From NCBI GenBank assembly GCA_021286765.1, contig JAJTBS010000001.1, forward strand, positions 434,001 to 498,000: a DNA stretch of 64,000 bases, written 5' to 3'. Made by a program: the position numbers and the translations under genes. Source of the stretch: Holophagaceae bacterium (GTDB lineage: Bacteria > Acidobacteriota > Holophagae > Holophagales > Holophagaceae). Under the pieces are notes generated by a model. The model worked only from the letters and a program-made list of their open reading frames with translations. It made no database searches and was not told the DNA's origin. Shown piece after piece: positions 1-64,000 of the stretch. Every line of letters starts with the position of its first letter. Positions within the stretch are counted from its first letter, which is position 1.

Positions 1-989
1 AGGCCGTCGTCCAGCACCAGATGGTTCACGGTGCGGGCGCGCAGGGCCTCCTCCAGGCCGTGATCCCCGCCGCGCCGCCAGCCGAGGGTGGCCTCGAAGG
101 CCTCCAGGACCTCGAAGAGGTGGTCGAAGTCCCGCGCCACGAAGAGGTGGGGCTGCATGCGCGTGATGTCGTATTCCGTGTCGGCGCAGACCAGGCCGAG
201 GGGCACCTTCTTCACCGCCGGGGTGAGGCAGTGGGCCGCCTCGCCCAGGCTGCTGAGCAGGCCCGCGCCGTAGAGCTTGGGATCGTCCAGGCTGCCCACT
301 AGGCCGTATTCCGCGGTCCACCAGTAGAGGCGGCTGGCCTTGGTGCTCTCGCTCACGTAGCGGCGGCTGGCGCCTGCGGCATGGAGCCGCTCCTGGGCCA
401 GGCGCACTTCCTGCTCGGTGGCGGCGGGGTCCTCCTTCACCACGCTGAGGTTGCGGATGGCCTCGTAGACGGCCTGGTCCTCCACCGAGGCGATGGCGCG
501 GAAGCCGACTTCTCCACAGCGCTTCAGGTACGACGCGTAGCGCCGGTCCGCGAGGATGGGGGCATGGCCCGCGCTCTCGTGGACGATGTCGGGGGCCGGC
601 GTGTATTCGATGTGCTCGTGGCTGCGGATGTCCGCCGCGATGGCCAGGACGCCCAGGGACTGCAGCTCCGTGAACACCGCCGGGGGGATGAAGCCGCGCA
701 CACCCACGGCAGACCAGCCCAGGGCCTCCAGTTTCCCGTTCATCTCGTCCAGGCTGGGGATGCGCTCCAGGCCGATGCCCGTGGCCGCCAGCCCCGACAG
801 GTAGCTGGCGTGGGCGGTGTCCTTCAGGCGGTCGGCCAGCCGGTGCAGGATGTGCCGCCACACGGCGTGGTCCCTGGGCGTGTAGGCCCCGTGGTCCTGG
901 TCCACCACGAAGCGGCGCAGGTGGGCGGGCAGCTTCTCGATGGCGCGCCGGGTCGGAGACGGAACGGGGAGCATGGCAGTGTCGGACAT
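1..989 (-). CDS. phhA: Phenylalanine 4-hydroxylase (aromatic amino acid hydroxylase), 3' end outside window
   Basis: About 329 residues are visible and the frame is open to the window edge, so the C-terminus is missing. The family uses tetrahydropterin, O2 and non-haem iron to convert phenylalanine to tyrosine in the cytoplasm. I see the iron-binding motif PDIVHESAGHAPIL, whose two histidines are metal ligands. Further on are WWTAEYGLVG, which supplies the third (glutamate) ligand, and SSLGEA, both typical of biopterin-dependent hydroxylases. The length already exceeds the short proteobacterial PhhA (about 260-300 residues), so this is probably the long bacterial form with a C-terminal extension. 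The start at 989 has no clear Shine-Dalgarno sequence; a second Met lies five codons in. The A/T-rich bases just upstream (991-1015) probably hold its promoter. Confidence 0.9.
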   Translation of the reverse strand, partial: MSDTAMLPVPSPTRRAIEKLPAHLRRFVVDQDHGAYTPRDHAVWRHILHRLADRLKDTAHASYLSGLAATGIGLERIPSLDEMNGKLEALGWSAVGVRGFIPPAVFTELQSLGVLAIAADIRSHEHIEYTPAPDIVHESAGHAPILADRRYASYLKRCGEVGFRAIASVEDQAVYEAIRNLSVVKEDPAATEQEVRLAQERLHAAGASRRYVSESTKASRLYWWTAEYGLVGSLDDPKLYGAGLLSSLGEAAHCLTPAVKKVPLGLVCADTEYDITRMQPHLFVARDFDHLFEVLEAFEATLGWRRGGDHGLEEALRARTVNHLVLDDG

Positions 990-1125
990 CATTAAAGTCT
1001 AATTTGGAAACAATCCCCGCGGGGCGCTCAATTCCGGACCTCCCCACAGGCCCAGAGGCTACGCTGATCCCATGAACACGAACCTGGAGCCGAGCCTCCA
1101 TCTCTGCGAGCCAACGCGGGCAGGA

Positions 1126-1173
1126 GGGCGCCTTGCGCCCAAGGGATGGAGGGCCCCTTCGGCGAGGCCGAAG
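1126..1173. repeat. Pair of short perfect inverted repeats (REP-like)
   Basis: In the 267-base gap between phhA and the SpoU gene, GGGCGC-CTT-GCGCCC (1126-1140) and CTTCGGC-GAG-GCCGAAG (1157-1173) are perfect hairpins. They lie in very GC-rich DNA. The rest of the gap shows no convincing gene; a 62-codon ORF across it is Arg/Pro/Gly-rich and looks like composition only. Confidence 0.5.
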
Positions 1174-1256
1174 CCCGGGCGGGGCACGGGGAGGCTCCGC
1201 TCCGGTAAGCCGCGCGGGCCCAAGCAACCACCGCGTGAATGGGGCGGAGGTGCCGC

Positions 1257-2039
1257 GTGAGCGGTTTCGATCCCTGGGATCCCTATCGCGATCTGCGCTT
1301 CGCCGGCACGCGCGAGCATCCAGAGCACGGCGCGTGTTTCATTGCCGAGGGGCGCATCCTGGTGGAGGATCTGCTGGCGGCCGCTCGCCTTGGAAACCTG
1401 AAGGTGGTCTCCGTGGCCGCCACCACCACGGCGGCGCCTGGCCTGCGGGAACGCCTGCCCGAGGGCACCGAGCTGCTGACCATGGCGCCCGAGGCCCTGT
1501 CCGAGCTGGCGGGCTTTCCCTTCCATCGGGGGCTCATGGCCTGCGCCCAGGTGCCCGCGCCACCGCCTGGGCAGTCCCTGCGCGAGGCTCGGCGCCTACT
1601 GGTGCTGCCGCGCCTGTACGACAGCGAGAACCTGGGCCTCTTGCTGCGCAGCGCCGCCGCGCTGGGGCTGGATGGCGTGCTGGCGGGACCGGGACCGGGC
1701 CAGTGGACGCGGCGCACGGTCCGCGTGTCCATGGGGGCTGTATGGCGCATTCCCGTGTGGCGCGTGGAGGATCCCTGGGAGCGCCTGGCGGAGTGGAAGG
1801 CGGCCGAGCCGGGCTCGGAGATCGTCGCGGCCGCCCTCACGGAGACGGCCGAGGACGCCCGCTTGTGGCGGCCCTCCGCCCGCTGCGCCCTGGTGATGGG
1901 GCCCGAGGACACTGGCCTGGGCGCGGAGCACCTGGCCCGCTGCGACCGCGCCGTGGCCATCCCCATGGCTTCCGGCATGGACAGCATCAACGTGGCTGCG
2001 GCGGGCGCCATTCTGATGTTCCGGATGGTGGGCGGCTGA
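1257..2039 (+). CDS. TrmH/SpoU-family RNA 2'-O-ribose methyltransferase
   Basis: A 260-residue SPOUT methyltransferase, expected to transfer a methyl group from SAM to a ribose 2'-OH of rRNA or tRNA. The three SpoU motifs are present. Motif 1 is DSENLGLLLRSAAALGLDG, with the catalytic-type Asn and Arg. Motif 2 is ALVMGPEDTGLG. Motif 3 is AIPMASGMDSINVAAAGAI near the C-terminus, forming the knotted SAM site. The N-terminal part (about 100 residues) is the substrate-binding domain usual for the family. I chose the GTG at 1257 because GGAGG lies six bases upstream; an ATG at 1239 in the same frame has no ribosome site. The specific RNA target cannot be read from the sequence. Confidence 0.9.
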   Translation: MSGFDPWDPYRDLRFAGTREHPEHGACFIAEGRILVEDLLAAARLGNLKVVSVAATTTAAPGLRERLPEGTELLTMAPEALSELAGFPFHRGLMACAQVPAPPPGQSLREARRLLVLPRLYDSENLGLLLRSAAALGLDGVLAGPGPGQWTRRTVRVSMGAVWRIPVWRVEDPWERLAEWKAAEPGSEIVAAALTETAEDARLWRPSARCALVMGPEDTGLGAEHLARCDRAVAIPMASGMDSINVAAAGAILMFRMVGG

Positions 2040-2042
2040 GGG

Positions 2043-2612
2043 TCAGGGTTCGCGGCTCGCGGCGATGTCCACCAGCTTGAGCAGCTCCGCGACCACCTCG
2101 CGGCACTGGGTGTCCTGCTCGTACCGGGCGGAGACCTTCTTCCGCGCCGCGGCCACGTTGCCGCAGGCCTTGCCCCGGGCGATGAGCTCCCGGCAGCCCT
2201 CGGGCATGGGGCCCCAGCTGCCGCACTCCACGAACCTGTCGCTCAGGAAGATGAACTTGGGGATGGCCTCGCCGCCGTTGGTGAGAAACCGTGCGAAGAC
2301 CTGCGGGTGTTGCTCCCGGCCGATGTAGCGCACCTTCAACATGGGCGCGGCTTCGGCCATGCGCTGCAGCACCGGTGCGTGGCGCACCACGTCGCCGCAC
2401 CAGTCTTCGGCGATGGCCACCACGTGGATGGGCCGGGGCAGGGCCGCCAGGTAGCCTGCCACGGCGGGCTCCAGGCTCAGTGCCAGGTGCTGGGCCACCA
2501 GCTTGTCCCGCTGCTCGGCGGATTCCGCGGCTGCCAGCCAGGCGGCGTAGTCAAGGCCGGAGTCGAACACGGCCTTCCAGTCGATGACGGGCAAGATGGC
2601 TGGGCGGGGCAT
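2043..2612 (-). CDS. Thioredoxin-like protein with a single-cysteine active-site motif
   Basis: 189 residues; start fixed by GGAGG seven bases upstream of the ATG at 2612. The central part (IHVVAIAEDWCGDVVRHAP) fits the thioredoxin-fold group (Thioredoxin_9-like) in which WCGDC precedes a helix ending in Pro. Here the second cysteine of the CxxC-like motif is Val, leaving one nucleophilic Cys. A cis-Pro-like IPKFIF segment follows. Several other Cys residues occur toward the C-terminus. Family members are cytoplasmic, poorly characterised, putative redox proteins. Loss of the resolving Cys suggests a monothiol mechanism or a non-redox role. It ends three bases from the convergent SpoU gene stop and lies downstream of the GNAT gene on the same strand (gap 32 bases). 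Confidence 0.75.
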   Translation of the reverse strand: MPRPAILPVIDWKAVFDSGLDYAAWLAAAESAEQRDKLVAQHLALSLEPAVAGYLAALPRPIHVVAIAEDWCGDVVRHAPVLQRMAEAAPMLKVRYIGREQHPQVFARFLTNGGEAIPKFIFLSDRFVECGSWGPMPEGCRELIARGKACGNVAAARKKVSARYEQDTQCREVVAELLKLVDIAASREP

Positions 2613-2644
2613 GGGACCTCCAGAATGTGTTGGATGCTGGGGCC

Positions 2645-3169
2645 TCAGCCGGCGTTCCGGTCGCCGAGGTCCAGACGGAAGACCTCCACCTCGTCGCCCG
2701 GTGCGTAGGCCATGGTGCCGGTTCGGCGGAAGGCCAGGGCCTCGAGCAGGCGGATGGACGCTGCATTGCCCGGTGACACGATGGCCAGCAGGCCGTTCAG
2801 GCCCAGGTGGCGGCGACCCCACTCCACACTGGCTTGAGCGGCCTCCCGGGCGTAGCCCAGGCCCCAGAATTCCGGGCACAGGGCGTAGCCCAGGTCCACC
2901 TCGTCGAGGGCATCGCGCTTGATAAGGCCGCACATGCCCATGGGGTTGCCCGTGCCCCGATGCAGCAACAGCCAGAGCCCGTGGCCATGCATGGCGTAGC
3001 TGGCGAGGGGCCCCTCGCTGAGGTAGGCCGCCGCCTGCTCCAGGGTGCGCACGCCCTTGTCCGTGATGTTCTCGATGAAGGAGGGCTCGTTCAGCAGCCG
3101 CAGGATGAAGGGTGCGTCCTCGAGCACGAAGGGCCGGAGGATCAGTCGCTCGGTCAGGATGGGGTCCAT
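2645..3169 (-). CDS. GNAT-family N-acetyltransferase (RimJ/RimL type)
   Basis: 174 residues. The opening LTERLILRPFVLEDAPFI is the classic start of RimJ/RimL-like acetyltransferases, which transfer acetyl from acetyl-CoA to an N-terminal or small-molecule amine. The acetyl-CoA pyrophosphate loop corresponds to the FWGLGYAREA region, and SPGNAASIRLLEALAFRRTG is the usual C-terminal signature. The substrate is unknown. It is probably co-transcribed with the downstream thioredoxin-like gene and divergent from the alcohol dehydrogenase at 3277. Confidence 0.88.
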   Translation of the reverse strand: MDPILTERLILRPFVLEDAPFILRLLNEPSFIENITDKGVRTLEQAAAYLSEGPLASYAMHGHGLWLLLHRGTGNPMGMCGLIKRDALDEVDLGYALCPEFWGLGYAREAAQASVEWGRRHLGLNGLLAIVSPGNAASIRLLEALAFRRTGTMAYAPGDEVEVFRLDLGDRNAG

Positions 3170-3276
3170 CCCCCAAGGATGTCCGGGGAGCCGAAACCTG
3201 CCAACCGCCCACGCACCTGGAGGTGCCTCCTGGACCCCTGGGCTAGAGTGAATAGGTCAAGCACCGAGGAGCCCCC

Positions 3277-4320
3277 ATGACCCTTGCCAAAGCCTACGCC
3301 GCCACCTCCGCGACCGCGCCCCTGGGACCCTACCAGTTCGAGCGCCGGGCCGTGGGGCAGCACGATGTCCAGATCGAGATCGCCTACTGCGGCATCTGCC
3401 ATTCTGATTTGCACCAGGTCCGCAACGAGTGGGGCAACAGCACCTACCCCATGGTGCCCGGCCACGAGATCGTGGGCCGCGTCACCGCCGTGGGGGCCCA
3501 CGTGAAGGGCTTCAAGGTCGGCGACCTCGCAGGGGTGGGCTGCCTGGTGGACAGCTGCCGCACCTGTCCCAGCTGCCAGCGTCAGCTCGAGCAGTTCTGC
3601 GAGAAGGGCGCTGCCTTCAGCTACAACAGCACCGAAATGGATCGCAAGACCATCACGCAGGGCGGCTACTCGTCGAGCATCGTGACCGACGAGGCCTTCA
3701 CCCTGAAGATCTCCCCCAAGCTCGACCTGGCCGCTGCCGCGCCCCTGCTTTGCGCGGGCATCACCACCTACTCGCCCCTGCGCCATTGGAAGACCAAGGC
3801 CGGCGACAAGGTGGGCGTGGTGGGGTTGGGCGGCCTTGGCCACATGGCCGTGAAGCTGGCCGCCGCCATGGGCGCCGAGGTCACCATGCTGAGCACCTCG
3901 ACCTCGAAAGAGGCCGACGCCCGCAAGCTGGGCGCCCATCATTTCGGGCTCACCTCTGATGACGCCACCTTCAAGAAGCTGGCGGGCCACTTCGACCTCA
4001 TCATCGACACCATCTCCGCCCCCCATGACTACAACAAGTACCTGGGCCTGCTCCGGGTGGAGGGTTCCATGGTGCTGCTGGGCGTGCCGCCCGAGCCCAC
4101 GCCCGTGGCCGCCTTCCCCCTGATCATGGGCCGCCGCAGCCTCAGCGGCTCGCTCATCGGCGGCATCGCCGAGACCCAGGAGATGCTCGATTTCTGTGCC
4201 GAGCACAACATCGTCTCCGACGTCGAGGTGATCCCCGTCCAGCAGGTGAACCAGGCCTACGAGCGCATGCTGAGGAACGACGTGCGCTACCGGTTCGTGC
4301 TGGACATGAAGACCCTCTAG
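3277..4320 (+). CDS. Zinc-dependent alcohol/aldehyde dehydrogenase, YahK/cinnamyl-alcohol dehydrogenase type
   Basis: 347 residues, full length for the medium-chain dehydrogenase/reductase family. Catalytic-zinc ligands lie in CGICHSDLHQ and PGHEIVG. The structural-zinc four-cysteine lobe is CRTCPSCQRQLEQFC, and the NAD(P)-binding Rossmann motif is GVVGLGGLGHMAVKLA. The end (MLDFCAEHNIVSDVEVI, then YERMLRNDVRYRFVLD) closely follows E. coli YahK, an NADPH-dependent broad-range aldehyde reductase; the same activity is inferred here. A GAGGAG ribosome site precedes the ATG. It is monocistronic or leads into the TPR gene downstream. Confidence 0.92.
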   Translation: MTLAKAYAATSATAPLGPYQFERRAVGQHDVQIEIAYCGICHSDLHQVRNEWGNSTYPMVPGHEIVGRVTAVGAHVKGFKVGDLAGVGCLVDSCRTCPSCQRQLEQFCEKGAAFSYNSTEMDRKTITQGGYSSSIVTDEAFTLKISPKLDLAAAAPLLCAGITTYSPLRHWKTKAGDKVGVVGLGGLGHMAVKLAAAMGAEVTMLSTSTSKEADARKLGAHHFGLTSDDATFKKLAGHFDLIIDTISAPHDYNKYLGLLRVEGSMVLLGVPPEPTPVAAFPLIMGRRSLSGSLIGGIAETQEMLDFCAEHNIVSDVEVIPVQQVNQAYERMLRNDVRYRFVLDMKTL

Positions 4321-4330
4321 CCTGCCCCAT

Positions 4331-4381
4331 GCGCGGCTCCGGCTTCGGCCTATCCTGGATAGGGTCGCCCTGGAGCCGCGC
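4331..4381 (+). promoter_or_regulatory. Nested hairpin covering the ribosome site of the TPR gene
   Basis: GCGCGGCTCC (4331-4340) pairs perfectly with GGAGCCGCGC (4372-4381). Inside the loop CCTATC-CTG-GATAGG (4349-4363) forms a second perfect hairpin. The right outer arm contains GGAG, the only Shine-Dalgarno sequence for the ATG at 4383. There is no U-tract, so a simple intrinsic terminator for the upstream dehydrogenase gene is less likely than RNA structure controlling translation. Function is inferred. Confidence 0.5.
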
Positions 4382-4382
4382 C

Positions 4383-5165
4383 ATGTCCGCTTGCCTGCCA
4401 GCCTGGGTCCGGACCTCGCTCCTCCTGGGCAGCCTGGTCCTGGGTGGGACTAGGGCGGCCCCGACCCAGGAAGTGGATTCCGCCATCTTCCAGCGCTACC
4501 GGTCCCTGGACTCTGCCATCGAGCAGGCGGACCGGGCGACCAGTGAGCGCCGGTTCGAGGAGGCCCGCAAGTTCCTGGAGCCCTGCCTCCAGAAACAGCC
4601 TGACCACTTCGAGGCCCACTTCCTGCTGGCCCGCATGGCCTATGAGGCCCGAGATTTCGAGGGCGCGCTGGCGCACCTGGACGTGGCCGAGCGCAGCCTG
4701 GCCCTCCTGAATCGTCGTTATCGGGACCTGATGGACTACCTGAAGGCCCGGATCGAGGTCGAGGAGCAGACGGCGCGGTCCAATCTCGAGGCCGTCAATA
4801 TGCGTGTGACTGACCCCACGAGCTGCGTCGCACCCTATCTCGCCGCCCTCGAACGAGAAGTGGTGGCAGTGCAGGCACGCAAGGGACCCCTGCATGACGT
4901 CGAGAACCCTTACGGTGTTCCGGCCAGCCACCGGTTCCTTCGGGGCAACGCGCTGTACCGCCTGAGCCGTCGCGACGAGGCCCGGGCCCAGTTCCGGCAG
5001 GCCGTGGCCATCGACCCTGCCCACGCCAACGCCTGGAACAACCTGCTGGCCCTGGACCTCGAAGCGAAGGATCCCGCCCAGGCCCGCGCCGATCTGCAGA
5101 AAGCCGAGGCGGCCCGCGTCGCCGTTCGGCCCGAGTTGCGGCAGGCCATCCTCGCGGCTCCCTAG
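4383..5165 (+). CDS. Exported TPR-repeat protein
   Basis: 260 residues. The ATG at 4383 was chosen over one 18 codons upstream because it begins a standard signal peptide (Arg, then a Leu-rich core, then GGTRAAP) and has GGAG at good spacing. The mature part carries helical tetratricopeptide repeats: residues about 40-115 (EARKFLEPCLQKQPDHFEA and following) and again near the C-terminus (FLRGNALYRLSRRDEARAQF, then AIDPAHANAWNNLLALDLE). TPR arrays bind other proteins, and a periplasmic scaffold role is plausible. No enzymatic domain is visible. Its ribosome site lies inside a strong hairpin. Confidence 0.75.
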   Translation: MSACLPAWVRTSLLLGSLVLGGTRAAPTQEVDSAIFQRYRSLDSAIEQADRATSERRFEEARKFLEPCLQKQPDHFEAHFLLARMAYEARDFEGALAHLDVAERSLALLNRRYRDLMDYLKARIEVEEQTARSNLEAVNMRVTDPTSCVAPYLAALEREVVAVQARKGPLHDVENPYGVPASHRFLRGNALYRLSRRDEARAQFRQAVAIDPAHANAWNNLLALDLEAKDPAQARADLQKAEAARVAVRPELRQAILAAP

Positions 5166-5180
5166 GAACCTTGGTCCTGG

Positions 5181-5546
5181 CTACTCGGTCGGCAGCGGAA
5201 GCCCTTGTTGGCGCAGGAAGCTGAGCTTGTCCCAGTAGCCCCGCTGGAAGACGATCCGGCCCGTCACCACCTGGAAGAAGCCGCAGCCGCGCAGGCCGAG
5301 AGGATCCCGCCATTCGAGGATGGCCCACTCGCCATCCTCGAAGAGGTTCTCGACCAGGCACACCATGTCTGCCGCCGCGAAGCCCGCCGCGAACATGGCG
5401 CGGATGGCCTGGCGGCCCGAGACAGGAGCCTCCGCCACCTGATGGTTCACGGCGTCCTCGGCGTACATGGCCGCCAAGCCGTCAACATCCTTCCGGTTGA
5501 AGGCGGCGACCCACTCGGCCACCACAGCTGCGGGGCGCTTGGTCAT
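5181..5546 (-). CDS. SnoaL/NTF2-like protein
   Basis: 121 residues with the alpha+beta cone fold signature: VVAEWVAAFNRKDVDGLAAMYAEDAV at the start, a middle GRQAIRAMF segment, and a final strand region (GFFQVVTGRIVFQRGYWDK). Such proteins are cyclase, isomerase or limonene-epoxide-hydrolase relatives, or simple ligand binders. The conserved pattern is that of ester-cyclase-like SnoaL proteins and no specific substrate can be named. Its start lies 13 bases from the stop of the lipase-like gene upstream on the same strand, so the two are probably co-transcribed. Confidence 0.8.
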   Translation of the reverse strand: MTKRPAAVVAEWVAAFNRKDVDGLAAMYAEDAVNHQVAEAPVSGRQAIRAMFAAGFAAADMVCLVENLFEDGEWAILEWRDPLGLRGCGFFQVVTGRIVFQRGYWDKLSFLRQQGLPLPTE

Positions 5547-5559
5547 GGCGGCGCCCTCC

Positions 5560-7131
5560 TCAGGTCCAGGGCCGCGCTTCGATGCGCAGGGTGCCCTTCA
5601 GGCCGGGGTTGGTCTTCTGGTCGATGGCGATGTCGAAGGCGAGGCCGCCGTCCAGCGGGCGGGTGACCGCATCCTTGCCGGGCTTGCCGGGATTGTCGCC
5701 CTGGAAGCCGTACTTGATGCGCCAGCCCCCAGGCGCGGCGGCATCGGGGAAGGCCTCCACGATGACCAGTTCGCGCAGAACGTACCCGCCCTCGAAGTGG
5801 CGCTTCAGGAACAGGATGCCGTCCACCTCGTAGTCGGGCACCAGCACCTTGAGGTCGAAGGCGAAGCTCACGGAGCCTGAGGCCTTGACGCTCTTGGCCG
5901 GATCGAGGAACACGGAGAAGAGGTGGGGGCTCTGGCTCCGGTCGGGCTTCCGCTGGCTGCCGGGGGCGCCGGGGAAGAGCGCCTCGTAGGTGCGGAAGAT
6001 GGCCGAGTGCTCACGCACTTCCCGCCGGGTCATCTGCCACTGGCAGCCGCGCACGCTGGCGGCGATCTCGAACTGGTACGAGGCCCGCACCTGCTTGCCG
6101 GCCTTGAGCTCCTTCAGCACCTCGGCGGGCAGGGTGATGTCGTCGATGTCCAGGATGCCGTCCACCCGCAGGGCCCCGAAGAGGAACCGGGTGAGGTTCT
6201 GGTAGCCCTCCTCGGAGTTCACCACGCCGTAGGGGCCCGAGTGGCTGCGGTGGACGAAGGCGCGCGGGGAGCTGACCTCCCGGCCATCGGCGCCCCGCCC
6301 GTGGGTGGTGGCGTTCTCGATGCGCACCAGCCCGTCGCTGGCTTCCCCGGCGGCCCAGGACGACAGACCTCCGGCCACGGCGTAATCGCGGGGGTTCGTG
6401 CCCACCAAGTTGAAGATCCGTTCGGGCGGGAAGTTGGTCACCACGGAGACATCGTCCCCGCTGGGCACGGCCAGGTAGCTCGCCATGCGCTCGCGGTTGA
6501 AGTTGTTGATATCGCCGAAGGTGAGCCAGCCTGGCACGTTGCGCAAGATGCGCATGTCGATGCCATTGTGCGGAGTCGCATACGTGTACAGCTTGTCCAC
6601 GGCGGCCCGGGCCTCGGCCGAGCCCAGCTGCGGATTCTGCAGGAAGGCGCGGCAGATGAGGCCGCCCATGGAATGGGCCACCAGGTACACGCGGAAGTCC
6701 TCGGGCGCCATGCCCAGCTTCGGGTTGGCGCAGACCTTGTCACGCAGCCGGAGGATCAGGGCATCCAGCCCCTTGGCGAAGCGCTCGATGGGAGGCGTCT
6801 CCCCGGTGCCGAAGTCCTTGCTGGCCTCGTCGTAGTAGCGGTAGATGATGACGCTGCGGTAGGGCACCACGCTGTCCGGGCGGACCACGGCCACCAGGTC
6901 TTCGCCGTCCACGAAGACGTCGTTGTAGCCGTGGTCGCTCATGAGCCGCACCAGGGGGGACTCGAAGTAGAAGCGCTTCACGTCGCCGGTCCAGGCGGTG
7001 CGCGCCTTGGTCGAGCCGATGTTGAATCCCATGTAGGGATCGGCGACGGTGTCCTCGATCTCGCCCTGGGTGGCGGCAAAACCGCGCACGTAGATGATGG
7101 GGTGGTACGGGTGCTGGGAATTGGTCGGCAT
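5560..7131 (-). CDS. Alpha/beta-hydrolase (lipase/esterase-like) with C-terminal extension
   Basis: 523 residues from the ATG at 7131, which has GGGAG eight bases upstream; an in-frame start 19 codons earlier has none. An early HPIIYVRGFAAT segment resembles the oxyanion-hole strand of lipases. VAHSMGG (Ser about 154) is the nucleophile elbow, and the sequence around it is typical of PGAP1/lipase-like hydrolases. A later DGLVRIENATT region followed by FVHRSHSG could provide the acid and His of the triad. Residues about 360-523 are a beta-rich domain that I do not recognise. There is no signal peptide, so it is probably cytoplasmic. The substrate is unknown; a triglyceride or other ester is inferred only from the fold. 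Confidence 0.75.
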   Translation of the reverse strand: MPTNSQHPYHPIIYVRGFAATQGEIEDTVADPYMGFNIGSTKARTAWTGDVKRFYFESPLVRLMSDHGYNDVFVDGEDLVAVVRPDSVVPYRSVIIYRYYDEASKDFGTGETPPIERFAKGLDALILRLRDKVCANPKLGMAPEDFRVYLVAHSMGGLICRAFLQNPQLGSAEARAAVDKLYTYATPHNGIDMRILRNVPGWLTFGDINNFNRERMASYLAVPSGDDVSVVTNFPPERIFNLVGTNPRDYAVAGGLSSWAAGEASDGLVRIENATTHGRGADGREVSSPRAFVHRSHSGPYGVVNSEEGYQNLTRFLFGALRVDGILDIDDITLPAEVLKELKAGKQVRASYQFEIAASVRGCQWQMTRREVREHSAIFRTYEALFPGAPGSQRKPDRSQSPHLFSVFLDPAKSVKASGSVSFAFDLKVLVPDYEVDGILFLKRHFEGGYVLRELVIVEAFPDAAAPGGWRIKYGFQGDNPGKPGKDAVTRPLDGGLAFDIAIDQKTNPGLKGTLRIEARPWT

Positions 7132-7219
7132 GGCGCATCTCCCGGGGGTGGAACCGGCTGGATCCATTCCACCCACGTTGTACACCAATTGTAAGATTCC
7201 GTGAAAAATTCTCTCCGAC

Positions 7220-7597
7220 CTACTGCATCGAGTGCAGGCCGATCATGTTCCCTTCTGTGTCGACCAGCAGGGAGATGAAGCCGAACTCGCCAATGGACAT
7301 TTTCGCCCGGTGCACCTGGCCACCCGCAGGGATCACGCGGGCCTCCTCCACGGCACAGTCCTCGCAGTGGAAATAGACCAGGGTGCCGCCGCCGCCCGAG
7401 GGCACGCCAGCCACCCTCACGAGGGCGCCGGAGCAGCCGTAGCGCTCCATGTCGGAGGGGAAGGCCCACATCTCCAACTCGTCAAGCGGGGCATTCAGCT
7501 GCTGCAGCGCCACCTGGAACACGGTCTGATAGAAGGCCCTGGCCCGGGGCATGTCCTGGACGTAGATCTCGAACCATGCAACGGCGTTGGCACTCAT
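7220..7597 (-). CDS. VOC-superfamily (glyoxalase/dioxygenase-like) protein
   Basis: 125 residues; GGAGG seven bases upstream of the ATG at 7597. The pattern VAWFEIYVQDMPRARAFYQTVFQ, then two beta-alpha-beta-beta-beta modules ending GFISLLVDTEGNMIGLHS, is typical of vicinal-oxygen-chelate proteins. These include glyoxalase I, bleomycin-resistance proteins and extradiol dioxygenases. The final glutamate metal ligand of true glyoxalases appears to be replaced (GLHS), so catalysis is uncertain. It is one of two VOC genes in this minus-strand accessory stretch. Confidence 0.85.
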   Translation of the reverse strand: MSANAVAWFEIYVQDMPRARAFYQTVFQVALQQLNAPLDELEMWAFPSDMERYGCSGALVRVAGVPSGGGGTLVYFHCEDCAVEEARVIPAGGQVHRAKMSIGEFGFISLLVDTEGNMIGLHSMQ

Positions 7598-7661
7598 CTC
7601 AACCTCCAAAAGAAGGAAAGGGGTGGTCGAAGGGAGCAGGTCTGCCCAGGCGCGTGGACCT

Positions 7662-7832
7662 TCAGCGCACCGCGCCGCATTTCCTGAGCCGGGGACCCAT
7701 GAACAGCAGGGAGGCGATGGCCAGGGTCGGCAGCAGCAGGGCGGACAGCACGGAGGGCGCGCCCACCAGGGCCGAGGCCAGGATGGCCGCCGCCCAGAGA
7801 ATGGCATTGGCGATGAGGTGATTCCGGTTCAC
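7662..7832 (-). CDS. Small membrane protein, 56 residues
   Basis: A short gene starting at GTG (7832) with a strong GGAGGT ribosome site five bases upstream. The product has two hydrophobic stretches, AILWAAAILASALVGAP and VLSALLLPTLAIASLLFMG, followed by a basic tail (PRLRKCGAVR). It is therefore predicted to be a two-helix inner-membrane hairpin protein. Homologues cannot be named. The ribosome site, the membrane topology and the position between same-strand genes argue that it is real. Confidence 0.65.
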   Translation of the reverse strand: MNRNHLIANAILWAAAILASALVGAPSVLSALLLPTLAIASLLFMGPRLRKCGAVR

Positions 7833-7894
7833 GGGGACCTCCGGTGGGTGGTTCCCAAGAGTACGGCCCCGGGGCGGGACGGTTTAGCTCGGCC

Positions 7895-8377
7895 TCAGGG
7901 CCGGAAGGGCGCAGGCAGCAGGATCGGGTTGACCGAGGTGCGCCGCCCCGGGCGGCGGCGCTTGAGGTCGTACCGGCAGATCCAGGTGGTCTCCTCGGCC
8001 TTGGTTTTGGCGGTGGTGAGGGTGCGGGCGAAGAGGTAACGGCCGCCCGCATCGATGCGCAGATCCTCGGGGCGTTCCTGGGCGGCCAGGAGGAGACCCG
8101 CGTCATCCCCGTCGATGGTGATGGCCGCTGGGCGCTGTCTCGCCACCACCCGGACGAAGCCCCCCTGGGGCAGCGTCACCCGCTCGTCCCAGCTCAGCGT
8201 GGGCCCCTGCGGGTCGGTCAGCACCTGCATCCGCAGGGGCACGGCCTCCAGGTAGGCCTGGGTCAGCAGCTGGTCGGCGATCTTGCCGTAGCCCACGTAG
8301 GCGCCCAGCACCGTGAAGGTCAGCACGAACAGCGTGAAGCTGACGAGGTAGGTCATGGGCTTGAAGGTGACGCGCAT
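7895..8377 (-). CDS. Hypothetical membrane-anchored protein
   Basis: 160 residues starting at the ATG at 8377; the frame is open further upstream but there it only shadows the repeat-protein gene. One N-terminal transmembrane helix (TYLVSFTLFVLTFTVLGAYVGYG) is followed by a soluble domain of about 125 residues with several strands (FVRVVARQRPAAITIDGDD; GGRYLFARTLTTAKTKAEETT). It ends in a basic KRRRPGRR patch. Family unknown. The ribosome site is weak. The single anchor predicts a periplasm-facing domain. Confidence 0.6.
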   Translation of the reverse strand: MRVTFKPMTYLVSFTLFVLTFTVLGAYVGYGKIADQLLTQAYLEAVPLRMQVLTDPQGPTLSWDERVTLPQGGFVRVVARQRPAAITIDGDDAGLLLAAQERPEDLRIDAGGRYLFARTLTTAKTKAEETTWICRYDLKRRRPGRRTSVNPILLPAPFRP

Positions 8378-8450
8378 CCTGGGAGAACCTTTCGAACGGA
8401 TGGGGACCGCAGGCCGGAGCTGGCGGCCCGGTGGGCAAGGTGGGATGGAA

Positions 8451-8729
8451 TCAGCGGATGGCGTACCAGGGCAGGGCGCTGGTGCCGTCCGGATTGCCGG
8501 CGTCCGGGTACAGCCGGCCCGCCTGGATCCGGAACCAGGGCGTGGTGCTGATCCCCTGGGGATGCCCCTTGTCGGGGTACACCTTGTCACCGCGGACGGA
8601 GAACCAAGGGGCCGTTCCCACGCCATCGGGGTGGCCCACATCGGGATAGAGCTTGCCGTCCCGCAGGGAGAAGAAGGCGGAAGGGCTCACCCCATAGGGA
8701 TGCCCCGCATCAGGGAACAACCGCTCCAT
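8451..8729 (-). CDS. Small protein made of four 23-residue repeats
   Basis: 92 residues, start at ATG 8729 with GGAGG six bases upstream. After Met-Glu the whole protein is four tandem units beginning at residues 3, 26, 49 and 72. The consensus is roughly (R/K)-(L/V)-(F/Y)-P-D-x-G-(H/N)-P-x-G-(V/I/T)-S-x-x-P-W-(F/Y)-x-(I/V/L)-R-x-G. The short beta-type repeats with invariant PD-G-P-G look like a repetitive beta-structure, possibly ligand-binding. There is no signal peptide and I recognise no family. DNA identity among the units is limited, so the array is not a recent expansion. Confidence 0.7.
   Translation of the reverse strand: MERLFPDAGHPYGVSPSAFFSLRDGKLYPDVGHPDGVGTAPWFSVRGDKVYPDKGHPQGISTTPWFRIQAGRLYPDAGNPDGTSALPWYAIR
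8454..8723 (-). repeat. Four tandem 69-bp coding repeats
   Basis: In-frame units of 69, 69, 69 and 63 bases encode the YPDxGHPxG repeat protein. Divergence between units is clear at DNA level while the Pro, Asp, Gly and Trp/Phe positions are kept, indicating selection on the protein. Confidence 0.7.
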
Positions 8730-8785
8730 GTCGTACCTCCAGTGTGGTGGCTTCAAGAAGCAGTGTACGGGATCAGCGGCCCAGG

Positions 8786-9232
8786 TCAGCCCGGGATCTC
8801 GGCCTCCACCAGCTGCGCCAGCAGGAGCAGGGATTCCTGCCAGCCCAGGTAGCAGGCCTCGGGGGGGATCATGGCGGGGATGCCCTCCTGCACGATGTCC
8901 ACCTCGGTGCCGCAGGACACGGGCCGCAGCGAGATGGTGGTCTGCATCTCCCCGGGCAGGTTGGAATCGTCAAAGGCATCCGTGTGGCGGATGCGCTCGT
9001 TCGGGACCAGCTCCAGGTACCGGCCGCCAAAGGCATGGCTCTGGCCGTTGGAGAAGTTCGTGAAGGACATCCGGTAGGTGCCTCCCACGCGGGGATCCAC
9101 GTGCTCGACCCGGCCCGTGAAACCATGGGGCGGCAGCCACTTGACCATGGCATCGGCATCCAGGAAGGCCCGGTAGATCCGCTCGGGCGTGGCCCGGAGC
9201 ACCCGGTGGAGCCGGACGGTGTTCGTGGACAT
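8786..9232 (-). CDS. SRPBCC/AHSA1-family protein
   Basis: 148 residues. The pattern TVRLHRVLRATPERIYRAFLDADAMVKWLPPHGFTG is the standard start of activator-of-Hsp90-like (START/Bet v1 fold) proteins. It is followed by GGTYRMSF, a middle FGGRYLELVPNERIRHTD segment, and a C-terminal amphipathic helix ending at LLLLAQLVEAEIPG. These helix-grip proteins bind hydrophobic ligands; the bacterial single-domain forms are mostly uncharacterised. A modest AAAGGG ribosome site precedes the ATG. It lies with VOC and DUF1801 genes, a common association in accessory small-enzyme clusters. Confidence 0.88.
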   Translation of the reverse strand: MSTNTVRLHRVLRATPERIYRAFLDADAMVKWLPPHGFTGRVEHVDPRVGGTYRMSFTNFSNGQSHAFGGRYLELVPNERIRHTDAFDDSNLPGEMQTTISLRPVSCGTEVDIVQEGIPAMIPPEACYLGWQESLLLLAQLVEAEIPG

Positions 9233-9351
9233 GGCATGGCCCTTTCATGGGAGATGGCAGGAGCCTGGAACGGGGTCCGGGCGGACAGGCGCGGGCGCGA
9301 GGCACGATGGGAAGAAGGTAGTCGCCGGGGACCGGAGCGCCAGGGAGGGTC

Positions 9352-9729
9352 TCAGGACAGGGGCGCAGCGGGAGGTTGCCACAGCTCGACCCGGTTCCCC
9401 TCGGGGTCCATGACCCAGCCGAAGGTGCCGAACTCGGACGCCTCCACCTTCGGGTCCACGTCGCAGCCCTCCGCGCGGAGCGCGTCGATCACGGCCTGCA
9501 GGTCCTCCACCACGTAATTCACCATGAAGGGGGCCCGGCTCGGAGTGAAGCATTCCGAGGTGTCCGGAAAGATGCTCCAGACCGTCATCCCCCCGGGCTT
9601 GGTCCAGGGGAAGGAGGTTCCGCCCCAGTCCTGCACATCGATGCCCAGGTGCCGCTGGTACCAGGCCCGGAGCTCCTCCGGGTTCCTGGCCTTGAAGAAC
9701 ACGCCACCGATGCCGACGACCCGTTTCAT
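9352..9729 (-). CDS. VOC-superfamily protein (second copy type)
   Basis: 125 residues, start fixed by AAGGAGG before the ATG at 9729. The sequence GIGGVFFKARNPEELRAWYQRHLGI, then NYVVEDLQAVIDALRAEG and the C-terminal GWVMDPEGNRVELWQPP, is a textbook glyoxalase/bleomycin-resistance layout. The final ELWQ keeps the metal-ligand Glu, unlike the VOC gene at 7220. The two share little sequence, so they are not recent duplicates. Substrate unknown. Confidence 0.88.
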   Translation of the reverse strand: MKRVVGIGGVFFKARNPEELRAWYQRHLGIDVQDWGGTSFPWTKPGGMTVWSIFPDTSECFTPSRAPFMVNYVVEDLQAVIDALRAEGCDVDPKVEASEFGTFGWVMDPEGNRVELWQPPAAPLS

Positions 9730-9749
9730 GGCTGCCTCCTTGGTTGGTA

Positions 9750-10445
9750 TCACGACTGATGACGATACAACGGGTCTTGGCTGCCCACGGGCTCGGGCTC
9801 GGCCATCAGCAGCCGGTTCTTTGGGGTGATGTCTCCGGGGATGTGCTGGGTGAACACCCGGTACCCCTGGGCGCGGAGGCGGGCCACCCGGGTGGCATCC
9901 ATGGCCAGGGGGCCATCCATCCACCCCTCCAGGCCGCCGAGACTCCCCCGCCTGAGGTCATGGCAGCAGGGCAGGACCGCGACGGAGGCCCCGGCTTCCA
10001 CGGCCCGCTCCAGGATCAGGTCCGTGAGTCCGCCGCAGGCATGGGCGGACACGACCAGATCCCCCCGCTGGAGCGGGACCATTCCGAGGTCCGCCTCGAG
10101 GTACGTGACGCGGCCCCGCAGACGCGGCCATTCGGCGCACAGCGAGGCCTCCAGGGTGGTGGCGCTTTTCGGAAGCCTCTGATCCACGGCCAGCGCCCCA
10201 GAGGAACTGTCGTCCAGCAGCAGGAGAAGCTGGGCCAGCAGGCCATGGCCACAGGCCAGATCCACGACCCGGCCGCCGCGGAACCGGCGCCGCACCCTCC
10301 GGGCCACCTCCCAGGCCTCGTAGAGCTCCTTGCGAGGCAGGCACCCGGCCCGGCAGACCGCCCGGGCGATGGCATCAAAGAGGGTGCCCCCCGCAAATTG
10401 GGCGAGGAGGCTTTCGGTGAGCCGGTTGCGCGAGGAGCGGTCCAT
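9750..10445 (-). CDS. SAM-dependent methyltransferase-like protein
   Basis: 231 residues. VVDLACGHGLLAQLL (residues about 60-73) is a clear motif I of a Rossmann-fold methyltransferase. VDQRLPKSA may be the acidic loop after strand 2, and LVVSAHACGGLTDLIL matches the Methyltransf_32-type (GSTCD-like) segment. VLPCCHDL later also matches that group, which carries CC-H motifs of unknown role. The substrate is unknown. It ends 20 bases downstream (leftward) before the VOC gene start at 9729. Confidence 0.75.
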   Translation of the reverse strand: MDRSSRNRLTESLLAQFAGGTLFDAIARAVCRAGCLPRKELYEAWEVARRVRRRFRGGRVVDLACGHGLLAQLLLLLDDSSSGALAVDQRLPKSATTLEASLCAEWPRLRGRVTYLEADLGMVPLQRGDLVVSAHACGGLTDLILERAVEAGASVAVLPCCHDLRRGSLGGLEGWMDGPLAMDATRVARLRAQGYRVFTQHIPGDITPKNRLLMAEPEPVGSQDPLYRHQS

Positions 10446-10502
10446 GGCGGCGGGGAGTCCTTCTGGGGCCTGGAGGCGTGAATGAAGGTCGTACGGCGCC
10501 GG

Positions 10503-10898
10503 CTACCGGACCGGGGCCCTGTTCAGGGCCGCGGCGGCGCGGATGAGCGCCTTGAAGGCCTCCTCATCCACCGCGTCCCCCTCATGGACATCGATCGCGC
10601 GCCGGGCATGGCCCTCGAGGCTGGCGTTGAACAGCCCGGAAGGATCGCTGAGGGAGGCGCCCTTGAGGAAGGTCAGCTTCACGACGCGCTGGTAGGTCTC
10701 GCCGGTGCAGATGACCCCATGGTGGGACCAGACCGGCACCCCCCTCCACTTCCATTCCTCCACCACATCTGGGACTGCCTGCCGGATGAGCGCGCGGAGA
10801 TGGGCGAGCGTCTGGCCACGCCAGTCATCCAGTTCCTGGATCCTCGCGTCGATCAGCCGGGAAGGGGAATCTTGCCTGGTCGGTTCGCCCGGTGTCAT
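10503..10898 (-). CDS. DUF1801 (YdhG-like) protein
   Basis: 131 residues from the ATG at 10898, which has AAGGAG upstream. The LDDWRGQTLAHLRALIRQAVPDVVEEWKWRGVPVWSHHG region is the DUF1801 signature, followed by VKLTFLKGASLSDPSGLFN. Members are small cytoplasmic proteins related to the frataxin-like/YdhG fold with no established activity. The neighbours are similar single-domain genes on the same strand. Confidence 0.82.
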   Translation of the reverse strand: MTPGEPTRQDSPSRLIDARIQELDDWRGQTLAHLRALIRQAVPDVVEEWKWRGVPVWSHHGVICTGETYQRVVKLTFLKGASLSDPSGLFNASLEGHARRAIDVHEGDAVDEEAFKALIRAAAALNRAPVR

Positions 10899-10966
10899 GT
10901 CAGTGGCTCCTTCGGAGGCGGCTTCCACCTGGGCGGCCGAGGTGGAAGGTCGGGCTGGTGCCGAGT

Positions 10967-11563
10967 TTAGCCGAGGAGGCCGGTTGCCGGTCGATGCCTG
11001 CGGCGTCGTGAGGCCAGCACCGCGAGGGTGCCATTGAGGATGAACAGGTAGGCCGCGAAGGTGGTGCTTTCAAAGTCGTGGCTCTGGATCGACAGGAGGC
11101 TGACTCCGAAGCCCAGGGCGCTGACGGAATAGGCCACCCAGCTCTCGGAATGAGGGTGGCCATGCGCCTTGAGGAGGGTCGGCAGGCCCGCCAGCACGTC
11201 CGCCAGCAGCGAGAACAGGATGGCCAGGTTGGGATGCTTGGTCGTGGCCCAGAGGATGATGCCGGCGACGGCCGCCGCCATCAGGAAGTAGTCGCGCGGC
11301 TCACTCTTCCAATACGCCTTCTTGTTGAAGAAGGACGCGGCGACGATCAGCAGCGGCGTGAACCCGGCGGCGAAGGATGTCCACGAGATGCCTGTGACAC
11401 CCTGCGCCCTTTGCGCCGCGAAGATGATCATCGGAAAGATGCCCCACAGCAGCCATGTGACGCGGTTGGGCTGGGCTTTGCCGGCGAGGGTTTCGTACAG
11501 GTAGTAGAAGCCGCCGAGCGAGCCGATGACGGCACCGATGATCGCGCAGAATCCGGGAAGCAT
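10967..11563 (-). CDS. Seven-helix membrane protein, PQ-loop/SWEET-like
   Basis: 198 residues with seven predicted transmembrane segments (near residues 4-27, 34-52, 60-80, 90-107, 112-131, 143-160 and 166-186) and a basic C-tail. The 3+1+3 arrangement, with PNRVTWLLWG in the first half and HPNLAILFSLLADVLAGLP in the second, resembles PQ-loop transporters. The similarity is by pattern only. It lies 11 bases downstream of the DoxX-like gene, so the two are probably co-transcribed. The transported substrate, if any, is unknown. Confidence 0.55.
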   Translation of the reverse strand: MLPGFCAIIGAVIGSLGGFYYLYETLAGKAQPNRVTWLLWGIFPMIIFAAQRAQGVTGISWTSFAAGFTPLLIVAASFFNKKAYWKSEPRDYFLMAAAVAGIILWATTKHPNLAILFSLLADVLAGLPTLLKAHGHPHSESWVAYSVSALGFGVSLLSIQSHDFESTTFAAYLFILNGTLAVLASRRRRHRPATGLLG

Positions 11564-11574
11564 GATCGGGCCGC

Positions 11575-11946
11575 TCAGAGGATGGGCTTGAGGATCAATC
11601 GCCCGTACGCGAGGAAGGCCATGAGCAGGCCGAGCATGCCGCTCAGGATCAAGGGCGCCGTCTCACGGCATTGGACGTGCACCCAGATGAACACGAGGCT
11701 CTCGCAGGCCAGGAGCGCGGCCGACAGGGCGGTCAAGCGCGGAAGCCAGTGGAAGGCGGTGGGGACGATGAGCCCGACGGTGCACACGAGCTCCAGGATG
11801 CCCAGGGCCATCCAGGCGCCCCGTGGCAACGCACGGAAGGAGGGGACATCCTGGCTCACCTTCTCGAACAGGAAGACCTTCATGACGCCTGATGCGCCGT
11901 ACACCAGCGCGGCCAGGATCTGCAAACCCCACAACAGCCCATTCAT
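11575..11946 (-). CDS. DoxX-like family membrane protein
   Basis: 123 residues and four predicted membrane helices: LQILAALVYGASGVMKVF, GILELVCTVGLIVPTAF, LTALSAALLACESLVFI and ILSGMLGLLMAFLAYGRLIL. The ASGVMKVF motif after helix 1 and the FRALPRGAWMALGILELVCTVGL segment are typical of DoxX-like (PF13564) proteins. These are small inner-membrane proteins of uncertain function, sometimes linked to thiol or quinone redox. It is followed closely by the seven-helix gene. Confidence 0.82.
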   Translation of the reverse strand: MNGLLWGLQILAALVYGASGVMKVFLFEKVSQDVPSFRALPRGAWMALGILELVCTVGLIVPTAFHWLPRLTALSAALLACESLVFIWVHVQCRETAPLILSGMLGLLMAFLAYGRLILKPIL

Positions 11947-12012
11947 CCTGCCCTCCTCACCTCGTTGCCAGGCGGCCCTCCCGCAACCCCTGGGCCGCGG
12001 TGTCAGGTGCCC

Positions 12013-13305
12013 TCAGCCCCACACCCGCTGGCCAGCGACCCAGGTGCCGAGGACCTGTCCAGGGAGGCTCCAGCCCTTGAAGGGCGTGTTGTAGGACTTG
12101 GACTGGATGAAGGCGCGGTCGACCTGGACCTTCGCATTGGGGTTGAAGAGCACGAAGTCGGCGGGGGCGCCGGGCTTCAGGCTGCCCAGGCCCTGGCGGT
12201 CGAGGTGGAAGACTTTGGCGGGCCCCCAGGCCAGCAGGCTGATGGCCTTGGCGAGGCTGATGATGCCGCGGTTCACCAGCAGCTCCAGGGTGAGGGGCAG
12301 GGCGGTCTCCAGGCCGATGACGCCGAAGGCGGCGATGGGCAGTTCCACCTCCTTGTCGTCCCAGCCATGGGGCGCGTGGTCCGTGGCGATAGCGTCCACG
12401 GTCCCGTCGGCGATGGCTTCCAGCACTGCCTGGATGTCGGCCTCGGTGCGGAGCGGCGGATTCATCTTGTAGTCGCTGTCGAACTTCATCAGTTCCTGGT
12501 CCGAGAGGGCGAAGTGGTGCGGCGTCACCTCGCAGGTGACGCTGAGTCCGCGGGCCTTGGCCTCGCGCACCATCCGCATGGAGCCCTTCGTGCTGAGGTG
12601 GGCCAGATGCAGGTGGCCGCCGGTGTGCTCGGCCAGCACGATGTCGCGCGCCACCATGGCTTCTTCGGCGGCTGCCGGAATGCCCAGGCAGCCCAGGGAC
12701 GCGCTTACCGCCCCCTCGTGCATGTAGCCCTTCCCGGCCAGGTCCCGGTCCTCCTCATGGGCCACGACGGGGACTTCCAGCCAGCGTGTGTATTCCAGGG
12801 CCCGCCGCATGAGGGATGCGTTGCTGATGGGCAGGCCGTCGTCGGAGAAGGCCACGCAACCCGCGGCTTTCAGCGTGCCCATGTCCGCCAGCTCTTCACC
12901 CTTCATCTCGCGGCTCACGGTGCCAATGGGGAAGTAGCGGCAGAGATCGGCCTTGGCGGCGCGGGTGAGCATCATCTCGGTGATGGCCACACTGTCGTTC
13001 ACGGGCTTGGTGTTCGCCATGGCGCACACGGCGGTGAAACCGCCCGCCACCGCTGCCCGGCTGCCGGTCTCGATGCTCTCCTTGCGCGTCTGGCCCGGCT
13101 CGCGGAAGTGCACGTGCAGGTCCACGAAGCCCGGCGCCAGCACCGCGCCGCCGCCGTCCAGGACCTCGATGCCATCGCGAGTCGGGATGGCCGCGGCCCC
13201 CGTGGCGATGGCCTCCACCTTGCCGTCCGTCACCAGCAGCACGCCCGGACCGTCGAGGTTCTGGGCGGGATCGACCAGGCGGACATTCTTCACGAGGAGG
13301 GACAT
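12013..13305 (-). CDS. pyrC: Dihydroorotase
   Basis: 430 residues, the length of class I dihydroorotases. It cyclises N-carbamoyl-aspartate to dihydroorotate, the third step of pyrimidine synthesis. DLHVHFREPGQT (His64 and His66) gives the first zinc ligands and substrate Arg. Central HEED and HLAHLS segments supply further ligands, and ATDHAPHGWDDKEVE near residue 305 carries the catalytic Asp. The ATG at 13305 has GGAG at good spacing. An upstream open extension of this frame merely runs antisense through guaB and was rejected. With guaB upstream on the same strand (83-base gap), two nucleotide-synthesis genes sit together. Confidence 0.95.
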   Translation of the reverse strand: MSLLVKNVRLVDPAQNLDGPGVLLVTDGKVEAIATGAAAIPTRDGIEVLDGGGAVLAPGFVDLHVHFREPGQTRKESIETGSRAAVAGGFTAVCAMANTKPVNDSVAITEMMLTRAAKADLCRYFPIGTVSREMKGEELADMGTLKAAGCVAFSDDGLPISNASLMRRALEYTRWLEVPVVAHEEDRDLAGKGYMHEGAVSASLGCLGIPAAAEEAMVARDIVLAEHTGGHLHLAHLSTKGSMRMVREAKARGLSVTCEVTPHHFALSDQELMKFDSDYKMNPPLRTEADIQAVLEAIADGTVDAIATDHAPHGWDDKEVELPIAAFGVIGLETALPLTLELLVNRGIISLAKAISLLAWGPAKVFHLDRQGLGSLKPGAPADFVLFNPNAKVQVDRAFIQSKSYNTPFKGWSLPGQVLGTWVAGQRVWG

Positions 13306-13388
13306 GGGAACTCCGGAGGTGGCTTCAGATCTAGTTTGGGCTGGCAGGCCTCCGCTGTCAGCTGCCAGTGGCCGACACCGGCTGGCTC

Positions 13389-14849
<1,461 letters not shown>

Positions 14850-14901
14850 GGGGATTCCAGGATCCGGACCCGCGGCCTGCGGGACCTTGCAGCCCATGGT
14901 C

Positions 14902-15846
14902 TCATGGCGCCGGGGCGGCTTCCACCCTCAGGGGATGCCCACAGCGCAAACCATCTGCCGCTGGGCCCTGCCAGGGGCCCCAGGCGACGCAGTCGGTCTG
15001 TGCACGCTCGCACCGCGGCTGGAAGGGGCAGCCGGGCGGCCGGTCCTGGGGCGCGGGCAGGAAGCCGGCTTCATCGGTGGGCTGGCGCCGGGCGGCTTGC
15101 AGCAGTCGGGCGGTGTAGGGATGCCGGGGCGTCGTCAGCAGCCTGGCCACGGGACCCGCCTCCATGGGCGCGCCGCCGTACAGCACCAGCAGGCGCTCGC
15201 ATGCCTCGGATGCGACAGCCAGGTCGTGGGTGATCCACAGGAAGCCCAGGCCCCGTTCCAACTGCAGGTCCCTCATCAGTCCTAGGAAATCCTTTTGCAC
15301 CAACGGATCCAGGGACGTGGTGGGCTCGTCCAGCACCAACAGCTCCGGGTCGCAGGACAGGGCCATGGCGAGGCAGAGGCGCTGGCGCTGCCCGCCGCTG
15401 AGCTGGTGGGGGAAGCGGGCCAGGAAGGCCGCCTCGCTGGGCAGCCGCAACCGCTCCAACAGGGGGTCAAGGCGCCGCAGAGCCGCGCCCTGGCTTTCCT
15501 TCCGGTGGATGCCCGGCAGGAGGGACAGGTGCTCCCCCAGGGTGAGCAGGGGGTTCAGGGCCCCCAGGGGATCCTGGGGAACCCAGGCCAGCCTGGCGCC
15601 ACAGATGGCATCCCGGGCCGGGCTGGGCCGATCCAGGCGGCTCCCGAAGGCGCTCAGGGCCCCGCTGGACTGGAACACGCCAGGCGGCAGCACGCCGAAC
15701 AGGGCCCGGGCAAGCAGGCTCTTGCCGGAACCACTCTCCCCGGCCAGGCCCAGGCGCTCTCCCGGGGCCAGGGTGAGGCTCAGGGGCCCCAGCAGGGGCA
15801 CGCCATCCGCCCGCTGCAGGACCAGTTCCTCGACGACCAGGGACAT
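14902..15846 (-). CDS. Peptide/nickel-type ABC transporter ATP-binding protein (DppD/OppD-like)
   Basis: 314 residues. Walker [10 protein letters not shown]-loop [11 protein letters not shown], signature LSGGQRQRL, Walker [13 protein letters not shown] and H-loop ITHDLA are all present. The C-terminal tail [18 protein letters not shown] is the oligopeptide-transporter C-terminal domain, whose cysteines bind an Fe-S cluster in some homologues. No permease, solute-binding protein or second ATPase (DppF) lies next to it, which is unusual; partners must be elsewhere. It is followed leftward by guaB. Confidence 0.9.
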
Positions 15847-15995
15847 GCCCAGAGGATTGCATGGAAGTGATGGCTGTCAAAGGAGTTCCAAAGTGCACGC
15901 AGATAGGCCTTGACGCCCTCCGGGGCGGTCCTAACCTTGGTCCACCCGATCACCCCGCGGAACCTGAACCGGTCCCGCCATGGCATGGAGGAGTC

Positions 15996-16229
15996 ATGGA
16001 TTTCCTGCGCCCAGAACTTCAGGAGCGCCTGATGAAGGAACACTTTGAATTCCGCAAGCTCATGGAAGAACACAAGTCCGCGGACTCGCGGCTTGGTGAC
16101 CTCCAGAAGAAGCCCAGCCTCTCCGCCAAGGAATCCCTGGAAGAAGTTGAGCTGAAGAAGATCAAGCTGCGCGCCAAGGAACGCATCTATCACATCGTGC
16201 AGGAGGCCTCCAAGCGAGCCGAACAGTAG
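15996..16229 (+). CDS. DUF465 (YdcH-like) small helical protein
   Basis: 77 residues with GGAGGA directly upstream of the ATG. Highly charged: KEHFEFRKLMEEHKSADSRL, then LKKIKLRAKERIYHIVQ, the usual two-helix coiled-coil layout of DUF465 proteins in which an LKK-KL-KD/E motif closes the second helix. The function of the family is unknown. A strong intrinsic terminator follows 18 bases after the stop, so it is probably a single-gene unit. Confidence 0.82.
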   Translation: MDFLRPELQERLMKEHFEFRKLMEEHKSADSRLGDLQKKPSLSAKESLEEVELKKIKLRAKERIYHIVQEASKRAEQ

Positions 16230-16247
16230 GCCGCCTCACTCACAGGA

Positions 16248-16282
16248 GAAGCCCCGGGAATCGGCCCGGGGCTTCGTTTTTT
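16248..16282 (+). terminator. Intrinsic terminator after the DUF465 gene
   Basis: An 11-bp perfect stem, GAAGCCCCGGG / CCCGGGGCTTC, with a six-base loop and GTTTTTT on the plus strand. No U-tract on the other strand, so it serves the plus-strand gene. Confidence 0.92.
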
Positions 16283-16298
16283 CGGCGGGAGCTGCGCC

Positions 16299-16991
16299 CT
16301 AGAAAGTGATGCCGGCGAAGAAGCTGAAGGCGGTCCGCGGAGCCAGGCCGCGACGCATGTCCTCGGCGTCCACATATTGGGTGTCCGAGTAGGTCTTCAC
16401 CTTCTTGCGGGTCAGGGCCACCGAGCCTTCGACGCCGATCTGCGGCTTGACGCGCGCCGAAACGGGAATCGTGAAGGTGAGGGCCGCCCGGGCCCAGGGC
16501 CGGTCGTAGATGGTCGTCTCGGAGTAGCCCTCCTCCACCACCACGCCAGCGGGCATGAAGGCTGTGAAGCGCTCGATGCGGAGATCCAGGCCCGCGCTGA
16601 GGGACACCGCCGGGCCGAGCTTCAGGGCGTAGCTGAGGCCGGGGCCCCACCAGCCGTATTCAAGACCCTGCTGGGTGAAGTCGGCAGTCAGGGTCGGGCT
16701 GACGGGGCCGCTGTAGGTGAGTGGGCTTTTCTTCTTGGCCCGGACTGCCAGCTCGACATTCCAGGTGGCCGCGTCGTCGATGCCGAGGGAGAGGCGCAGG
16801 CCCCAGGAGGTCTGGTCCTTGGGCTGATCTTCCGTGGTGTAGGTCTGGCCTCCTTCGACGACGAAGAGCACGGGGCTCTTGTGGAAGGTGGTGCGCTCCC
16901 CAAACAGCTGGACCTTGGCGCGGGGGGCCTCCTCAGCCACCAGGGGTGCCGAACAAAGGGTGGCGAGGGTGGCGAGGGTGGCCAGGCGCAT
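16299..16991 (-). CDS. Outer-membrane beta-barrel-like exported protein
   Basis: 230 residues from ATG 16991 with TGGAG upstream. The signal peptide (MRLATLATLATLCSAPLVA) is partly encoded by a 9-base repeat. The mature chain alternates polar and hydrophobic residues in strand-like runs (GLRLSLGIDDAATWNVELAV; AVSLSAGLDLRIERF; AALTFTIPVSARVKPQIGVE). It ends with an aromatic-terminated strand (TAFSFFAGITF), the C-terminal Phe that the BAM machinery recognises. A small porin or adhesin-type barrel is likely; the exact family is not recognised. Confidence 0.65.
   Translation of the reverse strand: MRLATLATLATLCSAPLVAEEAPRAKVQLFGERTTFHKSPVLFVVEGGQTYTTEDQPKDQTSWGLRLSLGIDDAATWNVELAVRAKKKSPLTYSGPVSPTLTADFTQQGLEYGWWGPGLSYALKLGPAVSLSAGLDLRIERFTAFMPAGVVVEEGYSETTIYDRPWARAALTFTIPVSARVKPQIGVEGSVALTRKKVKTYSDTQYVDAEDMRRGLAPRTAFSFFAGITF
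16958..16984 (-). repeat. Three 9-bp repeats within a signal peptide
   Basis: Plus-strand GGGTGGCGA repeated three times (last copy GGGTGGCCA) encodes the LATLATLAT core of the outer-membrane protein signal peptide. Slippage could change signal length in 3-residue steps without a frameshift. Confidence 0.6.
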
Positions 16992-17216
16992 GGAGGCTCC
17001 AGAAGGAGCGACCATCTTAGCGGGGGATTTTGAGGTCATCTATCACAAGCCCTGGATCCAGCCTCTCCATGGACAGACTGGTTCGTGCTTGGATGGAATC
17101 GGTCCGGTGGCCCACTTGAACTGAGTTCTCGAGGCGCCGATGGCGGCGGTTCGCCTGGATGGAGCCAGCCCTTGATCGGCGGCCACCGGTGTCAGCCGGG
17201 TTTCAACGTCCGTAGG
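16992..17216. other. Intergenic stretch with no gene recognised
   Basis: 225 bases between the outer-membrane protein start and the hutI stop. I see no coding sequence, RNA gene or strong hairpin. It probably holds the leftward promoter of the outer-membrane protein gene; a TAAGAT minus-strand hexamer near 17016-17021 is only a weak -10 candidate. Confidence 0.4.
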
Positions 17217-18425
17217 TCAGGCGGGACAGAACCTCGGGCGATAAGGCTCTCCCACCCAGTACACCAACTCCAGCAGTTCACCCACATCCCAGAGCAGCAT
17301 GTCAGCCCGGGCGCCAGGATGCAGATGGCCGAGGTCGCCGCGGCGCAGGCTGCGCGCCGCATGGAGCGTCATGGCGGTGAAGGCCTCCTCGAAGGTCATG
17401 CGCAACTGCAGGCAACCCAGGCGCAGGATGGTGAGCGGATCCACGCAAGGGCAGGAGCCAGGATTGAAGTCCGTGGCCAGCGCCACGCGGCAGCCCGCCT
17501 CGATCATCTTCCGGGCCGGCGCCCAGTCGCGCATGCCCAGGAACAGCGTGGTGCCCGGCAGCAGCACGGGCGTCACGTTGGCGGCCGCCATGGCCTTCAT
17601 GCCGGCGTCGCTGCAGAACATGAGGTGGTCCGCGCTGGCGGCGCCCAGTTCGGCGGCCAGTTCGGCGCCGCCGGTCCAGGTGAGCTCATCGGCGTGGATG
17701 CGGGGGATCAGGCCGAGCCGTTTCCCCGCTTCGAAGATGCGGCGGCCCTGCCCGGCGCTGAAGACGCCGGTCTCTACGAACACATCGCAGAAGCGGGCCA
17801 CGCCGGGATGGCGGCACACCAGCTCCGGCAGCCACTCCTCGGCCACGGCACGGGCATTGGCCTCGGCATCGCCGGCGAACTCCGGTGCCAGGTCATGGGC
17901 GGGGAGCAGGGTCACATCCAGGCTCCAGCCGCGGCGCATCAACTCGGCATAGGCGGTCGCGAGGCGGGATTCAGCCTCCAGCTCCAATCCATAGCCGGTC
18001 TTGCACTCGAGGTGGACGACGCCCCGCTCGTGGAAGGCCCGCAGGCGTTCCTCGCCCAAGGCCACCAGCTCCTCGACCGTGGCGCTCCGGGTGGCGCGAA
18101 CGGTCTCGCGGATGCCACCGCCCTCGGCGGCGATCTGCTGGTAGCTGGCCCCGGCCAGGCGCCGGTTGAATTCACCGGATCGGTTGCCCCCGAAGAGCAG
18201 GTGGGTGTGGGGATCCACGAAGCCAGGCGTGGCCCAGGCGCCGCCCCCATCGACCCTGGGGGCGTCTGCCCAGGCCGCGGGCAGGTCCGCGCGGCGGCCC
18301 AGCCAGGCCACCCGGCCGCCTTCCAGGGCCAGCGCCGCGTCCGGGACGCGGTCCACAGCCCAGGCCCGGGCGGGATCGGGGGTCAGCAGACCCCGGAGGT
18401 TCACGAGCACGCGACGATCCGACAT
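17217..18425 (-). CDS. hutI: Imidazolonepropionase
   Basis: 402 residues, normal for HutI. It hydrolyses 4-imidazolone-5-propanoate to formiminoglutamate in histidine degradation. ATPGFVDPHTHLLFGGNR carries the metal-binding His-x-His and Arg. GASYQQIAAEGGGI and ECKTGYGLELEAE are family signatures. IHADELTWTGGAELA supplies a metal-ligand His and Glu, and ATDFNPGSCPC the catalytic Asp. Other hut genes are absent from this window, so the pathway is dispersed or partial. It is divergent from the yfa-like operon at 18546. Confidence 0.95.
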   Translation of the reverse strand: MSDRRVLVNLRGLLTPDPARAWAVDRVPDAALALEGGRVAWLGRRADLPAAWADAPRVDGGGAWATPGFVDPHTHLLFGGNRSGEFNRRLAGASYQQIAAEGGGIRETVRATRSATVEELVALGEERLRAFHERGVVHLECKTGYGLELEAESRLATAYAELMRRGWSLDVTLLPAHDLAPEFAGDAEANARAVAEEWLPELVCRHPGVARFCDVFVETGVFSAGQGRRIFEAGKRLGLIPRIHADELTWTGGAELAAELGAASADHLMFCSDAGMKAMAAANVTPVLLPGTTLFLGMRDWAPARKMIEAGCRVALATDFNPGSCPCVDPLTILRLGCLQLRMTFEEAFTAMTLHAARSLRRGDLGHLHPGARADMLLWDVGELLELVYWVGEPYRPRFCPA

Positions 18426-18475
18426 GGGATCAGTCTGCCACTGAACGAGACTGTAAAAAATCACGCCCAGGTCCC

Positions 18476-18503
18476 TTGCGGCTGGGGCGCGGCTTGGTAG
18501 GAT
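18476..18503 (+). promoter_or_regulatory. Candidate sigma-70 promoter of the yfa-like operon
   Basis: TTGCGG (18476-18481), 16-base spacer, TAGGAT (18498-18503), about 40 bases before the first gene of the macroglobulin operon and in the divergent gap with hutI. Pattern match only. Confidence 0.35.
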
Positions 18504-18545
18504 CGCTCGACACCGGAGGTGCCAGTGCGGGGCAGGGGAACGGGA

Positions 18546-20723
18546 ATGCGACACCTCGCGCAGGGATCCTGCGTGCTTGCCCTCGGCCTGACGGCTCAGC
18601 TGGCCTGGGCCCAGGGGCCTTCGCCCATTCCGGCCTGGGCCTCGGAGCGAATTCGCGGCTGGAGCGTCTCCCGCTACGATGCGGCCGGCAATCAGCAGTG
18701 GACCGGAAAGAAATGGGACCAGGCCACCTGGGGGGATCAGCTCGCCGAGGCCCGCCACCGGTTGCGGAGCGCGCAGGATCGGCGGGCGGCCCTGTGGGCC
18801 CTGACGGCCTGGCCGGTGGACCAATGGGATGACGCCGCACTGAAGACGGGGGGAGCCGAGGCCGCGCAGTTTCTCTACCAGCGCGGCTACAAGCAGTGGG
18901 GCAAGGACCCCTTCGCCTACCTGGGCTCTCCAGATCGCCTGGAGCGGCCCTGGACCCACGGACTGGGCCTGCACCTGGACAAGGGCGCCTGGCGTTTCCA
19001 GTGGATTCCCAGCCCGGCCCTGTTCACGCAGGCGGGCCAGGCGGCGCTGCCCAAGGGCCTTGAGCAGGCTGCTCAGCCCGGTGTGCTCATCCACCTGAAG
19101 CAGCTTCGGCCTGGGCTGGAGAAGCTGGTGGCCCTGGCGGGTGGAGCGGGCGCGGCGGCCAACGGCGCACCTTCGGGTCTGGTGCCCGCCCTGGCCCAGG
19201 GCAGTCGCCTGGGTTTCGCCGTGCGGCACCTGGAGCCCTGGCTGAAACAGGCCTCGCCGGCGCTCGAACCGCTGGCGAACCGCGAGGCCTGGGTGATGCA
19301 CTACGGCACGGAGCGCGAAGGCGGCCGGAACCTGCAGGGCACCCTGGTGTTCATTCCCGGCGACCTGCCGACCCGCACCCAGCTGATGATGACGCTGCTC
19401 AAACTGAACCCTCTGAGTTCGGGGGCCCGCAGCCGCGTCGTGAAGTGGTCTGGCCCCGGTGCCACCACGGAGGTCCAGCAGCTGCGCGGCTCCGGCGGCG
19501 TCTTCCACCTCATTCAGAAAGCCGAGGGTACCTGGATCAGCGACCGCGAGGCACCCCTGCGCGCCCTGCTGTTCCCGGGAGCCGAACCCACCCTGGGCGA
19601 ACGGCGGGAGTGGGCCCGGGTGGCGCTCTCGGCCATGGCGCCGGATACGGAGCTCTCCTTCTGGGTGGCTCCTCGCATCGGCGCGGATGCCGCTTTTGAG
19701 ATCCAGGCCATCCGCCGCCGCCTCGCCAATGCCCAGCAGGGCACCTGGCCCAATCCCTTCGTGGCCAAGGCCGCGCCCCGCACAGGAGCCCTGACCGTGG
19801 CCCTGGGCGCGGGGCCCACCGAGAAGCTGGTGGAGGCGATCCTGCGCGTGGATGACGCCAGCGAATTCCGCCTGCCCCAGATGCCCGAGTTCGCCAACGG
19901 TGGCCAGGCGCTCAATCCCGCGCAGCTGAAGGCCTATCAGGAGGCCCTGGCCAGGGCCCAGGAGCGCCAGCGCCAGCGGACCTCGCTGCGCCAGGATGCT
20001 GTGGCCCTGCAGGCCTGCCTGGACCTTCGCGGTGCGGCCCTGTTCTGGAATGGCTGGGTGGGTGCTCCGGCGCTGAATCCTGCGGAGAAGGCCTCGCTGG
20101 CGGAGCTGGCCCGGCTGCGGCGCGAGGACCCGTGGCGGGCCATGCAGGCCCAGCGCGACGGCAAGATCGAGGCCTTTGGCGGTTTCGGCGAGCCGGGGAT
20201 GGTGCCCAGCCTGGCCCTGGCCCTGCCCGTGCAGGGTGTGAAAAAGGTCCAGGTGGAGAACCTGCTGAAGAAGCTCACGCCCCGGCTCTTCAAGGGCCAG
20301 AATCAGAAGCAGGCCTTCGGCAGCGCCGAGTTGCACCGCGTCATGACCGCCCAGGCCTTCCGGCCCGCCTGGACCCTCGTGGCCGACACCCTGGTGCTGG
20401 GCACGGACGAGGCTGCCGTGAAGGCTGTGGCCGCGGGCCTGCAGGGCCAGGCGCCCACGCTGGCTGACAGCGACTCGAAGGCCTGGGCCCGCATGGAGCT
20501 GGATGGCGCGCGTACCGCGAAGGAACTGGAGAACCTGCTGCTGGCCTTCCTCCGCAGCCGCACCGGCAGCGGCTGGTGGATCGGCGAAACCGCCACCGGT
20601 GATGAGGCCGCCGCGGAACTCGCCTTCAGCCTCGGCCCCTTTCTGGGCGCGGTGAAGGCCATGGGACCTGTCCGGATCGACTGGAACTGGACCCCTGGGG
20701 GTCTGGAGGGACGCTCGCGATGA
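18546..20723 (+). CDS. Large exported protein, YfaA/DUF2138-like by position
   Basis: 725 residues. The N-terminus [23 protein letters not shown] is a signal peptide, so the product is periplasmic or membrane-associated. GTG codons at 18519 and 18525 are alternative starts; GGAGGT precedes 18525. No catalytic motif is visible. The chain contains repeated beta-rich segments and an Arg/Gln-rich helix near residues 465-485. The placement directly before a DUF1175 gene and a yfaS-type macroglobulin gene matches E. coli yfaA (DUF2138). The family assignment rests more on context than on sequence. It overlaps the next gene by four bases (ATGA), so the two are translationally coupled. Confidence 0.5.
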
Positions 20724-21673
20724 AGGCCGGTCCCATCCTGGCGGCGGCTTCGGCCGCGGTCTTGGCCGCCTTCGCGGCCCTGGTCCCCGTCCGCCATGGG
20801 GTGGTGGTGGAGGCCAACCCCGCCAACCCTGTGCGCCATGTCCGGGTGGAGAGCCGCAGCCTGCTCGGTCTGAGGCGCCCGGGCTGGGGCGTGGCTTTCT
20901 CCGGGGCTCCGGCCTGGGGTGGCGCCGCCGCTGGCTTCTACTTCACCGCCGAGCATCCGGTCGTGGTGGCCGTCACCGCCTGGCCGGGGTTCCGGCAATC
21001 CCTGTCCATCGCGCCGACCGCGGCGGCCTTCCCCGCGGCTCTTGGCGAGGAAGGGGATCGCGAGGCCTTCCGAACCTGGTTCGTGGCGCTGCTGGAGCAG
21101 CAGCTGGAGGGACCCAGCCCCGCTTGGGAGCCCGCCCAGCGGGACTGCTCCGGCCTGCTGCGGTTCGCCTTCCGGGAAGCGCTGGCGAGCCACACCGCTG
21201 CCTGGCGTGAGCGCGTGGCCTTCACCATCGGCGCTCCCGGGCAGGATCCGTCGCCCGCCTTCGCCCAGGAATGGCGGGCCGGCTTCCCGACACCGGAGGG
21301 CCGCCAGCCCTTCGCCCGGGGCCTGTACCTCCGCCGCCTGGCCTGCACGCCCGTGGGGCGGGACCTGCAGCTGGCGCGGCCCGGCGATCTGATCTTCTTC
21401 GCCCGGGGCGGGGCCCACGCCCAGCCTGACCATGCCATGGCCTTCGTGCGACCCGACGTGGATGGTGCGCCCATGCTGCTCTACCACACCGGGCCCGAAG
21501 GCAGCGGCAGCCTCCGGCAGGCGGGCGAGCTGCGCCGCGTGCGCCTGGACGACCTGCTGCACCACCCCGATCCCGACTTCCGCCCCCTGCCCGAGAACCC
21601 CGCCTTCCTGGGCCTCTACCGCTGGCGTCTGCTGGCGGGCGAGGCCCCCGATGCTTTCACCCCAAGGTCCTGA
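20720..21673 (+). CDS. DUF1175-family (YfaT-like) exported protein
   Basis: 317 residues beginning with a hydrophobic segment ([19 protein letters not shown]) that acts as signal or anchor. The central part has [16 protein letters not shown], a Cys in an NlpC/P60-like context. [13 protein letters not shown] and QPDHAMAFV follow, i.e. a Cys and His arrangement like a CHAP/NlpC-type cysteine hydrolase, as in DUF1175/YfaT. Activity on peptidoglycan or peptide is inferred, not shown. The downstream macroglobulin gene starts one base after this stop. The E. coli order yfaA-yfaT-yfaS is thus kept. Confidence 0.75.
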
Positions 21674-21674
21674 C

Positions 21675-24600
21675 ATGCGCTGGTTCCGCTCCGCCCTCAC
21701 TCTGCTGCTCCCCGCGGTTCTGCTGCTGCCCACCCTGGGCACGGCGCAGAAGCGCGCGGCCGAAGGTCCCTGGCGCGAAGGCGGCTGGACCGGCGCCTTC
21801 GCCACCCTGCGGCCCACACTGCCGGGGAAGCCCGGCCAGCTGGAGGCCGCGGGTCCCATCCCCTCCGAGGCCCGCATCCGCATCTACCGCGTGGAGGACC
21901 CGGACACCTTCCTGAAGAAAGTTCTGCTGGAACGCAGCACGGCGGCGGCCGAAGGCGGGCGGGGCGTGCAGGATCCCCTCGATGTGCTGCGCGAGGCGGT
22001 GCTCTGGGGTGGCCGACGCGCCTTCGTCACCGTGCATCGCACCGCCACCCAGGTGCTGCGGGACGCGGCCAAGCAGACGGATCGCCTGACCTCGGCCAAG
22101 ACCAGCCCCGCCCGGGTGCGAGAAGGGTCGGCCCTTCCGCTGGAGGGCCAGCCTGGGATCACCTTCGTGACGGAGCTTGTGCCCAAGGTGAGTGAGGACA
22201 TCGCAGGCAGGAAGGGGCGCGAGGACGATGAGTCCGGCGATGAGGGTTTCCTCAGCCGCGTGGAGCTTCCCGCCCAGCCCGCAGGCCTGTACCTGGTCGA
22301 GGTGCTGCGCGGCACGGATGCGGCCTATGTCCCCTGGATGGTCACAGACCTAGCCCTGCTTTCGGAGCAGGATGGGGCGAAGCTGCGCGTGCAGGCCGTG
22401 GACGCCCGCGATGGGGCCGTGAAATCGGGCGCGGTCGGCCAGCTCATGGAGGGAACGAAGCTGCAGGCCCTCGCCTTCGACGCCACTGGCCGGGCCGAAG
22501 CCCCCGTGACGCCCGGGGTGCGCCGGGTGGTGCTGGCCCGCAGCGGCGCCAGCCTGGCCATCCTCGCCAGCGAGGGGCAGAGCGCGGCCTCGGTGCGCCA
22601 GCGCCTCTACGCCTTCACGGAGCGCCCACTCTACCGCCCCGGCCAGGAGGTCTTCGCCAAGGCCATTCTGCGCAGCGTGCAGGACGGCGAGAACCGCGTG
22701 GTGAATGGTGCCCAGGCCCTGGCCTTCACCGTGCTGGATCCTGAGGACACCAAGGTCACCGAGGGCCAGGCCAAGCTCCTGAACGCGGAGACCGGCACCT
22801 ATGCCGCCCAGTTCCCGCTGCCGGGCGCAGGGCGCCTGGGGCTCTACCGCATCGTCTTCCAGGGTCCTCAGGGACCGGGCCAGGCGGAGTTCAAGGTGGA
22901 GCAGTTCGTGAAGCCCGCCTTCGAGGTGAAGGTGACCACGGAGAAGACCAAGGTGGGCCTGGGCGATGCGCTGTCCTTCCACGCGAATGCCCGCTACTTC
23001 TACGGCGCCGCGGTGCGCGGCGCCAAGGCGGACTGGTTCCTCTACAAGGTGGTGCCGCCCAAATCCAAATGGATCTGGGACGACGAGGACTCGGGCCCCG
23101 CGCCGGAATTGATGGAGAGCGGCCAACTGGAGCTGGACGCCGAGGGCCAGGCCGACCTCCCCAGCTTCAAGGCCGAGAGCGATGGCCTCTGGCGCATGGT
23201 GGTGAAGGTCGCGGATGCCGCGGGCCAGCGCAACAGCGGCCAGGCCCAGGTGCGCGCCGCCGCCGGGGATCTGGTGCTGATGGTCGCCGCGGACCGGCAG
23301 GTGGCCTTGCCGGGCAAGCCCTTCCAGGTGACGGCGCGGGCCCTGGACCTGGACGGCAAGGAGGTGCCCGGCGTGGCCATCGCCCTGCGGGCCGCCCGCA
23401 TCGTGGCGCTGAAGGACAGCGCCTACTGGTGGTCGCGACCCAGCGCCTTGAAGCCCGGGGAGACCGTGGCCTCGGCCGCGGGGCCGCAGGCCATGCTGAG
23501 CATCCCCGAAGGCGGGGCCTTCCTGCTGGTGGCCGAGGCGAAGGATTCCAAGGGCCGGCCGGTGGTGGCCCAGCGGCAGATCACCGTGGCCGCGGAAGGC
23601 ACGCCGCTGCCTGCCGTGCCTGATCTGCGGGCCGCCGCCGACAAGCCCGAATACCAGCCGGGGGACACCGCCCGGATCCTCGTGCAGCTGCCCCGGCCCA
23701 AGCTGACCCTGCACTGGGCCATCGAGCACGAGGGCCTGGGCCAGCGCCAGAGCCGCGCCGTGCCGGGCACCACGGCCCTGGTGGAGATCCCCATCACTGC
23801 GGCCATGCAGCCCAACGTCTGGGCGGTGTTCGAAATCGTGGCCGAGGGCCGCCGCCAGATGGTGGAGGTTCCCATCCGCGTTCCCAAGCGGGACCGCCGC
23901 CTGTCCGTGGCCGTCACCACGGATCGGGAGCGCTACCAGCCCGGCCAACCCATGAAGGTTTCCGTGGCTGTCACGGACGCCGCGGGGAAGCCCGCCGCCG
24001 CCGACCTCAGCGTGGGCGTGGTGGACGAGGCCATCTATGCGCTCAGCCAGGAGCTGCATCCCGATCCGGTGCGCTTCTTCCATCCGACGCGCCGGCACGG
24101 TGTCCTGCGTTCGGGATCCACGGACTGGAGCTTCCACGACCTGCTGCGCCGGCAGCGCCCCGTGTGGAGTCTCAAGCAGACCAAGCGCGGCGACTTCAAG
24201 GCCGACGACGACGACAAGGTGCGCCAGAACTTCAAGGACACGGCCTCCTGGACGCCCTTCGTGGCCGCGGGCCGCGACGGCAAGGCCAGCGTGGACCTGG
24301 TGCTGCCGGACAACCTCACGGCCTGGCGCGCCACCGCGACCGCGATCACCAGCGACACCAAGGTGGGCGTCGGGCGCAGCTCCAGGCCATCATCCAAGCC
24401 CCTGCAGGTGGCGCTGACGCTGCCACGGACGCTGAGCGTGGGGGAGGAGGCCCGGGCCATCGCCCTGGTGCGCAACCTCTCCGGCCAACCCATCACCGGA
24501 AAGATCAAGCTGGAAGTCCAGAACGGCCGCTTGGCCGGCACGCCCGAGGGCACCTTCAGCCTGCAGGACCAGGGCGAGTACCGCTTCGCCCTGCCGCTGT

Positions 24601-26417
24601 TCTCGGACAAAACGGGACCCCTGACCGTCACCGCCCGCGTGGAGGGCGGCGGACTGAAGGATGCCGAGCGCCAGCGTGTCACCGTCCAGGACCAGCTGGT
24701 GCCCGCCTCCCAGTCGGGCTCGATCCTGCTGGACGGGGGCGCCCAATCCGTGACGATCCCCGCGCCCCCCGCGGCCAAGGGGGAGGCCATGCTGGTCCTC
24801 ACGCCTGTCGGGAACCTGGAACACCTGGTGGCGCCTTCGCTGCCCTACCTCATCGGCTACCCCTATGGCTGCGTGGAGCAGACCCTGTCCAGCTTCGTGC
24901 CCAACCTGCTGGTGGCGGACCTGGTGAAGCAGGGCGCCATGCCGAACCTCGACTGGAAGCAGCTCACGGACCTGGACCGCAACATCCGCGATGGCGTGTT
25001 CAAGGTCTATGGCTACCAGCAGCCCAACGGCGGCTGGGGCTGGTACGCGCCCAACGACTTCGGCATGGAGGCCAACCCCCACACCACGGGCTACGCCATC
25101 CAGAGCTTCGCCACCATGAAGCGCCTGGGCTATGCCGTGGACGAGGGCGTCTACCGGCGGGGCCGCATGGCCGCGCTGAGCCTCTTCCAGCAGGTGGCGC
25201 GTCAGGCGGATCAGGGGGGCCGGGTGGCCGGATCAAAGAGTCCCGATCCCGAAGGCGATGCCGCGTTCCTGCTCATGGCCTTGGCCCAGACCGGCGAGCC
25301 CATCGCCGGGCTCATCGACAGTTCCGCCGACAAGGTGCTGGCCGGGAAATGGGGTGGCACCCATGTCCACGCCATGGTCGCCCTCGCGGCCGCTGCGGCG
25401 AAGCATCCCAAGGCCACCGCCCTGGCCGAGCGCCTGGAGCAGAAGGCCGTGCTGAAGGGCGGCCTCGCCCGCTGGGAGGGCCGCCGGGAGACCTGGTGGA
25501 GCTACAACTCCGGCGACATCGTCCCCACGGTGATGGCGCTCAAGGCCCTCTGCCTGGCGCGGCCCCAGTCCCCGCTGATCCGCCAGGGCGAAACCTTCCT
25601 GGCCTCGGAGTATCGTGGCTACGGCTGGTATTCCACCTGGAGCACGGGCCAGATCGTGGACCTGCTGCCCTACCTGATGAAGACCCGGAAGCTGGACTTC
25701 GGCCCGCTCTCCATCCAGGCGGCGATCCAAGGTGGGCCCTCCTTCGAGTTCAAGGAGCGTCCCGAGGCCCGGCGCTGGAACGCCCGGGAGCCGCGGGCTG
25801 GCAGCTACGCCATGGCCGAGCCGAAGCCAGTGACGGTCACGGCGGGCGGGAAGGGTCTGCTGGTGTGGACCTACGCCTACCAGGTGCCCGGCAGTGCCGC
25901 GGGGGTGCCGAAGGGTGAGGCCTCCTCGGCCCTGCGTCTCTCTGTGACCCGGAACCTCTGGCGCCTGAGGACGCCGCAGCAGACCGGGAATGCACGCCAG
26001 GGTTGGGTCCGCGAGCCCTGGACCGGCACCCTGAAGGCCGGCGAGGAGGCCTGGATGCAGGTGCAGTTCCGCACGGACCGGGATGCCGACTACGTGATGC
26101 TGGAAGTGCCCATTCCCGGTGGCCTCAACCCCACGGTGAAGCTGGAAGGCTTCGTGCTCGAGGGGAAGGCCTTCATCGAGGAGGGCTCGTCGGATGTCTG
26201 GACGAAGCCCCGAGTCGAGGTCCATCCGGACAAGGTGACCTTCCTCTTCCACCGGGCCTGGAGCTGGAACACGCACACGGTGCGCATTCACCTGCGGGCC
26301 GGCATGGCGGGCAGCTACCGCCTGCGGCCCGCCAAACTGAGCCTCATGTCGAACGAGGGGCAGTGGGCCACCTGCGATGGACTCGACCTCAAGGTGCAGG
26401 ACGGAGGTGCGCGATGA
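21675..26417 (+). CDS. Bacterial alpha-2-macroglobulin, YfaS/MagD-like, with thioester motif
   Basis: 1580 residues with a cleavable signal peptide (MRWFRSALTLLLPAVLLLPTLGTAQ). Macroglobulin domains include the hallmark FTERPLYRPGQEVFAKAILR near residue 314. A bait-region candidate lies at about residues 790-850, rich in Arg and containing Asp-Asp-Asp-Asp-Lys (844-848). It is followed by WTPFVAAGRDGKASVDLVLPDNLT, the alpha-2-macroglobulin core. GYPYGCVEQTLSSF carries a thioester-forming Cys1066 and Gln1069, followed by the helical TED domain (PNGGWGWY). Such proteins are periplasmic protease traps: bait cleavage exposes the thioester, which captures the protease. No lipobox is seen. Operon partners are described in neighbouring entries; it overlaps the next gene (ATGA). 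Confidence 0.92.
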   Translation: MRWFRSALTLLLPAVLLLPTLGTAQKRAAEGPWREGGWTGAFATLRPTLPGKPGQLEAAGPIPSEARIRIYRVEDPDTFLKKVLLERSTAAAEGGRGVQDPLDVLREAVLWGGRRAFVTVHRTATQVLRDAAKQTDRLTSAKTSPARVREGSALPLEGQPGITFVTELVPKVSEDIAGRKGREDDESGDEGFLSRVELPAQPAGLYLVEVLRGTDAAYVPWMVTDLALLSEQDGAKLRVQAVDARDGAVKSGAVGQLMEGTKLQALAFDATGRAEAPVTPGVRRVVLARSGASLAILASEGQSAASVRQRLYAFTERPLYRPGQEVFAKAILRSVQDGENRVVNGAQALAFTVLDPEDTKVTEGQAKLLNAETGTYAAQFPLPGAGRLGLYRIVFQGPQGPGQAEFKVEQFVKPAFEVKVTTEKTKVGLGDALSFHANARYFYGAAVRGAKADWFLYKVVPPKSKWIWDDEDSGPAPELMESGQLELDAEGQADLPSFKAESDGLWRMVVKVADAAGQRNSGQAQVRAAAGDLVLMVAADRQVALPGKPFQVTARALDLDGKEVPGVAIALRAARIVALKDSAYWWSRPSALKPGETVASAAGPQAMLSIPEGGAFLLVAEAKDSKGRPVVAQRQITVAAEGTPLPAVPDLRAAADKPEYQPGDTARILVQLPRPKLTLHWAIEHEGLGQRQSRAVPGTTALVEIPITAAMQPNVWAVFEIVAEGRRQMVEVPIRVPKRDRRLSVAVTTDRERYQPGQPMKVSVAVTDAAGKPAAADLSVGVVDEAIYALSQELHPDPVRFFHPTRRHGVLRSGSTDWSFHDLLRRQRPVWSLKQTKRGDFKADDDDKVRQNFKDTASWTPFVAAGRDGKASVDLVLPDNLTAWRATATAITSDTKVGVGRSSRPSSKPLQVALTLPRTLSVGEEARAIALVRNLSGQPITGKIKLEVQNGRLAGTPEGTFSLQDQGEYRFALPLFSDKTGPLTVTARVEGGGLKDAERQRVTVQDQLVPASQSGSILLDGGAQSVTIPAPPAAKGEAMLVLTPVGNLEHLVAPSLPYLIGYPYGCVEQTLSSFVPNLLVADLVKQGAMPNLDWKQLTDLDRNIRDGVFKVYGYQQPNGGWGWYAPNDFGMEANPHTTGYAIQSFATMKRLGYAVDEGVYRRGRMAALSLFQQVARQADQGGRVAGSKSPDPEGDAAFLLMALAQTGEPIAGLIDSSADKVLAGKWGGTHVHAMVALAAAAAKHPKATALAERLEQKAVLKGGLARWEGRRETWWSYNSGDIVPTVMALKALCLARPQSPLIRQGETFLASEYRGYGWYSTWSTGQIVDLLPYLMKTRKLDFGPLSIQAAIQGGPSFEFKERPEARRWNAREPRAGSYAMAEPKPVTVTAGGKGLLVWTYAYQVPGSAAGVPKGEASSALRLSVTRNLWRLRTPQQTGNARQGWVREPWTGTLKAGEEAWMQVQFRTDRDADYVMLEVPIPGGLNPTVKLEGFVLEGKAFIEEGSSDVWTKPRVEVHPDKVTFLFHRAWSWNTHTVRIHLRAGMAGSYRLRPAKLSLMSNEGQWATCDGLDLKVQDGGAR

Positions 26418-27277
26418 GGCCGCTGGTGGTGTCTCTCCTGCTGCTGGTCACCCCGGGTCTGGTCGCTCAAAAGGCCGCCAGGCCCAAGGCCCCCCTGGCG
26501 GCCTCGTACGCTCCGGACCTCAAGCTCTGGCGCCTGGAGGTTGGGCCCGACCTCGGCGGCTGGTCCAGCGACCGCACCGTGAACCTGCGGATCAAGCTGG
26601 TGGATCCGAAGGATCCGGCTCCCCCCAAGGATGAGCCGGCGCGGCGGTACTACGACGACTACGAAGACGAGGGTGGCTACGATCCCGGCGGGGAGGACAC
26701 CCGCACCGCCGAGCAGCTGCGCCAGGCCCGCCTGGAGCGGGAGGCCGAGACTGCCCGCCAGGCCTGGCGGAGCCGCGCGCTGAAGGTGTGGTTCAACGGC
26801 GCCGCGCTCAGCTGGTCTGTCCGCGTGGGGTACACCCTGAACACCGAGCTGACTGCCCAGAACGGCGAGAACCGGCTGGAGATCCTGGAGCCGGACTCGG
26901 GCCTCCGCGTGGTCCGAAGCTGGTGGGTCTCCACCGCGCGGACGCGGCTTCGGGTGGTGTCCATCCAGGCCAACGATGAATACACCGGCGGCAGCCTCCA
27001 GGTGCTGGAACCCGATGGCGCCGTGGCCGAGGGGGGCCGCCGCACGGCCTCCGGCGGCATGCTGCGCTGGTCCGGTGAGTACACCCACGACACGCCGCCG
27101 CCCGGCACCTACACGTTGAAGTGGAGGGGGGGCTGGCGGGGTGGCAAGCCAGCCCGCATCAAGGTGGAGGCCGTGCTCGATGGCGGCACCGACCAGGAGC
27201 GCCGCTGGACCTGGGAGCGCCTGATACTGCCCGGAGCCGGGACCGTGACCCTGGGGACCTTTGATGTGGAGCCTTAG
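26414..27277 (+). CDS. YfaP/DUF2135-like exported protein
   Basis: 287 residues; signal peptide MRPLVVSLLLLVTPGLVA; GGAGG seven bases before the ATG, which overlaps the macroglobulin stop. The sequence has an acidic Tyr/Asp-rich patch (YYDDYEDEGGYDPGG) at about residues 78-92 and then an Arg/Glu helix. The C-terminal beta domain contains NGENRLEILEPD and GTYTLKWRGGWRGG, which resembles DUF2135 (YfaP). In E. coli yfaP belongs to the same cluster as yfaS. It is probably a periplasmic partner of the macroglobulin. Confidence 0.65.
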   Translation: MRPLVVSLLLLVTPGLVAQKAARPKAPLAASYAPDLKLWRLEVGPDLGGWSSDRTVNLRIKLVDPKDPAPPKDEPARRYYDDYEDEGGYDPGGEDTRTAEQLRQARLEREAETARQAWRSRALKVWFNGAALSWSVRVGYTLNTELTAQNGENRLEILEPDSGLRVVRSWWVSTARTRLRVVSIQANDEYTGGSLQVLEPDGAVAEGGRRTASGGMLRWSGEYTHDTPPPGTYTLKWRGGWRGGKPARIKVEAVLDGGTDQERRWTWERLILPGAGTVTLGTFDVEP

Positions 27278-28073
27278 GAGCTCGCTGCTGGCCCTCGTCG
27301 GCACGTTGCTGCTCTCCGCCCAGCCGGCTCCCGCTCTGCTGAAGGAGCCCGCCCTGAGACCGGGCGAAGGCTTCGCCATCACGCTCGGGGATGGAGAGGT
27401 GCGGAGCTACGGGGAGGTGAAAAAGGAGGCCCCCATGGGCAGCCTGGCCAAGCTGGTGTGGCTGCGCATGGAGGGTGCCGACTGGGCCAGCCGGAACGTG
27501 CGCTTCAAGTGCACGGGAGCGGCCGGTCCCTTCGTCTGCTGGAACCGGGAGGGGCATGGCCGCATGGACCTGGGCAAGGCGCTGCAGGAGAGCTGCAACC
27601 TGGCCTTCCTCTTCTGGATCGAGGATTCGCAGAAGCACTGGAAGGCCGACTACGGGGAAGCGGCGGCCCGGGTTCGGATGGAGGAGGTCTTCGCGCCCTT
27701 CCTGGGCCGCCGGTTGCCGCCTGGTGAAGGCCTGCCACCCCTGACAGCGGCCTGGGTGGGCGATGGGGATCTGCTGCGCACCAGCCCGGAGGGATTCCTG
27801 CGCTGGCTCATGGAGCCAGAGCAAGCCGAGGTGGTGAGCTTCGGGAAGCGGTTCCTGGCAGGCACCTGGGTGGAGTTTCAGGCCCTGTTTGGCAAGGAGG
27901 ACTGGTGGTTCAAGACCGGCACCGCCCCCGTGCCCGGAGAGCCCGCGGCCACCAGCGCCTGGGTGGCGGGCGGGCACGGATCGGCCCTGGTGGTGCTGCA
28001 CCTGCCTCGCGGGCGGGGCAAGGCGGAAGGATTGACCCGCATCCGCGAGATCCTGGGGCTGAAGGCCAAATGA
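27264..28073 (+). CDS. Penicillin-binding-type transpeptidase-fold protein
   Basis: 269 residues starting at ATG 27264, overlapping the previous gene by 14 bases. The signal peptide is LRSSLLALVGTLLLSAQPAPA. Three serine-acyltransferase motifs are present in order: S60-L-A-K63 (GSLAKLVWLRM), S110-C-N112 (ALQESCNLAFLF) and K217-T-G219 (WWFKTGTAP). This is the spacing of a compact penicillin-binding/class-D beta-lactamase fold. It could act on peptidoglycan peptides or simply bind them. Part of E. coli YfaQ (DUF2300) may correspond to this domain, but I cannot confirm that. The next gene overlaps by four bases. Confidence 0.75.
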   Translation: MWSLRSSLLALVGTLLLSAQPAPALLKEPALRPGEGFAITLGDGEVRSYGEVKKEAPMGSLAKLVWLRMEGADWASRNVRFKCTGAAGPFVCWNREGHGRMDLGKALQESCNLAFLFWIEDSQKHWKADYGEAAARVRMEEVFAPFLGRRLPPGEGLPPLTAAWVGDGDLLRTSPEGFLRWLMEPEQAEVVSFGKRFLAGTWVEFQALFGKEDWWFKTGTAPVPGEPAATSAWVAGGHGSALVVLHLPRGRGKAEGLTRIREILGLKAK

Positions 28074-29536
28074 TCCTCCTGGTCGCGCCCGGGCCGCCCT
28101 TCACGCCGCCGACCTTCGAGGGGGATCCCGGGGCGCAGGTACCCCTCGAAGAAGCCCTCAGGGCCGCCCTGGCGGCCACAGGTGCCCAGGGTGCCTGGCC
28201 CGCGGGGCCATGGCGGGTCCATCTGCATGCCGATGCCGCCGCCTTCGAGCAGGCCACGGGCGCGCCGCCGGGACGCAGCGGCCAGTGGGTGGGCGAGGTC
28301 CTGCACCTGCGCCCCTGGGAACAGCTCAGGCGGCGCGACCTCGGCGCCATCCTGCGCCACGAGCTGACCCACCGGCGGCTGCGCCACCTCGGGTTGCGCC
28401 GCTGGGAGGAGGAGGCCCGCTGCCTCTGGGCCGAGTCCCAGCGGCGCCCGCCGAAGGCCTGGCCACCGGCGCCCATCGCCGCCTTGCAGGTTCGCCTGGA
28501 CAGGGCTCTGGCCGGTGGCACCACGCGGGAGCAGGCCTGGGCCTACCGCTGGCTCCGCGCCTGGCTGCGTCGCGAGCCCCTGCCGCCGCCGCCGGTGCGG
28601 GTGCAGGAGCCCGAAGCCTGGAGGAAGGAGGCCCTCACAGCGGCTCCCTCCGTTACCGTGGTCTGGCCCGCCGAGCGGCTGCGGGGCCCGCTCACGGTGA
28701 ACGGTCAGCGGCTGCCGCACCGCCTCGGAAGGACTTGGCGCTTCAATGGACGCGTGCGGTTCTCGGCGGAATTCCCTGTGCGCGACCTGCGGGGCCTGGT
28801 GCGGATCAGCGCCGAGGCCCGGGGCTGGCGCCTGGCCTGGACGGCGTCGAAGGCAGCCTGGATCGCGGCAGCCACCGAGGGTGAGCTGGGCACCGACGCG
28901 CCCTTCGAGGCCCGCCGTGCCTTGGCCGCCGTGCTGGGCCGTTGGTTGGAGGGCCATCCGCGACAGCATGAGGGGGGAGCGCTCTGCCCGCTCACCCACT
29001 GCGCCGTGGTGCGGGGCGCAGCCTCCACGGACACGGTGGGTGCCGTGGCGGTCTCACCGGAACTGAACCTGGACGGGGGGTGGGCCTTCTTCACCGGCTC
29101 GGCCGGTGGTCGTTCCCTCAGTCCTCGCGGGGTCTGGGGCGAGGGGCCCGGGGAGGCGGGAGCCGCCCTTGAGGTGCCCGGGGACCGCTGGGCCGCTTGG
29201 GAACGCACCCTCAGTGCGGCCCAGGTCGCGGCGCTCAAACGGGACGTGAAGCCCGGCGTCAAAGCGGGTCAGTCGGGCCTCCGACTGGGGGATTCCGGAC
29301 CCTATGCCGTGGAGGATCTGCGCCTGGCCACGGGCCGGCGCTTCGGCTGGACCCTCTGGCCCAGCAACGCCTGCGAAGGCGAGCTCCAGCCGGACGGCTC
29401 GCTGCGCCTGCTTGGCCGCGGCTGGGGCCACAATGTGGGGCTCTGCCTGGCCACGGCCCGCTGGCGGGCCGCACAGGGCGCCACGGCCGAGCAGATCCTG
29501 GCCGAGGCCTTCCCCATCTCCTGGCGGCTGCCATGA
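28070..29536 (+). CDS. SpoIID/DUF2300-like protein with an N-terminal HExxH segment
   Basis: 488 residues. The N-terminal part contains ILRHELTHRRL (His97, Glu98, His101), a possible zinc-protease-like HExxH. The C-terminal half resembles SpoIID/LytB peptidoglycan-binding or lytic proteins: EARRALAAVLGRWL, CPLTHCAVVRG, and finally LLGRGWGHNVGLCLATARW, the family GRGxGHxVG signature. The corresponding E. coli gene is probably yfaQ (DUF2300). No signal peptide follows the chosen ATG, and upstream codons in frame only shadow the preceding gene, so export is unexplained. It overlaps both neighbours by four bases. Confidence 0.6.
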   Translation: MILLVAPGPPFTPPTFEGDPGAQVPLEEALRAALAATGAQGAWPAGPWRVHLHADAAAFEQATGAPPGRSGQWVGEVLHLRPWEQLRRRDLGAILRHELTHRRLRHLGLRRWEEEARCLWAESQRRPPKAWPPAPIAALQVRLDRALAGGTTREQAWAYRWLRAWLRREPLPPPPVRVQEPEAWRKEALTAAPSVTVVWPAERLRGPLTVNGQRLPHRLGRTWRFNGRVRFSAEFPVRDLRGLVRISAEARGWRLAWTASKAAWIAAATEGELGTDAPFEARRALAAVLGRWLEGHPRQHEGGALCPLTHCAVVRGAASTDTVGAVAVSPELNLDGGWAFFTGSAGGRSLSPRGVWGEGPGEAGAALEVPGDRWAAWERTLSAAQVAALKRDVKPGVKAGQSGLRLGDSGPYAVEDLRLATGRRFGWTLWPSNACEGELQPDGSLRLLGRGWGHNVGLCLATARWRAAQGATAEQILAEAFPISWRLP

Positions 29537-29778
29537 CCTGGTGGGTGTACCTGCTCCGCTGCGGAGACGGCTCGTTGTACTGCGGCATCGCCCTAGATGT
29601 GACGGCTCGACTGGAGCAGCACCGGGCGGGGACAGGTGCCAAGTACACGCGGGGCCGCGGACCGCTGGAGCTGGTCTACCGCGAGGCCTGCAGCTCGCGA
29701 GCGGAGGCCCTGCGGCGCGAGCGGGCGATCAAGCGGCTGCCGCGCGCGAAGAAAGTCACGCTGGTGGGCCATCGGTGA
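29533..29778 (+). CDS. GIY-YIG nuclease-domain protein (UPF0213 type)
   Basis: 81 residues, one GIY-YIG domain: WVYLLRCGDGSLYCGIALDV (GIY and YIG equivalents), Arg in TARLEQHRAGTGAKYTRGRGP, and Glu in SRAEALRRERAIKRLPRAKK. Single-domain members such as YhbQ have weak DNA-cleaving activity in some studies, but their role is unclear. The four-base overlap with the SpoIID-like gene makes it part of the operon by position; a functional link is doubtful. Confidence 0.9.
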   Translation: MTWWVYLLRCGDGSLYCGIALDVTARLEQHRAGTGAKYTRGRGPLELVYREACSSRAEALRRERAIKRLPRAKKVTLVGHR

Positions 29779-29807
29779 CGGGGGATCGGGCCGTGGCAAG
29801 ATGTGGA

Positions 29808-30398
29808 ATGCGCCTGCTCACCGCCTCCCTGTGGCCCATCGCCCTCCTGCTTGCTTGCACCACTCCCGTGGTGGTGCGCCCGCCCGCGGATCGCGAGGCG
29901 CGGGCGGCGCTGGCCCTGGAGCAGGTGACGCGCCTGGGCCAGCCCGGGGACTGGCTGGTGATGCGCGGCTACCATGCGACCGACAACCTGGTGGCGGCGG
30001 TCACGGCGGAGCCCTTCAGCCATGTGGCCGTCCTTGATCTCGAGCGGAACCAGGTCATCGAGGCCGAGGGCAAGGGACTCCGCGCTGCGCCTTTGGCTGA
30101 GTTCATGCACCGCGCCCACCGGGTGATCCTCATGCGCCCCATGTGGGCCACCACCCCGGAGCGCCAGCGGGCCGCCGTGGAGAAGGCCCGGTCCCTGGTG
30201 GGCCGCCCCTATGATTTCACGGGCCTGATCGGGCTCAACGTGGCCGACCGCTACTACTGCAGCGAGCTGGCCGTGGCCGTCTACGCCCCCCAGGCCTCGC
30301 GGAAGGACCGGCTGCCCCTGGTCATTCCACCCGGGGACATGCACCACTGGGCCACCATCCTCTGGGACAGCGGGCCCGTGCCTGCGCCTTCCCGCTGA
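29808..30398 (+). CDS. YiiX/YebB-like NlpC/P60-type cysteine hydrolase lipoprotein
   Basis: 196 residues. LLLACTTP is a lipobox, giving a lipid-anchored Cys16, so it is a membrane lipoprotein. LGQPGDWLVMRGYH, then EPFSHVAVLDLE (catalytic-type His) and ADRYYCSELAVAVY (catalytic-type Cys) are the permuted NlpC/P60 (YiiX) arrangement. Such enzymes act on peptidoglycan peptides or acyl groups. It lies 29 bases after the GIY-YIG gene at the end of the macroglobulin operon. It ends 12 bases from convergent rpe. Confidence 0.78.
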   Translation: MRLLTASLWPIALLLACTTPVVVRPPADREARAALALEQVTRLGQPGDWLVMRGYHATDNLVAAVTAEPFSHVAVLDLERNQVIEAEGKGLRAAPLAEFMHRAHRVILMRPMWATTPERQRAAVEKARSLVGRPYDFTGLIGLNVADRYYCSELAVAVYAPQASRKDRLPLVIPPGDMHHWATILWDSGPVPAPSR

Positions 30399-30410
30399 CC
30401 CAGGCGCGAT

Positions 30411-31091
30411 TCAGCGGCCCTTGGCCATCTCGCCCAACAGGCCCGCGGCGGCGGCCTTCGGGTCCTCGGCCTTGAAGAAGGCGTTGCCCGCCACGAGGGC
30501 GTCGGCCCCGGCGCGCACCAGGTCGCCGGCGTTTTTCATGCCCACGCCGCCGTCCACCTCGATGAAGAAGGGCACACCGCGCTCGGTGCGCAGGGCGTCC
30601 AGGCGCCGCACTTTGTCGAGCACGCGGGGAATGAAGCTCTGGCCGCCGAAGCCGGGGTTCACGCTCATGAGCAGCACGAAGTCGAAATCGCCGACCAGAT
30701 CCACCAGCGTTTCCACCGGGGTGCCCGGGTTCAGCACCACGCCGGCCTTGCCGCCAGCCTTGCGGATGGCATCGAGGGTGCGGTGCAGGTGGGGATCCGC
30801 CTCCTGGTGGATGCTCACCCAATCGGCGCCGGCCTTCACGAAGTCGGCGGCGTAGCGCAGGGGCTCCACGATCATGAGGTGGCAGTCCAGGGGCAGGGCG
30901 GTGGCCTTGCGTAGGCTCTCCACCACGGGCAGACCGATGGTGATGTTGGGCACGAAGCGGCCGTCCATGACGTCCACATGCACCACCTGGGCCCCGGAGG
31001 CCTCGATCATGCGGAGCTCGTCGCCGAGGCGGGTGAAGTCGGCGGAGAGCAGGGATGGCGCGAGCAGGGGGGAGGCGGGGCGGAGGCTCAT
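30411..31091 (-). CDS. rpe: Ribulose-phosphate 3-epimerase
   Basis: 226 residues, a TIM-barrel metalloenzyme that interconverts ribulose 5-phosphate and xylulose 5-phosphate (pentose phosphate pathway). Signatures: LAPSLLSADF, VHVDVMDGRFVPNITIG (metal-ligand His and catalytic Asp), LDCHLMI, VLLMSVNPGFGGQSFIP, and the second catalytic Asp in IEVDGGV. Start is four bases from the upstream amidohydrolase gene stop, so the two share a transcript. Confidence 0.96.
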   Translation of the reverse strand: MSLRPASPLLAPSLLSADFTRLGDELRMIEASGAQVVHVDVMDGRFVPNITIGLPVVESLRKATALPLDCHLMIVEPLRYAADFVKAGADWVSIHQEADPHLHRTLDAIRKAGGKAGVVLNPGTPVETLVDLVGDFDFVLLMSVNPGFGGQSFIPRVLDKVRRLDALRTERGVPFFIEVDGGVGMKNAGDLVRAGADALVAGNAFFKAEDPKAAAAGLLGEMAKGR

Positions 31092-31095
31092 GGCT

Positions 31096-32700
31096 CTAGT
31101 GTGCCAGGGGGACTTCCGCCCCGTTCACCCACAGCCGTCCCGGCCGGACCTTGCGCAGGGCCTCCGGCGTGAGCTCGCCGAGGGGAACGTTCACCCACAG
31201 CAGGTCCGCCGCGGCGCCCTTGTGGAGGGTGCCCAGCTCCTTGGCACGGCCCAGGGTGGTGGCGTTGCCGGCGGTGTAGGCGCGGATGGCCTCCATGCGG
31301 GAGAGACGCTGGCCTGGCAGGAAGCCGCCCGGCGGATCACCCTGGGGATCCTGCCGCGTTTCGGCTGCGGCGAGGCTCACGAAGGGGTTGGCGTCCTCCA
31401 CTGGGGCATCGCTGCCGAAGGCGAGCAGGGCGCCGCCCGCGGCGAAGCTGCGCCAGGGGAAGGCCTCGTCCACCCGCTCGGGGCCCAGGCGGGCGGGTGT
31501 CCAGCTGTGATCCGAGGTGCAGTGCACGGGCTGGACGCTGGCGACGATGCCGAGCTTCCCGAAGCGGGCCGCATCCTCGGCGGTGACGATCTGGGCGTGC
31601 TCGATGCGGGGGGGCAGGGCGCCCTTGCCCTTCTTCATGGCTGTGGCCAGCAGATCCAGGGCCGCGCGGTTGGCGGCATCCCCGATGGCGTGGATGGCGG
31701 GCTGATAACCCGCCCGCAGTGTGATAGCCGCATCCGCGCCGACCTTGGCGGGTTCGGTGACCCAGAGGCCCCTCGTTTCGGGCTCATCGGCGTAGGGCGC
31801 CAGCAGGCGGGCGCCGCGGCTTCCCAGCGCGCCATCCAGGTAGAACTTCACGCCCTGCACCTGGAAGAAGCCCAGCGGCTTGCGCTTGCCGGGGCGCAGC
31901 TCCCGCAGCATGAGGTCGTGGTCATGAGCCAGGTAGGCGAAGACGCGGATGGGCAGGGTTCCGGCCCCGGCCATGCGGCGGTAGGCCGCCAGCTCGCGGC
32001 CATCCACCCCCATGTCGGCCACGGCGGTGAAGCCCTCGGCCTGCAGGGCCAGGAGGCCAGCCCGGAGCCGGGCCTCCACCTCGGCCTCCGAGGGGGCCGG
32101 GATGTGCTTTGTCACTAGGTCCATGGCCGCATCTAGCAAGATCCCATTGGGTCGCCCGTAGCCGTCCTTCAGGATGCGTCCGCCCACCGGATCCGGGGTG
32201 TCGGAGCCAATTCCGGCGATGGCCAGAGCCGCCGTATTTACCCACACCGCGTGCCCATCCACCCGCTGGAGGCAGGCCGGGCGGGTGCCCAGCAGCGCAT
32301 CCAGATCCAGGGCCCGGGGGAAGCCCTTGGCGGGCCAGCGGTTCTGGTCCCAGCCGCGGCCCTGCAGCCAGCCTTCGGGGTGCGCGTCGGCCCATGTCCG
32401 GATCCGCCCGAGGGTTTCCGGCAGGCTGTCCAGGCCCGAGAGATCGACCTTCCCTGCCAGGGACCCGAGGCCGCCCACATGGGCATGGCCCTCGATCAGG
32501 CCGGGCATGAGGGTGCCGCCAGGAAGGTCCACCCGCTGGGCCTTCGGATGGGACCGGGCGAGGGCCTCGACGGGGCCCACCGCCAGGATCTTCCCCTTCT
32601 GGACCGCGACGGCCTGGCCCTTCTGCGGGCCCTGGGCCGTCCAAAGGTCGGCGCCGGAGAAGAGCTGGACTTGGGCGGGGGGCGGGGGCGGCAGGGGCAT
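31096..32700 (-). CDS. YtcJ-like metal-dependent amidohydrolase
   Basis: 534 residues, typical of the YtcJ/ExeQ amidohydrolase group. [21 protein letters not shown] carries the first metal ligands, [17 protein letters not shown] and PRIEHAQIV further His residues, and [15 protein letters not shown] the catalytic Asp. The substrate is unknown (amides or N-formyl compounds in relatives). The opening run of Pro after Met is odd, and no signal peptide is evident. It precedes rpe by four bases and is divergent from the mutase gene at 32778. Confidence 0.88.
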
Positions 32701-32777
32701 GGGAACTCGCGGGTGGGAAGGGCCAGTGTAGCGTCCGGGCGCCTCCGGGGGATAAGGTGGATCCCATCGGAGGCCTC

Positions 32778-34433
<1,656 letters not shown>

Positions 34434-34540
34434 TCAGGCTGGTTCTTCATTCTGGAAATAGGTGCAAATGCGGGCATCCGAATTGCATCTAACTGGCTGA
34501 ACCTGTCCCGATCCCCGGGACCGCAGCCCCAGGAGGCTCC

Positions 34541-34792
34541 ATGCGCACCCTCACCCTCATCGCCGCCGCGGCGCTGATGTTCGCCGTTCCTGCCCAGGCC
34601 AAGATGCCCTGGGTGAAGAAGGCCCAGGAACTCGGCCACGCCGAGATCAAGGACTGCAAGGCCTGCCACGTGGGCATGGCCAAGAAGGGCGGGGAACTGA
34701 CCGAACGTGGAAAGTTCCTCGAGGACATGAAGGCCAAGAAGAAGGCCGCCGAGGTGGATCTGGCCTGGCTGAAGGAATACAAAGGCAAGTGA
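34541..34792 (+). CDS. Small periplasmic mono-haem c-type cytochrome
   Basis: 83 residues with a signal peptide (MRTLTLIAAAALMFAVPAQA) and one haem c site, CKACH at about residues 39-43. The rest is Lys-rich, ending EVDLAWLKEYKGK. AGGAGG precedes the ATG. It is closely related to the next gene: the two share PWVKKAQELG / PFVKKAKDLG near the N-terminus and an almost identical C-terminus. Presumably a soluble periplasmic electron carrier for the multihaem proteins downstream. The acceptor is not known. Confidence 0.85.
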   Translation: MRTLTLIAAAALMFAVPAQAKMPWVKKAQELGHAEIKDCKACHVGMAKKGGELTERGKFLEDMKAKKKAAEVDLAWLKEYKGK

Positions 34793-34816
34793 TCGCCGAG
34801 CATGCCATATGAACCC

Positions 34817-34842
34817 CCCGGGGCGGCTTCGGCCTCCCCGGG
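34817..34842 (+). terminator. UUCG-capped hairpin between the two small cytochromes
   Basis: CCCGGGG-C-GGC-TTCG-GCC-T-CCCCGGG: ten paired bases with one mismatch and an extra-stable UUCG loop. There is no following U-tract, so it may be a weak terminator or an RNA-stability element. Confidence 0.45.
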
Positions 34843-34935
34843 ATTCTGCAGGAGCCTTCTGGTTTGGTGACACCTGGGCCTACCTGTCATGCTTGCCTGC
34901 AACCAACCCCACCTTTCCAAAGCTTCGGAGGCTCC

Positions 34936-35193
34936 ATGCGTCGCGCCCTGTCCGTCACCCTGATCCTGCTTCTCGCGGGCCTGTCAGCCCAGGCGAAGCT
35001 GCCCTTCGTCAAGAAGGCCAAGGATCTCGGCTTCGCCGAGATCACCGGCTGCCAGTCCTGCCATGTCGATAAGATGCCCAAGAAGGGGGCCTCCGATCCC
35101 AACGAGCGGGGCAAGTTCCTCCTCAAGATGAAGGCCGAGAAGAAGGCCGCCGAGGTGGACCTGGCTTGGCTGAAGGACTACAAGGGCAAGTGA
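34936..35193 (+). CDS. Small periplasmic mono-haem c-type cytochrome (paralogue)
   Basis: 85 residues, signal peptide ending SAQA, GGAGG immediately upstream of the ATG at 34936. One haem c motif, CQSCH, in FAEITGCQSCHVDKMP. The C-terminal KKAAEVDLAWLKDYKGK differs from the preceding cytochrome at a single position, indicating tandem duplication followed by divergence around the haem site. It is followed by a strong terminator, so the pair forms its own transcript unit. Confidence 0.85.
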   Translation: MRRALSVTLILLLAGLSAQAKLPFVKKAKDLGFAEITGCQSCHVDKMPKKGASDPNERGKFLLKMKAEKKAAEVDLAWLKDYKGK

Positions 35194-35216
35194 ACTGACG
35201 CACTCTCCCATTGGAG

Positions 35217-35255
35217 GCGCCGGATGGAGGAGTCCATCCGGCGCTTCTTGTTTCT
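35217..35255 (+). terminator. Intrinsic terminator after the small cytochrome pair
   Basis: A 12-bp perfect stem, GCGCCGGATGGA / TCCATCCGGCGC, with loop GGAG and a T-rich tail (TTCTTGTTTCT). Confidence 0.9.
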
Positions 35256-35286
35256 GCCAAGAAAATCCAGGATGCCGACATTTGTC

Positions 35287-35300
35287 GTGACCTAAATCAC
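35287..35300 (+). promoter_or_regulatory. CRP/FNR-like operator upstream of the first 11-haem gene
   Basis: GTGA-CCTAAA-TCAC, a perfect inverted repeat with the six-base spacer of the CRP/FNR family. It lies 60 bases before the ATG at 35360. A TTGACG -35-like hexamer sits at 35315-35320, placing the operator just upstream of a promoter. The regulator is not identified. Confidence 0.5.
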
Positions 35301-35359
35301 CAGAAGGTCCTGTTTTGACGGGTTCTCAGGCTAAAGTTTAGAGGACTAACGAGGTGGCT

Positions 35360-37231
35360 ATGCGTCTTCTGCTTGCTGGGTTGATGTCCGTGGTGATGTT
35401 CGCGGCTGCGCCGACGCCCAAGGACTGCACCTCCTGCCACGAGGTGGATCTCGTCGCCTTCGAGGCCTCCAAGCACGGCGGCATGGGCTGCGTGGGCTGC
35501 CACAGCAGCATCACCAGCCTGCCGCATGCCGACAAACCGAAGGCCGTGAACTGCGCCACCTGCCACGAGGACCAGGTCAAGGCCTACTCGAAAAGCGTCC
35601 ACGGTCTGGCCAAACTGAACGGCATGGCCGACTCGGCCACCTGCCAGTCCTGCCACGGCTCCGCTCACAAGATCCAGTCCGGGAGCCAGCCGAGTTCCCC
35701 CGTGAACAGCAAGAACCTGGCGGACACTTGCGGGGCCTGCCACTCCAACCCCGACTTCCTCTCCAAGCACAAGATCCCCTTCGCCAAGCCGGTGGAAGCC
35801 TACCGGCTGAGCGTGCATGGCCGCGAAGTGGCCAAGGGCAACACCTCGGCGCCATCCTGCTCCAACTGCCACGGCAGTCACGACATCCTGGCCTCGAAGG
35901 ATCCCAAGGCACGGGTGAACCGCGCCAATGTGGCCGATACCTGCGGGGTCTGCCACAACGATGTGCAGGCCATCTATGCAGACAGCGTGCACGGCCTGGC
36001 GGTCAAGCGCGGCTCCAACGATTCGCCTACCTGCACGGGCTGCCATGGCGAGCACAGCATTCTGGCGCCCAAGGAGGCGGGATCGCTGGTGAATCCCGCC
36101 CGCGTCTCCACGGTGACCTGCGGGCGCTGCCACGGCGACGAGCGCATGAACTCCCGCTATGACTTCGGCGACAAGGTGCCGGCCTTCCAGGACAGCTTCC
36201 ACGGCCTCGCCATTCGCGGCGGGCAGAAGACGGCCGCCAACTGCGCCTCCTGCCACGGCGTGCACAATATCCTGCGCTCCGAGGACAGCCGCTCCACCAT
36301 CAATCCCGCGAACCTCCAGAAGACCTGCGGCCAGTGCCATCCCGGCCTGGGCGAGAAGATCAGCCATGGGAAGGTCCACGTCCGCACCGCTGGCGGCGCC
36401 GAACACATCTCCGTGCAGTGGATCCGCTGGGCCTACTACGCGCTCATTCCCATGACCATCGGCTTCATGCTGTTCCACAACGGCCTCGATTGGCTCGCCA
36501 AGCTGCGCCGGCACAAGCCGCACCATGGCACGGGCGAGCAGCTGCCCCGCATGAACAAGATGTTCCGCATCACCCACGGCCTGGTGATGGTCAGCTTCAT
36601 CGTTCTGGTCATCACCGGATTCGCCCTCAAGTTCCCCGAAGCGGGCTGGGTGCAGGCCATCGGCCTCCACGGCGCCGGAGTCGCGCGGGCCATCCTCCAC
36701 CGCATCGCGGCGGTGGTGATCTCGGCGGCCACGGTCATCCATTTCGTGCACCTCGCCCTGGTCAAGAAGGACCGAGTGATCCTGGTCGAGCTGCTCCCCG
36801 GCTGGCAGGACGCCAAGGACATCGCCAATACCCTCCGTTACAACCTGGGCCTCATCGACAAGCGCCCCACTTTCGGCATGTTCGGCTATGCCGAAAAGAT
36901 GGAGTACTGGGCCTTCATGTGGGGAACCGTGGTGATGGCCGTGTCCGGCATCCTGCTCTGGGCCCAGAACTGGAGCCTGCGCCGCTTCCCCACCTGGGTG
37001 CTGGATGCCGCCACCGCGGCCCATTGGTACGAGGCGATCCTGGCCACCCTGTCCATCCTGGTCTGGCACTGGTATCTGGTGATCTTCGATCCCGATGTCT
37101 ATCCCATGGACCTGGCTTGGCTGACGGGCAAGGCCTCCGCAGACCACCTGCGCGAAACCCGGCCGGAATACTACCGGCAGCTCATGGAGAAGAGATCCAC
37201 TGGGGCCGGTGAGGACCATTCCGGCCATTAA
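35360..37231 (+). CDS. Eleven-haem c-type cytochrome fused to b-type membrane domain (CbcL-like)
   Basis: 623 residues. A short hydrophobic signal segment is followed by eleven CxxCH haem c sites between residues 23 and 327 (CTSCH to CGQCH). Repeated S-V/F-H-G-L motifs supply distal His ligands. From about residue 352 there is a four- to five-helix membrane domain (WAYYALIPMTIGFMLFH; HGLVMVSFIVLVITGFALKF; HRIAAVVISAATVIHFVHLAL) with paired His residues for b-type haems, as in formate dehydrogenase gamma/cytochrome b561 domains. The layout resembles Geobacter CbcL, an inner-membrane quinol oxidase that feeds extracellular electron transfer. That role is inferred here. The ATG has GAGG at short spacing. 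Confidence 0.9.
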   Translation: MRLLLAGLMSVVMFAAAPTPKDCTSCHEVDLVAFEASKHGGMGCVGCHSSITSLPHADKPKAVNCATCHEDQVKAYSKSVHGLAKLNGMADSATCQSCHGSAHKIQSGSQPSSPVNSKNLADTCGACHSNPDFLSKHKIPFAKPVEAYRLSVHGREVAKGNTSAPSCSNCHGSHDILASKDPKARVNRANVADTCGVCHNDVQAIYADSVHGLAVKRGSNDSPTCTGCHGEHSILAPKEAGSLVNPARVSTVTCGRCHGDERMNSRYDFGDKVPAFQDSFHGLAIRGGQKTAANCASCHGVHNILRSEDSRSTINPANLQKTCGQCHPGLGEKISHGKVHVRTAGGAEHISVQWIRWAYYALIPMTIGFMLFHNGLDWLAKLRRHKPHHGTGEQLPRMNKMFRITHGLVMVSFIVLVITGFALKFPEAGWVQAIGLHGAGVARAILHRIAAVVISAATVIHFVHLALVKKDRVILVELLPGWQDAKDIANTLRYNLGLIDKRPTFGMFGYAEKMEYWAFMWGTVVMAVSGILLWAQNWSLRRFPTWVLDAATAAHWYEAILATLSILVWHWYLVIFDPDVYPMDLAWLTGKASADHLRETRPEYYRQLMEKRSTGAGEDHSGH

Positions 37232-37291
37232 TCGCCGGGAATTGTGACGCAGTTCCGCTTTTTTCAAACTACCCAAGAGTGGACAATATAT

Positions 37292-37323
37292 CGGGACCCC
37301 ATCCTGTGGGGTCCCGGTTTTAT
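37292..37323 (+). terminator. Terminator-like hairpin in front of the second 11-haem gene
   Basis: CGGGACCCCA / TGGGGTCCCG, ten perfect pairs with a TCCTG loop, then GGTTTTAT. It ends 28 bases before the ATG at 37352, leaving little room for a new promoter. Either a terminator of the upstream gene with read-through, or an attenuator controlling the second cytochrome. Confidence 0.7.
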
Positions 37324-37351
37324 ATCCCGTGCTGCCGTCCAAGGAGGCCCC

Positions 37352-39535
37352 ATGAATTCGGATGTCCGATCCAGCGCCCATCCAGCCCCGAACCCGGATC
37401 GGTTCCAGTTCCCCTGGAGGCGCGCGCTCCCGGTGCTCCTGCTTCTGGCGGGACTCTTTGCCGCCCGGCCAGCTCAGGCCGCCCCGGGAAAGGCGAAGGA
37501 ATCCTGCTACGACTGTCACAGTGACAAGGACATGACCAAGGACCTGGGCGGGGGGAAGACCCTCTCCCTGTTTGTCGACGAGGCGCGGTTCGGCAAGGCG
37601 GTGCACGGCTCTCTGTCCTGCAAGGACTGTCACGCCCAGATCCACAAGGACCATCCCGGCGATGGCAACCCAGTGCCGAAGGTCGCTTGCGGGAACTGTC
37701 ACTCCGACCAGGACAAGGTCTATCAAGGCAGCATCCACGGCATGAGCAAGGCCATGGGAGCCTCGGCGGCGCCCGCCTGCACGGATTGTCATGGCAACCA
37801 CTACATCGGCAAGGTGAGCCAGTCCGACTCGCCGGTCTACAAGATGAACCTGCCGACCACCTGCGCCAAGTGCCATGCCAACAAGAACATCACCGACGAG
37901 TACAAGATGCGCTACCCGGCGGTGGGCAGCCAGTACCAGGAGAGCATCCACGGCAAGGCGCTGCTGGTGAAGGGCCTCATCGTGGCCCCGAGCTGCAACG
38001 ACTGCCATGGCGTTCACGACATCAAGCGCAGCGTGGACCGCAGCTCGCCCATCAACCACGCCAACGTGGCCAAGACCTGCGGCAAGTGCCATGTGAAGGT
38101 CGAGGAAATCTACGAGAAGAGCATCCACGGTCAGCTCCTGGCCAAGGGCGATCCACGTGGCCCTGTGTGCATCCAGTGCCACTCCGCCCACACCATCGAG
38201 ACGCCCACCAGCGGCCACTTCAAGGCCGGCAGCGACATGGTCTGCGGCAAGTGCCACGCGGATCGCCTTGAGCACTACCGGGACACCTACCACGGCAAGG
38301 CCATGGCCCTGGGCAAGGCCAACGCCGCCAGCGCCGTCGCCGCGTGCTACGACTGCCACGGGCACCATGACGTCCGCCGCGCCGCCGATCCCGAGTCGCA
38401 TCTGTCCCCGGCCAACATCGTCAACACCTGCAAGCAGTGCCACCCGAAAGCCACGACCAGCTTCACCAAGTACGCGCCCCATGCCAACCCCATGGACCGC
38501 AAGAACTACCCCATTCTCAACTATGTCTTCATTGTCATGACGGCCCTGCTCGTGTGCACCTTCGCCCTCTTCGGCGGACACACGCTGCTCTGGCTGTTCC
38601 GCTCCATCTGGCTCTACCGCCACGACTCCAAGCAGTTCCGGGAGGCGAAGGCCAAGATCCACGACGACGACGAGCAGTTCACCCGCTTCCAGCCCTTCGA
38701 GCGGTTCCTGCACATCCTGGTCGTCACGAGCTTCCTGCTGCTGACCATCACCGGCATGCCGCTGAAGTTCTACTACACCGACTGGGCCAAGGCGATCTTC
38801 AGCTTCTTCGGCGGCGCCGAAGTGGCCCGCACGCTGCATCATTTCGGCGCGGTCGTCACCTTCGTCTACTTCGTGCTCCACGTGACCACCATGGTGAGCC
38901 ACCTGTGGAAGCGGCGCGGCTACCTGAAGGATCCTGAAACGGGCGCCTTCCAGTTCTCACGCCTGCTGAAGGCGATGGCCCACCCGGATTCCATGATTCC
39001 CACGAAGCAGGATCTGGCTGATTTCGTGGCCCACAACAAGTGGTTCTTCGGGAAGGGCCCGCGGCCCGAGTTCGACCGCTGGACCTACTTCGAGAAGTTC
39101 GACTACCTGGCCGTGTTCTGGGGCGTGTTCGCCATCGGCGTCTCGGGCCTGATCATGTGGTTCCCGGAATTCTTCAGCAAGTTCATGCCGGGCTGGATGA
39201 TCAACGTCTCCCTCATCGTGCACTCCGACGAGGCACTGCTGGCCTCCGGCTTCATCTTCACGGTCCACTTCTTCAACACGCACTTCCGTCTGGAGAAGTT
39301 CCCCATGGATACGGTCATCTTCTCCGGCCGCATCTCCAAGTCCGAGATGCTCCACGAGCGCAAGCGCTGGTATGACCGCCTGGTCGCCGAAGGCCGCCTG
39401 GACGATTACCGGGTGAAGGACGAGTGGGAGGCCTGGAAGGGCATTGCCCGCAGCGCCGGCTACATCTTCTTCGGCATCGGCCTCGTGCTGCTCGTGCTCA
39501 TCATCTACGCCATGACTTCCCGCCTCTCCCACTAG
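37352..39535 (+). CDS. Eleven-haem c-type cytochrome fused to b-type membrane domain (paralogue)
   Basis: 727 residues; AAGGAGG before ATG 37352. A signal peptide with an unusually long polar start (cleavage near PAQA, residue 43) is followed by eleven CxxCH sites between residues 52 and 364 (CYDCH to CKQCH). The membrane part begins near residue 385 (PILNYVFIVMTALLVCTFALF). It contains HILVVTSFLLLTITGMPLKF and LHHFGAVVTFVYFVLHVTTM, with His pairs for b haems, and ends with another helix (SAGYIFFGIGLVLLVLIIYAM). It is clearly homologous in plan to the preceding gene but diverged, so the pair may serve different potentials or acceptors. A strong terminator follows. Confidence 0.9.
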   Translation: MNSDVRSSAHPAPNPDRFQFPWRRALPVLLLLAGLFAARPAQAAPGKAKESCYDCHSDKDMTKDLGGGKTLSLFVDEARFGKAVHGSLSCKDCHAQIHKDHPGDGNPVPKVACGNCHSDQDKVYQGSIHGMSKAMGASAAPACTDCHGNHYIGKVSQSDSPVYKMNLPTTCAKCHANKNITDEYKMRYPAVGSQYQESIHGKALLVKGLIVAPSCNDCHGVHDIKRSVDRSSPINHANVAKTCGKCHVKVEEIYEKSIHGQLLAKGDPRGPVCIQCHSAHTIETPTSGHFKAGSDMVCGKCHADRLEHYRDTYHGKAMALGKANAASAVAACYDCHGHHDVRRAADPESHLSPANIVNTCKQCHPKATTSFTKYAPHANPMDRKNYPILNYVFIVMTALLVCTFALFGGHTLLWLFRSIWLYRHDSKQFREAKAKIHDDDEQFTRFQPFERFLHILVVTSFLLLTITGMPLKFYYTDWAKAIFSFFGGAEVARTLHHFGAVVTFVYFVLHVTTMVSHLWKRRGYLKDPETGAFQFSRLLKAMAHPDSMIPTKQDLADFVAHNKWFFGKGPRPEFDRWTYFEKFDYLAVFWGVFAIGVSGLIMWFPEFFSKFMPGWMINVSLIVHSDEALLASGFIFTVHFFNTHFRLEKFPMDTVIFSGRISKSEMLHERKRWYDRLVAEGRLDDYRVKDEWEAWKGIARSAGYIFFGIGLVLLVLIIYAMTSRLSH

Positions 39536-39551
39536 GGGGGAGGAGATGGAT

Positions 39552-39583
39552 AAAGGGGCCCGGCTTGTCCGGGCCCCTTTGCC
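39552..39583 (+). terminator. Intrinsic terminator after the second 11-haem gene
   Basis: AAAGGGGCCCGG / CCGGGCCCCTTT, 12 perfect pairs with loop CTTGT. The A-stem/T-stem ends make it usable on either strand. Confidence 0.88.
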
Positions 39584-39617
39584 ATTCAGAGGCCGTGTAC
39601 CGGACCCCCGGCGCGCT

Positions 39618-39631
39618 GTGATGCTGGTCAC
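39618..39631 (+). promoter_or_regulatory. CRP/FNR-like operator upstream of the di-haem cytochrome
   Basis: GTGA-TGCTGG-TCAC within TGTGA-N6-TCACT, matching nine of ten positions of the CRP/FNR consensus halves. It lies 97 bases before ATG 39728. The second such site in this cytochrome locus. Confidence 0.5.
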
Positions 39632-39727
39632 TGAGGCGCCATGGGCCTTCCTGGGTCCTTCTGTGGCACAATCATGACAGTCCACCTCTGGCTCGATCTG
39701 GATGTCGAGTCCACCTCAGGAGTCACC

Positions 39728-39964
39728 ATGCGCCGCATCACCCTGCTCACCGCCCTCCTCGCCCTGGCCGTCGCCCCCGTGGCCAATGCCAAGATGACCA
39801 CCGTCAAGGGTGCCAAGTGCACTGCCTGCCACGAGGGCACGCCCAAGGACAAGAAGTTCAACCCTGCCACCGTCAAGATGCTCGCGAAGTACAAGGAAGC
39901 CCAGTGCAAGGAATGCCACGGCTTCGCCGATGGCAAGCTGACTGTCACCAAGAAGTCCCTGTAA
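39728..39964 (+). CDS. Small periplasmic di-haem c-type cytochrome
   Basis: 78 residues; start fixed by AGGAG upstream of ATG 39728. The signal peptide MRRITLLTALLALAVAPVANA is followed by two haem c sites, CTACH and CKECH, in a Lys-rich 57-residue mature protein. Unlike the mono-haem pair at 34541/34936 it shares no C-terminal signature with them. Probably a soluble carrier of the same electron-transfer locus. Confidence 0.85.
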   Translation: MRRITLLTALLALAVAPVANAKMTTVKGAKCTACHEGTPKDKKFNPATVKMLAKYKEAQCKECHGFADGKLTVTKKSL

Positions 39965-39984
39965 TTCCTGCCTGACCTGAAAAC

Positions 39985-40027
39985 CGAGAGGGCTGGCCTG
40001 CGAGGTGTTCGCAGACCAGCCCTCTCG
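39985..40027 (-). terminator. Long hairpin between convergent genes, terminator for the phosphohexomutase gene
   Basis: CGAGAGGGCTGG / CCAGCCCTCTCG plus an inner CTGCGA/TTCGCAG stem. On the minus strand it is followed by GGTTTTC, so it best serves the leftward gene ending at 40039; it may also stop plus-strand transcription. Confidence 0.75.
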
Positions 40028-40038
40028 CTCGTGAAAGC

Positions 40039-41739
40039 CTAGAGTCCGAGCAGGGCGCGGGCCTCCGCCTCCATCCGGTCCAGCAGGGCCGAGTCCGTGC
40101 GGCTCTGGAGGTAGACCTTCAGCTTGGGCTCCGTGCCGCTGGGCCGGAAGGCTGCGAAGGCGCCGCTCTCCAGGCGGAACTTCAAGGCGTTGCTCGCGGG
40201 GATGGGCAGGGCGACCGCTCGGCGGTCGGGCCTGTCCAGGATCGTTTCGCTGCGGCCCTCGCTGTGCCACAGTCCGGTCTGGAAGTCCTCCCAGCTGACA
40301 ACCCTTTCACCCCCGAAGGTGGCCAGGCCAGCGGTCCGGATGCGGCCCATGGCCTCGGCGAAGCGCTTGGCACCCCCGGGGCGGGGATCCTCAAGGTTCA
40401 CCAGGCGGTTGTGGAAGGTCCCCACCCGTGCCATGAGGGCTTCCACCGCTTCGAACAGGGTCTGCCCTTTGGCCTTGTAGTGACCGGCCATTTCCGCGAC
40501 CACCAGGGCGGCTGTGACGCCGTCCTTGTCGCGCAGGCTCGGAGGCAGCAGCATGCCATAGCTCTCCTCGGCGCCGAAGGCGTAGGCCTCACCCAGCTGG
40601 TCGAGCCGGTCCATGCATACGGCGATATTCTTGAAGCCGGTCAGGGTCCACACCACGGGCAGGCCATGGTGGCGAGCCACTTCGGCCATGAAGTCCGAGG
40701 TGACCACGGTGCTCACCACCGCCCCCTTGCGGCCCTTCCCAGAGCAGAGGTAATCCAGGGTGAGGGCAGCCAGGTCGTTACCGCTCATGAGCTCCCAGAC
40801 CCCGTGGCGCTTGGCGACGACGCCAATGCGGTCCGCGTCCGGATCGTTGGCGAGGATCACCTCCGCATCCATGGCTTCGGCTTCGCGCAGGGGCGCCGCA
40901 TAGGCCGCCAGCTCCTCGGGATTCGGCCGGGGGGCCGTGGGGAAGGACCCGTCCTGGAGGCCCTGGCTGGGGCTGACCGCCAGTGGGAGACCCGCCTGCT
41001 CGAAGAGGGCCGGCACGAAGGCGATGCCCGTGCCGTGGAAGGGCGTGTAGAGGATCCGGGCCGGGGTGAAGGGTTTGAGGTCCTGGAGCAGATCCATCCC
41101 CAGGGCGAGGTAGGCGGCTTCCACCTCCTGGGGGATGGGGCTGATCCGGCCCTCGGGGGCCACCGGCGGCACGGGTACCACGGGCAGCGTGGCCATGTGG
41201 GCCTCGATCTCCGCGTCCCACGGATCCACCACCTGCCCACCGAGGTCGTTGTAGGCCTTGAAGCCGTTGTATTCCTTTGGATTGTGGCTGGCGGTGATGA
41301 TCACCCCGCAGGCGGAGCCCAGGGCCTTCATGGCGAAACAGAGAAAGGGGGTGGGCAGGGGGCGCTGGCCCAGGAACACATGGTAGCCAGCTGCAGCCAG
41401 CACTGCGGCGCTCTCGGCGGCGAAGACCTCCGAGTTGATGCGGGTGTCATAGCCCACCACGGCCACCTTCCTGCCCGGGGCGTGGCGCTGGGCCACGGCG
41501 GCCAGAGCCATGGTCGTCCGGCGCACGTTCGGCTGGTTCATGCGCCGCAGGCCGGCGGCCATGAAGCCGCGGAGGCCGCCGGTGCCGAAGGCGAGCGGCT
41601 CAAAAAAGCGGTCCTCGAGCTCGGTGATGGCCTTGGCGTCGCCACCTTCCGCGGCCTTCACCAGGGGTTCCAAATCTGCCCGCAGGCCCGCTTCAAGATG
41701 GGGAAAGGACAGGTACTGTTTTGCGGCGCTCAGGGACAT
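40039..41739 (-). CDS. Phosphoglucomutase/phosphomannomutase
   Basis: 566 residues, the long alpha-D-phosphohexomutase type (PgcA-like) with about 560-580 residues. The phosphoserine loop is GVIITASHNPKEYNGFKAY, the metal-binding loop ANDPDADRIGVV, the sugar-binding loop GAEESYGMLL, and the phosphate-binding loop FRPSGTEPKLKVYLQ. It interconverts hexose 1- and 6-phosphates for glycogen, LPS or cell-wall sugar supply. GCGAGG precedes the ATG. It is last in the coaE-tldD/pmbA/pgm leftward cluster (47-base gap to pmbA). Confidence 0.93.
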   Translation of the reverse strand: MSLSAAKQYLSFPHLEAGLRADLEPLVKAAEGGDAKAITELEDRFFEPLAFGTGGLRGFMAAGLRRMNQPNVRRTTMALAAVAQRHAPGRKVAVVGYDTRINSEVFAAESAAVLAAAGYHVFLGQRPLPTPFLCFAMKALGSACGVIITASHNPKEYNGFKAYNDLGGQVVDPWDAEIEAHMATLPVVPVPPVAPEGRISPIPQEVEAAYLALGMDLLQDLKPFTPARILYTPFHGTGIAFVPALFEQAGLPLAVSPSQGLQDGSFPTAPRPNPEELAAYAAPLREAEAMDAEVILANDPDADRIGVVAKRHGVWELMSGNDLAALTLDYLCSGKGRKGAVVSTVVTSDFMAEVARHHGLPVVWTLTGFKNIAVCMDRLDQLGEAYAFGAEESYGMLLPPSLRDKDGVTAALVVAEMAGHYKAKGQTLFEAVEALMARVGTFHNRLVNLEDPRPGGAKRFAEAMGRIRTAGLATFGGERVVSWEDFQTGLWHSEGRSETILDRPDRRAVALPIPASNALKFRLESGAFAAFRPSGTEPKLKVYLQSRTDSALLDRMEAEARALLGL

Positions 41740-41786
41740 GGGAACCTCGCGGGAACGATGCTAGAGGGTGGAGGAGAGATGGAGGG

Positions 41787-43172
41787 TCATGCGCCGCCCA
41801 GGGCGATGTCCTCCAGCAGGATGCTCAGGCCGGCGCTGCTGCCGTACCACCGGAGATCGCTGCCCAGGGCCACGATCCGGGTGAGGAAGTCCCGCAGGTT
41901 GCCGGCGAAGGTGAGCTTGTCCACAGGCTCGGCCAGCCGGCCGTCGCGAATGCGGATGCCGCTGGCACCGACGCTGAGATCGCCGCTGACCGGGTCCACG
42001 GTGTGCAGGCCCATGATCTCCGTGATGAGGACGCCGTTCCCGGCCAGGCGGTAGAGGGCCTCAGGGCTCGTGTCTCCCGGCAGCGGGAACAGGTTGAAGG
42101 TGGTGGCGCCGGGTTGGCTGCCGAAGCCCCGCCCTGCGCTGGCGGTGGGGGCCACGCCCATTTCCGCGGCGGTCTTCAGGGTGTGCAGGTAGGTCTTCAG
42201 CACGCCGCCTTCCAGCAGCACATTGCGCCGGGTGGGCAGGCCCTCGGCATCCCAGGGTTCCGTACCCAGGGCGGGGCGGCCCGGGGCTTCGGCAAGACGT
42301 CCGTCATCTACGAGGGTGAGCAGGGGCGAGGCGATGGTCTCGCCCAGCTTCCCGGCGAAGAGGCTCCGCTGTTTGAGCACGGATTCCGCATCGAGCATGC
42401 CGGCCACGATGCCGAGCAGGTCCACGGCGACTTCGGGATGCAGGACCACGGGGTATTTCCCTGCGGGCAGGCGCTGGGGATTCAGCTTCCGCTCGCCCTT
42501 GAGGGCGGCCTCGGCTCCGATGGATGCGAGATCCAAGCCTGGCCGGCGGGAGACATCCCAGTGCCAGGCGGCCTGGCGTTCCTCACCCTCGGCCACGGCC
42601 AAGTCGATGGAGGCCGAGCAGCTGGTCCAGACATCGGGCGTGCGCACGCCCTTCTGCGTCAAGAGCAGACTGGCACCGGAGCCATCGCTCCACACGGATT
42701 CCCGCACGGCGGCGACCTTGCTGGAAGCTTTGCGGGCCTCGGCCTCGAGTTCCAAGGCCCACCCGATGCGCTGAGCCGGGGTGATGGCCTCGATGGCCGC
42801 ATCAAAGCGGCTGGGCAGGTCATCCTCGCCAGAGGGTTCCGCCTGGCGCAACCAGGGATCCTCGTCCCCGAGGGCGCTGAGCTCCCAAGCTTGCCTGAAG
42901 AGGTTCCGGAAATCCGGGGCGGCGAGATCGGTGGTGGTGGCCAGTCCCGTGCGGAACCCCTTGTGTCCCGCGCGGATGACGCGCACACCGAGGCCGCCGC
43001 GCTTGCTGACGGAGAGATCCTCCAACTGGCCGTTCTGGACCTTGGCCTTGCGGGAGCGGGACACGGACATGAACGCCTCGGCCCCTTCGGCGCCCAAGCT
43101 CAGCGCATGCTGGATGCCATCCTGGAGACGGGCTTCGATTGCTTCGGGAATGAAGGTCGCGGCATCGCTCAT
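41787..43172 (-). CDS. pmbA: TldD/PmbA-family protein, PmbA (TldE) subunit
   Basis: 461 residues with the RKAKVQNGQLEDLSVSKRGGLGVRVI N-terminal barrel segment and later LFPLPGDTSPEALYRLAGNGVLITEIMGLHTVDPVSGDLSVGASG as in PmbA. It lacks the HExxxH zinc motif, as expected for the non-catalytic partner. TldD and PmbA form a heterodimeric metalloprotease that in E. coli matures microcin B17 and degrades CcdA; the substrate here is unknown. Its start abuts the tldD stop with no gap. Confidence 0.92.
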   Translation of the reverse strand: MSDAATFIPEAIEARLQDGIQHALSLGAEGAEAFMSVSRSRKAKVQNGQLEDLSVSKRGGLGVRVIRAGHKGFRTGLATTTDLAAPDFRNLFRQAWELSALGDEDPWLRQAEPSGEDDLPSRFDAAIEAITPAQRIGWALELEAEARKASSKVAAVRESVWSDGSGASLLLTQKGVRTPDVWTSCSASIDLAVAEGEERQAAWHWDVSRRPGLDLASIGAEAALKGERKLNPQRLPAGKYPVVLHPEVAVDLLGIVAGMLDAESVLKQRSLFAGKLGETIASPLLTLVDDGRLAEAPGRPALGTEPWDAEGLPTRRNVLLEGGVLKTYLHTLKTAAEMGVAPTASAGRGFGSQPGATTFNLFPLPGDTSPEALYRLAGNGVLITEIMGLHTVDPVSGDLSVGASGIRIRDGRLAEPVDKLTFAGNLRDFLTRIVALGSDLRWYGSSAGLSILLEDIALGGA

Positions 43173-45272
43173 CTAGATCACGCTCGGCAGGGGTTCGGCG
43201 GTGCCGCCCACCACGAGGGCCGGGCAGAGGATCGTCGGGAGGGCGTCGCTGACGGGCACGCCCTGGCCGTCCTTGCCGCAGGTCCCGATGTCGAAGTGTT
43301 GGAGATCGTTGCCGATGCGGGTGAGGCCCTTCAGTACCTCGGGTCCGCAGCCGCTGAGGGTGGCGTTCTTCACGGGATACATGGCAACCCCATTCTCGAC
43401 CCAGTAGCCCTCGGTCACCTGGAACACGAAGTTGCCAGTGACGGTGTCCACCTGGCCGCCGCCCATGTGCCTCACGAGCAGGCCCCGGTCGAGGTCGCGC
43501 AGTATGGCCTCCGGCGCTTCGCTGCCAGGGGCGAGGAACGTGTTCCGCATGCGGGGGATGGGCAGGTGGCGGTAGCTCTCCCGGCGGCCGTTGCCCGTGG
43601 GCTCCGTGCCCATCTTCCGCGAGGTCTTCCGCGACTGCAGGTAGGCCTTGAGGATTCCGTTCTCGATGAGGACGACCCGGCTCACGGGGTTGCCTTCATC
43701 GTCGATGGCCTGGCTGCCGCGCTTGTGGGGCAGGGTGCCGTCGTCGATGATGGTCACCCCCTCGGCCGCCACCTTCTGGCCCAGCTTGCCCGCGAAGGAG
43801 CTCATGCCCGCCAGGGCCAGGTCGGCTTCCAGGCCATGGCCGCAGGCCTCGTGGATCATGGTGCCGCCGGCGCTGCTGCTGAGCACCACGGGGAAGGTCC
43901 CGGCCGGTGCGGGCTGGGCGTCCAGGGCCTGGATGGCCAGGCGGACGGCCTCCTGCACCATGGCGGTGACGGCCTCATCGGTGAAGAGCTCGAAGCCCCG
44001 CGTCTCGCCCAGGGGCTGGTAGCCCGTCTGAAGCTGGGTGTCGTCCCCGGCGGTGACATTGGCGCGCAGCACCACCTGCGTGCGGTGGTCCTCTGTGATG
44101 CGCCCGGACCAGGCCCCGTCCCGCAGCTCGGCCGCGGCGATCCACACGCGCTGGGTGCTGTCGCCATAGCCTATGGAGACTTGCCTGAGGGCGCCGGGAC
44201 GAAGGGCCTCGGCATGCACGCGGGCCGTGGCCTCGGCGCGACGCACCAGGGCCACTTTCTCGGCCAGCGGCACCTTGCCGGGGTCCTGGACCACGGGACT
44301 GGGAGTGGGAAAGGCCTGCGCCATCAGGGCGGGGATGGCCGCGGCGGGACCCCCGCCGGGCGCAGCAAGGGTGCGCGCGGATTCCACCAGCTCGTCGAAG
44401 GACGGGGCGATCAGGTCGGCGAAGCGGGTGGTCTCGCCGTCCACCAGGCGCAGGCTGGCGCCGAAGGTCTCCGAGGCCAGCACGTCCTCCATGCGCCCGT
44501 CGTCCATGCCCAGGGCGTGGGCCCGGCGGCGCTCCACGAAGATCTCCCCGTAGTCCCCCCCGCGGCTGAGCAGGTCAATCAGTACCAGGCGCAGCTGATC
44601 GGCGCTGAAGGGTGCGGGCATATCGGGTCTCCAGGTCCGCGCGCGGCGGGCCTTCCAGTCTGCCAGAAGGGCCGCCTCCGCTCCGGCGAGAAGGATGGAC
44701 AGGTCCCGCCCGTCGTTCGGGATCAGCAGATCGGCATGCAGGGCCCGCTCCGCGGCGGCAGCCTGGGCACGAAGCCGCGCCAGGGCCGCTTCGCGCGGCA
44801 CTCCATCGCGGGACATCAAACGCGCCAGCCTGAGTTCCTCCGGCGCATCCACCACCCAGAACGAGTCGAAGTGGTGCGCCCTTCCCCGCTCCACCCAAAG
44901 CGCCGCATCGAGGACGGCCCCCCGGGTATCTGGGGGAAGTCGGCTCAGGCGAGCCTCCAGCAGGGCCTCTATGCGGGGGTGCAGGACCGCGTTGAGCTTC
45001 GCCCGGGCGGCATCATCTGCGAAGACATGAGCGGCCATCCAGACGCGATCCAGGCGGCCATCCGCCTGGAGGGCGGGGGGGCCGAAGGCGTCGGCCACGG
45101 CCTTCAGACCTTCACTTCCAGGGGCGACCGCCTCCCTCGCCAAGTCATCGGCATCGATGACCGCCCAGCCACGGTCTCGCATCCAGGCGGCGACGAAGGA
45201 CTTGCCGGCCGCGATGCCGCCGCTGAGTCCAAGGAGGGGGAAGGGATGGGGGTTCACGCTGGGGAGGGACAT
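43173..45272 (-). CDS. coaE-tldD: CoaE-TldD fusion: dephospho-CoA kinase plus zinc metalloprotease
   Basis: One uninterrupted 699-residue frame. Residues 1 to about 212 are dephospho-CoA kinase (last step of CoA synthesis). The P-loop is GLSGGIAAGKS (15-25), VIDADDLAREAV follows, and so do FWVVDAPEELRLARLM and helices to LLADWKARR. Residues 218-699 are a complete TldD, with zinc motif HEACGHGLEADLAL (His474, Glu475, His479) and C-terminal NATLSGCGPEVLKGL. No stop codon separates them. Met218 (ATG at 44621) aligns with the normal TldD start and has GGAG seven bases upstream. Both the fusion and free TldD could therefore be made. It abuts pmbA, its usual partner. The ATG at 45272 lacks a good ribosome site. 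Confidence 0.85.
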   Translation of the reverse strand: MSLPSVNPHPFPLLGLSGGIAAGKSFVAAWMRDRGWAVIDADDLAREAVAPGSEGLKAVADAFGPPALQADGRLDRVWMAAHVFADDAARAKLNAVLHPRIEALLEARLSRLPPDTRGAVLDAALWVERGRAHHFDSFWVVDAPEELRLARLMSRDGVPREAALARLRAQAAAAERALHADLLIPNDGRDLSILLAGAEAALLADWKARRARTWRPDMPAPFSADQLRLVLIDLLSRGGDYGEIFVERRRAHALGMDDGRMEDVLASETFGASLRLVDGETTRFADLIAPSFDELVESARTLAAPGGGPAAAIPALMAQAFPTPSPVVQDPGKVPLAEKVALVRRAEATARVHAEALRPGALRQVSIGYGDSTQRVWIAAAELRDGAWSGRITEDHRTQVVLRANVTAGDDTQLQTGYQPLGETRGFELFTDEAVTAMVQEAVRLAIQALDAQPAPAGTFPVVLSSSAGGTMIHEACGHGLEADLALAGMSSFAGKLGQKVAAEGVTIIDDGTLPHKRGSQAIDDEGNPVSRVVLIENGILKAYLQSRKTSRKMGTEPTGNGRRESYRHLPIPRMRNTFLAPGSEAPEAILRDLDRGLLVRHMGGGQVDTVTGNFVFQVTEGYWVENGVAMYPVKNATLSGCGPEVLKGLTRIGNDLQHFDIGTCGKDGQGVPVSDALPTILCPALVVGGTAEPLPSVI

Positions 45273-45376
45273 CGGTGATTCGATAAGGGAGGCCAAGGTA
45301 AATATTGGTGACGCGCGTCTCTTGTCCTGGATTGAGGCCGCCTGTCAGCATGCCGGAAATACCTAGGGAGCGGCTC

Positions 45377-47329
45377 ATGAAACTCCGCACAGTCCTCGTT
45401 GGAATCTGGATGGGCGCCTGGCTTTCCGCGGGAACTGGCTGGGCCCCGATTCCTGCGGAGGTCTGGGCGATGAAGGAGGACAGGGAGAAGGGGATTTCGG
45501 GAGCGGTGGTGCTGGAGGAGCGGGTTCATTTCCGTCCTGAATTCCTAGAATACGTTCGCCGCGTCCGCATTCTCAGCGAGGCGGGGAAGGACTCCATGGA
45601 ATACGCCTCGTTCCCGGCCGAGGCCACCGAGATCGATGGGAGGACAGTCTACCGGGATGGCCGAAGCGTCGTTTTCAACAGCCGCAAGGATTTTCAGGAA
45701 AAGCCGGTCGTTTCGGCCAATGGTGAAGAACTGAAGCGGATTCGCCTGGTCCCTCCGGGGTTGAGCGGTGACTGCGTGGTGGAATTGAAGTGGAAGGAGC
45801 CCGTCGACCCGGACTGGGGACCCATGCCCAGGAGCTACGGCTACATGCACTGGTGGCGGCTCGGTGGCCCCTACATGACCCAGCTCTCCGTTCTGGAAGT
45901 GCCGATCAAGCTGTATTGGGCGCAGATGATCCAGTACCAGTCGCAGGAACCCAAGATCGAATACAGGGGCGATTCAAAGATCTACACATTCCAGAACCTT
46001 CCGGCGATGACGGAGCCTCCTTACTCGTCCGAATTTGCCCGCGATGTGCCGAGGTTCACCCTCTATGCCCCCCTGTCGTTCCTGAGCGAATACAACCAGA
46101 AACCCCACCAGGAATACTGGAAGGCGGCCGTCGAATTCTTCTATAAGCCATACTTTGAAAATGGCATGCGAAAGAGCTCTGCCTTCGGAAGGTTGCTGTC
46201 CGAACTTTCCTCCGGCCTTCCCGATGAGCCCCGCGCCAAGGCCATCGAGCTGTTCTACCGTTTGAACGCCCGCGTGAAGAACGCCCACCACCTCACCAAG
46301 AGTGAGGAGGCGGGCGTCTCGCGCAAGGAGAAACTCGCGGAAGTCAAGAACCTCGAAGAGGCCGCCCTGAGGGGGTACGCCTCTGCTGCCGGCATGCGCC
46401 TGCTCTACTACCACCTGCTCAAGGGCGTGGGCATCCAGCCGAGGATCGCCCTGGTGGCAGACCGGGACCGCTGGCAGTTCCGCTATTCGGTCCACAACAT
46501 CTTCCAGTTCACGGATGAACTGATCGGTGTTGGCACTGATCCAGCTTCCACCATCTGGATTGATCCGGCGGCCCGCTTCACAAAACCCGGACAGGTGGAC
46601 CCGGATTACCAGGGTACCTGGGCGCTCGCCGTGGATACGAAGGACTGGTCGGTCGCCTCCTTCCAGGTCCCGGCGGATTCAGAGGCCTCGAACCAGGCCC
46701 GGTTCGACTTCCAGCTGAGCCTGGAGGATGAGGGCGATCAGTTCTCCATGGCGGCTCGCTACACCGGCTACCTTGCGCAGCGGGAGCGGAACCGCTACGC
46801 GCTGCTGGACCAGAAGGAACAGGACCGGTTGCTCAAAGAGCGCCTAGAGGGGCAGCTGAAGGGATTGAGCCTGCGCGAGGCGGCTGTGGAGAACGCGAGG
46901 ATTCCACATGAACCCGTGCTGATCAAGGTGGCAGGGAGCCTCGAACAGGAGAGCGGCCGACATCGGGTGGTCCGGCCCTTCCCGGGCATGGAGAGTCCGA
47001 TCTGGATCCCGGATGCATTCCCGGAACAGCGGAAGGTGCCCATCCAGATCCCCTATCGACGGACCTGGGAAGCGGTGAGCCGCTTCCGGTTGCCCAAGGG
47101 GTTCAAGCTGGGCGAGGCGCCCTCCATGGATCTGGGCAATGTGTTCGGTCAAGTGCAGTGGACGGCGGCACCCGCGCCCTCCGGGGCTCCCGATGAGGTG
47201 GTGGTGCGGTTCAGGGTCACGGTGACGACCCACACAGCCAGCTCAGGGCAGTACGAGTATTTCAAGACCTTCCTCAGCTGGGTGGACCGGGCGAGGCGGC
47301 AGACGGTCACACTGGAGCGCGCCTCGTGA
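45377..47329 (+). CDS. Exported DUF3857/transglutaminase-like protein lacking the catalytic Cys
   Basis: 650 residues with an N-terminal signal (VLVGIWMGAWLSAGTGWA). The first half is the DUF3857 beta domain (RVRILSEAGKDSMEYASF; GDCVVELKWKEPVD). A transglutaminase-like region follows, but where active family members have GDCKD this one reads RGYASAAGMRLLYYHLLKGVG with no Cys; YSVHNIF and IWIDPAAR hold the His and Asp positions. A catalytically dead paralogue or structural partner is inferred. It overlaps the next, intact-looking member by four bases (GTGA). GGGAG precedes the ATG. Confidence 0.7.
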   Translation: MKLRTVLVGIWMGAWLSAGTGWAPIPAEVWAMKEDREKGISGAVVLEERVHFRPEFLEYVRRVRILSEAGKDSMEYASFPAEATEIDGRTVYRDGRSVVFNSRKDFQEKPVVSANGEELKRIRLVPPGLSGDCVVELKWKEPVDPDWGPMPRSYGYMHWWRLGGPYMTQLSVLEVPIKLYWAQMIQYQSQEPKIEYRGDSKIYTFQNLPAMTEPPYSSEFARDVPRFTLYAPLSFLSEYNQKPHQEYWKAAVEFFYKPYFENGMRKSSAFGRLLSELSSGLPDEPRAKAIELFYRLNARVKNAHHLTKSEEAGVSRKEKLAEVKNLEEAALRGYASAAGMRLLYYHLLKGVGIQPRIALVADRDRWQFRYSVHNIFQFTDELIGVGTDPASTIWIDPAARFTKPGQVDPDYQGTWALAVDTKDWSVASFQVPADSEASNQARFDFQLSLEDEGDQFSMAARYTGYLAQRERNRYALLDQKEQDRLLKERLEGQLKGLSLREAAVENARIPHEPVLIKVAGSLEQESGRHRVVRPFPGMESPIWIPDAFPEQRKVPIQIPYRRTWEAVSRFRLPKGFKLGEAPSMDLGNVFGQVQWTAAPAPSGAPDEVVVRFRVTVTTHTASSGQYEYFKTFLSWVDRARRQTVTLERAS

Positions 47330-49329
47330 TCCCGTTTTGGAAGGGTTTCTGCTTGGCTCTCGGCCTTTGTCTGGCCTTCGGATCTGCGAGGGCCGGCGAA
47401 GTGGACCATTCGCTCCTGCCCGCCTGGGCGACGCCCCATGCCCAGGCGGTGGCGGCCCTGCCGGAACCCAGGGGAGCGGACGCGTGGGTCCTCCTGGATC
47501 GGACTGAAATCGCCTACGCCGGAGACGGCGAGGTCCGCGTGAGGCACCTGCGCCTTGTGAAAGTGCTCACGGAGCGAGGGCTCCGGGAGGGGACGTTCGT
47601 GCTCTCCGGCCTGGGCGGAAAGACCAGCACCGTCAAGAAGCTCAGGGGCTGGAACCTGCGTCCCGGCGGGGACCTGGAACGGATGGATCAGGATTCCGTG
47701 GTGACGGTGGATTCCGATTCCGAAGACACCCTGACCACGGGCACGCTCACGGCTGCCTCCGTGCCTCGGGTGGTCAAGGGGAGCTTGGTGGCCTTCGAGT
47801 CGCTTCAGGTCTTCCGGCACCCCATGGGCCCGGTGGACGAGGTCTACCTGCTTGGAAGGCATCCCGTGCGGCGCTGGGAGTTGCAGGTGGCCAAGAAGGA
47901 AGGCTGGTTCACGAACCTGAGGCAGGTGAACGTCCGGATGGAGAAGCGGCATTTCTCTCCGTGGGTAGTGGTCTCCCGGGCCGTTCCCGGGGAATCCATC
48001 CAGGCGGACGACCTGCCTCCTCTGCCTCGAGGGGAAACGGCTCAGCCTCATCTCCGGAACCTTTTGCCGAAGGTGGTCGTAAGCTTCCTGGATCCCGAGC
48101 TCAAGTCGGCACCGTCTTGCGAAAGCTGGGACACCCTCGCCACCTGGGTGTGGAACACTTACGGCACGAGAGCCTACGCAGACCCCTTGCCGGGAGGGGA
48201 AGTGAAGGATCCCCGCACCTGCCTGGAATCTGCCCACCGCTGGATGTCCCGAGAACTCACCTACAGGCAGGTCTACCTCTCGCCCGATCGCGGGTGGGTC
48301 CCTGAATCGGCTGCCGAGACCATTCGGAAGCGCTACGGCGATTGCAAGGACCTGGCCACCTGCTTCATGGCCCAGTTGAAGCATGGGGGCCTTTCCGGCT
48401 TTCCCGCCCTGGCCCGGATCGGGGAGGGCCGGGTGGAGGCCGACGAGCCTGTATCACCCTTTTGCTTCAACCATGCCATTGCCGCCGTGCGCCTTGATCA
48501 GAGCCTGGGCCTGAACGCCGAGGTCCAGACGCCCAAGGGGCGGTTCCTCCTGGTGGACATGACCAGCCGAACCACTCCCCTTGGTTATCTGGGGACTGCC
48601 CACCATCGGGGCCGCGTGCTGATCTGCACCGATTCTGGCGGCATCTGGGCGGACATCCCCGATGAGGCCATCCTCCGCACGAAAGTGGAGGTCCGCCTGG
48701 AGGCCACGGCTGATGCCCAGGGCGCACTGACCGGCACCCTCCGCTTCCGCGAGTCCGGCGATGCGGGCCTGCGGCTGGCGCGGATCCACCTGGGCGAGTC
48801 AGGGCTCCGGGCCCACCTGCTGCGGGAGGTTCTGGACCTCCCTCCGACCGGGAAGCTGGATCTCCTGCCCCCCAGTGATCCGTTCGATCTGGCCAAGCCC
48901 TTCGAGGTGTCCATCCGTTTCTCCCACCCCACCGGACTGAACCTCTCCGGGAAGGAGGCCACGCTGATGCGCTGGGGGTTGCCGGGTCTGCCCCCCGTCC
49001 TTCAACGCGCCGGCGTTCCGCGAGCCTTCCCCATCGAGGTGGAAGCCTCATCCAGCATCGACTACGAAGCGATCATCCGGGCTCCATGGGCGTTGCGCCC
49101 TGAGCTGGGCGCCCTCGACCTGGAGACGGCTCTGCGGAAGGTCTCCTGGAAGGCCGAATCCTCCGTCCAGGACCAGGGGAGCATCCTCCGGCTCAGCTTC
49201 CGACAGTCCCGGAAACCCTATTTTGCGGATCACGCCATGCGGGAACAGGGGGTCACCGCCTGGAAGGAGGATCGGGCCGGGCTGAAACGCATTCTGGATG
49301 ACGGGCTGGTGTTCACGCGCCTGCCCTGA
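47326..49329 (+). CDS. Exported DUF3857 plus transglutaminase-like protein
   Basis: 667 residues, GTG start overlapping the previous stop, GGAG upstream. Signal peptide: [21 protein letters not shown]. The DUF3857 domain covers about residues 50-260 ([20 protein letters not shown]-type strand region). The transglutaminase core then has Cys in [19 protein letters not shown], His in [10 protein letters not shown] and Asp in FLLVDMTS, a complete Cys-His-Asp triad. The C-terminal part is beta-rich (DUF3858-like). Such proteins are periplasmic and of unknown substrate. Together with the Cys-less neighbour it suggests an active/inactive pair. Confidence 0.82.
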
Positions 49330-49447
49330 CCCGCTTCATGGCTCATGGCCGGGGTCGGGGCACCGGAGCAAGCCCGGAGCGGGGGAGATGTCGGCCCAGG
49401 ATGGCTCGGCTACACTGGTCCATTCCACCTCACCTACCCGAGGTCAC

Positions 49448-50407
49448 ATGAAAGACGCGTCCCCCGAACAGGCCATGGATCTGTCCCAGCTGGAAAAGCC
49501 GGTGCTTGAGCTGGAGGCCCAGATTCGGGCCATGGAGATGGACCCATCTCAAGCCAAGGAACGGGAGAAGCTGGAGAAGAAGCTCGACAAGCTCAAGGCG
49601 GATCTGTTCACCAACCTGACGGACTGGCAGCGAGCCCAGTTGGCCCGGCACCCCAAGCGTCCCTACACCCTCGACTACATCGAGCGGCTCTGCGAGCGCT
49701 TCGACGAACTGCATGGCGACCGCCGCTTCGGAGACGATGCGGCCATCGTGTCCGGATTCGGCTGGATTGAGGGCAATCCCGTCATGGTCATCGGCCAGCA
49801 GAAGGGCCGGGACACCAAGCAGAAGATCCTCAGGAATTTCGGCATGCCCAAGCCCGAGGGCTACCGCAAGGCCCTGCGCCTCATGAAGCTGGCCGAGAAG
49901 TTCCAGCGGCCCATCCTCTGCCTCATCGACACGCCCGGCGCCTATCCCGGCGTGGATGCTGAAGAGCGGGGCCAGGCCGAGGCCATCGCCCGGAACCTGC
50001 TGGAGATGGCCAAGCTGGAAGTGCCCGTGGTGGCCGTGGTCATCGGCGAAGGGGGCAGCGGCGGGGCCCTGGCCCTGGGCGTGGCCGACCGCGTGCTCAT
50101 GATGGAGAACGCCATCTACTCCGTGATCTCCCCCGAGGGTTGCGCCTCCATTCTCTGGAAGGACGCCAGCCAGGCCTCCAAGGCGGCGGCGGCGCTCAAG
50201 CTGACGGCCCCGCACCTGCTGGAGCTGGGCGTCATTGACGGCATTGTGAAGGAACCCCTGGGCGGTGCCCATTCGGATTTCGACGCCGCGGCCGCAGCGC
50301 TGAAGGAGGCCATCGTGGAGGCCTTCTCGGAACTGTCGGAGCTGTCGGCGGAGCAACTGGTGGAAGAGCGGTACCAGAAGTTCGCCCGCATGGGCAGCGT
50401 GGTCTGA
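49448..50407 (+). CDS. accA: Acetyl-CoA carboxylase carboxyltransferase subunit alpha
   Basis: 319 residues; ATG 49448 with GAGG upstream. It carboxylates acetyl-CoA to malonyl-CoA together with AccD in fatty acid synthesis. Signatures: [75 protein letters not shown], and [18 protein letters not shown]. It heads an apparent six-gene run with recJ, the LptA/C-like gene, lptB, rpoN and hpf. Confidence 0.96.
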
Positions 50408-50408
50408 A

Positions 50409-52076
50409 ATGAAGCCGTTGCCCTGGCGCCTCCGCCGGAGCATTCCGGCGGGTCTGGCGCCCTGGAAGAACATGGCCGAGGCCTGGGATCTGGATCCCAG
50501 GCTGGCCCGCCTCGCCTGGTTGCGCGGTGTGGACCGCAGTGAGGATCTGGCCTGGCGGCTGCAACCGGCCTGGGCCCGCAGCACGGACCCGCACCTGCTG
50601 CCGGGCGTGGACGGGGCCGCGGCCCGCATCCGCAAGGCCATCGAAGCCCGCGAGCGCATCGTGGTCTACGGCGACTACGACGTGGATGGCGTCACCGCCA
50701 CCGCGCTGCTGATGCGTACCCTGGAGCGCCTCGGCGCCGATGCCTCCTTCTTCATTCCCAACCGCTTCTCCGACGGCTATGGCCTCCACCTGGACTGCAT
50801 TCAGGACCTGAAGGCCACTCGTGATCCGGGCCTGCTCATCTCCGTTGATTGCGGTGTGCGCAGCCTTGCCGAGGTGGTGGCGAGTGCGGAGCTGGGCCTC
50901 GATTGGGTCATCACGGACCACCACGCCCTGGGCGGGGAGCTCCCGCCGGCCTGCGCGGTGGTGCATCCCCACCTGCAGGACTATGCCAATCCGCACCTCG
51001 CGGGCGTGGGCGTCGCCTTCAAGCTGGCCCAGGCTCTGCTCGGCGCGGTGCCCCATCCCTCGGGCGCCGACTCGGCCTTCCTGGATGGTCTGCTCAAGCT
51101 GGTGGCCATCGGCACGGTGGCGGACGTCATGCCCCTGGTGGGCGAGAACGCCCTGCTCGTGCGCCGGGGACTAGACTCCCTCAGCGGAAGGAATGGGCCC
51201 GGCTTGGCCGCCCTGCTGAAGGCCGCCAAGAAGGAGGGCGCCATCGGCGCCCAGGACATCGCCTACGGCCTAGCGCCGCGGCTCAACGCCGTGGGCCGCA
51301 TGGGTGGGGCCGAAGATGCGGTCCGCCTGCTGCTGACCAAGGATTCCGGCGAGGCTGACCAGTTGATGGCCCGGGTGGAGGCGCTCAACCTTGAACGCCG
51401 GGCCATCCAGCAGGAGGTGGCCGATCGTCTGCCGGCGCCCATGGATGCGGCCTTCGATCTGGTGCTGGAACCGGCGGCCCATAAGGGCGTCATCGGCATC
51501 GTGGCCGGCCACCGGATGCGTGTCAGCGGCCGCCCTTCGGGCGTCTGCACGGTCCTCGACGGGGTGGCCCACTGCAGCCTGAGGGCCCCCGAAGGTTATG
51601 ACCTGGGCGAGCTGCTGGCCCTGGCCCAACCCTTCATCCTGAGTGGGGGCGGCCACCGCGTGGCGGCGGGGCTCAGCTTCGAGGCGGCACGGTTCCCCTT
51701 CGTCCTCCAGGCCCTCCAGCGGGGCGCGGCCCTCCAGGCGGATGGGCGGGAACAGCCGGCCCTGCGGCTGGATGGTGGGCCCGAGGAGCTGCCTGAGGAT
51801 GCAGAGCTGGCCCGCCTGGAGCCCTTCGGCCAGGGCTTTGCGCCGCCACTGGCCCGCCTGGAGGGCACGGTCACCGCCTCCGCCGTCTTCAGTGCGGATC
51901 ATTGGAAGCTGAGGCTGAACGGTTTGTCGGATCCCCTCACCTGGTTTGCCAACCATGAGCGCCCCGCCCAGCCCCGTGTGGGCGATCGGCTCTGCGTGGC
52001 GGCCGCACCCCAGGGCAGCGCCCGCTGGGGGCGCTCCTGGCTGGTGGATTCGGTCCTCGGGGAGGTCCAGCCGTGA
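50409..52076 (+). CDS. recJ: Single-stranded-DNA-specific exonuclease RecJ
   Basis: 555 residues, one base after accA. DHH phosphoesterase motifs: VVYGDYDVDGVTATALL (Asp residues 89-94 region), LLISVDCGVR, VITDHHALGG and the later GLAPRLNAVGRMGGAEDAVRLL. The DHHA1 part contains GVIGIVAGHRM and SGGGHRVAAGLSF. It degrades 5' single-stranded ends in recombination and mismatch repair. It overlaps the LptA/C-like gene by four bases. Confidence 0.95.
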   Translation: MKPLPWRLRRSIPAGLAPWKNMAEAWDLDPRLARLAWLRGVDRSEDLAWRLQPAWARSTDPHLLPGVDGAAARIRKAIEARERIVVYGDYDVDGVTATALLMRTLERLGADASFFIPNRFSDGYGLHLDCIQDLKATRDPGLLISVDCGVRSLAEVVASAELGLDWVITDHHALGGELPPACAVVHPHLQDYANPHLAGVGVAFKLAQALLGAVPHPSGADSAFLDGLLKLVAIGTVADVMPLVGENALLVRRGLDSLSGRNGPGLAALLKAAKKEGAIGAQDIAYGLAPRLNAVGRMGGAEDAVRLLLTKDSGEADQLMARVEALNLERRAIQQEVADRLPAPMDAAFDLVLEPAAHKGVIGIVAGHRMRVSGRPSGVCTVLDGVAHCSLRAPEGYDLGELLALAQPFILSGGGHRVAAGLSFEAARFPFVLQALQRGAALQADGREQPALRLDGGPEELPEDAELARLEPFGQGFAPPLARLEGTVTASAVFSADHWKLRLNGLSDPLTWFANHERPAQPRVGDRLCVAAAPQGSARWGRSWLVDSVLGEVQP

Positions 52077-53821
52077 AGGCCTCCGCCCTGATGCAGGGCA
52101 TTCCGCCGGCCCGGCACCCCCTGTGGCGGCGCCTGGGCTGGGGCCTGGTGGCGGCCACCCTGGGGCTCACGCTGCGTTTCCTCGCCAATGGCAGCGAGGG
52201 CATGCCGGGTCGCACGGTGGGCGGTGATGCGCTCTTCGGCGAGGGCACCAAGGGCACCAAGGGCACCGTCACCGAGCAGCTGGGCCCGAACCGCATGGTG
52301 CTGGCCTACAAGACCATCTCGGGCTCCGAGCAGGACCTCCTCCTGGAGCAGGTGACAGGGCGCCTCGACGAGCAGGCCGGGCAGTGGCGGTTGCTCTCGC
52401 CCAAGGCTCGGCGGCAGGCCGGGGTGTGGACCCTCCAGGGCCCCATGGACCTCGGGGTGGCGCAGCCGGGGACCACGGTTCCCCTGGGCAAGGGCCGCAT
52501 CGACAGCGAGGGGCCGGCCATCCGTTGGAACGGAGGAGAGTGGGAGGGCCTGGCGCCCCTCCGCTGGGAATCGATGGAAGGGTCCGCCCGGGGCCTCTGG
52601 ACCTTGCCAGCCGGCTGGCGGCGGGAGACGGATGGCAAGCTGCATGTGGAGCATGGTCCCGTGCGCTGGCAGGCCCCCGCTGGCGGCGCGGCGGCCCCGA
52701 CCCTCCAGGCCATGGATGCGGAGCGCCTGTGGGCCACCCCCGGTTTCCAGTCGGGCCATCTGGAGGGCGTGAAGGCCCGGCTGAGCGAGGGCTCCCTGCA
52801 GGCCACCGTGGCGGACCTTTCGCCGGATACCGTGACCTGGCCTGGGCCCCTGTCCTTTGAGCGGGCGGATGGGTGGCGTGGCGAGGCCCAGAGCGGCCGG
52901 GCCCCCCGGCCCCAGCCCGGCACCAGCTTTCAGCAGGTGGAGTTCCGGTCCTTCCGGGCCCGGAGGGCCTTGGCGGCCGGGGAAGAACAGCTCACCACGG
53001 AGGGGGCGCGATGGACGCCTGCGGGCCTGCGGCTGGAGGGCAGCGTGGTCTGGGACCAGCCCGTGGATGGCCAGCGGCTCACCTTGAAGGCCCCGCGGGT
53101 GTTCATGCGCGAGGCAGCGGGCAAGGATCTCCCCGAATCCCTGCCCGTGGGCCATGCCATGGCCGAGGGGCAGGCCCTCCTCACCTGGGGCCGACGCACC
53201 CTGTCTTCGCCCCGCATCCAGGTGGAACGGGCCACCCGCCGGTGGACGCTCCAGGGACCGGTGCTGGGCCGGGGGGAGGATGGCACCTTCACGGGTGGCG
53301 CGGGACATGGCGACCCCCGCTCCTGGACCATCGAGGGGCCCGTCCAGGTGAACCTGTTCGCGGGGGGCAGCCTGAGGGGGGCGAAGCTGGTCTGGGAGGA
53401 TGCTCTGTGGACGCTGACGGGTCGGCCTGCGGCCTGGACCCGGCTGCGGGAACGGCTCTCGGGCCCCCGCATCCTCCGCAAGGCCGAGCTGGTGAGCTTC
53501 CCGGAGGGCCTGAGCGGGGCCCTTGCGGCGGCGGACGGCGACCTCTTCCTCCGGGCAGAACGGGGCCAGAGCGAAGCTCAGCGGGTCACCCTCAGTGGCG
53601 GGGTCGAGTGCCAGGGGCAGGGGTGGCGGCTGGCTGCGGACACGGTGATCGTGACCCTGGGAACGGATCGGACGGTAAAGGTGGTGCAGGCCAAGGGCTC
53701 CGTGTCCCTCCGGGGCCGGCTGGGGGAGGGGCAGGGCGAGGCCCTCGAACTGGAGCCCGACACCCAGACGGTCAAGTGGCAGGGACGCGTGCGCGGCAAG
53801 GGCGCCGGTTCGGCTTGGTAA
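52073..53821 (+). CDS. Large LptA/LptC-like (OstA-domain) protein
   Basis: 582 residues, N-terminal membrane anchor at about residues 20-40 (RLGWGLVAATLGLTLRFLA). The C-terminal 70 residues (VTLSGGVECQGQGWRLAADTVIVTL and GSVSLRGRLGEGQGEALELEPDTQTVKWQG) have the OstA/LptA repeat pattern of LPS-bridge proteins. Less obvious strand repeats precede it (LTLKAPRVFM; LSSPRIQVERATRRWTLQGPV). Position directly before lptB and rpoN is where lptC and lptA sit in many Gram-negatives. It probably joins an inner-membrane LptC-like anchor and a beta-jellyroll bridge in one chain. A nine-base repeat encodes GTKGTKGT near residue 58. Confidence 0.65.
   Translation: MKASALMQGIPPARHPLWRRLGWGLVAATLGLTLRFLANGSEGMPGRTVGGDALFGEGTKGTKGTVTEQLGPNRMVLAYKTISGSEQDLLLEQVTGRLDEQAGQWRLLSPKARRQAGVWTLQGPMDLGVAQPGTTVPLGKGRIDSEGPAIRWNGGEWEGLAPLRWESMEGSARGLWTLPAGWRRETDGKLHVEHGPVRWQAPAGGAAAPTLQAMDAERLWATPGFQSGHLEGVKARLSEGSLQATVADLSPDTVTWPGPLSFERADGWRGEAQSGRAPRPQPGTSFQQVEFRSFRARRALAAGEEQLTTEGARWTPAGLRLEGSVVWDQPVDGQRLTLKAPRVFMREAAGKDLPESLPVGHAMAEGQALLTWGRRTLSSPRIQVERATRRWTLQGPVLGRGEDGTFTGGAGHGDPRSWTIEGPVQVNLFAGGSLRGAKLVWEDALWTLTGRPAAWTRLRERLSGPRILRKAELVSFPEGLSGALAAADGDLFLRAERGQSEAQRVTLSGGVECQGQGWRLAADTVIVTLGTDRTVKVVQAKGSVSLRGRLGEGQGEALELEPDTQTVKWQGRVRGKGAGSAW
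52243..52269 (+). repeat. Three 9-bp repeats in the LptA/C-like gene
   Basis: GGGCACCAA, GGGCACCAA, GGGCACCGT in frame encode the GTKGTKGT segment after the membrane anchor; a potential slippage site that preserves the frame. Confidence 0.6.
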
Positions 53822-53899
53822 GGGCCCTGTCCTCCGAGGGGCTGACGTGGATCCTGGCACCCCGGGCCAAAGGGCGGCCTCGTGTGTTCTGATAGAACC

Positions 53900-54637
53900 A
53901 TGACTGAAGCCCCTCCCTGTCTTGAGGCCGTGAACCTCCAGAAACGCTACGGTGACCGCACGGTGGTGCGCGATGTGAGCCTCTGTGTCGAGATGGGCGA
54001 GGTGGTGGGTCTCCTCGGACCCAACGGCGCCGGCAAGACCACCACGTTCTACATGGTGGTGGGCGTGGAGGCTCCCGATCGGGGGACCATCCGCTGGCTG
54101 GGCCAGGACGTGACCGCGTTGCCCATGCATCGGCGGGCCCGGCTCGGCATCGGCTACCTGGCCCAGGAAGCCAGTGTGTTCCGGGGCCTCACGGTGTGGG
54201 AGAACCTCATGGCCCTGGGCGAGCTGCAGCCCATTCCCAAGGCTGAGCAGAAGGATCGCTGCGAGCGGCTGCTGGCAGAATTCCACCTCGAGAAGGTGCG
54301 CGACACCTTGGGGATGAGCCTCTCCGGTGGCGAGCGGCGGCGGTGCGAGCTGGCGAGGGCCCTGGTGACCGAACCCCGCATCATGCTGCTCGACGAGCCC
54401 TTTGCCGGGGTGGATCCGAAATCCGTGCTCGAGATCCAGGGCCTCATCAGCGACCTCAAGGCGCGAGGCATCGGGGTGCTCATCACCGACCACAATGTCC
54501 GGGAGACCTTGCAGATCGCCGACCGGGCCTATATCTTGGCGGACGGGATGATCATGAAGAACGGCCTGCCCAGTGAAATCGCAGAGGACCCGGATATCCG
54601 CCGGGTCTACCTGGGCGACCGGTTCAGGTTGGATTGA
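53900..54637 (+). CDS. lptB: LPS export ABC transporter ATP-binding protein
   Basis: 245 residues. Walker [16 protein letters not shown] (about 39-53), [20 protein letters not shown] (Q-loop and the LptB-typical EASVFR), [15 protein letters not shown] signature, [13 protein letters not shown] Walker [12 protein letters not shown]-loop. It powers LPS extraction from the inner membrane with LptFG. No ribosome site is visible; a small GTTCT-GAT-AGAAC hairpin (53886-53898) sits right before the ATG, and a GTG at 53882 is an alternative start. Stop overlaps the rpoN start (TGATG). Confidence 0.95.
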
Positions 54638-56205
54638 TGGCTGCCGGACCGTTCCTTTCCCAAAGACTGGCCCAGAGCCAGACGCTGGCCCTGACGCCGG
54701 CCATGCAGCTCAAGTTGAAGCTCTGGCAGATGAACCTGCAGGAGCTATCCCAAACCATTGAGCGGGAGCTGGAGGAGAACCCCCTGCTGGAACTGGCCGA
54801 GGACAGCGATGAAGTGCCCACCCTTGAAGCCATCGAGGAGGGCCGCGACTCGGATGTGACCGAAGGCTCCGCCGAGCAGATGGCCGACCCCGTGGAACTC
54901 CCGGAGGGGGTGGACACGGTGGATCTCGGGCCCATCCTGGATGCGGCAGGCGAGATGAATCCCGAGGGCGACCTGGAGCGCTTCACCGAAGAGGGCGTGG
55001 CCCAGGTGCAGGAGACCGAGCTGGGCGCCGAGAACAGCTGGGATCAGGACCTGCCCCGCACCAGCAACCTGCCGGAAGAGGACCGTCTCTCCTGGGAGGA
55101 CCGCCTCAGCGCCTTCGAATCCCTCCAGGACCATCTGCTCGGGCAGCTCTACGAGACCCTGGAGCATGAGGATCCACGCGCGCCGCTGGTGGAGCGGCTC
55201 ATCGACCGGCTGGACCCCAAGGGGTTCATCCGCATGGATCCGGATCAGCCCTCCCTGGAGGCCACGCCGGCCAAGCTGGCGGCGGACCTGGGCGTCAGCG
55301 AGGCGGCCCTGCGGGCGGCCCTGGACGTCCTCCAGGAGTTCGATCCCTCCGGGGTCGGGTGCTTCACCGTCCAGGAGTGCCTCCTGTTGCAGCTGCGTCA
55401 TGCCGGCGCGGAACCCGATGACCTGGCTGTCCGCATCATCCAGGACTTCTCGGAACTCCTCTCCCAGCGGGACAGCGCGAAACTGCGCCGGGCTCTGGGT
55501 TGCACCGACGATGAGCTGGTCCTGGCCATGGAGCAGCTCAAGCACCTCAATCCCTCACCCGGCCGGGCCTTCGACCCTGACGGCGAGCGCGTGGTGAAGC
55601 CCGATGTGGTGGTGCTCAAGGGTGAGGACGGGAACTGGAAGGTCTACCTCAACGATGAGGGCCTCCCGCGCCTGCGGGTGAACGGCGAGTATCCGCGCTT
55701 CATGGCCTCCAGCGAAGCCAAGTGCGACAAGGACTTCATCCGTGAACGCTTCCGCAGCGCCCGGGACTTCATCCGCGGCGTCGAGGACCGCAACCGCACC
55801 GTATTGCGCGTCTCGGCCCAGATCGTGGAACTCCAGAAGGAGTTCATCGAGCACGGCATCGAGAGGCTGCGCCCCATGGTGCTGCGTGACGTGGCCGAGG
55901 CTACGGGTTTTCACGAGAGCACCATCAGCCGGGTGGTGAAAGCCAAGACCATCCACACGCCCCAGGGGCTCTTCGACTTGAACTACTTCTTCTCGGCCCG
56001 GCCCAAGGATTCCGACGTGTCCGCCACGGTGGTGAAGCACCGGATCAAGGCCTTCGTGCAGGCGGAGGACATCGCCAAGCCCCTGTCAGACGAGGCCATT
56101 GCGAGCCTGCTGGAGCGGGACGGCATCAAGGTGGCACGGCGTACCGTGAATAAATACCGCGAGGAACTGAAAATTCCTCCAGCTTCCCAGCGCCGGCGCC
56201 GATAA
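54637..56205 (+). CDS. rpoN: RNA polymerase sigma-54 factor
   Basis: 522 residues. Region I (SQRLAQSQTLALTPAMQLKLKLWQMNLQELS) is Gln/Leu-rich; an acidic region II follows. The core-binding region carries LSWEDRLSAFESLQDHLLGQL. The HTH region includes LRPMVLRDVAEATGFHESTISRVVKAKTI, and the RpoN box ARRTVNKYREELKIP is at the C-terminus. It directs -24/-12 promoters activated by AAA+ enhancer-binding proteins. The order lptB-rpoN-hpf is a widely conserved cluster. Confidence 0.97.
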   Translation: MAAGPFLSQRLAQSQTLALTPAMQLKLKLWQMNLQELSQTIERELEENPLLELAEDSDEVPTLEAIEEGRDSDVTEGSAEQMADPVELPEGVDTVDLGPILDAAGEMNPEGDLERFTEEGVAQVQETELGAENSWDQDLPRTSNLPEEDRLSWEDRLSAFESLQDHLLGQLYETLEHEDPRAPLVERLIDRLDPKGFIRMDPDQPSLEATPAKLAADLGVSEAALRAALDVLQEFDPSGVGCFTVQECLLLQLRHAGAEPDDLAVRIIQDFSELLSQRDSAKLRRALGCTDDELVLAMEQLKHLNPSPGRAFDPDGERVVKPDVVVLKGEDGNWKVYLNDEGLPRLRVNGEYPRFMASSEAKCDKDFIRERFRSARDFIRGVEDRNRTVLRVSAQIVELQKEFIEHGIERLRPMVLRDVAEATGFHESTISRVVKAKTIHTPQGLFDLNYFFSARPKDSDVSATVVKHRIKAFVQAEDIAKPLSDEAIASLLERDGIKVARRTVNKYREELKIPPASQRRRR

Positions 56206-56260
56206 CAGGGCCGGAGCCCCCATCCACACCGGGCCGACCGGCCCCTTTCAGGAGTGTCCC

Positions 56261-56584
56261 ATGAAGGTCAACTACACCGGCCGCCACATGGAGCTCACCG
56301 AGCCCCTGAAGCAGTTCACGAAGGAGCGGCTGGACAAGATGGCCACCTACCTGGACGACATCATCGACGTGCACGTGATCTTGAGCGTCGAGAAGCACCG
56401 CCACGCCGCGGAGATCACGCTGAAGACCCGCGCCAGCGCCTTCGTGGCTTCCGCCACCACCGACGACATGTATGCCAGCATCACCCAGGCCGTTGAAAAG
56501 CTGGAGGTGCAGGCCCACAAGCAGCAGGACAGGCGGAACACCCGCCCACACGAAAGCGCCAAGGCCGGAGCCATCGAGGAATAG
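56261..56584 (+). CDS. hpf: Ribosome hibernation promoting factor, short form
   Basis: 107 residues. VNYTGRHMELTEPLKQFTKERLDKMATYLDDIIDVHVILSVEKHRHAAEITLK is the HPF/YfiA S30AE domain. It ends in a basic tail without the C-terminal dimerisation domain of long HPF, so it would act like proteobacterial HPF with RMF-type dimers or alone. AGGAG lies upstream of the ATG. The usual neighbour of rpoN. A terminator hairpin follows. Confidence 0.93.
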   Translation: MKVNYTGRHMELTEPLKQFTKERLDKMATYLDDIIDVHVILSVEKHRHAAEITLKTRASAFVASATTDDMYASITQAVEKLEVQAHKQQDRRNTRPHESAKAGAIEE

Positions 56585-56598
56585 TCGCCCCATCTGCA

Positions 56599-56634
56599 CC
56601 AAAGGCGGCCCTGCGGGGCCGCCTTTGGTATTCT
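56599..56634 (+). terminator. Terminator-like hairpin after hpf
   Basis: CCAAAGGCGGCC / GGCCGCCTTTGG with a short loop, then TATTCTT. Twelve pairs but a weak U-tract. Confidence 0.65.
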
Positions 56635-56653
56635 TGGAGGTCCGGAGTCCGCC

Positions 56654-56818
56654 ATGCCCGATCCCACCCATCTCTACGCGCCCAAGACCTGCACGGATCC
56701 CACCCAGATCTGCGAGAAGTGTCGCTGCGCCTACACCCTGGAGCACTTCCAGCATGGCGTGGAGGACCAGAACTGCGTCTGCCGGCGCTGCCTCCAGGTG
56801 ATGGGGTACAAGGTCTAG
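56654..56818 (+). CDS. Small cysteine-rich, zinc-ribbon-like protein
   Basis: 54 residues, ATG 56654 with CGGAG seven bases upstream, ending two bases before the mqnC start. Cysteines C20-E-K-C23 and C41-V-C43-x-x-C46 (plus C13 and C25) form two knuckles about 20 residues apart, suggesting one zinc (or metal) site. The C-terminus reads LQVMGYKV. Family not recognised. The tight coupling with mqnC suggests co-expression; no function should be claimed. Confidence 0.65.
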   Translation: MPDPTHLYAPKTCTDPTQICEKCRCAYTLEHFQHGVEDQNCVCRRCLQVMGYKV

Positions 56819-56820
56819 AC

Positions 56821-57921
56821 ATGCTCAAGGCCCTCGCGACGCCCGAGGACATCCTGAACGGCGTGCTCCAGGGTCGGCGGATCTCCGCCGCCGAGGCGCT
56901 GGCGCTGTTCGAAGGCGCGGAGCTGCCGGACCTGGCTGTGGCCGCCACCGCGGCCCGGGACCGCCACAACGACCCACGCCGCGTCAGCTACGTCATCGAC
57001 CGCAACGTCAACTACACCGACGTCTGCAACGTCTACTGCACGTTCTGCGCCTTCTACCACAAGCCCGGCGACAGCCGCGGCTACGTGCTCACCAAGGAGC
57101 AGCTGAAGCAGAAGGCCGAGGAAACGAAGGCCATCGGCGGCACCGGCTTCCTGCTGCAGGGCGGCGTGAACCCGGACCTGCCCTGGGACTACTATCTGGA
57201 CCTGGTCCACTACCTCCGCCACGACCTGGGCATCTGGGTCCACGGCTTCTCACCGGTGGAGATCCAGATGATGTCGAAGCTGAGCGGCCAGAGCCTGCGC
57301 AAGACCATCGCAGACCTGCACGGGGCAGGCCTCGGTTCCATACCCGGTGGGGGCGCGGAGATCCTGGTGGACCGCATCCGCAAGAAGATCGCGCCCCTGA
57401 AGGGGGGCCGCGAGAAGTGGCTGGAGGTCATGGAGGCCGCCCACGAGGAGGGCGTGAAGACCACCGGCACCATGATGTTCGGCATCACCGAGACCCTGGC
57501 CGAGCGCATCGAGCACCTGGAGGCGCTGCGGGACCAGCAGGACCGTGCGCTCGGTAGAAACAATGGCGGCGGCTACACGGCCTTCGCCGCCTGGCCCTTC
57601 CAGAGTGGTCACACCCCCTGGGAAGGAAAGGTGCCCAAGCCCACCGACGTCGAATACCTCCGCACCATCGCCATCGCCCGCATCTTCCTGGACAACTTCG
57701 CGCACATCCAGAGCAGCTGGGTCACCATGGGCCGGAAGACCGGCCAGCTGGCCCTGCACTACGGTTGTGACGACATGGGCAGCCTGATGCTGGAGGAGAA
57801 CGTCGTCAGCGCCGCAGGCACCTGCTACAGCGTGAACCGGGATGAGATGACCCGCATGATCACCGCCGCCGGGTACGAGCCTTGGCAGCGGGACAACATC
57901 TACGGGGAGATCCCGGGCTGA
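56821..57921 (+). CDS. mqnC: Cyclic dehypoxanthinyl futalosine synthase (radical SAM)
   Basis: 366 residues. IDRNVNYTDVCNVYCTFCAFYHKPGD carries the radical-SAM cysteines C69, C73 and C76. GTGFLLQGGVNPDLPWDYYLDLVHYLR and the GLGSIPGGGAEILVDRIR signature are specific for MqnC, which cyclises dehypoxanthine futalosine in the futalosine route to menaquinone. HGFSPVEI is another family segment. Other mqn genes are elsewhere. Menaquinone fits the quinol-linked multihaem cytochromes in the same window. Confidence 0.94.
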   Translation: MLKALATPEDILNGVLQGRRISAAEALALFEGAELPDLAVAATAARDRHNDPRRVSYVIDRNVNYTDVCNVYCTFCAFYHKPGDSRGYVLTKEQLKQKAEETKAIGGTGFLLQGGVNPDLPWDYYLDLVHYLRHDLGIWVHGFSPVEIQMMSKLSGQSLRKTIADLHGAGLGSIPGGGAEILVDRIRKKIAPLKGGREKWLEVMEAAHEEGVKTTGTMMFGITETLAERIEHLEALRDQQDRALGRNNGGGYTAFAAWPFQSGHTPWEGKVPKPTDVEYLRTIAIARIFLDNFAHIQSSWVTMGRKTGQLALHYGCDDMGSLMLEENVVSAAGTCYSVNRDEMTRMITAAGYEPWQRDNIYGEIPG

Positions 57922-57985
57922 CTTCGGATCTGGCCGGATTTGGCCCGTACTGACTTGCGGTAAATAACAACCCAAGAGTCATTTA

Positions 57986-58013
57986 TAAATCCAGGGGCAT
58001 GCCGGGCCGATGA
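57986..58013 (+). promoter_or_regulatory. Candidate sigma-28 (FliA-type) promoter of the chemoreceptor gene
   Basis: TAAA (57986-57989), 16 bases, then GCCGATGA (58006-58013), close to the flagellar sigma consensus TAAA-N15-GCCGATAA. It lies 46 bases upstream of the ATG at 58059. One base too long in spacing and one mismatch. Confidence 0.35.
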
Positions 58014-58058
58014 ACCTCCCAGGCGGCCTCGCAGGCTGGCCAAGGGGAGGGTCCAGCC

Positions 58059-59618
58059 ATGTTCAACAACCTCAGGATCGGGACCCGGCTGGGCTTGGGA
58101 TTCGGCCTCGTGCTCGCGCTGCTCCTGCTCATCGCGGGCGTGGGCCTCAACCGCATGGACGCGATCGAGTCCAATACCGAGGAGATCGTCACCCACTACA
58201 ACCGGCAATTGGCGCTCGCGAACGACCTGAGTGAGCAGGCCTACCTCATCTCCCGGATGCTTCGAACCATGCTGGTGATGGAAAGCCAGGCCGACCGGAA
58301 GACCAACGTCGAACGGATCGCGAAGGCCCGGGAAGCTTACAACAGCGCCGCCAAGGCGCTGGAGGGAACCCTCCGGAGCGCTGAATCAAAGGCCCTGTTC
58401 TCGAAAATCCAGACCAGTCTTCTGAAGAACCGGGAAGCCAATACGCGTGTCATCGAGGCCTCCCTGGCCAGCCGGGACAAGGAGGCCATCCGGCTCATGT
58501 TCGATGAGGCCCGTCCGGCCGACCAGGCCCTCCAGGCCCACATTCAGGAGGCGGTGAGCTACTTTGACAAGGCCATCGACAAGCGCTTCAAGCAGGCCCA
58601 GGACAGCCACAGGCAGGCCATGGTCTTCATGCTGACCATCGCGGGCGCGGCCCTGCTGGCTGGCGCGGGGCTGGCCTGGTTCATCACCATGAGTGTTCTC
58701 CGGCCGGTTCGCGCCATGGGCGCCGTGATCAAGACCGTGGCGGAGGGTGACCTGACCCAGCGGGTGGACCTGGATTCCCGGGACGAACTGGGCGAGCTGG
58801 GCCGCGTACTCAACGCCACCAACGAGGGCCTCCGCGAGATGGTGCTGCAGATCCAGGAGAGCGCCATGGCCATCTCCACGGCCTCGGGCGAGATCAGCAT
58901 GGGCAACACGGACCTGAGCCGGCGCACGGAGGAGCAGGCCGCCAGCCTGGAGGAGACCGCCAGCAGCATGGAGCAGATCACGAGCAACGTGAACCAGACC
59001 GCCGACAACGCGAAATCGGCCAACCACGAATCCAGCAAAGCGCGCCAGGTGGCCCAGGACGGCGGCGCCGCCGTCACCCAGGTCATCGCCGCCATGGAGG
59101 CCATCAACCAGTCTTCCGCCAAGATCAACGAGATCATCGGCGTGGTGGATGAGATCGCCTTCCAGACCAACCTGCTGGCGCTCAACGCCGCCGTGGAAGC
59201 GGCCCGGGCCGGTGAGCAGGGCCGCGGCTTCGCCGTGGTGGCCGCGGAAGTCCGCAACCTCGCCAAGCGCAGCGCCGACGCCGCCAAGGAGATCAAGGGC
59301 CTGATCCGCGAGAGCGTGGCCAAGTCTGTGGACGGCAACAAGGTGGCCGCCCATGCGGGCGAGACCATCGCGGAAGTGGTGAGCAACGTGCAGCGGGTGA
59401 CGTCGCTGGTCAGCGAGATCGCCAACGCGACCCAGGAACAGAGCACGGGTCTGAACGAGATCAACAAGGCCGTGGTGTCCATGGACGAGGTCACCCAGCA
59501 GAACGCGGCCCTGGTGGAGGAGGCCGCCGCGGCCGCCGAATCCCTGGATGCCCAGGCCCATGCGCTCACCGAGATCGTCAGCCGCTTCAGGACAGGGGTC
59601 GAAGTCCGCCGGGCCTGA
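58059..59618 (+). CDS. Methyl-accepting chemotaxis protein
   Basis: 519 residues. TM1 (about 10-31), a four-helix-bundle periplasmic sensor (about 32-187, MCP 4HB type), TM2 (about 189-212), a HAMP domain beginning [24 protein letters not shown], then the methylation and signalling helices. The tip sequence [38 protein letters not shown] is the conserved CheA/CheW contact. GGGGAGG precedes the ATG. Ligand unknown; small-molecule sensing implied by the 4HB domain. Confidence 0.95.
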
Positions 59619-59624
59619 GTCCGG

Positions 59625-60275
59625 CTAGGCCTCCCGGCGGAGCAGGGCGGTCAGCTGGTCCGCCAGGGGCCTGAGACGGCCCGGCTCGCTCAGGTAGGCC
59701 CCCCGGGCGGCCACGAGGCGGGCGGAGGAATGGCCGAGCACGGCGGTCTCCACCAGGCCGTGGGCCCGGAGGGTGCCGCCGGTCTGGACCAGATCCACGA
59801 TGGCGTCCGCCAGACCCAGCAAGGGCGCCAGCTCCGCGCTGCTGCTGAGGGGCACCAGCTCGGCGGTGAGCCCTTCCCGGGTGAGCCAGGCCTCCGTGGC
59901 CCTGGGGAACTTGGTGGCGAGACGCAGGTGCGGCTTGGCCCGGAGCGAATCCAGGGTGACGCCCTCCTGGGCGCAGAGGGAGAGGCGGCAGGCCCCGAAG
60001 CCCAAGTCCGCCAGCTCCAGCAGGTCCATGTCCATCTCGTCCAGGGTGTCCGAGCCCACGATGCCCAGTGAGGCCACGCCCGCGGCCACATAGCGGGGCA
60101 GGTCTGCGCCTTTCAGCAGAAGGGCCGCCACGCCCGGCGTGGCGGTGGGGATTCGCAGCACCCGGGACTTCAGGGCCTGGGCGTCGAGGGCCAGGGGCGT
60201 TCCAGCGAGCTTCGGGACCAGCTCGTCGCCGAGGCGCCCCTTGGGAAAGGCGATGAGGAGCGTGGAGGCGGTCAT
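59625..60275 (-). CDS. hisG: ATP phosphoribosyltransferase, short form
   Basis: 216 residues, the short HisG that lacks the C-terminal regulatory domain and needs HisZ. LLIAFPKGRLGDELVPKL opens the protein, ADLPRYVAAGVASLGIVGSDTLDEM follows, and DLVQTGGTLRAHGLVE is the PRPP-binding segment. First step of histidine synthesis. Overlaps hisZ by four bases; last in the leftward his operon. Confidence 0.96.
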   Translation of the reverse strand: MTASTLLIAFPKGRLGDELVPKLAGTPLALDAQALKSRVLRIPTATPGVAALLLKGADLPRYVAAGVASLGIVGSDTLDEMDMDLLELADLGFGACRLSLCAQEGVTLDSLRAKPHLRLATKFPRATEAWLTREGLTAELVPLSSSAELAPLLGLADAIVDLVQTGGTLRAHGLVETAVLGHSSARLVAARGAYLSEPGRLRPLADQLTALLRREA

Positions 60276-61240
60276 GGCAGCGGCTCGAAGAGATCGGGGC
60301 GGGTTTCGGCGAGATCAAGCAGGCGGGACAGCCGCACGCAGAAGCCCGCCGCCTGCCAGGGGCGCCCCAGGTCGGGGAAGAGGCGGTCGTAGCGGCCGCC
60401 CGCGGCCAGCTCCTGCTGGGCGCCCGGAGCCCAGAGCCGCAGGGTGGGCCCCGTGTAGAAGCCCAGCCCCGCGACATCGGCCAGGTCCACGCGCAGTTCG
60501 AGGTTGGCGGGGAGGATGGGGAGCAGGGCCTTCAGGGCCCGATCCATGTGCTCCCGCTCGCCCTCCAGGAGGTGCGCGTAGGGGCTGGCGCCCAGGGCAT
60601 CCAGGGTCCCTGGGCCGTCCAGTTCGGACAGCAGGGCCTCGGCGTGGGCCGCCAGCCTCGAGGCGGCGGGGTGCCCCTTCAGCACCTCCCGGACCCGGTG
60701 CGGCGCCCGGCGCGAGAGGGCCGCCACCACACCATCCGCCAGTCCTCCGGACAACCCTTCGGCCTCCAGGGGACGCCGCACCAGGGCGGCGTGGCCCAGG
60801 TGGAGGATGGCGTTCTTCAGGCCAAGGGCGCCGGGGATGGCCATGAGCAGGCAGGCCAACTCGACGTCGGCTTCGTCGGAACGCTCCCCCTCGGGCTGGA
60901 TGCGCTCGCAGCCCACCTCGAACCGCTCCACCGCCTCCCAGGGCTGGACGGGGCGGCGGAACACGGCTCCCGCGTAGGCCACACGGTCCGGCGGGGCCGC
61001 GAACCCCCGGGCCAGCAGGCCGGCCAGGGCCACGGTGAAATCCCAGCGCAGGGCCACGAGGTCATCCCCATCGAAGAAGCGCAGGGCGCCCTCCGGGAGG
61101 GATTCCCGCAGCACCAGCGATGGGTGCAGCTCGCGGTAGCCCTGGGCCGCGAGCAGACCCATGAGCGCCGCCTCCCAGCGGCGGAGCCTGGCGGCGGAAT
61201 CGAAGAGCAGGTCGGGGAAGTGGGGCGTGCGGACCGGCAT
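60272..61240 (-). CDS. hisZ: ATP phosphoribosyltransferase regulatory subunit
   Basis: 322 residues, a class II aminoacyl-tRNA-synthetase-like paralogue of HisRS. Segments such as GYRELHPSLVLRESLPEGALRFFDGDDLVALRWDFTVALAGL (motif-2-like) and LRLWAPGAQQELAAGGRYDRLF (motif-3-like) match HisZ, which forms an octamer with short HisG and gives histidine feedback. It lacks the anticodon-binding domain. It overlaps hisIE by one base. Confidence 0.93.
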   Translation of the reverse strand: MPVRTPHFPDLLFDSAARLRRWEAALMGLLAAQGYRELHPSLVLRESLPEGALRFFDGDDLVALRWDFTVALAGLLARGFAAPPDRVAYAGAVFRRPVQPWEAVERFEVGCERIQPEGERSDEADVELACLLMAIPGALGLKNAILHLGHAALVRRPLEAEGLSGGLADGVVAALSRRAPHRVREVLKGHPAASRLAAHAEALLSELDGPGTLDALGASPYAHLLEGEREHMDRALKALLPILPANLELRVDLADVAGLGFYTGPTLRLWAPGAQQELAAGGRYDRLFPDLGRPWQAAGFCVRLSRLLDLAETRPDLFEPLP

Positions 61241-61863
61241 CAGGAGGGCCCTCCCGCGCGCTCGGCGTGGCGGCCATGCAGCACCTCCACCACCTCAAGG
61301 AGGCTGGCCCCCCGCTCCACCAGCAGCAGATCCAGGTGGAAGAGCAGATCTGCGGCTTCCCCGAGGAAGGCTGCGCGGTCCTCGTTCTTGGCGGCGAGAA
61401 TCACCTCGCCGGCCTCCTCCACCACCTTCTTGGCGATGCGGTCCACACCCTGGGCGAAGAGCTTCTGCGTGTAGCTGCCATCCAGGGAGGCGGCCGCCTT
61501 CCGGGACTTCAGCAGCGCCTCCAGGCGGCCGAGCCAGGGCAGGGACGCCGGCCAGGGTTCGGCATCAAAGCAGCTTTCGGTACCCCGGTGGCAGGATGGG
61601 CCCTCGGGGTCCGCCAGGATGAGCAGCGCGTCGGCATCGCAGTCTGGCCTGATCTGGATGAGCCTCAGCCGGTTCCCGCTGCTCTCTCCCTTGGTCCAGA
61701 GGGCCTGCCGGGAGCGGCTCCAGAAGGTGACGAAGCCTGTTTCGAGGGTGATCCGCAGGGCCTCGCGGTTGAGCCAGGCCACCATGCGCACGGTGCCGGC
61801 GCGGTCCTGCACCATGCCTGGAATGAGGCCGTCGGAGTCGAATCGGAGGGTGTCTGGGTTCAT
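61240..61863 (-). CDS. hisIE: Bifunctional phosphoribosyl-AMP cyclohydrolase / phosphoribosyl-ATP pyrophosphatase
   Basis: 207 residues. HisI part: MVAWLNREALRITLETGFVTFWSRSRQALWTKGESSGN, with zinc-site Asp (DCDADALL) and Cys (CHRGTESCF). HisE part from about residue 110: SYTQKLFAQGVDRIAKKVVEEAGEVILAAKNED, with Glu residues for Mg. It removes pyrophosphate and opens the purine ring, steps 2 and 3. Two bases separate its start from the hisF stop (TGA ATG-like spacing). Confidence 0.95.
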   Translation of the reverse strand: MNPDTLRFDSDGLIPGMVQDRAGTVRMVAWLNREALRITLETGFVTFWSRSRQALWTKGESSGNRLRLIQIRPDCDADALLILADPEGPSCHRGTESCFDAEPWPASLPWLGRLEALLKSRKAAASLDGSYTQKLFAQGVDRIAKKVVEEAGEVILAAKNEDRAAFLGEAADLLFHLDLLLVERGASLLEVVEVLHGRHAERAGGPS

Positions 61864-61864
61864 G

Positions 61865-62617
61865 TCAGATCCGCACGGAAAGGTCGTTCTGGGCCAGGTA
61901 GGCCTTGAGGCGGGGAATGGGCAGGGTGCCCTCGTGGAACAGCGTGGCGGCCAGCACCGCGTCGGCCCCATGCTCCAGCGCCTCCAGGAAGTGGATCTCC
62001 AGGCCTGCACCACCGGAGGCGATGAGGGGGATGGGGAGCCGCGAGGCCTGCTCGAGCAACTGGAGGTCGAAGCCATCGCCGGTGCCGTCGCGGTCCATGG
62101 AGGTGAGCAGGATCTCGCCTGCGCCGAGCTCATTCAGCTCGCAGAGCCAATCGAGGGCGGCACGCGGCGTGGGTTCGGTGCCGCCCTTCAGGAACACCCG
62201 CCAGCCCAGGTCCGGGTCGCGCTTCACATCCACCGCCGCCACCACGCACTGCCGGCCGAAGGCATCCGCCAGTTCGGACACCAGGGCGGGGCGCAGGGCC
62301 GCCGCCGTGTTCACGGCCACCTTGTCCGCACCGGCCCGCAGCAGGCTCCGGGCATCCTCCACCCGGGAGACGCCGCCCCCCACCGTGAAGGGGATGCTCA
62401 GTTCGTGGGCCACGTCGCGCACCCAGGCTTCGCGGGTGCCGCGGTTCTCGAGGGAGGCGGCGATGTCCAGGAAGACGAGCTCGTCCGCCCCTTCGGCGTC
62501 GTAACGCCGGGCCAGTTCCACGGGGTGGCCCAGGTCCCGGAGGTCCTTGAATTGCACGCCCTTCACCACGCGTCCCGCTTTCACGTCCAGGCAGGGGATG
62601 ATGCGCTTGGCTGGCAT
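61865..62617 (-). CDS. hisF: Imidazole glycerol phosphate synthase subunit HisF
   Basis: 250 residues, TIM barrel. RIIPCLDVKAGRVVKGVQFKDLRDLG (catalytic Asp), ITVGGG-type strand FTVGGGVSRVEDA, VAVNTAAALRP, second catalytic Asp in LLTSMDRDGTGDGFD, and IASGGAG. Cyclase half of the glutamine amidotransferase that forms IGP and AICAR; partner HisH is in the same operon. Overlaps hisA by one base. Confidence 0.97.
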   Translation of the reverse strand: MPAKRIIPCLDVKAGRVVKGVQFKDLRDLGHPVELARRYDAEGADELVFLDIAASLENRGTREAWVRDVAHELSIPFTVGGGVSRVEDARSLLRAGADKVAVNTAAALRPALVSELADAFGRQCVVAAVDVKRDPDLGWRVFLKGGTEPTPRAALDWLCELNELGAGEILLTSMDRDGTGDGFDLQLLEQASRLPIPLIASGGAGLEIHFLEALEHGADAVLAATLFHEGTLPIPRLKAYLAQNDLSVRI

Positions 62618-63330
62618 CAGACACTCCCTTCCAGCGCGGGACGCAGGCGGGGGTCATCCAGGGGGATGAAGCCCTCCATCAGGGCCTTGCCGCTGATGGC
62701 CCCCACCACGCCTGGAACCTCGGCCAGGGGCAGGAGGTCTGCGAGATCCTTGACACCCCCGGAGGCCTGGACGAGAAAACCTTCGCGGGCCACCCAGGCG
62801 GCCGCGTGGATGCCCGGGCCTTCAAGGGTTCCATCCCGGCTGACGTCGGTCACCAGGGCGCGGTGGAAGCCTAGGCTGAGCAGGGCCTCGAAGACATCCG
62901 TGGAAGCGCAGGCGCTGGGTGCCTGCCAGCCCCGGGTGACGATGCGGTCGCCCTTGAGGTCAAGGGCGGCGATGATCCGATGGCCCGAAAGGCCCTTGAG
63001 GGAGGCGGGCTGCTCCACGGCCAGGGTGCCCACCACGGCGTCGAAGCCCAGGTCCAGCACGCTCTCGATGGCGGTCCGATCCCGCAGGCCGCCCCCCAGC
63101 TGGAAGTGGACCTCCGGAAAGCGAACGGGGAAGCCGGTGAACCGGCCCTGGAGCGGCCGGCCGAAGGCGCCGTCCAGGTCCACCAGGTGGATGCGACGGG
63201 CCCCGGCCTCGGCCAGCTGGCCGACCCAGTCCTCGGGTTCCATGTCATAGAAGGTGGCCTGCTTCGGATCGCCGTGGCGCAGGCGGACAAGACGGCCCTG
63301 CATCAGGTCGAGGCTCGGGATCAGTTGCAT
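62617..63330 (-). CDS. hisA: Phosphoribosylformimino-AICAR ribotide isomerase
   Basis: 237 residues from ATG 63330 (CGGAGG upstream). LIPSLDLMQGRLVRLRHGD, VHLVDLDGAF-type strand IHLVDLDGAFGRPLQG, FQLGGGLRDRTAIES, DVSRDGTLEGPG, QASGGVKDLADLL. Half-barrel repeats like HisF. It overlaps hisH by 10 bases. Confidence 0.96.
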   Translation of the reverse strand: MQLIPSLDLMQGRLVRLRHGDPKQATFYDMEPEDWVGQLAEAGARRIHLVDLDGAFGRPLQGRFTGFPVRFPEVHFQLGGGLRDRTAIESVLDLGFDAVVGTLAVEQPASLKGLSGHRIIAALDLKGDRIVTRGWQAPSACASTDVFEALLSLGFHRALVTDVSRDGTLEGPGIHAAAWVAREGFLVQASGGVKDLADLLPLAEVPGVVGAISGKALMEGFIPLDDPRLRPALEGSV

Positions 63331-63965
63331 GGCACCTCCGGCTGCGGGGCCGACACGCCCATCCAGGCGAGGGAGGACTGGAGCAGGAGCAGGCCGGCGC
63401 GCCCGGACTTCTCGGGGTGGGGCTGGAAGCCCATGACATTTCCCCGGGCCTCCACGGCGGCGAAGGGGCGACCGTGCTCGGCCACGAAGATGGTCTCCAC
63501 GGTGGGCGCCAGGGCGTAGCTGTGGACGAAGTAGAGCCAGCCGCCGTTGGGGTCCGGCAGGCCGGGGTGGGCACGGCGCTGCTGGACCTGGCTCCAGCCC
63601 ATGTGGGGGACTTTCACGCCCGGGCCGAGGCGGCGGACGATGCCGGGGAGGAGGCCCAGGCCCGAGGCGCGCGGCGCCTCCTCGCTGCCCTCGGCAAGCA
63701 GCTGCAGCCCCAGGCAGATGCCGAGCAGGGGCCGCCCTTCCGCGACCAGGCTGGGGAGCACGCGCCACCAGCCGCGTTCGCGCAGGGAGCGCTGGGCGGC
63801 CTCGAAGTGGCCCACGCCCGGCAGCACGATCGGGCCTTCGAGCGCGGCCTGGTCGGGGGTCGCCGCCCGCAGGTAGGGTAGCCCCAGGCGGTCCAGGGCG
63901 CCCTCCAGGGAGGCCAGGTTGCCGGCGTCATAGTCGATAAGGGTGATGGCGCTGGCGTCGCTCAT
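63321..63965 (-). CDS. hisH: Imidazole glycerol phosphate synthase subunit HisH (glutaminase)
   Basis: 214 residues. Class I glutamine amidotransferase with LLGICLGLQLL (nucleophile Cys84) and GFQPHPEKSG (catalytic His and Glu), plus IVLPGVGHFEAA and VPHMGWSQV. Supplies ammonia to HisF. ATG at 63965 overlaps the hisB stop by four bases. Confidence 0.96.
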   Translation of the reverse strand: MSDASAITLIDYDAGNLASLEGALDRLGLPYLRAATPDQAALEGPIVLPGVGHFEAAQRSLRERGWWRVLPSLVAEGRPLLGICLGLQLLAEGSEEAPRASGLGLLPGIVRRLGPGVKVPHMGWSQVQQRRAHPGLPDPNGGWLYFVHSYALAPTVETIFVAEHGRPFAAVEARGNVMGFQPHPEKSGRAGLLLLQSSLAWMGVSAPQPEVPCN

Positions 63966-64000
63966 GCGGAGAGGGTTCCCTTCGTGGAGGGCACGCCGCC
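63962..64000 (-). CDS. hisB: Imidazoleglycerol-phosphate dehydratase, C-terminal end only
   Basis: The last 12 codons plus stop, read leftward from the window edge, encode GGVPSTKGTLSA. The PSTKG ending is the characteristic C-terminus of HisB, and hisB is the expected gene before hisH. The rest is outside the window. Confidence 0.75.
   Translation of the reverse strand, partial: GGVPSTKGTLSA

Follow-up and report, generated by a model that had tools for sequence, protein, structure and literature searches.

Which cell-wall functions, if any, go together with a bacterial protease trap? The idea that a macroglobulin acts alongside cell-wall repair dates from the recognition that a2m and pbpC adjoin. 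Here we examine a locus in a 64,000-nucleotide stretch of a Holophagaceae genome (the window), in which positions 18546-30398 hold eight consecutive open reading frames, g1 to g8, all on the plus strand. A sequence-only reading had taken them for an extended yfa/mag operon, and proposed that the trap is linked to the cell wall. The features are the following.

18546..20723, plus strand: g1, 725-aa secreted protein in the yfaA position
20720..21673, plus strand: g2, DUF1175 (YfaT/MagC), NlpC/P60-like, Pfam 6.9e-45
21140-21157, 21425-21439 and 21482-21493, plus strand: RDCSGL, PDHAM and YHTG, the Cys-His-His set of g2
21675..26417, plus strand: g3, alpha-2-macroglobulin with signal peptide and bait region; Pfam MG2/BRD/A2M/bMG10/TED
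24870-24881, plus strand: CVEQ thioester motif of g3
26414..27277, plus strand: g4, divergent DUF2135/YfaP-like protein, assigned by an HMM bridge
27264..28073, plus strand: g5, transpeptidase (PBP)-like protein, predicted N-terminal part of YfaQ
27441-27452, 27591-27599 and 27912-27920, plus strand: SLAK, SCN and KTG motifs of g5
28070..29536, plus strand: g6, HExxH gluzincin-like domain, then SpoIID-like domain, predicted rest of YfaQ in permuted order
28358-28372 and 28403-28423, plus strand: HELTH and WEEEARC, motifs of the g6 HExxH domain
28874-28888, 28982-29002 and 29414-29440, plus strand: TEGEL, LCPLTHC and GRGWGHNVG, SpoIID-like motifs of g6
29533..29778, plus strand: g7, GIY-YIG protein, Pfam 3.8e-17, resident neighbour outside the unit
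29808..30398, plus strand: g8, C92 permuted papain-like (YiiX/YaeF) lipoprotein, Pfam 1.3e-14, accessory neighbour outside the unit

The eight frames and the tight junctions described earlier (mostly overlaps of 1-14 bases) are largely borne out, with 4-nt overlaps at g1/g2, g3/g4, g5/g6 and g6/g7 and one of 14 nt at g4/g5; g7 and g8 do not overlap, nor do g2 and g3 when the signal-peptide ATG at 21675 is taken as the g3 start. The order g1-g7 is kept at full length in 14 same-genus loci, and two truncated loci agree up to the contig end. We rejected g7 as a member of the unit, since all genus genomes (31/31) have the GIY-YIG gene, whether or not they possess the trap, as 18 of the 31 do. The lipoprotein g8, previously counted as an operon addition, was rejected as well: among same-genus loci that extend far enough downstream, 3 of 15 carry a C92 gene. 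The yfa/mag-type macroglobulin operon consists of six genes, g1-g6 (18546-29536), and both downstream genes are bystanders.

Conservation of the linkage in relatives, on which the sequence-only reading had staked its claim, extends well beyond the genus. As in mag/yfa operons, the macroglobulin gene of the window lies directly 3' of the DUF1175 gene. Counting only DUF1175 loci followed by 9 kb or more of sequence (n=51, several phyla), the macroglobulin adjoins DUF1175 in 49, while a SpoIID/YfaQ domain is found in 41 and an HExxH domain in 44. Deinococcota (Meiothermus) loci hold the trap, DUF1175 and HExxH without a transpeptidase or SpoIID at the locus, so wall-type enzymes are not needed in every case. 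A plasmid search found Escherichia, Citrobacter, Deinococcus and Meiothermus only. DUF1175 was not found in phage records; its matches on viral contigs share 85-99% identity with E. coli YfaT and were taken as host DNA.

The g2 product is, by predicted fold and its Cys-His-His set, an NlpC/P60-like relative of MagC: the model (pLDDT 88) matches MagC 7bk8 at Z 21.4 and NlpC/P60 proteins at Z ~10, and the Cys and both His residues are invariant in 63/63 DUF1175 sequences. One survey judged DUF1175 inactive (PMC10318531).

The macroglobulin itself departs from its mag counterpart, MagD. Type II bacterial macroglobulins are defined as lacking the CXEQ thioester motif (PMC5764988), which g3 contains, as do Type I proteins. 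The second mark of Type I, an adjoining pbpC/PBP1c, is missing: the neighbours scanned include no class A PBP, and g2, g4 and g5 adjoin instead. YGCVEQ is present in the window macroglobulin and in complete copies of the same family, and CxEQ in 102 of 115 DUF1175-linked homologue ORFs, the other 13 being truncated or enterobacterial. The equation of the mag operon with a missing thioester thus fails for sampled operons of the g1-g6 type outside Gammaproteobacteria.

The transpeptidase-fold and SpoIID-like proteins had been regarded as separate additions extending the operon. Profiles and fused homologues indicate instead that g5 and g6 are the YfaQ (DUF2300) component, split and permuted. An iterated g6 profile reaches YfaQ (E 5e-12), and a YfaQ-seeded profile returns the genus g6 orthologues at ~1e-48; these HMMs, iterated by way of bridging taxa, took the place of hhalign, which on thin alignments (2 enterobacterial rows) was uninformative for g6. 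The transpeptidase half is the less certain match. In g5, SxxK, SxN and KTG stand in the order of PF00905 proteins and its profile matches PBP2 8yjx (E 6e-6), while hhalign against the YfaQ N-terminus gives a probability of 50%; fused homologues carry PF00905 at that place (L079, E 7e-34). In most Acidobacteriota a single protein fuses the domains as transpeptidase-SpoIID-HExxH; in the source family, Holophagaceae, the HExxH domain precedes SpoIID, and in the window the component is split in two genes.

The putative active sites of g5 and g6 are conserved among homologues. The full transpeptidase triad was recovered in 61 ORFs by a TP-profile search, nearly all from outside the genus. The g6 SpoIID profile match is weak (TIGR02669 0.0026) and that of its homologues strong (1.6e-21), with the SpoIID catalytic Glu kept in 78/78 alignable sequences. 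HExxH plus the downstream Glu is kept in 82/83; together with the predicted fold, these residues identify the g6 N-terminal domain as an M1-like gluzincin. VIA-align matches of the domain model (pLDDT 78) are mostly M1/gluzincin enzymes (best Z 9.6), and Foldseek alone gives weak matches.

Of the yfaA-T-S-P core claimed for this operon, T and S are confirmed by Pfam (DUF1175, E 7e-45, and the macroglobulin domains), P is reached through a bridging protein and A is unproven. The g4 product lacks a Pfam match of its own and its hhalign comparison with DUF2135 is weak; its profile finds YfaP at E 3e-4 and the protein L159:10593-11333 at E 2.7e-6, which a YfaP profile finds at 8e-86. For g1, no test supported identity with yfaA/DUF2138: Pfam gave no match in any of 16 members, a PDB profile search was empty, and hhalign gave a probability of 0.3% against a thin DUF2138 alignment. 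DUF2138 is also absent from 11 other genomes with DUF1175-linked loci. Bridging matches of g1 (E 8e-8 and 8e-5) are proteins immediately 5' of DUF1175, and g1 shows weak kinship to DUF3352-like proteins in the same position in L159 and L171. DUF2300, also suggested beforehand, was recognised by iterated profiles, and Pfam identified GIY-YIG in g7 and C92 in g8.

We then compared loci with and without the macroglobulin. Across the family, the transpeptidase-like gene keeps the same site after trap loss. All 29 loci that have the trap (29/29) carry this gene with an intact SxxK/SxN/KTG triad, and 36/39 loci that lack it have a broken one; the three exceptions are a cut contig, a genome with its trap on another contig and a 76%-complete genome. 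With the second corrected and the cut contig dropped, triad and trap agree in 66/67. Gene trees give 8-9 changes of trap state, of which at least 5 have good branch support, and a flank-gene tree gives 6 (at least 4 well supported). Triad and trap changed together at least 5 times, and neither the gene trees nor the flank-gene tree contains a discordant independent pair. Because the well-supported independent contrasts number 4-5, the sign test alone falls short of 0.05; as the trees do not fix the root, loss of the trap, as opposed to gain, is deduced from outgroups and debris. The triad of the transpeptidase-like protein thus persists only alongside the macroglobulin, which suggests that trap and putative wall enzyme cooperate.

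From the architecture, the linkage, the conserved catalytic residues and this coupling, we consider it probable that the operon encodes a periplasmic defence unit, in which a covalent trap is combined with wall remodelling or repair by the MagC/YfaQ proteins. A foreign protease would cut the bait region of the macroglobulin and would then be trapped covalently by the thioester. Close to the trap, the MagC/YfaQ enzymes would work on peptidoglycan: glycan strands would be trimmed by the SpoIID domain, and stem peptides re-crosslinked or trimmed by the PBP-like serine enzyme, so that damage would be repaired or the wall become more resistant; the gluzincin may process wall or trap. The wall chemistry of these proteins is our inference. 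The trap-wall link proposed at the outset is supported by the triad-trap coupling, by the co-occurrence of an unlinked SpoIID/HExxH gene described below and by the MagC kinship of g2; a peptidoglycan interaction of P. aeruginosa MagC has been published (FEBS Lett 2021, PMID 34115884, as cited in PMC10318531). In the same species, MagD shields the cell from peptidoglycan-targeting T6SS effectors (PMC12663445).

It is unlikely, though worth weighing, that the Cys, Ser and metallo-hydrolase partners instead act on the macroglobulin (maturing, cleaving or loading it) and that their active sites decay once it is gone. The lockstep loss of the triad is equally compatible with such a trap-only substrate, P. 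aeruginosa MagB and MagE influence MagD level and processing, and the HExxH model is closest to M1 peptidases. However, where their function is known, SpoIID and PBP-type folds have peptidoglycan as their substrate, and the MagC interaction and MagD phenotype cited above both concern the wall.

We regard as rather improbable a linkage by-product, whereby operon deletion costs g5 its promoter, or g5 is dispensable for unrelated reasons, and the triad decays independently of trap function. Consistent with this, g5 sits within the operon and partly decayed states occur, as in L198, where only K has changed to Q and g6 debris lies upstream. Triad-less g5, however, is an open frame with dN/dS of 0.13-0.38, mostly ~0.24 (intact copies 0.06-0.27); this purifying selection indicates that the gene still serves some use. 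Moreover, g6 tracks the trap though unlinked in two genera: where the trap locus has no SpoIID/HExxH gene (four genomes), one lies elsewhere in the genome in 4/4, and the gene is absent from 15 trap-less genomes tested. Against the coupling, g6 pieces are retained in two trap-less genomes (G351 and G352). Least probable of all is the role originally put forward for bacterial macroglobulins, a general anti-protease or colonisation factor with no particular tie to the wall, which fits the conserved bait region and thioester but not the carriers, mostly environmental Acidobacteriota plus others, nor the consistent linkage to wall-type folds.

The defence unit that we favour resembles known systems in part. 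P. aeruginosa magABCDEF likewise holds a macroglobulin and an adjacent DUF1175 protein, MagC, in one operon (PMC5764988, PMC12663445), but MagD lacks CXEQ whereas the window macroglobulin has CVEQ. Against such a unit, MagE is reported to be cytoplasmic, and neither MagC nor MagE bound MagD in a stable complex (PMC5764988). The mag papers found do not describe MagE as a transpeptidase/SpoIID/gluzincin protein. E. coli yfaA-T-S-Q-P shares DUF1175, the macroglobulin, YfaQ (SpoIID plus DUF2300, C-terminal HEYLH) and, by way of the g4 bridge, probably DUF2135. There a single gene encodes YfaQ, ordered TP-SpoIID-HExxH and bearing SCG/KTW instead of SxN/KTG, and no counterpart of its DUF2138 protein YfaA is recognisable in the window. 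The broken triad of enterobacterial YfaQ speaks against the defence unit that we favour. E. coli K-12 YfaS is a pseudogene, and the Citrobacter homologue (L185) is intact without CxEQ. The g1-g6 operon retains features that the model Gammaproteobacteria lost. In the Type I system, YfhM adjoining pbpC, the macroglobulin likewise has the thioester motif and is clustered with a wall-transpeptidase-type gene (PMC3328433); unlike that system, the window has no PBP1c, its macroglobulin has no lipobox and mag-type partners are present.

The locus is a second, different gene system with the same pairing of macroglobulin and wall-type enzyme. A mechanism behind the protection that the mag operon gives from wall-targeting T6SS effectors is still lacking, and the locus offers a natural experiment, in which catalytic triad and trap were retained or lost together on five or more occasions. 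More tentatively, trap and peptidoglycan transpeptidase may form an obligate pair in an innate-defence unit, with wall catalysis selected only within the trap response. On that view the YfaQ family, probably that of MagE, would be a wall enzyme not recognised before, with transpeptidase, SpoIID and metallopeptidase as its three parts, and the pseudo-enzyme of trap-less genomes would have taken on a different role. From this locus the DUF2300 component gains a concrete, testable identity.

The window is positions G000:C4:434001-498000 of a 3.15 Mb host genome, which we compared with relatives from the Acidobacteriota. ORF calls bear out the eight plus-strand genes proposed from the sequence, as eight open reading frames on that strand fill positions 18546-30398. 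Pfam identifies g2 as DUF1175 (E 7e-45), g3 as a macroglobulin (the trap), g7 as a GIY-YIG protein and g8 as a permuted papain-like enzyme of family C92, and does not recognize g1, g4, g5 or g6. Fourteen fully retrieved loci of the same genus keep the synteny of g1-g7, and two more do so as far as the contig reaches; g8 occurs in just 3 of the 15 same-genus loci with room for it.

The sequence-only reading had taken the transpeptidase-like (TP) g5 and the SpoIID-like g6 as additions to the yfa/mag set. Profile matches and fused homologues overturn this view, indicating that g5 and g6 are two pieces of YfaQ. After iteration, the g6 profile picks up YfaQ (5e-12), and a YfaQ-seeded profile recovers the genus orthologues of g6 at about 1e-48. 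In E. coli YfaQ, DUF2300 is accompanied by a SpoIID match above threshold, and the C-terminus, in common with Citrobacter, has HEYLH followed by DENYIE. The L079 protein combines PF00905 transpeptidase (7e-34) and SpoIID (1.6e-21) domains with an HExxH domain at its C-terminus, while L097, from another genus of the window's family, holds all three in one gene (TP-HExxH-SpoIID) and Spirochaetota have them as three separate genes. SpoIID precedes HExxH in 55 loci and follows it in 18, these 18 all being from the window's family. Of 20 macroglobulin loci from other Acidobacteriota genera, 18 encode a protein that the same-genus g6 profile detects. The g5 profile hits a solved PBP2 structure (8yjx, 6e-6), and the model of the HExxH domain (pLDDT 78) points to an M1-like gluzincin, with a best Z of 9.6 and agreement between rows. 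MagE, reported as cytoplasmic in P. aeruginosa (PMC5764988), would correspond to YfaQ by gene order only; the sequence collections searched were without P. aeruginosa and most Gammaproteobacteria. No paper on DUF2300 was found among the open-access papers searched, which is not proof of novelty.

The DUF1175 partner is present, as expected, with its Cys-His-His set invariant (63/63). Compared with known structures, its AlphaFold model (pLDDT 88) scores Z 21.4 to MagC of P. aeruginosa (7bk8) and about 10 to NlpC/P60 hydrolases, and the yfaT counterpart is therefore MagC. A bridging Deltaproteobacterial protein links g4 indirectly to YfaP/DUF2135; g4 itself has no Pfam match. For g1 as YfaA, HMM searches gave no match: neither Pfam, hhalign against a thin DUF2138 alignment nor bridging profile searches linked it to DUF2138. 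It is weakly linked to two Deltaproteobacterial proteins at the same position, of which one weakly matches DUF3352.

Operon composition varies elsewhere. In two Deltaproteobacteria the transpeptidase gene adjoins a gene for a PEGA-domain Ser/Thr protein kinase (L159:12091-13662, L171:12737-14407). Four Meiothermus loci (L164, L167, L169, L174) have a reduced set in which DUF1175 and the macroglobulin are joined by HExxH as a protein of its own; transpeptidase and SpoIID were not found at these loci.

The window's macroglobulin carries YGCVEQ (Cys at residue 1066), and CxEQ is found in 102 of 115 ORFs at DUF1175-linked loci, those without it being truncated pieces or E. coli and Citrobacter proteins. 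Type I macroglobulins have been defined by the thioester and Type II by its absence within the mag operon (PMC5764988), a split worded more carefully, "in many species", in PMC3328433. Since most DUF1175-linked ORFs have CxEQ, the split fits Gammaproteobacteria and not the whole operon type. A mobilizable IncF plasmid of Citrobacter (L185) bears a complete yfa operon whose macroglobulin lacks CxEQ, and one family member has a second macroglobulin outside the operon (G362:C123:25420-25872).

Of 31 genomes in the genus that are 90% complete or better, 18 have the macroglobulin and all have g7. Nine trap-less genomes keep the same site and flanking genes, with g5 and g7 in place, g1-g4 gone and no intact g6. 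Their g5 has at least one broken motif, in varying combinations: GLAK, DLAK or ELAR for SLAK, DCD or GCD for SCN, and KTA, QTG or ITG for KTG. All 17 operon-bearing loci have intact g5 motifs. Family-wide, all three motifs are present in 29/29 loci that include the macroglobulin, and at least one is broken in 36/39 loci that do not. The exceptions are L035, whose contig ends within g4, L235, whose macroglobulin sits on another contig, and L231, which has g6 domains and comes from a 76% complete genome. Agreement is 66/67 once L235 is relabelled and L035 dropped. Four genomes, from two genera in which g6 is missing at the trap locus, carry g6 at another genomic site; 15 trap-less genomes tested lack it, and two further trap-less assemblies contain pieces of it.

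On a g5 tree built with motif columns removed, trap state changes nine times, at least five on well-supported branches; without long rows and with full bootstraps there are eight changes (at least five well-supported), and a flanking-gene tree gives six (at least four). None of the three trees has discordant independent pairs; supported pairs are too few, and the sign test alone does not reach 0.05. Because outgroup homologues have intact triads and g6 debris is left at trap-less sites, we read the trap as lost repeatedly, with catalysis lost after or together with it.

Trap-less species (L192-L200, L237-L267) retain the triad-less g5 with its reading frame open and subject to purifying selection, often as an extended ORF. 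These genes are not plain pseudogenes, because their dN/dS is 0.13-0.38, and they may be reused pseudo-enzymes. In the complete genome G138 (loci L097 and L248) the macroglobulin operon contains the fused, intact TP-HExxH-SpoIID gene, and a triad-less g5 stands apart from it, adjoining the usual upstream flank gene.

Composition, motif conservation and lockstep retention are direct observations. As the chief rival explanation of what these genes do together, the hydrolase partners would work on the macroglobulin itself. In the trap-wall explanation, the trap would capture its target covalently via bait and thioester, MagC and YfaQ would act on the wall, and together they would serve defence in the periplasm. 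Published work supports this explanation independently: MagD protects P. aeruginosa against VgrG3 and Tae1 (PMC12663445), and MagC is reported to interact with peptidoglycan (PMID 34115884, as cited in PMC10318531).
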